DNA of 41,893 nucleotides from an uncultured Gammaproteobacteria bacterium. Lineage in GTDB: Bacteria; Pseudomonadota; Gammaproteobacteria; Pseudomonadales; Pseudohongiellaceae. The notes beneath the pieces were generated by a model. It did not search any database. It was not told where the DNA came from and saw only the letters and a program-made list of their open reading frames with translations. Below, in pieces: positions 1 to 41,893 of this stretch (positions within the stretch are counted from its first letter, which is position 1; every line of letters begins with the position of its first letter). The DNA is taken from NCBI GenBank assembly GCA_903887045.1, contig CAISOD010000240.1, positions 1 through 41,893 of the forward strand. The letters run 5' to 3'. Made by a program: the position numbers and the translations under genes.

Positions 1-1278
1 AGGCCGCAATGCCCGCACCAATTCCGGTAACGGCAGCGCGTTGGCGAGTACGGCCTGCACTGCTTCATGCACCTGGTCCAATTGTGCCGATAACGGCCGC
101 GCTGAATCAGTATCGAGGTACAGCGGCAACAATTGCATATAGCAACCGATGCTCTGCTCTTCCTGCACGGTGGTCCTTGCTGCCGACGGCAATCCGATTA
201 CCGGATTGCCGGCAGCACCCACGCCCCGCAGTGCTATTGCCAATGCGGTAGCCAGCACAGCAAACGGTGTGCAATGGCTGGATACGCATAATGTCTGCAG
301 TTGTGCCATCAGTGCTGCCGGCAACCGACAAGATAGCTGTTGCATGCGATAGGGCCAGTGTTCTGCCGTTGGCTGCCACGGCAAAGCCGGTGGGTGCTTG
401 GCTGGCGCGCTCAGGTACTGCCGCCACCAGTCCAGTTGCTGCCGGTGCCCATCACCCTTCAAGCGCTGCTGCTGTCGCTGACAATGCAGGGCAAAAGCAG
501 TATCTGCTGCTGGCGCTTGCCAATGTGGATCGCGGATCAGTTCACAATAATTGGTGGCCAGTTGCTGCAACAACACGCCGCCCGACCACCCATCCAGCAC
601 GCAATGATGAGCACCCAGCAACAGACTGTGGTGAATATCGCTGTGCCGCAACAATCTGCAGCGAAACGCATTGCAGTGCAGATCGAAGGGCTTGGCAGCC
701 CAGACGGCAGCCAGGGCAGGCAAGTCCAGGGGAGCAACTGCGTCCGGCGCATACAAGCGAGGAGAGTTTGGTGCTGGCCGTACCAGTAAGCGCCGCTGGC
801 GCGTGTCAAACTGCAGGCAACTGGCCAACACCGGAAACTGCTTAACCAGTAGGTTGATTGCATCTGCCAGCCTGCGCCATTGCAATGGTCCATGCAGTTC
901 CATCACTACTGCACTGTTATACAGACCAGCAACACCGGACTGCTGCTCGCTCCACCAGAGACCTTGCTGACTGCTGTTGGCGACAAACTCCGCCTCTGCA
1001 GTAGCCTGCTTCACTGCCGGCTCCGGTTTGTTGGCACCGGCAACCAGGGCGCTACACCACTGAGCCATTTTGCGGGGAGTGCCGAAGTGGGACATATCCT
1101 GCAAACGCAACTCCAGGCCTGCGTGCTCACGCACACGCAGCAGCAGTCTGGCGAGTTGCAGGGAGTCGCCACCTGCGAGGAAAAAGTGGGTATCGGGCTC
1201 TATCGAGTCGGAAGCCAATACCTGCTGCCACAGCGCGATAATCTGCGGCAACCGGGCACTAGTGGCAGCGGTCTCCAT
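1..1278 (-). CDS. NRPS-type carrier protein-condensation protein, partial at left edge
   Basis: I read this by translating the minus strand; it is absent from the ORF track because it stays open to the window edge (426 codons, no stop). Residues about 10-80 form a peptidyl carrier domain with the phosphopantetheine site LAGGDSL (Ser39). Residues about 100-426 form a condensation domain with the motif HHCVLDGW (His224-Gly230, predicted catalytic His225) and a late motif IGCYMQLLP where the family's IGxFVN motif sits. Such domains join a carrier-bound acyl group to an amine or another acceptor. The ATG overlaps the stop of the upstream adenylation gene (ATGA), so the two are probably translationally coupled and work together: the upstream enzyme would load this carrier. 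The product and remaining domains lie outside the window. The domain calls are firm; the substrate is unknown. Confidence 0.9.
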   Translation of the reverse strand, partial: METAATSARLPQIIALWQQVLASDSIEPDTHFFLAGGDSLQLARLLLRVREHAGLELRLQDMSHFGTPRKMAQWCSALVAGANKPEPAVKQATAEAEFVANSSQQGLWWSEQQSGVAGLYNSAVVMELHGPLQWRRLADAINLLVKQFPVLASCLQFDTRQRRLLVRPAPNSPRLYAPDAVAPLDLPALAAVWAAKPFDLHCNAFRCRLLRHSDIHHSLLLGAHHCVLDGWSGGVLLQQLATNYCELIRDPHWQAPAADTAFALHCQRQQQRLKGDGHRQQLDWWRQYLSAPAKHPPALPWQPTAEHWPYRMQQLSCRLPAALMAQLQTLCVSSHCTPFAVLATALAIALRGVGAAGNPVIGLPSAARTTVQEEQSIGCYMQLLPLYLDTDSARPLSAQLDQVHEAVQAVLANALPLPELVRALRP

Positions 1279-2825
1279 CATGCCCTCGCCCGCTGCAGAC
1301 CTTGGGCCTGATCGTAGCCTTGCTGCAATTCCATCCCACAGCGCTGGCGATCCGGCTTGCCTCCGGCCAACAGTGGCAGTTCACCGTAAAACGCCAGCCA
1401 CACCGGAGTAGCGAACAGCGCACCCCGACTCAAATAGAAATCCAGCAACTCATTGGCATCGGCGGTGGCGCCATCCTGCAGTTCAACAGCCAGCGCAAGG
1501 CGTTCACTTCCGGCAGCAACTGTAATCGCGACAGCCACACAGGCACGCAAGGCCGGATGCTGCAACATTACCTGTTCAACTTCCTGCGGGTAGACATTGC
1601 GGCCGTTGATGACACACATTGCATCCACCCTGCCCACGAAGAAGTAGTATCCGTTGGTGTCGCGATGCAAACGATCGCCGGTATGGAACCAGCGATCGCG
1701 GTACTTGCGCTGGTTCAGGGCAGCGTCCGTATAGCACGGTGTGGTGGTTGGATTCCGCACACACAGCTCGCCGGTATCAGCTTCGCTGCCATCAGCAGCC
1801 AGCAAACGCGCCTCACCGAAACGCAAGCGACCACAACTGCCGCTCGGCGCTGCAACATCATCATGCGTATTGAAGATGCCGGTCAGGCATTCGCTCATGC
1901 CATAGCCGTTGTGTACACGCACGCCGAGCTGTTGCGACAACTGCTGCAGGCGGGCACTGCTGATCGCCTCCCCCATCGCCAAACAGTGGCGCAGTGCCGG
2001 CAATGGATTGGCCTCGGCTGCTGCCAGCAGCTCCTGCAACAGCGATGGCACCAGCAGCATGAACCGACACCCACTCCTGCGCAGCACGGCCAGGTGATCG
2101 CAGGCCTGTGCATTGCGCAGCAGATGCAGTGTGCGGCCTTCCAGCAGACTCTGCAGACAGAAACTGAGCCCGCCCCAATGGGTAACCGGCAATACATTAA
2201 CGCGGGCCGAGGGCTTCTTATCGCCGGCATCATCGGGGAAGGCCTGGTAGAGAACGGCCAGATGCTGCATGAAAGCAACCAGCATGGCACGCGTGTAGCA
2301 CATGCCCTTGGGTGCGCCAGTGGAGCCAGAACTATGGAACAGCAGCACTGCCTCAGCACGAACCGGCTGTGACTGTCTGCGCTGGCGCACACTGCGCAGG
2401 CGCAGCACAGGCTGCAGCCATTGCTGCTGGCGCTCATGCAATCGCAACACGCGTGGATGCGGCAGGCGGGAGAGATGCCGCAGGTCGTCGACAACGATGA
2501 GTTCAGGTGGCTCCCGCAACAACAGCTGCTGCAAGCCAGTGCCTGCAAAATCGGGGTGCACGGGCAACAGGCACAAGTGCAGCGACAAAGCAGCCAGCAG
2601 CAACGCGAAGAAATGCGGGTTGTTGGCTGTCATCACCAGCAGCCGGTCACCTGCCTGCAAGCCCTGCGCCTGCAACACTTCTTCACAGTAGCGCCGCTGG
2701 CGTTGCAACTCGCTCCAGCTCCAGCTGAACTTCCGGTGTTGTCCGTCCACCAGCGTGAGTGCGGTTTTGCTGCCGTCGTGGCACAAGCGTTTGAACAAGC
2801 CGTCAATCACATCCGTGTGTTGCAT
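1278..2825 (-). CDS. Stand-alone adenylation (AMP-binding) enzyme, NRPS-associated
   Basis: A 515-residue member of the ANL superfamily, which activates a carboxylic acid with ATP and transfers it to a carrier thiol. Visible motifs in order are the P-loop SSGSTGAPKG (about residue 165), YGMSE (about 307), HTGDR (about 380), the hinge region GRVDAMCVINGRNVYPQEVE, and a C-terminal GGKPDR (about 487) with the adenylation lysine. I chose the ATG at 2825 because GGAGG lies four bases upstream and the longer track start adds a non-conserved, cysteine-rich tail. The region corresponding to motif A4 reads LPVTHWGGL, without the FDxS aspartate that holds the amino group of alpha-amino acids, so the substrate may be an aryl or aliphatic acid (inference). 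It is coupled by ATGA to the carrier-condensation gene. Confidence 0.9.
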   Translation of the reverse strand: MQHTDVIDGLFKRLCHDGSKTALTLVDGQHRKFSWSWSELQRQRRYCEEVLQAQGLQAGDRLLVMTANNPHFFALLLAALSLHLCLLPVHPDFAGTGLQQLLLREPPELIVVDDLRHLSRLPHPRVLRLHERQQQWLQPVLRLRSVRQRRQSQPVRAEAVLLFHSSGSTGAPKGMCYTRAMLVAFMQHLAVLYQAFPDDAGDKKPSARVNVLPVTHWGGLSFCLQSLLEGRTLHLLRNAQACDHLAVLRRSGCRFMLLVPSLLQELLAAAEANPLPALRHCLAMGEAISSARLQQLSQQLGVRVHNGYGMSECLTGIFNTHDDVAAPSGSCGRLRFGEARLLAADGSEADTGELCVRNPTTTPCYTDAALNQRKYRDRWFHTGDRLHRDTNGYYFFVGRVDAMCVINGRNVYPQEVEQVMLQHPALRACVAVAITVAAGSERLALAVELQDGATADANELLDFYLSRGALFATPVWLAFYGELPLLAGGKPDRQRCGMELQQGYDQAQGLQRARA

Positions 2826-2991
2826 ACTGCCTCCCTGGTTATGCTGTTCCTGCCCGGCTGCAGCGTAGTACATGCCAGCAGTTTTGCCAGAAAAGTTTTT
2901 ATGCGATGCTGCAGCGCGATACTGCCGCGCGTTCCAGAACTTCTCGCAATACCAGTGGCGGCAGCAGAATTGGAAACGGAGCAAGTACAGC

Positions 2992-3696
2992 ATGAACTTC
3001 AGAAGGTGGTGGGCAGTGAGCCTGATTGTGGTCAGCGGGTTGTCCACTACACCAACGCAAGCGCAGATAGACGAAGACCAGAGCGGCGCCTGGTATGTGT
3101 ATCAGTGGACCCGCAGCCCCGGTGATAACGGCATCGGCTTCCAGGGCGACTTCCAGCATCGCAACTGGTCTACCAGCGGCGATGTTGAACAGCTGCTGGC
3201 CCGCGGTGGTATTACCTGGACCCCGCAAGGCAGCACGATCAAATACACCTTTGGCGCGGCGTACGTGCATTCGGAAGCCTTTGGTCCGAGTGATGCCGCG
3301 TCGCAGGAAACCCGGCTGTACCAGGAAGCACTGATGCCGCAGCGGCTGGGTACACGGATACTGCTGACACACCGCGGGCGCTTTGAGCAGCGAGATGTCG
3401 AAGGCCAGGATACGCGCACCCGGCTGCGTTACCTGATCGGTCTCAACTACCCCTTCAACCGCGACAACCTGGGCAAAGGTGCGGTGTATCTGGCGTTGAC
3501 CAATGAAGTGTTCATCAATCTGGAACGCGGCATCGGGCGTGGCCGCAGTGTCGATTACTTCGACCGCAACCGCGCTTACGCGGGAGTGGGGTATTCAGTG
3601 ACTGATGGCTTGCGCCTGCAATTCGGCTACCTTGAACAAACCCTCGACGCCAGTCGCAAGGGTCAACTGCAATTCAATGTGATCCACACGTTCTGA
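2992..3696 (+). CDS. DUF2490-type predicted outer-membrane protein
   Basis: The 234-residue product starts with a typical signal peptide (MNFRRWWAVSLIVVSG, cleavage probably after TQAQ). It continues as alternating aromatic and polar beta-strands and ends in a terminal Phe (VIHTF), as outer-membrane barrels do. The pattern, with DQSGAWYVYQW near the mature N-terminus, the LYQE and RGRFEQR segments and GVGYSVTDGLRLQFGYLEQ near the end, matches the DUF2490 family, whose function is unknown. I prefer the ATG at 2992 (GGAG ten bases upstream) over the longer track start because the signal peptide begins there. It is divergent from the adenylation gene across 166 bases, and the cyclase gene follows closely on the same strand. 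A specific role cannot be inferred. Confidence 0.8.
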   Translation: MNFRRWWAVSLIVVSGLSTTPTQAQIDEDQSGAWYVYQWTRSPGDNGIGFQGDFQHRNWSTSGDVEQLLARGGITWTPQGSTIKYTFGAAYVHSEAFGPSDAASQETRLYQEALMPQRLGTRILLTHRGRFEQRDVEGQDTRTRLRYLIGLNYPFNRDNLGKGAVYLALTNEVFINLERGIGRGRSVDYFDRNRAYAGVGYSVTDGLRLQFGYLEQTLDASRKGQLQFNVIHTF

Positions 3697-3715
3697 TCAA
3701 CAATCTGCCCTGGTC

Positions 3716-4795
3716 TTGCGGCGGGTGCTGCACAGCAATGACGCATTACAAGTGCCAACGGCTTCTCTGGCAATCCCGCCGGAAGCAAATCACACTAGCG
3801 CGCAATACAGTGCCGCAAGGACCTCCCGGCAACTACACGCTTGGGCACAGAGCCGGTTTTCCGTCAACCCAGGCAGGTTCGGGTTGCTCATGTCCGATTT
3901 GCGTGGCTTCACCGCGCTGACTTCCCAGTACCCCATCGACCGACTCGCCCCTTTCCTCGACATGTATTTCCGCCGAATGACCGACATCATCGGCAACCAC
4001 GGCCGGGCTATCGACAAATTCATGGGCGATTCGATCTTCGCTTTGTTCACTGACGATCAGACGCAGAGCAACCGTTCCGAGCTTGCACTATTGTCTTGTG
4101 CAATCGACATGCAAGTGGCAATGAACGCCATCAATGAATACGGCTACACGCTGGGTCTGCCATCGATCTACACGGGAATTGGCCGCAACGTGGGCGACGT
4201 GGTTACCTGCACGCTCGGCTCGGGCATCTATCTGGAACAAACCGTGCTGGGTGATCCGGTCAATCTCGTGGCACGCCTGGCGGGCTTCGCTTTGCGCGGC
4301 CAGGTATTGATGAGCGAAGCCGTATACGAAGCCGGCAAAGATTCAATAATCGCTGGTTCCAGCATCAACGTGATGATCAAGGGCCGTAAACAATCAGTGC
4401 AGGTACGCGAACTGCAGGGGCTGACCTGGCCAATGCAGATGGCGATACCAGTCAGGGAGAACGGCAAAGGTCCGCGTGTCGAAGTGATACTGCCGATCAC
4501 CTGTCACCCGATCGAAGACCAGCGGGTCCGGCAGCAGGCAATCAAGGCCGATATCATTGACTTGTCATATGGCGGCATGCGCATCCTGACACCACAGCGG
4601 CACGACCCGCTCGACGAAATCAAGATCGTGATTCCATTCGGCATGGGGCCCAACAACACCAACGGTGACGTCTATGCCAAGGTGCTTACCTGCGCCAACG
4701 AAGAGGACGGCAGCTACTGCTTTTCCACCGAGTTCAGCTATCTGGAAGAATTCACCCGTCGTTCGATACGCAGTCTGGTAGATCATCTGGCCTGA
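3716..4795 (+). CDS. Class III adenylate cyclase fused to a C-terminal PilZ domain
   Basis: Residues about 53-235 form a class III nucleotidyl cyclase domain predicted to make cAMP. All key residues appear present: metal-binding Asp61 (SDLRGFT) and Asp105 (KFMGDS), purine-selecting Lys101 and Asp180 (LGDPVN), and transition-state Asn183 and Arg187 (VNLVARL). Residues about 253-355 look like a PilZ domain with the DxSxxG motif (DLSYGG, Asp282-Gly287). The upstream arginine motif is RVRQQ rather than RxxxR, so c-di-GMP binding is doubtful. No transmembrane segment is visible, so the protein is probably cytosolic. The start is uncertain: only TTG (3716) or GTG (3725) is available before the catalytic core, and no good ribosome binding site is seen. 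The gene is convergent with the sensor-kinase gene, 27 bases away. Confidence 0.85.
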   Translation: MRRVLHSNDALQVPTASLAIPPEANHTSAQYSAARTSRQLHAWAQSRFSVNPGRFGLLMSDLRGFTALTSQYPIDRLAPFLDMYFRRMTDIIGNHGRAIDKFMGDSIFALFTDDQTQSNRSELALLSCAIDMQVAMNAINEYGYTLGLPSIYTGIGRNVGDVVTCTLGSGIYLEQTVLGDPVNLVARLAGFALRGQVLMSEAVYEAGKDSIIAGSSINVMIKGRKQSVQVRELQGLTWPMQMAIPVRENGKGPRVEVILPITCHPIEDQRVRQQAIKADIIDLSYGGMRILTPQRHDPLDEIKIVIPFGMGPNNTNGDVYAKVLTCANEEDGSYCFSTEFSYLEEFTRRSIRSLVDHLA

Positions 4796-4822
4796 GTTGC
4801 CCGCTGCGAGCGCTGCCGCTAC

Positions 4823-7051
4823 TTACTGCTTCCTCGTTGTTTTGCGCCAGAGCGGCAAGCGCACCACTACGATGACACCCTCTTCGCCCATGAGGTTTTC
4901 GGCATAGATGGTGCCGTTGTGGAACTCGGCAATCAGCCGTGCGATATGCAAGCCCAGCCCCAGATGCGGCAAGCCCTTGTTGCCCTGCGGCCTGACCGAC
5001 ACCATCGAATCAAAAATGCGATCCTTCATGGCCGGATCCAGATACGGGCCGTGGTTACTGACACTGAGCACGGCTTCACCGTTGTCTTCACGGCAATTGA
5101 GCAGGATGGGTTGCCCCGGTTTCGAAAACTCCACTGCGTTGGCCACTACCTTGTCGAGCAGCTGCACCAGGTGCTCGGCACTGCCCTGTACCAGCATCCT
5201 GTGGCTGGCGATGTCGGTCTCGAAGCGGGCCGCCGGATAGATCTGGCGATACTGATCAACACAGGCCTGCGCGACCAGCTCCAGCGCCAGCGGCTCTTTC
5301 TCACAGCCCTGCAGGATCTGCTCCAGCCGGGTGGCTTCGCTCATGTTGGTCAGAATCAGGTTGAGGCGGCTGATCCCCTCTTCTGCCCGCTGGATGTACA
5401 CCTCGGTTTCAGCGTCGCTGTGGTTGAGCAGCCGCAGGTTTTCCAGCGAAGAGCGCACTACAGTGACAGGAGTCCGCAGCTCGTGCGACAGCCGCGCCGT
5501 GAGGTTTTCCAGGTACTGGTTGTAGTGGCTCAGCCGCTCCACCATGTTGGCGATACTGCGCGACAGGTCACCCAGTTCGTCGCTGCTGCGCGACGGCACC
5601 AGGGTTTTGTTGAGGCGTCCCTGCTCGTCGATGCTGTGTTCGGCCGCATCGCGCAGGGTGCGGATGCGTTGCGACAGACTGCCGGCAAACACCAGCAGCG
5701 CCGTCATCGTCAGCAACAGGATGGCCAGCATGGCATCGAACAACGACGCCAGCGACTGGTTGCGGGCACTGCGCAGACCTTCAAGGTTTTGGTCCACCAT
5801 CACGGCGCCTACCACTTCGCCATTCAAGTCGCTGCCAACACTGATAGGCCATGCTGTTTCCAGCGAACGCACCAGTGTCATCGCATCAGTGCGATAGCCG
5901 CTCTGGGCAGCGCCGGCAAGGGCGGCCTGCAATTGCGGGCTGTCGGCCTCATTGGTGGCGAGTTCGGTCGCGGCGTTATCACGTTCCAGCCAGGTCAGCA
6001 GGCCGTCGTATAAAGGATGCAGCAGCCGCGTGCGCAGCCAGTACCACATGCCGCTGTCAGCCTCAGTGGTCGTTGCTGCAAGCACCACGCCGGTAGCAGT
6101 GCGGATGTCGCCGCTCTCATGCAACAGGCGGCCACCGCGGTCGTATACCCGCACCCGGAAATTGGCGAGGTGCTGCGCCGCCAGCAAGGTATCCAGTTCA
6201 CTGGCCGGGCGCTGCAGGCGAGCAGCAGGAGCGTCCATGTCGCCAGAGGCTACTATCGCCGCCAGCGAACCCGACTCGTCGTCATCCACATCTTCCACTG
6301 CCAATGCCAGCCAGCTGGCAGCCATCGAGATGGGCAAGCGCAGCTCGTACTCATAGCCTTCCGGTGTTTCGCTGTAACGGCCACTGATGCGCGACTCCAC
6401 GGCATAGCTGCGCGGATTAAGCTTGTCCTCACCTTCATGCCAGGCGGTGATTGCACCGCCGCGCGCCGGACTGATGCGATAGCGACTGGCATTGCCGTCG
6501 GCAGCGACCAGCGCCAGCACCAGTGCATCGCTGCCATTGAGCTGCAAGGCTTCGCTGCGTGCCGGCACTACGTTGCCGTCAATTGCCCGCACGTACAGGA
6601 ACAGGGTGTTGGCCGCCTCGCCGACCAACAGCCGCAGCTCCAGCAAATCGCCGCCGCTGCTGCGGCCGCGAAAACTGGTGTATTGATTGCCCCGGAAAGG
6701 CGCGGCACTGCCTTCATGCAGTGCCAGTTCATGCTGGCGGAAGTCACGCCAGTCGGCCAGCGTGCCATCGTTGACATCGGGAGTGAGCGTCAGCGGGTAT
6801 ACGTAAAGCCGGTTGCTGGAAGTGACCTCACTGCCGTCAACCGACATGTTGTTGAACAGCTGGGGCTTGTCGTTCAGCGTCAGCGCCAAGGCCCGCGCAA
6901 TACTGGCCACCATCTGTTCCTGGCCATGCTGCAGCGTGGTTTCCAGCTCGCGGATGTACTGGTACCCGAACCACGGCAGCGGCAACAGCAGCAACGGCAG
7001 CAGCAGCATTTTGCTGCGCAGTCCCGGCCTGAGTTGCCGCCACTCAATCAT
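4823..7051 (-). CDS. pdsS: Sensor histidine kinase, PdsS-like (dedicated sortase system)
   Basis: A 742-residue membrane kinase. Order: short N-terminus, TM1 (about residues 15-33, ending PWFGYQYI), a large periplasmic region of roughly 400 residues, TM2 (LFDAMLAILLLTMTALLVF), HAMP linker, dimerisation domain with the phosphorylated His523 (LSHELRTP), and an ATPase domain with NAVEFS and GLGLHI. The periplasmic part includes a beta-rich stretch around residues 80-260 that resembles a carbohydrate-binding or DOMON/CBM9-like fold (tentative). The sequence after TM1 (ELE...HGQEQ) and the gene context agree with PdsS, the sensor of the Proteobacterial Dedicated Sortase system. I chose the ATG at 7051, which overlaps the response-regulator gene by 8 bases, as expected for a coupled pair. 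No sortase gene is in the window. Confidence 0.85.
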   Translation of the reverse strand: MIEWRQLRPGLRSKMLLLPLLLLPLPWFGYQYIRELETTLQHGQEQMVASIARALALTLNDKPQLFNNMSVDGSEVTSSNRLYVYPLTLTPDVNDGTLADWRDFRQHELALHEGSAAPFRGNQYTSFRGRSSGGDLLELRLLVGEAANTLFLYVRAIDGNVVPARSEALQLNGSDALVLALVAADGNASRYRISPARGGAITAWHEGEDKLNPRSYAVESRISGRYSETPEGYEYELRLPISMAASWLALAVEDVDDDESGSLAAIVASGDMDAPAARLQRPASELDTLLAAQHLANFRVRVYDRGGRLLHESGDIRTATGVVLAATTTEADSGMWYWLRTRLLHPLYDGLLTWLERDNAATELATNEADSPQLQAALAGAAQSGYRTDAMTLVRSLETAWPISVGSDLNGEVVGAVMVDQNLEGLRSARNQSLASLFDAMLAILLLTMTALLVFAGSLSQRIRTLRDAAEHSIDEQGRLNKTLVPSRSSDELGDLSRSIANMVERLSHYNQYLENLTARLSHELRTPVTVVRSSLENLRLLNHSDAETEVYIQRAEEGISRLNLILTNMSEATRLEQILQGCEKEPLALELVAQACVDQYRQIYPAARFETDIASHRMLVQGSAEHLVQLLDKVVANAVEFSKPGQPILLNCREDNGEAVLSVSNHGPYLDPAMKDRIFDSMVSVRPQGNKGLPHLGLGLHIARLIAEFHNGTIYAENLMGEEGVIVVVRLPLWRKTTRKQ

Positions 7052-7769
7052 CGGATTTTCCGGTTTCCTTGCCGGCATGCGGCGGGTTCCAGCGATAGCC
7101 CATGCCGTAAACCGTATCGATGCAGTCAAAGTCGGCATCCAGCTGGATGAACTTCTTGCGCATGCGTTTGACGTGCGAGGTGATGGTGCTGTTGTCGACG
7201 TAGATTTTGGATTCCTGCATCAGCGCATCGCGGCTTTTTACATGGCCGGGGAACTTCACCAGCGCATGCACCATCCAGAATTCAGTAACAGTCAGCAGTA
7301 CGTCCTGGTCTTTCCAGTTCACGGTGAGGCGACTCAAATCGAGCGAGAGATCGCCGCGCACCAGCTGGTTTTCCGGCTGGGCCGGCACCTGCAGTGCATC
7401 CTGCCGGCGGAACAACGCGGCGATGCGCGCCAGCAAATGCGGCATGCTGATGTCCTTGGTCAGGTAATCATCGGCGCCCATACGCAGACCGCTGACGGTG
7501 TCAAAGTCGTTGTCGCGCGCGGTGAGGAAGATGATAGGCAACGTTACCGACAGTGAGCGCAGTTCCTGGCACAGCAGGAAACCACCGTCGATTTCGCTTT
7601 CAAGACCAATGTCGATCAGTGCCAGATCAGGCAGCCGCGTTGCAAACGCCGCCATGGCTTTTTTGCGATTGGCAAAGGTGGTGACGTCATAGCCCTGTTT
7701 GCGCAGCACACTGGCGTAGTTTTCACGCAGGGCAGCTTCGTCTTCGACGATGGCAATGCGGCGACTCAT
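7044..7769 (-). CDS. pdsR: OmpR/PhoB-type response regulator, PdsR-like
   Basis: A 241-residue two-domain regulator. The receiver domain (about 1-120) has the acidic pair Glu9/Asp10 (IVEDE), phospho-acceptor Asp53 (LIDIGL), the conserved Thr in LTARD and Lys in YLTKD. The C-terminal winged helix (about 145-230) has the recognition-helix region NSTITSHVKRMRKKF and ends GMGYRW. IDIGL followed by EIDGGFLLCQELR, and DADDYLTKDIS-like spacing in the receiver, recall the PdsR family of the dedicated sortase system. The ATG at 7769 is preceded by AAGGAA at good spacing; the longer track start lacks a site. It is the first gene of the pdsR-pdsS pair and is divergent from the OmpA-like gene, so the shared intergenic region probably carries its operator. 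Confidence 0.88.
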   Translation of the reverse strand: MSRRIAIVEDEAALRENYASVLRKQGYDVTTFANRKKAMAAFATRLPDLALIDIGLESEIDGGFLLCQELRSLSVTLPIIFLTARDNDFDTVSGLRMGADDYLTKDISMPHLLARIAALFRRQDALQVPAQPENQLVRGDLSLDLSRLTVNWKDQDVLLTVTEFWMVHALVKFPGHVKSRDALMQESKIYVDNSTITSHVKRMRKKFIQLDADFDCIDTVYGMGYRWNPPHAGKETGKSDD

Positions 7770-8013
7770 TGAGCGTTGATTCCTTGTGGTCAGGGTGGGC
7801 CAGTGCACAGTCAGGGACTGCTTTCGAGCCTAAACTCAGGCGAACTATAGCCCAGTTCAGCCGGCAAGACCGGGCTGCAGCCGCACTGCCAGAATTCCGC
7901 CATGATTCATCATGAGCCTGCCCGTTTTGCTCCACGGGTTTGTACTGGTCGGCATGTTGAATGGCGGCCATGCCAAAGCAGTCCGCCGCGGCACTTGTCC
8001 CAAGGAGCCAAGC

Positions 8014-8781
8014 ATGACACACAGCCTTCACTCTTCCGTGATCGCCCTCTCGGCGCTCACCGCCAGCCTGCTGCTGGCAACGTCACCGCTGGCGCAGGCC
8101 GCCGATGGCGTCGATTCGCAGAAAGCCGAAACTGTCGGGGTGTTTTCCGGTCTGGCGATCGGCGCGTTGGTGGGCGGACCGCCGGGCGCCATTATCTCTG
8201 CCGCCGCCGGTGCCTGGGTGGGCGAACAGGTAATGATCCGCAAGAATCATCGCCAGTTGCAGGCCCGACTGGCAGAAACCGAAATCCAATTGACGTCGCT
8301 GGAGTCAACCAACGCCACCCAGCAAGCCCGGCAGCTGGCCCTGCAAAAGCGCTTGTACGAGCGTGAGTTGCTTGCGTCTACCGCACCGCCACCTGCACGC
8401 ACCGCCGAGGCCCGCCCAAGCGAAACCGTAGTGCACTTCCGCAGCAATTCACCCGACCTCGAACCGCACTACCGCGACGCCCTGCTGCGCTTTGCTGAGC
8501 AGAGCAAGGCGTTTCCAGACCTGGTAATCGAGATAGTCGGCCACGCCGATCGCCGTGGCGATAGCACCACCAATCTGCTGCTGTCGCAGCATCGCGTTGA
8601 AACCGTACTGAGGCAGCTGCGCGCATTCGGACTCGAATCGGCCACCTACCAGACAGTGGCGTTCGGCGAGCAACAGCCGGTCACCGCTACCGAAGGCAGC
8701 GAACAGGATTTTTTCGACCGCCGCGTCGTACTGCGACTGCAGGAACCCAAGCCCTCGCTGCTGAGCAGCAACAAGCAATGA
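8014..8781 (+). CDS. pdsO: OmpA-family peptidoglycan-associated protein, PdsO-like
   Basis: A 255-residue exported protein. It has a signal peptide (ending about LAQAA, residue 30), then a glycine-rich hydrophobic stretch (GVFSGLAIGALVGGPPGAI) of glycine-zipper type, a short helical region rich in Gln, Leu and Glu (about 75-120) that may be a coiled coil, and a C-terminal OmpA-like domain (about 135-250). That domain has GHADRRG and LSQHRVETV, which carry the Asp and Arg that bind diaminopimelate in peptidoglycan. AAGGAG six bases before the ATG supports the start. This architecture next to a PdsR/PdsS-like pair matches PdsO, the peptidoglycan-associated partner of the dedicated sortase system. 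The sortase and target genes that normally follow are replaced here by a GST-like gene. Confidence 0.82.
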   Translation: MTHSLHSSVIALSALTASLLLATSPLAQAADGVDSQKAETVGVFSGLAIGALVGGPPGAIISAAAGAWVGEQVMIRKNHRQLQARLAETEIQLTSLESTNATQQARQLALQKRLYERELLASTAPPPARTAEARPSETVVHFRSNSPDLEPHYRDALLRFAEQSKAFPDLVIEIVGHADRRGDSTTNLLLSQHRVETVLRQLRAFGLESATYQTVAFGEQQPVTATEGSEQDFFDRRVVLRLQEPKPSLLSSNKQ

Positions 8782-8850
8782 CCCACAGGGATGCCGGACT
8801 GCAAATCCGGCGCCCCTCCTCTGTCTCCCTTTCGTTTTAGGAGTTACGCC

Positions 8851-9507
8851 ATGCTGCACGAATTCAACCTGATCACAGGCAACCGCACTGTCTCGTCGAC
8901 GTCGCTGATTCCCTGGCTGCTGATGAAGCAGCATGAGATCCCCTTCCACGAACTGCGCATTGATCTGTTCCGGGACGACGCCATAGAAAAGCTAGGATGG
9001 TTTTCACCGTCATTGAAAGTGCCGGTGCTGATCCACCACAACATCAAGGTGTGGGACGCGCTGCCGATCTGCGAATACCTGTCGGAAACCTGTCTCGAAG
9101 GCCGCGGCTGGCCGCTGCATCAGCAGAAACGCGCCAGCGCCCGCTCGGTGAGTGCCGAGCTGCACGGCGATTTCCAGGCTTTCAAGCAACAGTGGCCGAT
9201 GAACTGCCACCTGAAACAGGCATCGCGTACCGATATCGCACTGGAACGTGACATCGCCCGCCTTGACGGCATCATGAGCTGCTGCCGTCGCAAGTACGGC
9301 GATGGTGGTGATTGGTTGTTCGGCCGCTTCAGCATCGCCGATGCCTTCATGGCGCCGTTCGCGATTGCGTTGGATTGCCATGGTGCTGAATTGACTGCGG
9401 CAGCCGAAGATTACTGTCAGATGCTGCTGCGCAACATGAATGTGATGGAGTGGCTGTATGAGGCGCAGGTGGAGTTGGACGGTGTGAGGTTTGCCAAGGC
9501 AGGATGA
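8851..9507 (+). CDS. Glutathione S-transferase family protein
   Basis: A 218-residue cytosolic protein with an N-terminal thioredoxin-like domain (about 1-80) and an all-helical C-terminal domain. The thioredoxin part contains the cis-proline segment KVPVL and the glutathione-contact segment DALPICEYL, in the position of the family's ESxAIxxYL. The C-terminal half has FSIADAFMAPF, the N-capping box typical of GSTs. The likely catalytic residue is one of the serines in TVSSTSL near residue 12-16. TTAGGAG upstream supports the ATG at 8851; the track's longer start lacks this. It lies 69 bases after pdsO, with a small GCCGGA/TCCGGC hairpin (8793-8811) between them, so co-transcription is possible but unproven. 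The substrate is unknown. Confidence 0.85.
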   Translation: MLHEFNLITGNRTVSSTSLIPWLLMKQHEIPFHELRIDLFRDDAIEKLGWFSPSLKVPVLIHHNIKVWDALPICEYLSETCLEGRGWPLHQQKRASARSVSAELHGDFQAFKQQWPMNCHLKQASRTDIALERDIARLDGIMSCCRRKYGDGGDWLFGRFSIADAFMAPFAIALDCHGAELTAAAEDYCQMLLRNMNVMEWLYEAQVELDGVRFAKAG

Positions 9508-9618
9508 TTTGCCTGGAGCAGCATTCTTGCCGTGGAGCCTGGCGCGTGCATGCTGCACAACGCTCGCGCGTTGCTGGTCGAACCCTTACGAGGGCTCTTC
9601 CTTCTCTCCCTCACCGGC

Positions 9619-9650
9619 AAAAAAAACCCGACTTGCGTCGGGTTTTGTTT
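9619..9650 (-). terminator. Rho-independent terminator of tRNA-Ser, possibly bidirectional
   Basis: AAAACCCGAC-TTGC-GTCGGGTTTT forms a 10-bp stem. Read on the minus strand it lies directly after the tRNA 3' end and is followed by a run of eight T. On the plus strand it also has a T-rich tail (GTTTTT), so it could end transcription from the GST-like gene too. Confidence 0.88.
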
Positions 9651-9651
9651 T

Positions 9652-9742
9652 TGGCGGTGAGGGAGGGATTCGAACCCTCGATACGTGATTAGCGTATACA
9701 CACTTTCCAGGCGTGCTCCTTCAGCCGCTCGGACACCTCACC
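9652..9742 (-). tRNA. tRNA-Ser (anticodon GGA)
   Basis: The minus strand folds as a class II tRNA: acceptor GGTGAGG pairing with CCTCACC, discriminator G, encoded CCA, anticodon loop CTGGAAA giving GGA (reads UCC/UCU), a long variable arm (TGTATACGC...) and T-loop GGTTCGAATCC. The length of 91 bases including CCA is normal for tRNA-Ser. Confidence 0.97.
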
Positions 9743-9787
9743 ATAACTCAGGAATCTGCCGGGAATTGCCGGCAAGAAAGTGCGCGC

Positions 9788-9816
9788 ACTCTACCGGAAG
9801 CGCTGCACCAACTCAA
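9788..9816 (-). promoter_or_regulatory. Sigma70-type promoter of tRNA-Ser
   Basis: On the minus strand TTGAGT (9816-9811) and TAGAGT (9793-9788) are separated by 17 bases and followed by the G/C-rich discriminator GCGCGC. This is the usual design of growth-rate-controlled stable-RNA promoters. The start would lie about 35-40 bases before the tRNA, leaving a short leader with a TGCCGG/CCGGCA hairpin (9757-9774). Confidence 0.75.
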
Positions 9817-9843
9817 GCCGGAATTTCCCGTGAAAACGGGCAG

Positions 9844-10389
9844 TTACGCCGGCCAACGCTGCACGAAATCGGCAAGATTGTGCTGTGGCACCGGTCGCTC
9901 CTGCACCGTGGCAGTGCCGACATACAGAAAGCCGACGATTTCATCTGTCTCTTTCAATCCCAGCCCCAGCTTCACCCGGTTGTCGTAACACATGCCCCCG
10001 GTAAGCCAGATCGAGGCATAGCCGAGTGCATGGCAGGCAACTGACATGTTCTGTAGTGCTGCTGCCACCGAGCAGACCTGCTCGTTCGGCCGGACCTTGC
10101 CTTCTTTGACGGTGGCAACACCCACGATAATCAACGGGGCACGCATCGGGGTGGTCAGCAGTTTCTGTTTGCGCTCTTCAGTATCAGGCTGGGTAGCCTC
10201 GACAAACATCTGCGCCAACTTCTGTCTGCCCTCACCTTCCACCAACAGGAATTTCCACGGCCGCAACATGCCGTGATCAGGGGCGCGCAGACCTGCTTTT
10301 AATATCTGCTCCAACTCAGCAGCGTTGGGAGCCGGCTCAACCAGCCGAGGGGCGGCTGTTCTCGTTTGCAAAGCAGTTAAAGCGTCCAC
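9844..10389 (-). CDS. Nitroreductase family protein, YdjA-like
   Basis: A 181-residue flavin (FMN) oxidoreductase of the small, minimal nitroreductase type represented by E. coli YdjA (183 residues). The start region DALTALQTRTAAPRL, then LRAPDHGMLRPWKF (FMN-contacting segment), AAALQNMSVACHALGY, and IVGFLYVGT near the end follow YdjA throughout. I chose the GTG at 10389: it is preceded by GAGGT at good spacing and aligns with the YdjA N-terminus. The ATG used in the track (10503) lies inside a hairpin repeat and adds about 38 unrelated residues. It probably acts as an NAD(P)H-dependent reductase of nitro or quinone compounds; the physiological substrate is not known. It stands alone between tRNA-Ser and the repeat upstream. 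Confidence 0.9.
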   Translation of the reverse strand: MDALTALQTRTAAPRLVEPAPNAAELEQILKAGLRAPDHGMLRPWKFLLVEGEGRQKLAQMFVEATQPDTEERKQKLLTTPMRAPLIIVGVATVKEGKVRPNEQVCSVAAALQNMSVACHALGYASIWLTGGMCYDNRVKLGLGLKETDEIVGFLYVGTATVQERPVPQHNLADFVQRWPA

Positions 10390-10438
10390 TGGTTTACCTC
10401 TTGATTGGTTCTGGGGCTTGAGAAGTACGGTTAAGGTC

Positions 10439-10538
10439 GGAGCAGGTATCAACGCTTCCGGGACACGCGTGAATACGTCCTTGTAGCTCCCTTCGGCATC
10501 CATGCCTCAGAGGTCCCTGCAGCATTGATACCTGCTCC
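10439..10538. repeat. 100-base inverted-repeat element (MITE/REP-like hairpin)
   Basis: The ends GGAGCAGGTATCAA (10439-10452) and TTGATACCTGCTCC (10525-10538) are perfect 14-base inverted repeats. Inside them GCT/AGC and GGGAC/GTCCC can pair as well, making an imperfect arm of about 27 bases. The core holds a further small palindrome, GGCATCCATGCC. It sits between the nitroreductase start and the queF end. It looks like a non-coding mobile or dispersed repeat rather than a terminator, since no T-run follows. Whether it recurs in the genome cannot be seen here. Confidence 0.75.
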
Positions 10539-10569
10539 TCCTTCGTACCTCTGCTCATGTTCGTTGGGG

Positions 10570-11403
10570 TTATTGGCGGTTATAGCGTGGGTAAAGCACG
10601 TAATCCATCATCTCTGATGTAGCACGCACTGGATTGATGTCGAGGCCGCCACGTCTGAGGAAATTCGCCTCGACACTCAGGCTGTGCGGACGGCAGATCT
10701 GTTTGATATCGAGAAAAATCCGCTCAACGCAGTTCTCGTGGAAATCGTCGTGCAGACGGTAGGACACGAGATAACGCAACAGCGCAGCGCGGTCGATCTG
10801 CGGGCCTTGGTAACAGACCGTCACCGAGCCCCAGTCGGGCTGGCCAGTGATCGGGCAGCGTGAGCGGAACAGGTCTGTGTAGAGGATTTCGTCGACCAGC
10901 TGTTCGAAGGCAGCGTCGGGGTCAGCCAGTTGCAGCAACGTTGGTTCCACCTGATAGTGCTCACAGGCAATTTCCAGACTGTCGAGACTGATACCAGTTG
11001 GGGCCTCGATCAGTTCCTGCATGCCGCTGAAGGGTTGCAGTAATACGTCAACCTCAGCACCCGCAGCTGCGGAAAGATCGCGCTTGAGGCAGTCGCGTAC
11101 GGCATTGATATCGCTGAAGGGTTCCTGGTTCAGCGAATTGAGATACAGCTTGAACGATTTTGATTCGATGATGGCCAGACTCTGGCACGGGAAGATGAAC
11201 CGCGCGCGCGCCACTTGTGGCTTGCCTTGCGGGTCCAGCCACGACAACTCGAACGCATTCCAGATGTCGGCACCGCAGAACGGCAGTTCAGCTCCGGTGA
11301 CGCCGAGGCGTTGGCGGTTGTCGGTGCGCGGGATTGGTGCCAGTTGTGAGGGATCGTAATGATCCGGATAGGCCACTTGCTGGCCCAGCGGTAGCGTATG
11401 CAT
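10570..11403 (-). CDS. queF: NADPH-dependent 7-cyano-7-deazaguanine reductase QueF
   Basis: A 277-residue enzyme that reduces preQ0 to preQ1 in queuosine biosynthesis, in the cytosol. It is the long, two-T-fold-domain form found in gammaproteobacteria. Visible features include the nitrile-binding cysteine in SRCPITGQPDWG, the acid/base aspartate in HDDFHENC, the substrate-binding glutamate region VERIF, and an N-terminal half with FELSWLDPQGKP and ESKSFKLYLNSLNQ. The ATG overlaps the stop of yadH, so it is the third, translationally coupled gene of yadG-yadH-queF. Length and motifs are complete. Confidence 0.97.
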   Translation of the reverse strand: MHTLPLGQQVAYPDHYDPSQLAPIPRTDNRQRLGVTGAELPFCGADIWNAFELSWLDPQGKPQVARARFIFPCQSLAIIESKSFKLYLNSLNQEPFSDINAVRDCLKRDLSAAAGAEVDVLLQPFSGMQELIEAPTGISLDSLEIACEHYQVEPTLLQLADPDAAFEQLVDEILYTDLFRSRCPITGQPDWGSVTVCYQGPQIDRAALLRYLVSYRLHDDFHENCVERIFLDIKQICRPHSLSVEANFLRRGGLDINPVRATSEMMDYVLYPRYNRQ

Positions 11404-12212
11404 CAGTTGCGCAGCCCTTTGCCGCTGTACAACAGCCGCAGCGAGAACGCGAACATGGCAATGGTGAGAGTCACCAACAGGCTGAGCGAGAACGTGATGC
11501 TGACATCACTGACGCCGAGCACCCCGTAGCGGAAGGCGTTGATCATGTAAAAAATCGGGTTGAAGTGCGAAATGGTGCGGGCAAATTCCGGCAACGCTTC
11601 TACGGAATAGAACACACCTCCCAGATAGATCAGCGGGGTGAGAATGAACGTGGGCACGATGGAGATGTCGTCAAAGTTGCGGGCAAACACGGCATTGATG
11701 AAGCCACCCAGCGAGAACACGATCGACGCCAGCAAGATGACAAAGGCTGTAATGAAGATGTTGTACATATGCAAACCGCTGAATACCAACGAGATCAGCG
11801 ATGCGATCAAACCCACGCACAGCCCACGCGCCACACCGCCGGTAACGAAACCGAGCAGGATTACGTAGTTCGGCACCGGCGATACCAGCAGCTCCTCAAT
11901 ACTCTTCTGGAATTTCTGGCTGAAGAATGACGACACCACGTTGGCATAGGCATTGTTGATCACGCTCATCATGATCAGGCCAGGCACGATGAATTCCATA
12001 TAGCTGTAGCCGCCCATGTTGCCGATGCGGGAGCCGATGAGGTTGCCGAAGATGATGAAATACAACGCAATCGTGATCACGGGCGGCACCAGGGTTTGTA
12101 CCCAGATACGCAGGAAGCGGCGTACTTCCTTGATGACAATGGTTTGGTAGGCGATGAATTTGTACGAGCTGAAAACAGATGCTGGTTTCGCAGCAGTGGT
12201 TAGGGCGCTCAT
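11403..12212 (-). CDS. yadH: ABC-2 type transporter permease YadH
   Basis: A 269-residue inner-membrane protein with about six hydrophobic segments and the ABC-2 permease pattern: an N-terminal helix region KEVRRFLRIW, then YMEFIVPGLIMMSVI, ISIVPTFILTPLIYLGGVFY and a final HFNPIFYMINAFRYG segment. The sequence is closely similar in style to E. coli YadH. It would pair with YadG to form an exporter whose substrate is not established. It overlaps yadG by four bases (ATGA) and queF by three, so all three are probably made from one mRNA. Confidence 0.93.
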   Translation of the reverse strand: MSALTTAAKPASVFSSYKFIAYQTIVIKEVRRFLRIWVQTLVPPVITIALYFIIFGNLIGSRIGNMGGYSYMEFIVPGLIMMSVINNAYANVVSSFFSQKFQKSIEELLVSPVPNYVILLGFVTGGVARGLCVGLIASLISLVFSGLHMYNIFITAFVILLASIVFSLGGFINAVFARNFDDISIVPTFILTPLIYLGGVFYSVEALPEFARTISHFNPIFYMINAFRYGVLGVSDVSITFSLSLLVTLTIAMFAFSLRLLYSGKGLRN

Positions 12213-13165
12213 GCTGATTTGGTCTCCTGCTTGCTCTGCCCGCTATTCTCTTGTGGCTTCTTCAACTGCGACACGAACAATTGTTCGAGACGGTTGGATT
12301 TGTTGCGCATGCTTTTCACACTGATGCCGCGTTCACTCAAAAGGGCAAACACCTGGTTCAGGTCCTGGCCTTTCTCGATACCGATTTCCAGTGTGGATTC
12401 GTCGATCAATTTGACCTCATAACCCGGCATCGATGGTGCTGCCACCATGTGGCTGTAGGTATCGAGTACAAACAATTCCTGGTGCAGCGTCTGCAATAAC
12501 TGCTTCATGCCGGTATTCACCACAATCTCGCCCTTGTCGATCATGGCGATGTTTCGGCACAGGGTTTCGGCTTCTTCCAGGTAGTGGGTAGTAAGGATTA
12601 TGGTGGTGCCGGCACGATTGATCTCCTGCAGGAAATCCCAGGTCGAGCGGCGTAGTTCAATGTCGACGCCGGCAGTGGGTTCGTCAAGGATAAGCAGCTT
12701 TGGCTCGTGCACCAGCGCACGCGCGATCAGCAGACGGCGCTTCATGCCCCCCGAGAGCATGCGCGCCTGTTGATTGTGTTTTTCCCACAGGCCGAGCTGG
12801 CGCAGATACTTCTCTGCTCTCTGCTTCGCCAGCTTGAGCGGCAGCCCGTAGTAGCCACCCTGGGTAACCACGATGTCGAACACTTTCTCGAAGTGATTGA
12901 AGTTGATTTCCTGTGGCACCACGCCGAGGTTCAGCTTGGTTTCGTACACATGGGTTTCAACGTTCTGGCCAAACACGGCAACCGTGCCGGAGGTTTTGCG
13001 CACCAGCGTGGCGATGACACCGATGGTGGTCGACTTGCCGGCACCGTTGGCACCCAGCAGCGCGAAAAAATCGCCTTGCTGCACGTCGAGCGAGATACCG
13101 TTGAGGGCCTTGTGGCCGTTGGCGTAGGTCTTGTAGAGATTACGGATCGAAATGGCGGGAGTCAT
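12209..13165 (-). CDS. yadG: ABC transporter ATP-binding protein YadG
   Basis: A 318-residue ATPase. It has the Walker A motif GANGAGKST, a Q-loop in VVPQEINFN, the signature LSGGMKRR, Walker B LLILDEPTAGVD and the H-loop histidine in TTHYLEE. A C-terminal extension of about 90 residues with MRNKSNRLEQLFV is typical of YadG. The ATG at 13165 gives the E. coli-like N-terminus (SIRNLYKTYANG); the longer track start adds a region that is probably untranslated leader. It is the first gene of yadG-yadH-queF and supplies energy for the YadH permease. Confidence 0.95.
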   Translation of the reverse strand: MTPAISIRNLYKTYANGHKALNGISLDVQQGDFFALLGANGAGKSTTIGVIATLVRKTSGTVAVFGQNVETHVYETKLNLGVVPQEINFNHFEKVFDIVVTQGGYYGLPLKLAKQRAEKYLRQLGLWEKHNQQARMLSGGMKRRLLIARALVHEPKLLILDEPTAGVDIELRRSTWDFLQEINRAGTTIILTTHYLEEAETLCRNIAMIDKGEIVVNTGMKQLLQTLHQELFVLDTYSHMVAAPSMPGYEVKLIDESTLEIGIEKGQDLNQVFALLSERGISVKSMRNKSNRLEQLFVSQLKKPQENSGQSKQETKSA

Positions 13166-13491
13166 GACAGCGGAAATGCGGCCTGCACAGTCAAATACGG
13201 AGCGGGCAAGCATAACAAACTCGGCGTCACAATAGCGTCAGTGAGTATGCTCTTGGGCAGCGTGTGCAACAGGCGACGGATGCTTCCGGGGGTTGGTACG
13301 GGTCGGGGGTTGCCGGCAACCCCCGACCCGACCCATGTTGCCCGCAGGCCGGCACTCCCTGTGCACACCCACAACATAGCCAAGCCCCGCCGCTTTCGCC
13401 AAACTATCTGGCTCCCGGCGCCAAAAGAAAAACTTGCAAAGACTTTGCCGCGGGCGACAATCGTTGCACTTTCTGGCTGGCGAAACTTTCC
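13166..13491. other. 326-base intergenic region with a perfect 32-base palindrome
   Basis: No credible gene lies between the divergent yadG and the unknown membrane protein. The overlapping track ORFs are low-complexity and read through the palindrome on both strands. Besides the palindrome at 13299-13330, a weak plus-strand promoter candidate is TTGCAA (13434-13439) and GACAAT (13456-13461) with a 16-base spacer. I saw no convincing promoter for yadG. Confidence 0.5.
13299..13330. repeat. Perfect 32-base G/C-rich palindrome
   Basis: CGGGTCGGGGGTTGCC is followed directly by its reverse complement GGCAACCCCCGACCCG. Symmetry is perfect over 32 bases with no spacer. There is no T-run, so it is not an ordinary terminator for either strand. 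It could be a cruciform, a REP-type element or a protein-binding site. Confidence 0.85.
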
Positions 13492-14175
13492 GTGTCTTTC
13501 GTATTTGTCCTTCTTGTTGCCGCCTTGCTGGGCGCCACCCTCTGGTGGCTGCAGCGCCAGCAAAAGCGTGGTCGGGCGGAAAACATCGAGCGCAGCCGCG
13601 AGCTGCCGCCGCTGTCGAAAGAGCAACTGCCGGATTTCACGCCCATTGCGAAACCGGCCACTGCGCCACCCCAGTCATCAGTGCCGGGAATCGTCAATGA
13701 AACAAGCGCCGACATCACCACAAAAGCAGTACCTCAACCTGCGGCTGCCATTCACTGGCCAGACCAGATAAAACTCCTGAAAGACAGTGCCGACCTCAAC
13801 GCAGCCCTGACGTTGTGCCAACAACAGTTCCCGAAAGCACAGGCATTACAGCAGGCCGCCATCGTGCTGCGACTGCAAATGAAGCAGCAGCTCGACCGTC
13901 ACCAGGACATCGCACCACTGCTTGCGAAGTTGTACCGCTGCGCCGTAATGGCCGACCTGTTCCGAATCGGAGTCGTGCCCAAGCCCGCCAACGCACGCGC
14001 CGCGATGAAACAGCTGGCAACCCACGAGTTCGACTACCAGCAGATTGGCCACCAACGACTGAAACTGCTCAACAAGAGCGATATCCGCCTGCTGGAACAG
14101 CGTTGGGGCAAACCGGTGAGTCACAGCCACAGCGAAGCTGTGCTGGGTGCGCTGTGGGACAACATCTGCCGCTGA
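13492..14175 (+). CDS. Unrecognised membrane-anchored protein
   Basis: I do not recognise this family. The 227-residue product from GTG 13492 opens with a single hydrophobic segment (about residues 2-18, VFVLLVAALLGATLWW) followed by basic residues (QRQQKRGR). That suggests a type II-like anchor or uncleaved signal. A Pro/Ala-rich linker follows (about 30-75), then a helical C-terminal domain (about 85-227) with several Gln/Leu-rich helices and the ending EAVLGALWDNIC. No enzyme motif is visible. The track extends the ORF far upstream through the palindrome, which is not credible; GTG 13492 places the membrane segment at the N-terminus, but no good ribosome binding site is seen. The gene precedes a 75-residue unknown and a dUTPase on the same strand. 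Confidence 0.65.
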   Translation: MSFVFVLLVAALLGATLWWLQRQQKRGRAENIERSRELPPLSKEQLPDFTPIAKPATAPPQSSVPGIVNETSADITTKAVPQPAAAIHWPDQIKLLKDSADLNAALTLCQQQFPKAQALQQAAIVLRLQMKQQLDRHQDIAPLLAKLYRCAVMADLFRIGVVPKPANARAAMKQLATHEFDYQQIGHQRLKLLNKSDIRLLEQRWGKPVSHSHSEAVLGALWDNICR

Positions 14176-14239
14176 AGTCACGACCCTTCTGGCATAATGC
14201 CGGTTATTAACGCTCCCTAGCCCCTGCTACAGGACCCGC

Positions 14240-14467
14240 ATGCACGAAGAACGTCGCCAACCAGTGGACAACAGCCCGCCAGCGCCAGACCTGGTGCAAC
14301 GCGGCAAGTTCCAGCTCGACGCCGAAATCCGCATCCCCGAAACCTGGCTGTTGCAGCTCGACGAAACCCGCAAGGACAACACTGAATCGCTGGCAGCCCG
14401 CAAAGCCTACAGCGACATGTTGCAAAGCCGCCGCGGCCTGCTCGCCACGCTGCAAAAACACCGCTGA
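14240..14467 (+). CDS. Small unknown protein (75 residues)
   Basis: I do not recognise a family. The product is a hydrophilic, soluble, mostly helical protein with no signal peptide or membrane segment. It contains LVQRGKFQLDAEIRIPETWL and a basic C-terminal helix (DMLQSRRGLLATLQKHR). AGGA lies about eight bases before the ATG. It stops 26 bases before the dUTPase gene, which has a similar AGGA site, so the two are probably co-transcribed. Coding quality looks real: no rare stretches, proper spacing, and a good fit in a same-strand run. Confidence 0.6.
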   Translation: MHEERRQPVDNSPPAPDLVQRGKFQLDAEIRIPETWLLQLDETRKDNTESLAARKAYSDMLQSRRGLLATLQKHR

Positions 14468-14493
14468 GACCCACGACGCTACAGGACACTGCC

Positions 14494-15147
14494 ATGCTGA
14501 CCACTGCCCAAGCCACCACTATGCTGATGTTGCAGGCGCAGATGAACGCCAAGGTCAATCCCGAGTGGATCAAGGCCGCCTACCCCTATCTGCGCGCAGT
14601 CGTTGTCGAAGGCGCCGAGGCCATGGAGCATCGGGGCTGGAAATGGTGGAAGAAGCAGGAATGCGATCTGAAGCAGTTGCAGATGGAACTGGTCGACATC
14701 TGGCACTTCACGCTATCGCATATTCTGCTGCAGCACGGTGGAGACCAGGAAACCTCGCTCACTGAACTGCTGCAGAGTGACACCGCCGACTGCGTGCGTT
14801 TCGATGGCGTCGACTATTCAATAGCCAGCCTCGACCTGGTCGGCAAACTTGAACTCAATATCGGCCTTGCTGCCGCCAAACGCATCAGCGTGCCGCTGTT
14901 CGCTGCATTGCTGCACGACTGCGAGATGGATTGGAACGAGTTGTATTGCCAGTACGTTGGCAAGAACGTGTTGAATTTTTTCCGCCAGGACAACGGCTAC
15001 AAAGCCGGCACCTACCGCAAACTGTGGGGCGGCCGCGAAGACAACGAGCATCTGGTGGAAATCATGCAGGAGCTCGACAGCACCAGTACCAGTTTCCAGC
15101 ACCTGCTCTATCAAAGCCTGCAAGACCGCTATTCGCGATCGGCCTGA
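14494..15147 (+). CDS. All-alpha dimeric dUTPase family protein
   Basis: A 217-residue protein of the all-alpha NTP pyrophosphatase superfamily, dimeric dUTPase group. The metal-binding motif is visible as VVEGAEAMEHRGWKWWKK followed by MELVDIWHF, the ExxE...ExxD arrangement that holds magnesium. A later KNVLNFFRQDNGYKAGTYRKLW segment carries the conserved Lys/Asn/Tyr residues of this group. It would hydrolyse dUTP (possibly dUDP) to dUMP, keeping uracil out of DNA and supplying dTMP synthesis. It is unrelated in fold to the trimeric Dut enzyme; the window does not show whether that enzyme also exists. The start ATG has AGGA upstream. Confidence 0.85.
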   Translation: MLTTAQATTMLMLQAQMNAKVNPEWIKAAYPYLRAVVVEGAEAMEHRGWKWWKKQECDLKQLQMELVDIWHFTLSHILLQHGGDQETSLTELLQSDTADCVRFDGVDYSIASLDLVGKLELNIGLAAAKRISVPLFAALLHDCEMDWNELYCQYVGKNVLNFFRQDNGYKAGTYRKLWGGREDNEHLVEIMQELDSTSTSFQHLLYQSLQDRYSRSA

Positions 15148-15172
15148 ACAACAGAAACAAAAAGGAAATATC

Positions 15173-15301
15173 GCGCCCGTGGCATTCGAAGCGTGCCCAC
15201 AGGAACTGCTCATCAGTTCAGAAAATCAGCCCTGAAGCCTGATCATGGAAAGCGCCCGCGGCGCTCGAAGCAGACATACAGGAGCTGCGCATCAGCTCCT
15301 G
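15173..15301. repeat. Diverged tandem repeat, two units each ending in a hairpin
   Basis: Unit 1 (15173-15221) and unit 2 (15252-15301) share about 36 of 49 positions with a 79-base period. Both contain GCGCCCG, CGAAGC and ACAGGA. Unit 1 ends in GAACTG-CTCAT-CAGTTC and unit 2 in CAGGAGCTG-CGCAT-CAGCTCCTG, so the stem differs by a compensated A-T to G-C pair. The units lie after the dUTPase stop and downstream of the tRNA-His 3' end on the other strand. No T-run follows either hairpin. Confidence 0.7.
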
Positions 15302-15329
15302 TAAGTAGCGTGGGGATCAATTCATGAAA

Positions 15330-15406
15330 TGGGGTGGCTGACGGGGCTCGAACCCGCGACAACCAGAATCACAATCTGGGACTCTACCAACTGAGCTACA
15401 GCCACC
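15330..15406 (-). tRNA. tRNA-His (anticodon GTG)
   Basis: The minus strand gives GTGGCTG...CAGCCAC acceptor pairing, discriminator C opposite an encoded G at position -1 (15406), as required for tRNA-His, and an encoded CCA. The anticodon loop is ATTGTGATT with anticodon GTG; the T-loop is GGTTCGAGCCC. It is the last gene of the Pro-Arg-His tRNA operon. Confidence 0.98.
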
Positions 15407-15485
15407 ATCACACGAAAACATGCACACGAACACGCGCACACAAACACATGGAGAACTGCCGTTGGGAATGGCGCGAGGAGTAATC

Positions 15486-15562
15486 TGGCGCGCCCGGCAG
15501 GATTCGAACCTGCTACCACCGGCTTAGAAGGCCGATGCTCTATCCAAATGAGCTACGGGCGC
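15486..15562 (-). tRNA. tRNA-Arg (anticodon TCT)
   Basis: The minus strand folds with acceptor GCGCCCG/CGGGCGC, discriminator G and encoded CCA. The anticodon loop is CCTTCTAAG (anticodon TCT, reads AGA/AGG) and the T-loop is GGTTCGAATCC. It is the middle gene of the tRNA operon. Confidence 0.98.
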
Positions 15563-15597
15563 AAATCAGGACAGATGATTGAAAACAAGGAGGGAGT

Positions 15598-15674
15598 TGG
15601 TCGGGGTAGAGGGATTTGAACTCTCGACATTTTGCTCCCAAAGCAAACGCGCTACCAGGCTGCGCTATACCCCG
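15598..15674 (-). tRNA. tRNA-Pro (anticodon TGG)
   Basis: The minus strand folds with acceptor CGGGGTA/TACCCCG, discriminator A and encoded CCA. The anticodon loop is TTTGGGA (anticodon TGG) and the T-loop is AGTTCAAATCC. It is the first gene of the Pro-Arg-His operon, next to the promoter. Confidence 0.98.
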
Positions 15675-15698
15675 ATTTCTCTCCAACTGCGGGGCGGC

Positions 15699-15727
15699 AT
15701 GTTACTCAGGGCGCCGGTTTCGGTCAA
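15699..15727 (-). promoter_or_regulatory. Sigma70 promoter of the tRNA Pro-Arg-His operon
   Basis: On the minus strand TTGACC (15727-15722) and TAACAT (15704-15699) are 17 bases apart. The G/C-rich discriminator GCCGCCCCGC that follows is typical of stringently controlled stable-RNA promoters. The predicted start is about 18 bases before tRNA-Pro. The rest of 15675-15837 shows nothing else. Confidence 0.82.
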
Positions 15728-15837
15728 TTGGAAATTGCTTGTTATTCAACGGATTCACGCAGCGATTGGGGGCAGACTAAGCCATCACCACTGGTCGATC
15801 GGAAAAGCACAAGCTGACGATTTACCCCGGCCCCGCT

Positions 15838-17217
15838 CTACCGCTCGATGCGCCAACTCGTAACGCCGTTTTTGTCTTCCACTACTACGCTCAGCGCCTT
15901 CAACTGATCGCGGGTGCGATCGGCTTCGGCCCAATTTTTTGCGGCACGCGCAGCATTGCGCTGGGCAATCAGACTCTCAACCAACGCAGCATCCACCGCT
16001 CCACCTTTACGCAAGAACTCCTCGGCATTGGCCTGCAGCAAGCCGAGTACGCTGCCGAGCTTGCGCAGCAGAGCTGCCAGGCCAGTGGCCTGAGCTGCAT
16101 CCGTGTTGCGCAGACGGTTGATCTCACGCACAAGTTCAAACAGAACACCGATCGCTTCCGGGGTATTGAAGTCATCGTGCATCGCCGCATGGAAACGTTG
16201 TTCGTAAACCGAGTCGGCCGCTGGCACAACAGCGTTGGTATCGAGTCCTTTGAGGGCGTGATAGAAACGCTCAAGCGCGTCGTAGCCGATTTGCAGCGTT
16301 TCTTCCGAGTAATTGATGAAACTGCGGTAATGGCTGGCCACAAGGAAGTAGCGCACCACTTCGGCCGGATACTTTTGCAATACTTCACGGATGGTGAAGA
16401 AATTGTTGAGCGACTTCGACATCTTCTCGTCATTCACCCGCACCGGGCCGTTGTGCATCCAAAGATTGACGAAGGTGTTGCCGGTAGCCGCTTCCGATTG
16501 TGCGATCTCGTTGTCGTGATGCGGAAACATCAAGTCAGTGCCACCACCATGAATATCGAAGGTGTGCCCGAGGCATGTGGTCGACATCGCCGAGCACTCG
16601 ATATGCCAACCTGGCCGGCCGAAGCCCCAGGGCGATGGCCATCCCGGCTCGCCCGCTTTGGCCGCTTTCCACAGGGCAAAGTCGCGCGCATCGTGTTTGC
16701 TCTCGTCGACTTCAATGCGGGCACCCGACAGCAGCTCGTCCGGATTCTTGCGCGACAGCCGTGCGTAATTGGCAAACCCAGGCACCGAGAAATAGACATC
16801 GCCGTTATCGGCAGCATAGGCACTACCGTTGCCAATCAATGTTTGTGTCATCGCGATGATTTCGCCGATGTAGCCGGTGGCGCGCGGTTCGATGTCAGGC
16901 CGTACGATACCGAGAGCGGCTTCGTCTTCATGGGTAAATGTTATGAAACGCTCTGTCAGTACATCGAACGGCTCGCCGTTTTCCTTGGCGCGCTTGATGA
17001 TCTTGTCGTCGATGTCGGTGATGTTGCGCACATAAGTCACCTGGTAGCCGGCAGCACGCAGGTACCGCACCACCACATCGAATGCCACCAGCATGCGGGC
17101 ATGACCGATGTGGGCGTAATCGTAGGTTGTCAGTCCGCACACATACATGCGGACCTTGCCGGGTTCGATCGGGACAAATTCTTCTTTCTGCTGCGTGAGC
17201 GTGTTGTATATCTTCAT
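15838..17217 (-). CDS. cysS: Cysteinyl-tRNA synthetase CysS
   Basis: A 459-residue class I aminoacyl-tRNA synthetase that charges tRNA-Cys in the cytosol. It has the HIGH signature (YAHIGHAR, about residue 35), the zinc-binding first cysteine in [11 protein letters not shown], further zinc ligands in HIECSAM and the [10 protein letters not shown] segment, and KMSKS (EKMSKSLNN, about 268). The C-terminal anticodon-binding helical domain is complete and ends at the stop. The ATG at 17217 gives the family's usual N-terminus (MKIYNTLT). It begins five bases after the glnS stop, so the two synthetases form an operon transcribed from upstream of glnS. Confidence 0.98.
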
Positions 17218-17222
17218 TACTG

Positions 17223-18890
17223 CTATTTCGCCCACGTGTCTTTCAGGCCGATGGTAAGGTTGAACACCAGCGCGCCGGGTTTGCTGTCGAACCGGTCGGC
17301 GACGAAATAGCCTTCACGCTCGAACTGAAAGCGCTGTTCTGCCTGCGTGCCAGCCAGCGATGGCTCTACCAGGGCGCCCTTCAGCACCACCAGCGAGTTC
17401 TTGTTCATGTTGTCGCGATAGTCGCCTTCAGCAGCATCCGGTGCCGGATGATCGAACAGACGCTCGTACATTCGCACTTCCACCGGAATCGCCCGTTGCG
17501 CCGGCACCCAATGGATTACGCCTTTGACCTTGCGGCCTTCGGCGTTCTTGCCGAGGGTATTCATGTCGCAGGTGCACAACAGTTCAGTGATGTTGCCGGC
17601 GGCATCCTTCACAACTTCGTCGCACTTGATGATATAGGCGCCGCGCAAGCGTACTTCACCACCCGGAATCAGTCGCTTGAAGCCGGCCGGCGGCACTTCT
17701 TCAAAATCATTGCGGTCGATATAGAGCTCACGCGTGAACGGGATTTCACGTTCGCCCATCGTCTCGTTCTTTGGATGGCGCGACAGTTTCAGCACATCCA
17801 CCTGCTCCACCGGGAAATTGCTCAGCGTCACTTTCAATGGCCGCAGTACTGCCATGGCACGCGGCGCAGCAGCGTCGAGATGTTCGCGCAGGCAGAACTC
17901 CAACTGCCCTACTTCCACCAGACTATTGCTCTTGGTGACGCCCACCATCTCGCAGAAATTGCGGATCGCTTCCGGTGAATAGCCGCGGCGACGCAGCCCT
18001 TCCAGTGTCGGCATGCGCGGATCAGTCCAGCCATTGACGAGTTTCTCATCCACAAGCTGTTTCAGTTTGCGTTTGCTCATCACGGTGTAGTTGATATTGA
18101 GACGGGCAAACTCGATCTGTTGCGGATGCGAGCTGAGATCGAGCTGGTCCAGTGTCCAGTCGTACAGCGGGCGGTGGTCTTCAAATTCCAGTGTGCACAA
18201 CGAATGCGTAATGTTTTCCAACGCATCGGAAATGCAGTGGGTGTAGTCATACATCGGGTAGATGCACCACTTGTCGCCGGTCTGGTGATGATGCTGGTGG
18301 CGGATGCGGTAGATCACCGGATCGCGCAGGTTGATGTTGGGCGACGCCATGTCGATTTTCGCACGCAGGGTGTACTTGCCGTCGGCAAATTCGCCGTTCT
18401 TCATGCGGGTGAAAAGATCGAGGTTGTCGGTAATGGAACGGTCGCGGTCCGGGCTGGGCCTGCCCGGCTCGGTCAGTGTGCCGCGATACTCGCGTGCCTG
18501 ATCGGGTGTAAGGCTGCACACATAGGCCTTGCCCTGAGTAATCAGACTGACCGCGCACTCATACAGTTTGTCGAAATAGTCAGAGGCGTAGAACAGTCGG
18601 TCCTGCCAATCGAAGCCCAGCCACTTGACGCTGGCCTTGATCGATTCGACGTATTCGAGGTTTTCCTTCTCCGGGTTGGTATCGTCGAAGCGCAGGTTGC
18701 ATTTGCCGCCATACTTCTGCGCGGTGCCGAAGTTTAAGCAGATCGACTTGGCATGGCCGATGTGCAGATAGCCGTTCGGCTCCGGCGGAAACCGGGTATG
18801 CACCCTGCCGGCATTTTTGCCGCTGGCGAGATCGTCGTTGATGATCTGGTGGATAAAATTGACTGGCGTGGCTGCGGTGGATTCGGACAT
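17223..18890 (-). CDS. glnS: Glutaminyl-tRNA synthetase GlnS
   Basis: A 555-residue class I synthetase that charges tRNA-Gln directly. It shows the N-terminal [17 protein letters not shown] (HIGH signature, about residue 33), the GlnS-type segment [15 protein letters not shown] (the KMSKS equivalent, about 270) and the two-beta-barrel C-terminal anticodon-binding domain ending LKDTW. Presence of GlnS rather than only the transamidation route fits a gammaproteobacterium. It is the first gene of glnS-cysS and is divergent from ppiB; a perfect TATAAT lies 39 bases upstream. Confidence 0.98.
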
Positions 18891-18928
18891 AAAACGGACT
18901 TCTTGGGCTTTCCCTGAAACGGGCCGGC

Positions 18929-18934
18929 ATTATA
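18929..18934 (-). promoter_or_regulatory. -10 element of the glnS promoter
   Basis: Minus-strand TATAAT is a perfect match to the consensus, 39 bases before the glnS ATG. No good -35 box is seen at 16-18 bases upstream, so an activator or other contacts may be needed. Confidence 0.5.
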
Positions 18935-19025
18935 GCCGTTTAGCTGCATTTATGGCTGTTGGAAAGCTGGCCAACTGCCCCCGGCCGGGTAGAATGCGCG
19001 AGTCTTCAATTATCGGAACCTTTTC

Positions 19026-19535
19026 ATGATCACATTGCACACCAATCAAGGGGACATCGTGCTCGAACTTGACTTCGCCAAGGCCCCCAAATCGGCCGCC
19101 AACTTCCTGCAGTACGCGCAGGACGGCCAATACGAGGGCACCATATTCCACCGCGTCATCGACAATTTCATGGTGCAGGGCGGCGGCTTCGAACCGGGTA
19201 TGAACCAGAAGAAAACCCGCGCTCCGGTACAGAATGAAGCCGATAACGGCCTGCGCAACGACATTGGCACCATCGCGATGGCGCGCACCAGTGAACCGCA
19301 TTCGGCCACCTGCCAGTTCTTCATCAACATAGCCCCCAACGACTTCCTCAACTACAAGAGCAAGACACCGCAGGGCTGGGGCTATGCCGTGTTCGGCAGG
19401 GTCAGTGGCGGTATGGATGTCGTCAACAAGATCAAGGGCTGCCGCACCGGCAGCAAGGGCGGCCACGGCGACGTACCGCTCGACGATATCGTCATCAACT
19501 CTGTCACCATCGATGCCAGCAAGCTCCCGCAATAA
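19026..19535 (+). CDS. ppiB: Peptidyl-prolyl cis-trans isomerase B (cyclophilin)
   Basis: A 169-residue cytosolic cyclophilin that speeds proline isomerisation in protein folding. The active-site segments are complete: [15 protein letters not shown] (with the catalytic Arg), [21 protein letters not shown] and [15 protein letters not shown]. There is no signal peptide, which separates it from the periplasmic PpiA. The ATG at 19026 is the natural N-terminus ([11 protein letters not shown]). Its 3' end overlaps lpxH by 23 bases, so the two are co-transcribed. Confidence 0.96.
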
Positions 19536-20259
19536 GCGCGTCCTGCTGATTTCGGATCTGCACCTCGAAGAGGCCCGCCCGCAGCTGACGCGGGCCTTTC
19601 TCGATTTTCTCGACCGCGAAACCGCCGATGCGTCGGCACTGTACATCCTCGGCGATTTCTTTAACGTGTGGCTGGGGGATGACGATGATCGCCCCCTCAA
19701 CGCCGTCATTGCCAACGCGCTGAAGCAATGCAGCGATGGTGGCACAGCCGTATATCTCTTGCATGGCAACCGCGACTTTCTGCTTGGGGCCGAGTTCGCG
19801 CGTGCTGCCGGCGCCACCTTGCTGGCTGAGCCCCATGTGCTTGAACACGAGGGCCAGCGCTATCTCCTGATGCACGGCGATGCGCTCTGCACGCTCGATA
19901 CCGACTACCAGAAATTCCGTACTACTGTGCGCAACCCCGCCTGGCAGCAAATGTTTCTCACCAAACCGCTGGCTGAACGCCGCGCCTTTGCCGCAGAAGC
20001 CCGCGCCGCCAGCAAAAGCATGAACAGCAACAAAGCGGCCGACATCATGGATGTCACGCCAACTGAAGCAGAAGCAGTGCTGCGCAAATACAGCATCGAC
20101 ACCTTGATCCACGGCCACACCCACCGCCCTGCCGTGCACAGGTTTACTGTGGACGACAAAACCTGCGAGCGCATCGTGCTGGGAGACTGGGGCAATAGCG
20201 GCTGGTATGTGGAGCTGGCAGATGCGCCGCTGCTGCAGCAATTTGCTATTCCGCACTGA
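19513..20259 (+). CDS. lpxH: UDP-2,3-diacylglucosamine diphosphatase LpxH
   Basis: A 248-residue peripheral inner-membrane metallophosphoesterase that hydrolyses UDP-2,3-diacylglucosamine to lipid X in lipid A synthesis. The metal-binding motifs are all visible: ISDLHL (Asp/His), [27 protein letters not shown] and the C-terminal HGHTHRP. The ATG at 19513 lies inside the 3' end of ppiB; the longer track start reads ppiB in another frame. A ppiB-lpxH pair is common in gammaproteobacteria. Confidence 0.96.
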
Positions 20260-20374
20260 CGATCGCGCAGAGTCCAGCCCACCTGGGGAAACTGCAACCT
20301 TGCACACGAAACAGCCGCCGCCAATTGTCGGTTCACGGCTACAATTCATGTCCACTTCCCGCAGGCAGCCAGCC

Positions 20375-20833
20375 ATGTCCAAGCACGACGACGAATACGA
20401 ATTGCCCGCTGAAGGCGAGCTGCAACCACGCCAGCCAGTGGAATTGGAAATCGTGGCGGAAACCGAAATTGGCTACAAGGCCGTGATTGATGACCGCTAC
20501 ATCGGCCTGATCTACCACAACGAAATTTCGGTGCCGTTGCGCATTGGCTCGTACATGAAGGGCTGGATCAAACTCGTGCGCCCCGACGGCAAGATCGATC
20601 TCAGTATTACTGCCATGGACGCTGAAAGCCGTGATGAGCTGGAGGACCAGATTCTGGCCTACCTGCGCAGCAAGGGTGGTAGTGCCCGGCTGTCCGACAA
20701 ATCATCCCCCGATGAAATTTTCCGGCTGTTCAAAGCCAGCAAGAGGAACTTCAAACGCGCGATTGGCGGGCTCTACAAGGCGCGCTTGATTGTGATTGGA
20801 GATGATTCCATTGCGCTGGTGGCAGGCAATTGA
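20375..20833 (+). CDS. Short CvfB-like protein: S1-like domain plus winged helix
   Basis: A 152-residue protein. Residues about 20-85 resemble an S1/OB-type RNA-binding domain (EIGYKAVIDDRYIGLIYHNE, then GKIDLSI). Residues about 90-150 resemble the C-terminal winged helix of the CvfB/YitL family (SSPDEIFRLFKASKRNFKRAIGGLYK). Full-length CvfB proteins are about 280 residues with extra N-terminal S1 domains; here only the last part is present, and the upstream sequence in this frame has no S1 pattern. A role in RNA binding or translation control is inferred from the family. Start ATG 20375 is chosen; an in-frame ATG at 20348 is possible. It follows lpxH by 115 bases. Confidence 0.8.
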   Translation: MSKHDDEYELPAEGELQPRQPVELEIVAETEIGYKAVIDDRYIGLIYHNEISVPLRIGSYMKGWIKLVRPDGKIDLSITAMDAESRDELEDQILAYLRSKGGSARLSDKSSPDEIFRLFKASKRNFKRAIGGLYKARLIVIGDDSIALVAGN

Positions 20834-20895
20834 AGGTCGAAGCCCAGCGGGGAGATCATATTTTACATACCCAACATACTGATTTATTTACGCTT

Positions 20896-21345
20896 TTATT
20901 CAGTCGGGCGGAAATAGCGCTGGTGGTGGGCTTCGCTTAGTACATGCAGCTCATCGTTGACGCGCAGCAGCAGGTCACGCACGTCCTGTCCCTGCCACGC
21001 CGGCAGCAACTCGACCCCTATCTCACTCAATCCACCCCGCAAGCGATGCAGATGCTTCTGCAGCAACTGGTGCAGCCAGAAGTACGGCGACAGGTCGGGG
21101 TCGTAGAACACGCGAAAATCCTGCAATACCTGCTCCAGCTTCGGCTGCGAGACAATGCGAAACTTGTTGCTCATCAGCTGGGTAGTGAACAAATTGATGC
21201 GCGCCTGCACTGCCTGCTTTTGCGGCTCTGTGAAGGTATTCCAGTGAATTACCTCGTGACTGAAGCGCTTGCAACCACGGCAGATCGGGTCGCCGAACGA
21301 GGTGGTGGAGCAAATGCCGATGCAGGGCGTGCGAACAGGTTTCAT
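20896..21345 (-). CDS. DUF1289 domain protein
   Basis: A 149-residue protein whose N-terminus (residues about 1-45) is a DUF1289 domain: PCIGICSTTSFGDPICRGCKR, with four cysteines in a CxxxC...CxxC pattern, then HEVIHW. The pattern suggests a metal- or cluster-binding fold; the function is unknown. The remaining 100 residues are helical and soluble, with no recognised domain, which is longer than the minimal DUF1289 proteins of 60-80 residues. I chose the ATG at 21345 because the domain begins there; an ATG at 21375 and a GTG at 21384 are alternatives. It is divergent from acnB. Confidence 0.85.
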   Translation of the reverse strand: MKPVRTPCIGICSTTSFGDPICRGCKRFSHEVIHWNTFTEPQKQAVQARINLFTTQLMSNKFRIVSQPKLEQVLQDFRVFYDPDLSPYFWLHQLLQKHLHRLRGGLSEIGVELLPAWQGQDVRDLLLRVNDELHVLSEAHHQRYFRPTE

Positions 21346-21470
21346 GGGCTGATTGTAAGCCAACCACCGCCTCATTTTCTCCACAACTGCTGGTGGTAGA
21401 TGCCCAGCGGCTGCCCTAAAATGACCTTCAACACCGCTGCAATTTTCCTACTGTCATCGAGGTACTTACC

Positions 21471-24065
21471 GTGCTGGAAGCCTATCGCAAACACGTGGCC
21501 GAACGCGCCGCTCAAGGCGTCGTTCCCAAACCGCTGGACGCAGAACAGACCGCTGCGCTGGTTGAACTGCTGAAAAACCCGCCGCAAGGTGAAGCAGCGT
21601 TCCTGCTCGACCTGATCAGCAACCGCGTACCGGCCGGTGTCGATGAAGCCGCCTACGTCAAAGCCGGTTTCCTCAGCGCCGTCGCCAAGGGTGACGTGAA
21701 GTCGCCACTGATCAGCAAACTGGACGCTACCAGACTGCTGGGCACCATGCTCGGTGGTTACAACATCGGCACGCTGGTGCAACTGCTCGACGACAGCGAA
21801 CTGGGTGTGGAGGCCGCCAACCAGCTCTCGCATACGCTGCTGATGTTCGATGCCTTCCATGACGTTGCCGAGAAAGCCAAGGCCGGCAATGCCAACGCAA
21901 AAACCACCATGCAGAGTTGGGCTGATGCCGAATGGTTCACCGCCAAACCCAAACTGCCGGAAGTCTTGACCCTCACTGTGTTCAAGGTGCCAGGCGAAAC
22001 CAACACAGACGATCTGTCGCCGGCACCGGATGCGTGGTCACGTCCCGACATCCCGCTGCACGCCCGCGCCATGTACAAGATGCCGCGCGAAGGCATTACC
22101 AATGCCGAACAACAGATTGCTGACCTGAAGAAAAAAGGCTTTCCGGTTGTGCTGGTGGGCGACGTTGTCGGCACCGGCTCCTCGCGCAAATCCGCCACCA
22201 ACTCGGTGCTGTGGTTCACCGGCGACGACATCCCGCATATTCCGAACAAACGCGCCGGTGGTGTCTGCATCGGCAACCAGATTGCGCCGATCTTCTTCAA
22301 CACCATGGAAGATGCCGGCGCATTGCCGATCGAGTGCAACGTCTCTGGTATGAACATGGGCGATGTAATCGACATCCATCCTTACAAGGGCAAGATCACC
22401 AAACACGGCACCAATGAAGTGCTGGCAGAATTCACGCTGAAGACCGACATCATCCTCGACGAAGTGCGCGCCGGCGGCCGTATTCCGCTGATCGTTGGCC
22501 GCGGTCTCACCGACAAGGCCCGCGCCTTCTTCGGCCTCAGCCCGTCGCCTGAATTCGTGCGGGCATCGGCACCGGTAGTGAACACAAAGGGCTATACGCT
22601 GGCGCAGAAAATCGTCGGCCGTGCCTGCGGCGTTGACGGTGTGCGTCCTGGTATCTATTGCGAACCGAAGATGACTACCGTTGGCTCGCAGGACACCACT
22701 GGCCCGATGACACGCGACGAGCTGAAAGATCTCGCCTGCCTCGGTTTCTCGGCCGACCTGGTAATGCAATCGTTCTGTCACACGGCTGCCTATCCGAAGC
22801 CGGTGGACATCGACACCCAGCACACGCTGCCTGACTTCATCCGCAACCGTGGTGGTGTGAGCTTGCGTCCCGGCGACGGCATCATCCACTCATGGCTGAA
22901 CCGCATGCTGCTGCCTGACACCGTCGGTACGGGCGGTGATTCACACACCCGTTTCCCGATCGGTATTTCATTCCCGGCCGGCTCTGGTCTGGTCGCCTTC
23001 GCTGCCGCCACAGGCGTCATGCCGCTCGACATGCCGGAATCAGTACTGGTGCGCTTCAAGGGCAAGATGCAGCCCGGCATCACGCTGCGCGATCTGGTGA
23101 ACGCGATTCCGTACGCAGCAATCCAGAAAGGTTTGCTGACCGTCGAGAAGAAAGGCAAGAAGAACATCTACTCCGGCAACATCCTCGAAATCGAAGGTCT
23201 GCCTGATCTGAAAATCGAGCAGGCATTTGAATTGTCGGATGCATCGGCTGAACGTTCGGCGTCCGGTTGCACCATCAAGCTGAACCCTGCCCCGATCATT
23301 GAATACCTCACTTCCAACGTCGTATTGCTGCGCTGGATGATCAGCGAAGGTTACGGCGATCCACGTACGCTTGAGCGCCGCGCGTCACAAATGGAAGCCT
23401 GGCTGGCAAATCCACAGTTGCTGGAAGCCGACAAGGATGCCGAATACAAGGAAATCATCGAAATCGATCTCGAACAGATCAAGGAACCACTGCTGGCATG
23501 CCCGAACGATCCGGACGACATCAAGCCTCTGTCCGCTGTGGCCGGTACCAAGATCGACGAAGTGTTCATCGGTTCCTGCATGACCAACATCGGTCACTTC
23601 CGCGCTGCTGCCACCGTATTGGGCCAGAGCAAGGGCATGATCCCGACTCGCCTGTGGGTATCACCACCCACAAAGATGGACCAGCACCAGTTGACCGAAG
23701 AAGGTGTCTACGGCGTATTCGGCGCCGCCGGTGCCCGCACCGAGATGCCGGGCTGCTCGCTGTGCATGGGCAACCAGGCGCGTGTGGCATCGAAATCCAC
23801 TGTGGTCTCCACCTCCACCCGCAACTTCCCCAACCGCCTCGGCGACGGCGCCAACGTGTTCCTCGCCTCCAGCGAACTCGCTGCCGTGTGCTCGCTGCTC
23901 GGCAAGATCCCGACGCAGGACGAGTACATGCAGTACATGGGCAAACTCGACACCATGTCGTCGACGATCTACCGCTACCTGAACTTCAACGAAGTGGCGT
24001 CGTTCATGAAGGGCGCGGAGAAAGCAAAATCAATCCCGCTGCAAAACATTGTTGAAGTGGCTTGA
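21471..24065 (+). CDS. acnB: Aconitate hydratase B / 2-methylisocitrate dehydratase AcnB
   Basis: An 864-residue cytosolic iron-sulfur enzyme that converts citrate to isocitrate in the TCA cycle and can act on 2-methylisocitrate. The AcnB domain order is seen: an N-terminal HEAT-like helical domain (about 1-160), the swivel domain (about 165-370, with [17 protein letters not shown]), then the catalytic domains with [36 protein letters not shown] and [10 protein letters not shown]. The latter two supply the 4Fe-4S cluster cysteines. The start is GTG with AGGT upstream. Length matches the E. coli enzyme. A hairpin follows the stop. Confidence 0.98.
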
Positions 24066-24084
24066 TTGAAATAGTTCTGTGCTG

Positions 24085-24115
24085 AAGGTGTCAGAGTCGG
24101 TGACTCTGACACCTT
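24085..24115. terminator. Hairpin terminator between acnB and the LysE-family gene
   Basis: AAGGTGTCAGAGTC-GGT-GACTCTGACACCTT forms a perfect 14-bp stem with a three-base loop. The terminal bases add a short A/T part on each side, so it could act for both convergent genes. The T-run is very short. Confidence 0.75.
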
Positions 24116-24140
24116 GCTGGAATACGCCGGCGGTCCTTAT

Positions 24141-24788
24141 TCAATTGATCGCCAACAGCACACCAAATGCAATGAAAATGATACCGATGGCAACATTGAA
24201 ACGGCGCAACACAGCGGGCTTGGCAAACCAGTTGGCCAAGCCCTGCCCACTCGATGCGTACAGCACGTAGCAGGCAGTTTCCAGTACGATAAAGGTGGGC
24301 AGTACTACTGCCAGCTGCGGCCATGCTGCCTGGTTGGGGTCGATGAACTGCGGAAAGTAGGCAGCAGCAAATGCAATCGCTTTGGGGTTACTGCCTGCTA
24401 CCGCCATTGCCTTGCGCACAGTGTCCCAAAACTGCGAGCGGGACAGCGACACGCTTGGCCCTCCTTGAGACATTGCATCTGCGGTCACGGTCACTGGCTG
24501 CTTCCGCTCCCCGAAAATCAATTGCAGCCCCAGGTAAGCCAGATAGGCGGCGCCCACTGTTTTGACGAGCATGAATACCCTGGGGGATTGCTGGAGAATC
24601 AATCCCAGGCCCAATGCAGATGCCACCATCATGGCAAGCACCACAGAGAGAGCGCCGACCATGGCCGGTATCGTACCGAGTAAACCCCGACGCAGGCCGA
24701 CAGCCAGCATCAACATCATGTTGGGGCCGGGGGTAATGCAAATCAGCAAGGTAGGAATTGCAAAGCCAAGCCAGGCATCAAAGCTCAT
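24141..24788 (-). CDS. LysE/RhtB family amino-acid exporter
   Basis: A 215-residue inner-membrane protein with about six hydrophobic segments. The family signature TPGPNMMLMLAVGLRRGLLGTIPAMVG is near the N-terminus, then KTVGAAYLAYLGLQLIFG, and NPKAIAFAAAYFPQFID in the middle. Members export amino acids or derivatives such as homoserine and threonine; the substrate here cannot be told from sequence. It lies 21 bases downstream of guaA on the same strand, so it may be a third gene of guaB-guaA, although a separate promoter cannot be excluded. Confidence 0.92.
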   Translation of the reverse strand: MSFDAWLGFAIPTLLICITPGPNMMLMLAVGLRRGLLGTIPAMVGALSVVLAMMVASALGLGLILQQSPRVFMLVKTVGAAYLAYLGLQLIFGERKQPVTVTADAMSQGGPSVSLSRSQFWDTVRKAMAVAGSNPKAIAFAAAYFPQFIDPNQAAWPQLAVVLPTFIVLETACYVLYASSGQGLANWFAKPAVLRRFNVAIGIIFIAFGVLLAIN

Positions 24789-24809
24789 GACAGGTGCCGA
24801 CCGCCTGGA

Positions 24810-26396
24810 TCATTCCCACTCGATTGTCGCTGGCGGTTTCGATGAAATGTCATAACTCACGCGCGACACTTCCCGAATCTCGTTGATGATCCGGTTGGAA
24901 ACAGTCTCCAGCAGCTCATAGGGCAAATGCGCCCAGCGAGCAGTCATGAAGTCGATGGTTTCCACCGCGCGCAGCGCGATGACCCAGGAATAGCGGCGGG
25001 CATCGCCGACGACGCCGACGGATTTCACAGGCAGGAATACGGCGAAGGCCTGGCTGGTCTTGTCATACCAGCCGGACTTGTGCAGTTCTTCGATAAAGAT
25101 GGCGTCGGCATTGCGCAGTACATCGGCGTATTCCTTTTTCACTTCGCCCAGGATGCGCACACCAAGGCCGGGGCCGGGGAACGGATGCCGGTAGACCATC
25201 TGCGGCGGCAGACCGAGTGCAACACCGATGCGGCGCACTTCGTCCTTGAACAGTTCACGCAGCGGTTCCACCAAAGCCATCTTCATGTTCTCGGGCAGGC
25301 CACCGACGTTGTGATGCGATTTGATCACATGCGCAGTGCCATACTTCGACTTGGCGGATTCGATGACGTCAGGGTAAATGGTGCCTTGCGCCAGCCACTT
25401 CACGGCGCCCCCTTCTTTGGTAACAAGTCTGGACGCTTCGGCATCAAACACTTCGATGAAGGTGTTGCCGATGATTTTGCGTTTCTGTTCCGGGTCGCTA
25501 ACGCCAGCAAGTTTGCCAAGGAAGTTGTCCTGCGCATTGGCGCGTATCACTTTGACGCCCATGTTCTTCGCGAAGATTTCCATCACCTGGTCGCCTTCGT
25601 GCAAACGCAGCAAACCGTTGTCGACAAACACGCAGGTCAATTGATCGCCGATGGCACGATGCAGCAGCGCGGCGACGACCGAAGAATCCACACCGCCGGA
25701 AAGGCCCAGCAGTACCTGGTCCTTGCCCACTTGCTTGCGCACACCGGCAATGGCGTCGTCGATGATGTTGACGGCAGTCCACAGGCGTTCGCATTTGCAG
25801 ATGTCGTGCACGAAGCGGTTCAGCAGTTGCTGCCCGGCTTTGGTGTGCGTGACTTCCGGATGAAACTGCAGTGCGTGGATGCGGCCGTCGTTGCTCATCA
25901 TGGCGGCGATCGGTGCGCTATCGGTAGCGGCGGTGCAAACGAAGTCTGGTGGCAACCTGGTGACTTTGTCACCGTGGCTCATCCACACGTCCTGATATTG
26001 GCGCTCGTTGTCGACGATCTCGTGTTCGAGCCCGCTCAACAACGAATCAACGCCTAGTATTTCCACCCGGGCATAGCCGAATTCGGATTTGTGGGAGCCT
26101 TCTACTTTGCCGCCCAGCTGCTCGGCGAGCGTTTGCATACCGTAGCAGATACCAAGGATCGGCAGCTTGCTGCGCAGAATGTGGTCCGGCACGCTCGGTG
26201 AATCAACAAGGTTGGCGCTTTCCGGGCTGCCGCTGAGAATCACACCCTGCGGTGCAAATGCATCGAAGTCCTCCTGCGGACACGACCAGTGATGAATCTC
26301 GCAGTAAACACCCGCCTCACGCACGCGGCGGGCGATGAGCTGGGTGTACTGGGAACCGAAGTCGAGGATCAGGATCTTCTGCTGATGGATATTCAT
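24810..26396 (-). CDS. guaA: GMP synthase (glutamine-hydrolysing) GuaA
   Basis: A 528-residue enzyme making GMP from XMP, ATP and glutamine. The N-terminal class I amidotransferase domain has the nucleophile in LGICYGMQ and the His/Glu pair in [10 protein letters not shown]. The ATP pyrophosphatase domain has the P-loop [17 protein letters not shown] (about residue 230). The C-terminal dimerisation domain has [16 protein letters not shown] and ends PPATIEWE, the usual GuaA terminus. The ATG overlaps the guaB stop by one base (TAATG), so the two are coupled. Confidence 0.98.
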
Positions 26397-27871
26397 TAAC
26401 CAATCCGGTAATTCGGCGCTTCTTTGGTAATCGTTACATCGTGCACATGGCTTTCGCTGACACCCGCCGACGTGATTTTGACGAACTGCGGTTTCACCCG
26501 CATTTCCTCGATGTTGGCGCAGCCGGTGAGCCCCATGCTGGAACGCACACCGCCAATCAACTGGAACACGATTGCCGACATGGTGCCTTTGTACGGCACG
26601 CGGCCTTCGACGCCTTCGGGCACCAGCTTGCCGGCGCCGCTGTCGAGAGTCTGGAAGTAGCGGTCGCTGGAACCTTTGGCCATGGCACCGAGCGAACCCA
26701 TGCCGCGGTAGGCTTTGTAGCTGCGGCCTTGATACAACTCCACTTCACCCGGCGCTTCTTCGGTACCCGCCAGCAGGCTGCCGATCATCACGGCGTTGGC
26801 GCCGGCGGCAATTGCCTTGGCGATGTCGCCGGAGAAGCGGATGCCGCCGTCGGAGATGATGGTGACGTCGGTGCCTTTCAGGGCTGCGGCTACGTTCGAC
26901 ACTGCCGTGATCTGTGGCACGCCTACGCCAGTGACGATACGCGTGGTACAGATAGAGCCGGGACCAATGCCCACTTTGACGGAATCAACACCGGCTTCTA
27001 CCAGCGCCAGTGCGCCGGCAGCGGTGGCCACATTGCCACCGATCAATGCGATGGCGGGAAACTTGTCCTTGATCTGGCGGATACGCTTGAGCACTTCCTG
27101 CGAGTGGCCGTGCGAGGTATCCACCACGATCACATCAACGCCGGCAGCAACCAGTGCCCTCACGCGTTCTTCAGTATCGGCACCAGTGCCCACGGCGGCA
27201 CCAACGCGCAGGTGGCCCATCGAATCCTTGCAGGCGTTGGGGTGGTCTTCCGCTTTTCGGATATCTTTCAGGGTCACTAGGCCGCGCAGTTCGAACGCAT
27301 CGTTGATCATCAGCACCTTTTCGATACGGTATTTGTGCATCAACTGTTTGATTTCTTCCAGGCTGGCGCCTTCTTTTGCCGTTACCAGTCGCTCTTTCGG
27401 CGTCATGATGCTGGAGACTTTTGCATTCAGATCGCGCTCGAAGCGCACGTCACGCGAGGTGACTATGCCGACCAGTTCGCGCTTGCCGTCGGTTTCCACG
27501 ATTACCGGCATGCCGGAGATGCGGTTTTCCCGCGTCATTTCCATCAGCTTGCGCACAGTGGTATCTGGCGTGATGCAAAGCGGGTCGGTAACTACACCGC
27601 TTTCGTATTTCTTGACGGTGCGGACTTCTTTCGCCTGCGCTTCAATGCCCATGTTCTTGTGGATGATGCCGATACCGCCTTCCTGTGCCATCGCAATGGC
27701 CAGGCGCGCCTCGGTCACGGTGTCCATCGCAGAGGACACCAGCGGAATATTCAGCGTGATTGAACGGGTCAGGCGGGTTTTGAGATCGACCTTGTTGGGC
27801 AGTACCAGCGAGTGGGCGGGGACCAGCAAAACGTCGTCGAACGTGAGGGCTTCTTCGAGAATGCGCAGCAT
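26396..27871 (-). CDS. guaB: IMP dehydrogenase GuaB
   Basis: A 491-residue NAD-dependent enzyme that converts IMP to XMP, the first step of guanine nucleotide synthesis. Features: N-terminal [15 protein letters not shown], two CBS domains (about 95-205) that sense nucleotides, the catalytic cysteine loop [20 protein letters not shown] (about residue 300), and the flap MGSLGAM with the RYFQ segment. I chose the ATG at 27871, which reproduces the E. coli N-terminus and has AGGT upstream; the track's longer start covers the promoter. First gene of guaB-guaA. Confidence 0.98.
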
Positions 27872-27908
27872 GGTGATTACCTGAAACCGTGTTTCGGGAA
27901 ATCGGTAT

Positions 27909-27938
27909 ATTGTAACCGAGCGCCAAAGGCCCGGTAAA
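27909..27938 (-). promoter_or_regulatory. Candidate guaBA promoter
   Basis: On the minus strand TTTACC (27938-27933) and TACAAT (27914-27909) are 18 bases apart, about 38 bases before the guaB ATG. The -10 matches five of six consensus bases, and the -35 is weak. No clear PurR-type operator was found. Confidence 0.4.
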
Positions 27939-28023
27939 CCTGAAAATACCGCAGGTAGTGTGTGCAAGTCAGTGTACCCCCTAGGGGTCGGGCCAAAGGC
28001 TTGCCCTGTGGTATCTTGCGAAC

Positions 28024-29430
28024 ATGCCTGCCTATCGAACCATCAACAACCAGAACTCCAGCAGCAAGAGCGCTGACAGCAATGTGCTCAGCGTCAGCCA
28101 GTTGAACCGGCTCGCACGCCAGTTGCTGGAAGACCACTTTCCCAACGTATTGGTACAGGGCGAAATCTCCAATTTTGCACAGCCGGCGTCGGGCCACTGG
28201 TATCTCACGCTGAAAGACCAGGCCGGGCAGGTGCGTTGCGCGATGTTCCGCAACCGCAACATGTTTGTGCGCTTCAAACCGAAAGACGGCGTGCAAGTGG
28301 TGGTGAAGGCCAAGCTCAGTTTGTACGAAGGCCGCGGCGACTATCAGTTGCTTGTCGACACCATGGAAGAAGCAGGCGCCGGTGCTCTGAGGCAGGCTTT
28401 TGAACAGCTGTACCAGAAGCTGCTGGTGCAAGGGTTGTTTGATGCAGCCATCAAAAAGCCATTGCCTGCCCTGCCCCGCCATGTAGCCGTTATAACTTCT
28501 CCCACCGGCGCCGCAATCCGCGACGTGATCAGTGTGTTCCGCCGCCGCTTTCCGGCAACAGCACTCACCATCATGCCGGTGAGCGTCCAGGGCCAGCAGG
28601 CTGCCGGTGAAATGATCCGCGCACTGGTTACTGTCAACCAACGCCAAGGCTGCCTGCACGATGTCGATACCATTCTGCTGACGCGCGGTGGAGGTTCATT
28701 GGAAGACCTGTGGTGCTACAACGATGAAGCACTGGCCCACGCGATACATGCATCGGTGTTGCCGGTAGTGAGTGCAGTAGGCCATGAGGTGGATTTCACC
28801 ATAGCCGATTTTGTCGCCGATGCGCGTGCGGCGACGCCTTCAGCTGCAGCGGAATTGCTGAGTCCGCACCAGGACGCTTATCGCACACGACTTGTATCGC
28901 TGGCTGCACGCCAGGTGAATTTCATCAATTCAACAATTCAAGCGGCACTCCGCGAACTGGCCGCCACCGCGCGACGGCTGCGACATCCCGGCCGGCGCTT
29001 GCAGGAACAGGCACAGCGGCTGGATATGCTGGAACTGCGACTGACACGCGCAGTGCAGCGGCAACGTTTGCAGACCAGTCAGCAACTGGCGGTGATGCAA
29101 AAGCGACTACTGTTGCAGAGCCCGGATCGCTTGCTGGCCGGCCAACGTCGTTTGGTGGCGGCGCTGTTGCAACGCCTGATGCAGGCCATGCGCAACGGCC
29201 TGAAGGATCGGCGGCTTGCGCTCGGCAGTCATGGCCATGCGCTGAATGCGGTAAGCCCGCTCGCTACGCTGGCCCGTGGCTATTCGATTACCACCGACGC
29301 CAGCGGCCATGTGCTGACAGGCTTCGGACAGATTAGGCCCGGTGCTACAATCTTTACGCGTATGGCCGAAGGCAGCATCGAGAGCGCCGTAGTCGCAACA
29401 CACGACGACTCTCAGACTGCAGCACCTTAA
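28024..29430 (+). CDS. xseA: Exodeoxyribonuclease VII large subunit XseA
   Basis: A 468-residue catalytic subunit of exonuclease VII, which degrades single-stranded DNA from both ends in repair and recombination. The N-terminal OB fold ([21 protein letters not shown], then [20 protein letters not shown]) binds DNA. The central catalytic core has [30 protein letters not shown] and [30 protein letters not shown] long helical region follows, ending in LARGYSI. It is divergent from guaB. No xseB is in the window; in many bacteria it lies elsewhere. Confidence 0.97.
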
Positions 29431-29490
29431 CCATAACTTAATCCGACAGCTTCGGCTGTCCGCTACCATCCTTACCAACAGCAGGTACCC

Positions 29491-30111
29491 GTGAAAAAAG
29501 CTCCTGAACTGCAAAATATCCGTGGCGTCAAAATCTATCCCCCCAACCACAAGCGCGTACAAAAGTTGCTCACCGGCGACAACGAGCCGGAGATCCACGG
29601 CGACAAGGTGTGGTTCTCCAGCTACTTCATCATGGACTTCCTCGACGCCAATCCCCCTGAGCCCAAAACCCGCATCCTCGACGTTGGTTGTGGCTGGGGC
29701 GCGCTCAGCATCTATTGCGTGAAGAAGTTCCTCGCCAAAGTCACGGGCGTTGATGCCGACAAACACGTGTTTCCGTTGCTGGAACTGCACGCCACCTTGA
29801 ACAACGTCAATGTCGGCAAGAAAGTCAGCAAGTACGAAGACCTCAAGCCCGAATTCCTGGCGAAGCAGGACATCATCGTAGGTGGCGACATCTGCTTCTG
29901 GGACGAATTGGTGGATCCGTTGCATACGCTGATCAAGAACGCCCTCGCTGCCGGCGTTGAACGCATCATCATCGCTGATCCGGGCCGCCCGCCCTTCATG
30001 CGGCTTGCCCGCCGTTGCCGCCGTTTGCACAAGGCCAAAATCAAGAGCGTGAAGGTCACGACGCCACGCAAACACGAAGGCTATCTGCTAATCATCGATA
30101 ATCCCGGTTAA
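29491..30111 (+). CDS. Class I SAM-dependent methyltransferase
   Basis: A 206-residue protein with a Rossmann-type methyltransferase fold. Motif I is ILDVGCGWGALSIYC (about residue 68), followed by an acidic loop VTGVDAD that would hold the SAM ribose. A motif-IV-like GGDICFWDE lies near 131. The pattern resembles the predicted nicotinamide/ETF-beta-lysine methyltransferase-like group (tentative); the substrate is unknown. The start is GTG with AGGT upstream. It ends four bases before ppk, so the two are likely translated from one mRNA. Confidence 0.82.
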   Translation: MKKAPELQNIRGVKIYPPNHKRVQKLLTGDNEPEIHGDKVWFSSYFIMDFLDANPPEPKTRILDVGCGWGALSIYCVKKFLAKVTGVDADKHVFPLLELHATLNNVNVGKKVSKYEDLKPEFLAKQDIIVGGDICFWDELVDPLHTLIKNALAAGVERIIIADPGRPPFMRLARRCRRLHKAKIKSVKVTTPRKHEGYLLIIDNPG

Positions 30112-30115
30112 TTGC

Positions 30116-32191
30116 ATGCCCGTTGCCAGCACCGTCAATCTCAAGAGCTACAAGTATTACCTCAACCGCGAACTGAGCTGGCTGGAATTCAATCGGCGTG
30201 TACTGGCACAGGCGCGGGATACCAACGTACCGCTGCTGGAACGACTGTTCTACCTGTGTGTCGCCAGCTCGAACATGGACGAGTTCTTCGAAATACGTGT
30301 GGCCGGCCTCAAACAACAGGCTGCTTATGACAGTACTGCACGCGGCCCCGACCGGCTGACGGCGGAAGAGCAATTGGCACGCATCTCGGTGGTGGCACAC
30401 GATCTGGTACGCGACCAATACCGCATTCTCAACGATACCCTGCTGCCAGCGATGGCAAAAGAAGGCATCCACATCATGCTCAGCAAGATGTGGAATGTGA
30501 AGCAGAAGGAATGGATCAAGAGCTATTTCAACCGCGAACTGCTGCCGGTACTGAGCCCGGTAGGTCTGGATCCGGCGCATCCGTTTCCGCAGGTGCTCAA
30601 CAAGAGCCTGAACTTTATAATCTCGTTGCAGGGCAAGGATGCGTTCGGCCGCAATTCGGGTCTGGCCATTGTGCAGGCGCCGCGTGCATTGCCGCGCGTA
30701 GTGCAATTGCCCTCCTCGTGTGCCACGCATCCGCATGACTTCGTGATGCTGTCGTCCATCATCTTTCACCACGCGCGCGATCTTTTCCCCGGCATGAAGG
30801 TGCTCGGCTGTTACCAGTTCCGCATCACCCGCAACGCCGACCTCACCGTGCAGGAAGACGAAGGTGCCGATCTTCTGCACGCCATCGAAGGCAAATTGAC
30901 AACGCGCCGCTTCGCCAGCGCGGTGCGACTCGAAGTGCAGGAAGACTGCCCGCTCGATCTCATCAACTATCTGCGATCAAAGTTCGATCTGCAGGAAGAC
31001 GATGTGTACCAGGTGGGCGGACCGGTGAACCTCAACCGCATGATGGCCGTGCAATCAATGGTGAAGCGTCCCGATCTGAAGTTTCCGCCGTTCGAACCTG
31101 CGGTGCAGGGCAAGCTGCAGAACAACAACCTGTTCGAGTTGATCCGCAAGGGCGATGTGCTGCTGCATCATCCCTATCAATCATTCTCGCCGGTAGTGGA
31201 TCTGTTGCGGCAGGCGGCTGCCGATCCTGACGTGCTGGTGATCAAGCAAACGCTTTACCGCACCGGCAATGATTCCAGCATTGTCGATGCGTTGGAAAAG
31301 GCGGCACTTGAAGGCAAGGAAGTCACCGTGGTAATCGAACTGCGGGCGCGCTTCGACGAAGAGGAAAACATCGAAGTCGCCAACGAACTCCAGGCCGCCG
31401 GCGCCCACGTGTCGTATGGCGTAGTAGGTCACAAGACCCACGCCAAGATGATGTTGATCGTACGGCGCGAAGGCCGCGGGCTCAAACGCTATGTCCACCT
31501 CGGTACCGGCAACTACCATGCTCGTACCGCGCGCCAATACACCGACTTCGGGCTGTTGACCGCCGACCAGGCACTGACCGAAGACGTGCAGAAGGTATTC
31601 CAGCAACTGACCGCGATGGGCAAGCCCGGCAAGCTGAAGAAAATCCTGCAGGCGCCGTTTACCTTGCACAAGGCACTGCTGGAAAAAATCGAGCGCGAAA
31701 TTGCTTTTGCGAAAGCGGGCCGCCCTGCCCGCGTAATCGCCAAGCTGAATTCATTGACCGAACCGGGCCTGATCCATGCTCTCTACAGCGCGTCATGTGC
31801 GGGAGTGCGCATTGACTTGATCGTGCGCGGCATCTGCTGCCTGAAGCCGGGCATCAAGGCTGTGTCGGAAAATATCCATGTGCGCTCCATCATCGGCCGC
31901 TTCCTCGAACACTCCCGTTTGTACTATTTCCACAACGACGGGGATTTTGAACTCTACGCCAGCAGCGCCGACTGGATGGAACGCAACCTGTTCCGCCGAG
32001 TAGAAACCGCGTTCCCTATCGAAGACCGCCGCATGAAGAACAAGGTGCTGCAGGAAGGCCTGCTCGATTACCTGGCCGACAACACCCAGAGTTGGCTGCT
32101 GCAAAGCGATGGCTCCTACAAGCGCTGCACCCCCGGCAATGCCAAGCCACGCACCGCGCAAACGGCACTGTTGGCGCACTACAACGATTGA
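30116..32191 (+). CDS. ppk: Polyphosphate kinase 1
   Basis: A 691-residue enzyme, usually membrane-associated, that makes long-chain polyphosphate from ATP. The N-terminal domain opens YYLNRELSWLEFNRRVL, and the head domain has SSNMDEFFEIRVAG. The catalytic C-terminal part has the phosphorylated histidine in VGHKTHAKMML (about residue 440) and a second conserved histidine in GRFLEHSRLYYF (about 600). Length is normal for PPK1. No exopolyphosphatase (ppx) gene is adjacent. The stop lies three bases from the stop of the convergent esterase gene, leaving no room for a terminator. Confidence 0.97.
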   Translation: MPVASTVNLKSYKYYLNRELSWLEFNRRVLAQARDTNVPLLERLFYLCVASSNMDEFFEIRVAGLKQQAAYDSTARGPDRLTAEEQLARISVVAHDLVRDQYRILNDTLLPAMAKEGIHIMLSKMWNVKQKEWIKSYFNRELLPVLSPVGLDPAHPFPQVLNKSLNFIISLQGKDAFGRNSGLAIVQAPRALPRVVQLPSSCATHPHDFVMLSSIIFHHARDLFPGMKVLGCYQFRITRNADLTVQEDEGADLLHAIEGKLTTRRFASAVRLEVQEDCPLDLINYLRSKFDLQEDDVYQVGGPVNLNRMMAVQSMVKRPDLKFPPFEPAVQGKLQNNNLFELIRKGDVLLHHPYQSFSPVVDLLRQAAADPDVLVIKQTLYRTGNDSSIVDALEKAALEGKEVTVVIELRARFDEEENIEVANELQAAGAHVSYGVVGHKTHAKMMLIVRREGRGLKRYVHLGTGNYHARTARQYTDFGLLTADQALTEDVQKVFQQLTAMGKPGKLKKILQAPFTLHKALLEKIEREIAFAKAGRPARVIAKLNSLTEPGLIHALYSASCAGVRIDLIVRGICCLKPGIKAVSENIHVRSIIGRFLEHSRLYYFHNDGDFELYASSADWMERNLFRRVETAFPIEDRRMKNKVLQEGLLDYLADNTQSWLLQSDGSYKRCTPGNAKPRTAQTALLAHYND

Positions 32192-32194
32192 ATC

Positions 32195-33379
32195 TCAGGG
32201 CATCAGACGCAGGCGCAGCGGAGTTGCTTCAATCACCTGCAGTGTCGCTGCCCGCTGGCTGCCGCCAACCGTCACGGCCTGCAACGTCAATGTCCCTGCC
32301 CGGTAGATATTGTCGTTGTTCATTACCGTAACAGCTCGTGTCTGCAGTCGCAGCAGTTCGAACTCCATCGGTATGCGTGGCAGCAGCAAGAGCTGCGCAC
32401 TGTACTGCCTGTCGTTGGTACCAAAGACCGGAATATTGAGTCGCTGATCGTAGTAGTACGCGACCGTGGTGCCAGCAGGCGCTTGATCACGGCGCAGCGG
32501 TTTGAAGAAGTTCCAGATCACTTCGCTGGCATTGAAGGTTTGCACCGGTGTATCGGCTTCGCCACGCGGCGCTCTGCCTCCAGGCCAGGCATGGCCATTG
32601 CCCTTCACCACGTAGGATTCCAGCCTGCCGCCAGCACGGCAATCGCCATACACTCGGTGGTCGTAGATGGCATTGGCACTGTCGACAACAGACTTGCATC
32701 CGTTGACCCGGGCCCAATACTCTCCCTGCACGGCTATGGGAAGTGTCGGCAAGTCGGCCGGTGAAATGCCGAGTCCAAAACCCTGCAACTCGCCTCCAGC
32801 AGCTTTGACACGCTGGTCTTCAGCGCCATTGATGATCAACACCGGCATCGCATAATCACGCACTGGTTCATCGCCAAAGATGCCGGCGATGACCGGCGCA
32901 ATGCCCGCTACCTTGTCGGCCAGTTCGATGCCAACGCGATGCGTCATCATGCCGCCGTTGGACAGCCCGGTGACATAGACTCGTCCCGGATCCACCTTGC
33001 GAGTCGCAATCAGGTGATCTATCAGCAAGGACAGGAAGTGGACATCATCCACATTGTCACGCATTGCATAAGCACAGCAATGCGCAGCATTCCAGGTCAG
33101 CAGCACGTTGTCGAACACGCCATTGCTGCCATAGGGATACACTGCGATCAGACCGTCCCGCGCTGCGACGGCATCGAAGCCTGTTTGCTCCACCATGTTC
33201 TGGCCACTGCCACCGCCGCCATGCAACAGGATGACCAGCGGCGCCAGATCGCTACCAGTGGCAAAGTCGTGCACCAGGTACCGGCGTACACGCCCGTCAA
33301 CCATGATGGTTTCATCGCTGTTGGCAGCCGCTGCGGACAAATACACCAAGCACAGCAACAGTGTGACAATGCATTTCAT
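32195..33379 (-). CDS. Secreted LpqC/PHB-depolymerase-like esterase
   Basis: A 394-residue exported alpha/beta hydrolase. A signal peptide (MKCIVTLLLCLVYLSAAAA) starts at the ATG 33379; the longer track start is not credible because it precedes the signal. The catalytic triad is visible as Ser in GLSNGGMM, Asp in NGAEDQRV and His in KGNGHAWPGG, with the oxyanion segment LHGGGGSG. This matches the LpqC/poly-3-hydroxybutyrate depolymerase-like family (feruloyl esterases are related). About 90 residues follow the hydrolase domain and form a beta-rich tail that might bind substrate or cell surface. Actual substrate unknown. Confidence 0.87.
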   Translation of the reverse strand: MKCIVTLLLCLVYLSAAAANSDETIMVDGRVRRYLVHDFATGSDLAPLVILLHGGGGSGQNMVEQTGFDAVAARDGLIAVYPYGSNGVFDNVLLTWNAAHCCAYAMRDNVDDVHFLSLLIDHLIATRKVDPGRVYVTGLSNGGMMTHRVGIELADKVAGIAPVIAGIFGDEPVRDYAMPVLIINGAEDQRVKAAGGELQGFGLGISPADLPTLPIAVQGEYWARVNGCKSVVDSANAIYDHRVYGDCRAGGRLESYVVKGNGHAWPGGRAPRGEADTPVQTFNASEVIWNFFKPLRRDQAPAGTTVAYYYDQRLNIPVFGTNDRQYSAQLLLLPRIPMEFELLRLQTRAVTVMNNDNIYRAGTLTLQAVTVGGSQRAATLQVIEATPLRLRLMP

Positions 33380-33452
33380 GGCGCAAATCCAATTGGGTCT
33401 GCGAACAAGAACGCAGAGCAGCACCGCAGGTTGACAAGCCATCACCGGTAGC

Positions 33453-34163
33453 TCAACGCGAGATTGATGCAAAGCGTCGCAACAACAGTTCCGATTCGGC
33501 AGTGTCGGTGACTTCGGCCTGCAACGCATCAAAATCGAAACCCTCCCGTGTCAGCGCATCGCTACGGATACGCAGGTAGTGCAACATCGCCGTGTAAGTG
33601 AACTCGGGATGAAACTGCACCCCCCACACGCGCGGGGCAAAGCGCACGCCGTGGTGGGCTTCGAACGGATTCCACGCCAGCACTTCGGCGCCGTATGGCA
33701 ACCGGGTCACACTTTGCATGTGGGTAGTGTGGGCCAGGAAACGTTCCGGCAAACAGCTGAACAGTTCGTCCTGTGCAGCAGCCGGCGCCAGATGGATCTC
33801 TTTTGTGCCCATTTCACGCCCGCGCGGGTGGTAATCCACCACGCCACCGAGCGCATGCGCCAACAATTGATGGCCATAACAGATGCCCAGTATCGGCACC
33901 TGGTGCGCCATCGCGTCCAGCAGCCATTGTGCGGTGTATTCGCTCCACGGATGACGGTCACTGACCATGGCAGCCGAGCCTGAAATCACTATGCCCCGGT
34001 AGTCACGTGCCTCGGGCAGTTGCTCACCATCAATCACGGTGACGGTATGGCATTGCGCTGCAGTGAGACCGGCTGCAGCAGCTGTCCAGTGTTCAAAGTC
34101 CAGCAGCTCGGGTGGAATACCCTTGATCGCATAACCGGTCTTGATGAACAACAGTCGCTTCAT
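33453..34163 (-). CDS. Class I glutamine amidotransferase-like protein
   Basis: A 236-residue stand-alone amidotransferase domain. The nucleophile elbow [16 protein letters not shown] carries the cysteine, and the His/Glu pair is in GVQFHPEFT. It belongs to the GMP-synthase-like glutamine amidotransferase group (COG0518 type), whose members include gamma-glutamyl hydrolases and amide-transferring partners. No synthetase partner is encoded beside it, so its reaction is unclear. Its ATG overlaps the stop of der (ATGA) when der is read in its conserved C-terminal frame, which makes it the last gene of the large operon. Confidence 0.88.
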
Positions 34164-35568
34164 TTTCTGCGGTCGCGCTGGTTCTCACGATTCTTGAGGA
34201 TGCGGCGGCGGCGCGCCACTTGCTGGTAATCGAGATTCTTCTCCGCTTCAGTGAAGGGGTTGTCATCCTCACGCAATTCAATACGGATTGGCGTGCCTTC
34301 CAGCCGCAGCAGCTTGCGGAAATTCTTCTCGAGATAGCGTACGTAATGCTCAGGCAGCTTGTCCGTCTGCTTGCCGTGGATGACGAATATCGGCGGATTG
34401 TGACCACCCACATGCACATAGCGCAGCTTGATGCGGCGACCGTTGTAGGTAGGCGGCTGTGGCCGGTCTGGATGCGCTCCAGCGTCTGGTTCAACTTGGC
34501 AGTGGGAATTTTCTTGAATGCACTTTGGTAGGCCGTATGCACGGAATCGTACATGTTGCCGACACCTGTGCCATGCAAGGCCGAAATGAAATGGATTTTG
34601 GCAAAGTCGACAAAGTCGAAGCGGCGGCGGATTGCCTGACGGATTTCGTCCTTGTCGTATTCGTTCATGCCGTCCCACTTGTTGAGCGCGATCACCAGTG
34701 CGCGGCCGGTCTCAATCACATAGCCGAGCAAGTGCAGATCCTGCTCGACGATGCCTTCCTGCGCATCCAGCAGCAGTATCACCACATGCGCGTCCTGGAT
34801 GGCCTGCAGCGATTTGACGACGGAGAATTTCTCGACGAGTTCGGTGGTCTTGCCACGCTTGCGTATGCCGGCGGTGTCGATCAGTGTGTAGTGATGGCCG
34901 CGCCGCTCGAACGGGATGTAAATACTGTCACGTGTAGTACCGGCCTCGTCGTACACCACTACGCGGTCTTCACCCAGCATGCGGTTGACCAGTGTCGACT
35001 TGCCGACATTGGGCCGCCCCGCCACGCAGATACGGATGCTGTTGGCGATCGCAGGATCATCGCTAGGCAGTTCTGGTGGCGGAAACCGAGTGACCGCGGC
35101 TTCCAGCAATTTCTGCACACCCCTGCCCTGACTGGCCGCAACGGCATGCACTTCACTGATACCGAGCTTGTAGAAATCACTTAGGGCGTTGTCGTGATCA
35201 AGCCCGTCAGTCTTGTTGACGACCAGCATCACCGGCTTCTGCACCTTGCGCAGATGACCAACGATGAATTCATCGCCCTGGGTCAGACCCGCGCGCGCAT
35301 CAACCAGCAGCAACACCAAGTCGGCTTCTTCGATCGCCTGCAGTGACTGGCCCACCATCAGCTCATCAATGCCTTCTTCACCACCGTTGATACCACCGGT
35401 GTCGATGACAATGAAGCGACGTTCTTCGTAACGGCCTTCGCCATAGAGACGATCACGCGTGAGACCGGCGTAATCAGCTACCAGCGCGTCGCGACTGCGG
35501 GTAAAACAATTGAACAGCGTCGACTTGCCGACGTTGGGGCGCCCTACCAGGGCTATAACGGGAACCAT
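34160..35568 (-). CDS. der: Ribosome-assembly GTPase Der, with apparent one-base frameshift
   Basis: Der has two GTPase domains and a KH-like domain and is needed for 50S assembly. Domain 1 (from residue 1) has GRPNVGKST and NKTD; domain 2 has a second GRPNVGKST and NKWD. After LERIQTGH the reading frame fails: the KH-like domain ([23 protein letters not shown]... to [17 protein letters not shown]) continues in another frame. Adding one C on the coding strand near 34459-34461 (CCACAG to CCACCAG) restores [14 protein letters not shown] and gives a 469-residue product ending at 34160. The track's 491-residue ORF ends in unrelated sequence. Der is essential, so a sequence error is most likely; a real lesion is the alternative. 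It follows bamB by 9 bases. Confidence 0.9.
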
Positions 35569-35577
35569 TGGGAGTCC

Positions 35578-36753
35578 TTACTGGGCTGTATAGGACGCCA
35601 GATCGCCACTGTTGCCGTACACGAAAAGAGTATTGCCCTGCGCAAGCATGTGCGCGCGCACACCATCGCCGTCTGCCTTGATGCGGGCCACGAAGCGACC
35701 GTCAGACTGTGCCAGCAAATGCACATACCCCTCAGCATCACCCACTGCCAGGTAGTTGCTGAAGCCGGTGGGGGAGGACAACTGGCGCCAGGTCATCTGG
35801 TCATTGCTCCACTGGGGGGCGTCCTGGCCGACACGCCAGGCTTTGACAGTGTCATCCTCACTGACGACGTAAATATTGCCGAAGCCAAAGCCGGCGCCGA
35901 CATCACTGGATTCTTCCACGCGCCAGCGCGTTTGACCGGTGTTGGAATCTATCGCACTCAGATAGCCCTGGTAGCTTGGTACCAGCAACAGATTGTTATC
36001 GCCGACTACGAGTTCACCATCGATATCGACCAGTCGGTCGATGTCGGAATTGCCGGTAGGGATTGCCACGCGTTCTTCCCAGCGCAGCGTGCCGTTATCG
36101 AGCGCCAGCGATACCACCGAGCCACCGGCCTGGGCCGACAACACGGCGTTGCCGATGATAAGCGGGCTACTGGTGCCGCGCAGGCTTAGCGCTGGCACCG
36201 GATTTTCATAGGTCCAGAGCAAACTGCCGTTGGCAGCATCCAAACCGGTAATACGGCCGTCAACGCTCTGCACCACCACAAAACGGCCATCGCTGGCCGG
36301 TGACGACAGCACTTCGCTTGATACGGTTGTCTGCCAGCGCTGCTCTCCCGACTGGGCATCAAGCGCATACACAGCCGCGCCTTCAGTGCCGACCAGTACC
36401 ATGCCGCCACCAACACCTACGCCCCCACTGATCTCGACGTCGAGATCTGCACGCCACAGGCGTTTGCCGGTTTCAGCCTCGACGGCTACCACCAGACCGT
36501 TGTTGGCGCTGGCGTAGATGATGCCATTATCAAGGGCAGGCTTGAGCCGGTTGAACTTATCTCCCTGGCCTGAACCGACATTCATGCTCCAGTTGCGACG
36601 CAGACGCACTTCCGAATCAAAATCAGCCAGATCATCAGGCTCGCGCTCTTTCTTGTCGCGCATGAAATCGAAAATACCCATGCTGCAACCACCCAACAGC
36701 AGCATCAATGCAACGAGGGGTAGAGCGCGCCACCAGGCAGTTATCTTCAGCAT
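35578..36753 (-). CDS. bamB: Outer-membrane assembly lipoprotein BamB
   Basis: A 391-residue lipoprotein of the BAM complex, which inserts beta-barrel proteins into the outer membrane. A lipoprotein signal ends in LLLGGC (Cys at about residue 23). The rest is an eight-bladed PQQ-like beta-propeller with repeated motifs such as VVAVEAETGKRLW, VYALDAQSGEQRW, ITGLDAANGSLLW and LSAIDSNTGQTRW. The ATG at 36753 overlaps the yfgM stop by three bases; a GTG at 36756 is the alternative. Order yfgM-bamB-der is as in other gammaproteobacteria. Confidence 0.97.
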   Translation of the reverse strand: MLKITAWWRALPLVALMLLLGGCSMGIFDFMRDKKEREPDDLADFDSEVRLRRNWSMNVGSGQGDKFNRLKPALDNGIIYASANNGLVVAVEAETGKRLWRADLDVEISGGVGVGGGMVLVGTEGAAVYALDAQSGEQRWQTTVSSEVLSSPASDGRFVVVQSVDGRITGLDAANGSLLWTYENPVPALSLRGTSSPLIIGNAVLSAQAGGSVVSLALDNGTLRWEERVAIPTGNSDIDRLVDIDGELVVGDNNLLLVPSYQGYLSAIDSNTGQTRWRVEESSDVGAGFGFGNIYVVSEDDTVKAWRVGQDAPQWSNDQMTWRQLSSPTGFSNYLAVGDAEGYVHLLAQSDGRFVARIKADGDGVRAHMLAQGNTLFVYGNSGDLASYTAQ

Positions 36754-37439
36754 CACGGGGTTTCCAGCGCACTTACGCCAAGGTCTTGCAGTTTGAGTTT
36801 GAGCACAGCCGGATTGCCATCGGTGTTGGCAGCCAGCGCCTTCTGGTAAGCAGCCTTGGCACCTTCGATGTCACCCAGTTGCAACAGTGCATCGCCTTCG
36901 GTGTCGGCATAGCTGGCGACAAAGCTGCTGGAATCACCGCTGCGCAACAGGTCAAGTGCTGCTTGCGCATCACCGAGTCCAAGCTTAACCCGGGCGAGGC
37001 GCTGGCGCGCAACGATGAAGAGTTCTTCGTCAGCTTTCTGCATCAGCCCGAGTCCCGGGTTGTCGAGCACCCACTGCAGCTCAACGGCCGCCTCGTCCAG
37101 CGCACCCTTGTCGGCATGGAACTTCCCCATCACCAGCGCAGCGAAACGGGTGTAGATGCTGGACGCATACTGATCCTTCAACTGGCTGTAGACCCCTTGG
37201 GCAGCAAGCAGGTCATCCTCGCTGACAACAACACCGACATTGGCCACCGCCATCTGTGCCAGCTGCTGGTAAAGATCGGACGCCTGGCCGGCCGTGGCAT
37301 TCTGCGACGACTCCCATTCGCGCACACCGAACAACAGCGCCATTACGACGAGTACGCCGGCCAGCAGTGAGGTGCCATTGTCTTTCCACCAGTTTTTGAG
37401 GGTTTCAATTTGTTCTTCGTCAGTGGTATCGAGTGCCAC
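36753..37439 (-). CDS. yfgM: YfgM-type ancillary SecYEG translocon protein
   Basis: A 228-residue inner-membrane protein with a short cytosolic N-terminus (DEEQIETLKNWWKDNG), one transmembrane helix (about 23-40, SLLAGVLVVMALLFGV) and a periplasmic TPR-like helical domain. The periplasmic part has EWVLDNP-type segments and DTEGDALLQLGDIEGAKAAYQKAL near the end. YfgM associates with SecYEG and PpiD and hands clients to periplasmic chaperones. The start is GTG with AAGGGGA upstream. It sits between hisS and bamB, its usual place. Confidence 0.94.
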   Translation of the reverse strand: MALDTTDEEQIETLKNWWKDNGTSLLAGVLVVMALLFGVREWESSQNATAGQASDLYQQLAQMAVANVGVVVSEDDLLAAQGVYSQLKDQYASSIYTRFAALVMGKFHADKGALDEAAVELQWVLDNPGLGLMQKADEELFIVARQRLARVKLGLGDAQAALDLLRSGDSSSFVASYADTEGDALLQLGDIEGAKAAYQKALAANTDGNPAVLKLKLQDLGVSALETP

Positions 37440-37483
37440 GCAGGCGTCCCCTTCAATGATTACAACTACAGGAATAAAACGTT

Positions 37484-38767
37484 TTACAGCAGTTTGAAAA
37501 AGCGGGTCAGTTGCGGTACCAGCGCATCAAGCACCAGTTCCTGCATACTACCCTCGGAATCCAGCACCCTGAATTTGGCCGACGACTGTGGGCAATCACC
37601 TTCCAGGATCACGGCACAACGGGCGCCGCTGGCATAGGCCTTTTTCAGTTGGGCATTATATTTACCGCCGCCGCAGTGGGTCAAAACACGTAATGACGGC
37701 AGGGCGCGGCGCAACTCACGCGCCAGCAGCAAACCCTGCGACTGCACGCCAGTACCAACCACAGCCAGGTATACATCCGCCGCCCTGTCGAGCCCTGCCG
37801 GCAATGTTGCAGTTTCTTCCAGCATCAGCAACACGCGCTCGACTCCCATCGCAAAACCAACAGCTGGTGTGGCGCTGCCGCCGAGTTGCTTTGACAAATT
37901 GTCGTAACGGCCGCCGGCACAAACCGTGGCCTGGGCACCGAGCTTGTCGGTGGTCCACTCGAACACGATGCCGTTGTAGTAGTCGAGGCCTCGCACCAGC
38001 GCGGGATTGAGGGTGTAGCCGATGCCGGCAGCATCGAGCAACTGCAGTAGTTCGTTGAACTGGTCTCTGGACTGCTGGTTGACATAGTCGGCAAGCGTCG
38101 GCGCATTGGTGAGCAGTGCGCGCGTAGCAGGGGCCTTGCTGTCGAGGATGCGCAACACATTGCTGTCGAGCCGGCGCTGGCTGTCATCATCGAGTTGGCC
38201 TTTCAGCGGCAGCAGGAAGTTATGCAAGGCCTTGCCAAAGGCTACTCGATCAGCCGAACTGCCGATGTTGTTGAGCTCCAGTTGCACGTGTTGGGCAAAA
38301 CCCAGCCGATGCCAGAGTTCGGCACACATCAGCAGCAATTCGGCTTCTACGTCGGAGCCCTCCATGCCGAAAGTTTCAACACCCAACTGGCAGAACTGGC
38401 GATAGCGGCCTTTCTGTGGCCGTTCGTGGCGGTACATCTGGCCGAGGTACCACAGCTTTTGCGTCTGGTTGTACAAGAGGCCGCCCTGCTCCGCTGCACG
38501 CACGCAACAGGCCGTGCCTTCGGGCCGCAAGGTAAGGCTGTCGCCGTTGCGGTCTTCAAAGGTGTACATCTCCTTTTCGACGATGTCGGTGACTTCACCG
38601 ATTGAACGCTTGAACAGTTGCGTCTGCTCCAGCACCGGGAAACGGATTTCCTGGTAGCCATGGCCTGCCAGTAGCTCACGCGCAATCCTTTCGAAGTACT
38701 GCCAACGTGGAGATTCGGCCGGCAGCACATCATTCATGCCGCGGATGGCTTGTATCTTGTTGCTCAC
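37484..38767 (-). CDS. hisS: Histidyl-tRNA synthetase HisS
   Basis: A 427-residue class II synthetase that charges tRNA-His. Motif 1 region is [17 protein letters not shown], motif 2 is [13 protein letters not shown] with [17 protein letters not shown], the histidine-specific signatures are [10 protein letters not shown] and AGGRYD, and motif 3 is [16 protein letters not shown]-terminal anticodon-binding domain completes it. The start is GTG, overlapping the ispG stop as GTGA, so translation is coupled. Confidence 0.97.
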
Positions 38768-39912
38768 AGGATTGAACCCGCTTCCCCAACCAGCTTCACC
38801 GGTTGTGGTTCAGACAACTGCTTTTCGAGAGCCTGCTTTTCCGCCACTTTGCGGCGCACCATTTTTTCCAGTTCATCGACCAGGTCTTCGTTGGCAATCT
38901 TGTGGCTGGTGACACCATTCTCGTACGCCATGTTGAACGGAGTAGCGCCAGTGAGCCCCACATCAGACACATAGGCTTCACCCGGACCATTGACGATGCA
39001 GCCCACCACCGACACGTCGATAGGAGTTGTGATGTCTTCAAGACGCGATTCAAGCGCATTGACGGTGGCAATCACGTCGAAGTTCTGCCGCGAGCAACTC
39101 GGGCAGGCGACAAGATTCACGCCTTTGTGGCGCAGACCCAGGCTCTTGAGAATATCGAAACCAACCTTGATCTCTTCCACCGGATCTGCCGCCAGCGAAA
39201 TACGAATGGTGTCGCCGATGCCGTCCATCAACAGCAGACCGAGACCTACCGAACTTTTCACTGTGCCGGAACGCAAACCACCGGCTTCGGTGATACCGAG
39301 ATGCAGGGGTTGCTCGATCTGGGTGGCCAGCTTGCGGTACGCAGCCACTGTCATGAATACCTCGGAGGCTTTCAGGCTGACTTTGAAATCCTGGAAATTG
39401 TAGGAGTCGAGAATGTCGATGTGGTGCAGTGCGCTTTCCACCATGGCATCGGCGTTGGGTTCACCGTACTTGCGCATCAGTTCCTTGCCAAGTGAACCAG
39501 CGTTGACACCGATGCGGATAGGAACACCTTTGTCGCGCGCTGATTCGGTGATGGTGCGCATGCGTTCGTCGCGGCCGATGTTGCCCGGATTGATACGCAG
39601 GCAATCGACGCCGTATTCGAGCACTTTCATGGCGATTCGGTAGTCGAAATGGATGTCAGCTACCAAGGGCACCGTAGTGCCGGCGCGGATTTTCCTGAAG
39701 GCTTCGGCGGCATCCATTGTGGGTACTGACACACGCACGATATCGGCGCCCACTGCTTCTAGGCGGCGGATCTGGTCAAGCGTCGCTGCCACATCGCAGG
39801 TGTCGGTGTTGGTCATGCTTTGCACCGCAATAGGTGCATCGCCCCCCACAGGCACCTTGCCCACCATGATCTGGCGGGACTTGCGGCGCACAATTGGCGA
39901 TTGCATACGCAT
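38764..39912 (-). CDS. ispG: 4-hydroxy-3-methylbut-2-enyl-diphosphate synthase IspG
   Basis: A 382-residue iron-sulfur enzyme of the MEP isoprenoid pathway. It converts methylerythritol cyclodiphosphate to HMBPP. The TIM-barrel part starts [19 protein letters not shown] and includes [11 protein letters not shown] and LRINPGNIG. The cluster cysteines lie in VACPSCSRQ (about 268-275) and [12 protein letters not shown] (about 306). Length and motifs are complete. It overlaps rodZ by one base and hisS by a few, all coupled. Confidence 0.97.
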
Positions 39913-41195
39913 CAGGGCACTGCTCCGGCGTTGCCGGTGACCTCTGGAGGTGTGGTTGAGGTGGTAGAGGTGGTTGCAGTAGCAGCCGGCGCAGTAGGAG
40001 AGGAATCAGCCGCTGTTTCCAACGGTACGGTCATCGTGACCGGATTCGACAGCGTGATGCGGGAAGTACTGTCGCTGCGGATACTGCTGCTGATATCGAT
40101 AGGGCTGGCGTTGAATGTCACCGTTACATTACGGCCATCCCCGAACAGAACATGGAAGGGCGCCTGCCCCTGTACCAGCAGCGTGTCGCCGCTCAGAAGC
40201 ATTTCATTATAGAGCCGCACATTGCGCCCATCGTCGATCTCCACCCAGCTGTTGCCGGTGAAGGTCAGTTGCATTTGATCGGCACCTGCACCGATTAGAT
40301 TGATCTGGCGACCACCCGCAGGCGTCGGGGTGATGGTGGGGGCACCGACACTGGCCGCAAGTCCGGCGGCAGGAGTTGCTGCAGCGGTTGGGGCAAGTGG
40401 GTCGACCACTGCCGGCTCGGGCGCTACTGCAACAATCACACTGTCCTGACCTGCGGCAGCAGGAAGTATGGTGGCAGCGCCGCTTACAACATCAGCGGTT
40501 GGCAATGTGGGCAAAACCGTACTTGCAAGTGGTTCGCCTTGTTGGGCACTGCTCTGTGCCCCATTAATCTGGCCTGGCTGCAAGGTTGTGCCGCTGGTAT
40601 TGGGTAGAGTGTTATTGGCATTGGAGCCGACGACTGGGGAAGCCGTGGCATAAGTTTGCGTGGGTGCTGCAGTGCTGGCGGCAGGAACCGTGTTCAGGCG
40701 AGCTGCTGGCGTAATGCGATTGGCCTGTTCGACAGCCGGCTGTGGGGATACCAGCGTTGACGCCAGTGCCGGTTCCTGCCGACCAAAGAACCACCAGCCG
40801 GCACCGAGTCCCATCGAGACAACCAGTGCAGCCGCTACCGCCCACCCAATGGCCTGGTCGCTGCGTTTGCGGGTGTAGTTGCCGGCCAGGGTCTGACTTT
40901 TGACTTCAGGCAGCGCCCCCATATGGGCGTCGTAGCAAGCCATCAGATTATCGACATCGATCTTCAGGAAACGCCCATAGCTGCGCATGTAGCCTTTGAC
41001 AAAAATCAGCCCCGGCAACTTGCTGTAGTCATCATTTTCCAGAGATTTGATGTAGTGCACGGTGAGGTGCAAGGCATCCGCCACGGTCGCGTGGGTATGA
41101 CCGCCAGCCTCGCGCGCCTGTCGCAACAACGCACCGGGAGTGCCGCTCTGCGGCCCCTTGCGCGGTTCTTGCTGCTCGTTATTGGTCGGCGTCAT
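39912..41195 (-). CDS. rodZ: Cell-shape protein RodZ
   Basis: A 427-residue bitopic inner-membrane protein that links MreB to the elongation machinery. Residues about 20-95 form a Cro-like helix-turn-helix domain ([22 protein letters not shown], then [18 protein letters not shown]). A transmembrane helix follows at about 117-135 ([20 protein letters not shown]). A long Ala/Thr/Pro-rich low-complexity linker leads to a periplasmic beta-domain (about 295-390, DUF4115, with [10 protein letters not shown] and [14 protein letters not shown]) and a Thr/Pro-rich tail. Coupled by ATGA to pilW. The Ala/Pro/Thr linker is longer than in many homologues. Confidence 0.95.
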
Positions 41196-41893
41196 TTGAG
41201 TGTATCCAGTAGTTGCTTGTAGAGCTGGAATTCCGGGGCAGAAGCGAAATTGGCCTCAAGCTGCTGGCCGTAGACTTCAACATTGCCGCGGTTACCCAGA
41301 GCGGCTTCCAGCTGTATCCCCACCCACAGGCTGCGGGCAGTGTAGGGAATAGTGTAGAGCTGCTGCAGCGTCAAATAGTTCCGGTAGTAAACAACGGCCT
41401 GCTGCACATTGTTCTTTGCCAGATTGAGAGTGACAAGTTCAAGGCTTGAGCGCAGCTGGTTAGGATTCAGCTGCAGCGCCCGGCCGAAAGCATTTTCAGC
41501 GACATCGACACGATTCAGCCGCAAGGCGGCAAGTCCCAGGTTTTCGAAGGCTTGCGACCGCGCCTCGTAGCCGGTGTCTTCGACTACGCGTGACAATTCG
41601 GTGTAGGCTTCTTCAAAGCGGCTGTTGGCAAACAAATATGCCGCGTAATTATTGCGCGCCTTTGAGTTGGATGCATCAAGCCGCAACGCACGCTGGAAGC
41701 TCTCGTCAGAGAGTCTTGTTTCACCTTCGCGTGAATACACCAGGCCCCAGATGGCGTGGATTTCGCTGCTGTCTGGATCAATGGCAGCGGCATTGGCAAG
41801 ATGGCGTTTGGAATTGGCAATGTCGTTCTGTTCGAGGTAACCGGTTGCCAACTGCAGATAATCACGCAGCGCATCGGCATCGGAACGTTTGGC
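41192..41893 (-). CDS. pilW: Type IV pilus biogenesis/stability protein PilW (PilF), partial
   Basis: The C-terminal 233 residues of a TPR protein; the N-terminus with its expected lipoprotein signal lies beyond the right edge. The TPR units are visible as ATGYLEQNDIANSKRHLANAA, IWGLVYSREGETRLSDESFQRAL, NYAAYLFANSRFEEAYTEL and NLGLAALRLNRVDVAENAFGRAL, followed by SLWVGIQLEAALGNR. PilW/PilF pilots assembly of the PilQ secretin for type IV pili. The open frame runs to the last base; the track's start at 41851 is a TTG inside the protein. It heads the visible part of the rodZ-ispG-hisS operon. Confidence 0.92.
   Translation of the reverse strand, partial: AKRSDADALRDYLQLATGYLEQNDIANSKRHLANAAAIDPDSSEIHAIWGLVYSREGETRLSDESFQRALRLDASNSKARNNYAAYLFANSRFEEAYTELSRVVEDTGYEARSQAFENLGLAALRLNRVDVAENAFGRALQLNPNQLRSSLELVTLNLAKNNVQQAVVYYRNYLTLQQLYTIPYTARSLWVGIQLEAALGNRGNVEVYGQQLEANFASAPEFQLYKQLLDTLK

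Follow-up and report, generated by a model that had tools for sequence, protein, structure and literature searches.

In vibriobactin synthesis, a stand-alone acid-activating adenylation (A) protein, a carrier and a condensation (C) protein act outside a full module, namely VibE, VibB and VibH; VibH is a lone C domain acting on a free polyamine, and VibB carries an isochorismatase. PvdL-type loading follows the domain order AL-T-C-A-T (AL, acyl ligase; T, carrier) on one polypeptide that also holds further modules, and its ligase is of the FAAL type. The PCP-C didomain of PDB entries 7kw2/8fx7 and the T-C part of 5u89 are excised parts of larger non-ribosomal peptide synthetase (NRPS) proteins. 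In gut bacteria, the fatty-acid-amide systems OaaA/OaaACP/OaaC consist of a separate acid-activating A protein, carrier and C protein, with a free amine as acceptor (PMC13142362), which shows that a stand-alone acid ligase can function together with a carrier and a C domain that are each proteins of their own.

Here we describe an NRPS locus of an uncultured gammaproteobacterium that compares with all four. It comprises three proteins of 500-600 aa, a stand-alone A, a T-C and, convergent with these, an A-T, and begins at the left edge of the 41,893-nucleotide stretch of DNA that we analysed (the window). As in the Oaa systems, the proteins are small and separate and include a stand-alone A predicted to activate an acid as well as a carrier and a C domain, with no thioesterase (TE) detected; unlike in the Oaa systems, where carrier and C are separate and an A-T is absent, the carrier is fused to C and the locus has an A-T of its own. 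With VibE/VibB/VibH the locus shares a stand-alone A, a carrier and a C domain that does not belong to a full module; it differs from them with respect to the lone, polyamine-directed C domain of VibH and the isochorismatase of VibB; VibH is not among the PDB matches listed for the T-C protein (P0001). The domain order is that of PvdL-type loading, although PvdL-type systems are single polypeptides with further modules and a FAAL-type ligase. Finally, T-C matches the didomain of 7kw2/8fx7 and the T-C part of 5u89 in the order T then C and in approximate length (88-96 bits), but unlike these excised parts it is a natural whole protein. The architecture is a variation on known NRPS types, of moderate to low surprise, and leaves the known NRPS assembly scheme unchanged. 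Its interest lies in its size: with three proteins, one predicted amide bond and no detected TE, it would be about the smallest possible complete acyl-amino-acid NRPS. Since the protein chain is cut at A/T and at C/A, the locus is a natural experiment on which contacts of the carrier domains depend on a covalent link, and also on how a product would exit without a release domain. It draws attention, in addition, to a small molecule of uncultured bacteria that is as yet unexplored.

The synthetase genes span two contigs

The window is the entire contig C240 of a 3.39 Mb genome in 313 contigs. A first-pass annotation, made from the window alone, had reported a carrier-condensation gene with GGDSL and HHCVLDGW motifs at positions 1-1278. 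Indeed, one minus-strand frame has no stop between the left edge and 1281, its translation contains both motifs, and both domains are found by their Pfam models well above the cut-offs (PP-binding, PF00550: E=1.1e-11, 45.3 bits, cut-off 20.8; Condensation, PF00668: E=8.7e-41, 140.5 bits, cut-off 30.6). The extent given for the open frame was right except for the start, which moves to 1281 when both possible ATGs are counted. At this ATGATG the stop codon of the stand-alone A gene (1278-1280) overlaps the ATG of T-C (1279-1281), as in translationally coupled genes. Coordinates are collected in Table 1.

Table 1. Positions of the synthetase genes, their domains and the neighbouring genes (window coordinates unless another record is named)
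Feature	Position	Strand	Remarks
Contig join	1..141	.	exact 141-bp overlap with start of contig C298, same genome
T-C gene, 5' part (427 of 511-512 codons)	1..1281	-	remainder on C298, L004:142-396, + strand
Condensation domain, first three quarters	4..987	-	HHCVLDGW near 586-609; C-terminal part on C298
Carrier (PP-binding) domain	1057..1245	-	GGDSL attachment serine is residue 39 of P0001
Stand-alone A gene, predicted acyl/aryl-acid type	1278..2825	-	515 aa from conserved Met75; frame open to GTG at 3047
Right flank	2872..7808	.	DUF2490 gene, PilZ/cyclase gene, sensor kinase, response regulator; outside the synthetase
Sensor kinase	4823-7138	-	right border of the chromosomal slot
Response regulator	7044-7808	-	right border of the chromosomal slot
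GntR-PurM gene	C298, L004:2263-3672	-	beyond A-T; PurM-like (AIR synthetase) with N-terminal GntR DNA-binding domain

The minus strand of the window ends in exactly the 141 bases with which C298 begins. The T-C frame runs on across this join to a stop at C298:394-396, without an early stop or frameshift, giving a protein of 511 aa with a complete C domain, and the C-terminal part of that domain, encoded by C298, aligns with relatives up to their last residues. The A-T gene follows on the opposite strand, the two stops overlapping by four bases. That C298 was wrongly joined to the window is exceedingly unlikely: the join does rest on a 141-bp overlap of contig ends, a length that is probably the k-mer of the assembler, yet both the reading frame and the homology of the C domain pass through it, and G001, G004 and G005 hold the whole arrangement on single contigs. 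The presence of the orthologous locus on one contig in an independent MAG likewise argues against a false join of C240 and C298.

The first-pass annotation had also proposed a split NRPS-type locus with its remaining parts to the left, in an order unlike the usual C-A-T. The first half of this proposal is borne out by the A-T gene on C298. The second half falls away, because A, T-C and A-T together read as an ordinary A-T-C-A-T, in which a loading module is followed by a single extension module; the unusual feature is where the proteins are cut, at A/T and at C/A. Throughout the genome, the Condensation model matches solely at the ends of C240 and C298, which amounts to one C domain. PP-binding matches occur only in T-C, in A-T and in a small protein (56.5 bits, 79-aa frame) that we take to be the fatty-acid ACP. 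Given this single C domain and these carriers, the locus consists of A, T-C and A-T with one condensation, within the limits of a draft genome. The genome also encodes one phosphopantetheinyl transferase of the Sfp/HetI type, a HetI-like protein of 248 aa whose 138.7 bits fall short of the equivalog cut-off. No thioesterase scores over the PF00975 cut-off anywhere in the genome, and two sub-threshold PF00975 matches lie elsewhere than at the locus. In summary, the locus is a real, complete, small NRPS-type system.

The two adenylation proteins

We aligned the stand-alone A with the A-T proteins, ordinary A domains and two FAAL-type ligases. In all five genomes that carry the locus (see below), the A4 motif of the stand-alone A reads PVTH[WF]GG in the place of FDxS and therefore lacks Asp235, the residue to which the alpha-amino group binds; the A10 Lys is retained. 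The best neighbours of this protein, by sequence as well as by fold, are acyl-, aryl- and oxalyl-CoA ligases, MenE and luciferases, although the predicted structure is of moderate confidence (pLDDT 73) and its fold matches support the ANL class only. Acyl-CoA-ligase models outscore the general A-domain model TIGR01733, which matches weakly (130 bits, cut-off 317). Judged from its sequence, the protein thus looks like an acyl/aryl-acid ligase. We rejected the narrower identification as a FAAL, since its profile scores two PvdL-like ligases below most amino-acid A domains; these matches to PvdL-like FAAL-type ligases are weak (20-32 bits per segment).

If the stand-alone A instead activated an unusual amino acid, the product would be a dipeptide, for example a diketopiperazine formed by spontaneous cyclisation. 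A dipeptidyl thioester would account for the missing TE, and TIGR01733 does still find the protein, if weakly. We nevertheless regard this as markedly unlikely, because Asp235 is absent in five of five proteins, with His-Trp/Phe-Gly-Gly at that place, and because the acyl-CoA-ligase models rank above the amino-acid model.

The A-T protein on C298 has 593 aa with AMP-binding, AMP-binding_C and PP-binding domains. It keeps Asp235 in FDI[SC]LF (FDISLF in the genome of the window), the A10 Lys (SGKTDR) and a GGSS carrier motif; the carrier matches PF00550, and GGSSM is conserved. TIGR01733 gives 308 bits, slightly below the cut-off of 317. Read by eye at the GrsA positions, the binding pocket is D-I-F-Q-I-I-L-I-W-K. 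This resembles a glycine code except at position 301, where Ile stands unlike the usual Gly. A literature search on the glycine code string returned no paper, so the reading of the A-T substrate as glycine-like stays weak.

The condensation domain and a proposed assembly route

A subtype tree was built from 92 C and E domains of 20 NRPS loci of the order, with approximate subtype labels taken from domain order (three of the five 'AL-T-C' labels are A domains cut by the locus end). The five C domains of the genus group together (SH-aLRT 99), and their branch sits next to both the T-C-A/LCL and the DCL/dual clades at a fork that the tree does not resolve. Placing them with LCL gave a slight gain in likelihood (lnL +3.3, p-AU 0.59; subtype labels from gene context), and placing them with DCL/dual gave a lower likelihood and was not rejected (lnL -13.0, p-AU 0.21).

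Taken together, we consider it probable that the locus is a minimal three-protein NRPS that makes an N-acyl-aminoacyl thioester via one amide bond. The stand-alone A would activate a fatty, short or aromatic carboxylic acid that has no alpha-amino group and load it in trans onto the carrier of T-C, while A-T would activate glycine or another small amino acid onto its own carrier. The C domain would then take the acyl group from the carrier to which it is fused and join it to the amino group held on A-T, yielding the N-acyl-aminoacyl thioester. Release might occur by hydrolysis, by a free nucleophile or through some further enzyme. Because the genome has a single C domain, we expect one amide bond, and the product is probably one acid joined to one amino acid; A-T could also serve another partner. 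In other genomes of the order, acyl-ligase-T-C-A-T occurs as one polypeptide (loci L084 and L085), an unsplit form with the same domain order, and its presence in the same order supports the reading as loading plus extension.

The absence of a TE over the PF00975 cut-off and of a module downstream of C in the same protein would also fit a fatty-acid-amide mode, in which C joins the acyl group on the carrier to a free small amine and A-T has another role, such as holding an amino acid for tailoring. This is the mode of OaaA/OaaACP/OaaC, in which A, carrier and C are individual proteins (PMC13142362). We think such a mode rather unlikely here, since A-T adjoins T-C wherever the site is visible, is convergent with it and equally well conserved, whereas the fatty-acid-amide systems are without an A-T. 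The C domain, furthermore, retains DGWS, as condensation domains of the ordinary T-C-A type commonly do.

Conservation within the genus

The locus is present in five of the 11 genomes of the genus, namely that of the window, G005, G001, G003 and G004. In G001, G004 and G005 all three genes lie on one contig in the same arrangement; G003 shows A and T-C, with only the last codons of A-T at its contig end. The G003 locus record, CAMDML010000075.1 (L053), is titled Klebsiella pneumoniae though the locus groups with the uncultured gammaproteobacterial genus, and is probably mislabelled. Some MAG records of these uncultured bacteria resemble lake-survey records.

Identity to the window protein is 46, 42, 37 and 34% for T-C, 41-58% for the stand-alone A and 50-63% for A-T. 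The orthologues, too, have their domains above the Pfam cut-offs. Across this range of 34-63% the catalytic motifs are kept in the five genomes with one exception: GGDSLQ is invariant in T-C, and the active site of the C domain (HHCVLDG in the genome of the window) follows HHxxxDG in four genomes and is QHxxxDG in G004, where the domain is also shortened.

Among the 137 genomes of the family, a match at 1e-60 was found in these five only. Nothing comparable was found outside the genus in 392 genomes of the order (best 261 bits, inside a 3398-aa frame) or in 369 genomes of the class (best 259 bits, inside a 6875-aa frame); complete members of the genus score 674-876 bits. A scan of genome contig records returned four records of the genus and otherwise only matches of 21-32% identity. 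G006 carries a different, ordinary NRPS fragment.

The patchy distribution, the truncated A-T left in G008 (see below) and the G004 protein with its QH and shortened C domain could suggest a decaying, non-functional remnant of a larger NRPS cluster. This is very unlikely, in our view: open frames, catalytic motifs and gene order are kept even though T-C is only 34-46% identical to that of the window, and all carriers have the same three-gene form, with no larger version in the genus.

On the favoured reading as a working acyl-amino-acid system, a fuller picture may tentatively be drawn, that of a genus-specific, vertically kept three-protein NRPS whose fused T-C, placed between an acid ligase that loads it in trans and the separate A-T, would be the whole condensing machine; its product, a new N-acyl amino acid that might serve as a signal or surfactant, would be released without a TE.

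Chromosomal site and neighbouring genes

In G001, the set is flanked on one side by the GntR-PurM gene and on the other, after a few further genes, by the sensor kinase and response regulator. The window together with C298 is consistent with this site, G004 shows its PurM side and G003 its kinase side. Other genes occupy the slot in G010 and G012. In G008 (L103:6063-7094) the slot holds a truncated A-T, the first ~315 residues, 75% identical to that of G005, and T-C and A are absent. From these few genomes we infer that a single-site locus lost by deletion in places fits better than repeated acquisition.

Several neighbours were considered. The GntR-PurM gene, which on C298 lies beyond A-T as does a PQQ-type dehydrogenase gene, was rejected as a cluster member because it is conserved (75-91% identity) in genera g1-g3, apparently as their purM, and occurs there in genomes without the NRPS too. 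It is the best purM match in the g1-g3 genomes searched, which lack the canonical purM, with no match above the TIGR00878 cut-off; genera g4-g8 of the family have canonical purM. GntR-PurM looks like a regulator-fused form replacing a housekeeping purine enzyme, and a literature search found no paper on a GntR-fused PurM. An S46 peptidase (dipeptidyl-peptidase family) is encoded divergently from the A gene in G005 (L025:5521-6230) and G001 (L026:9925-12111); it was rejected as a partner, being beside the A gene in these two genomes only and absent from the window. Finally, a nitroreductase-family gene and queF adjoin at 9844-11403 of the window, and likewise on the A-gene side of the G004 locus (L028:15685-17086).
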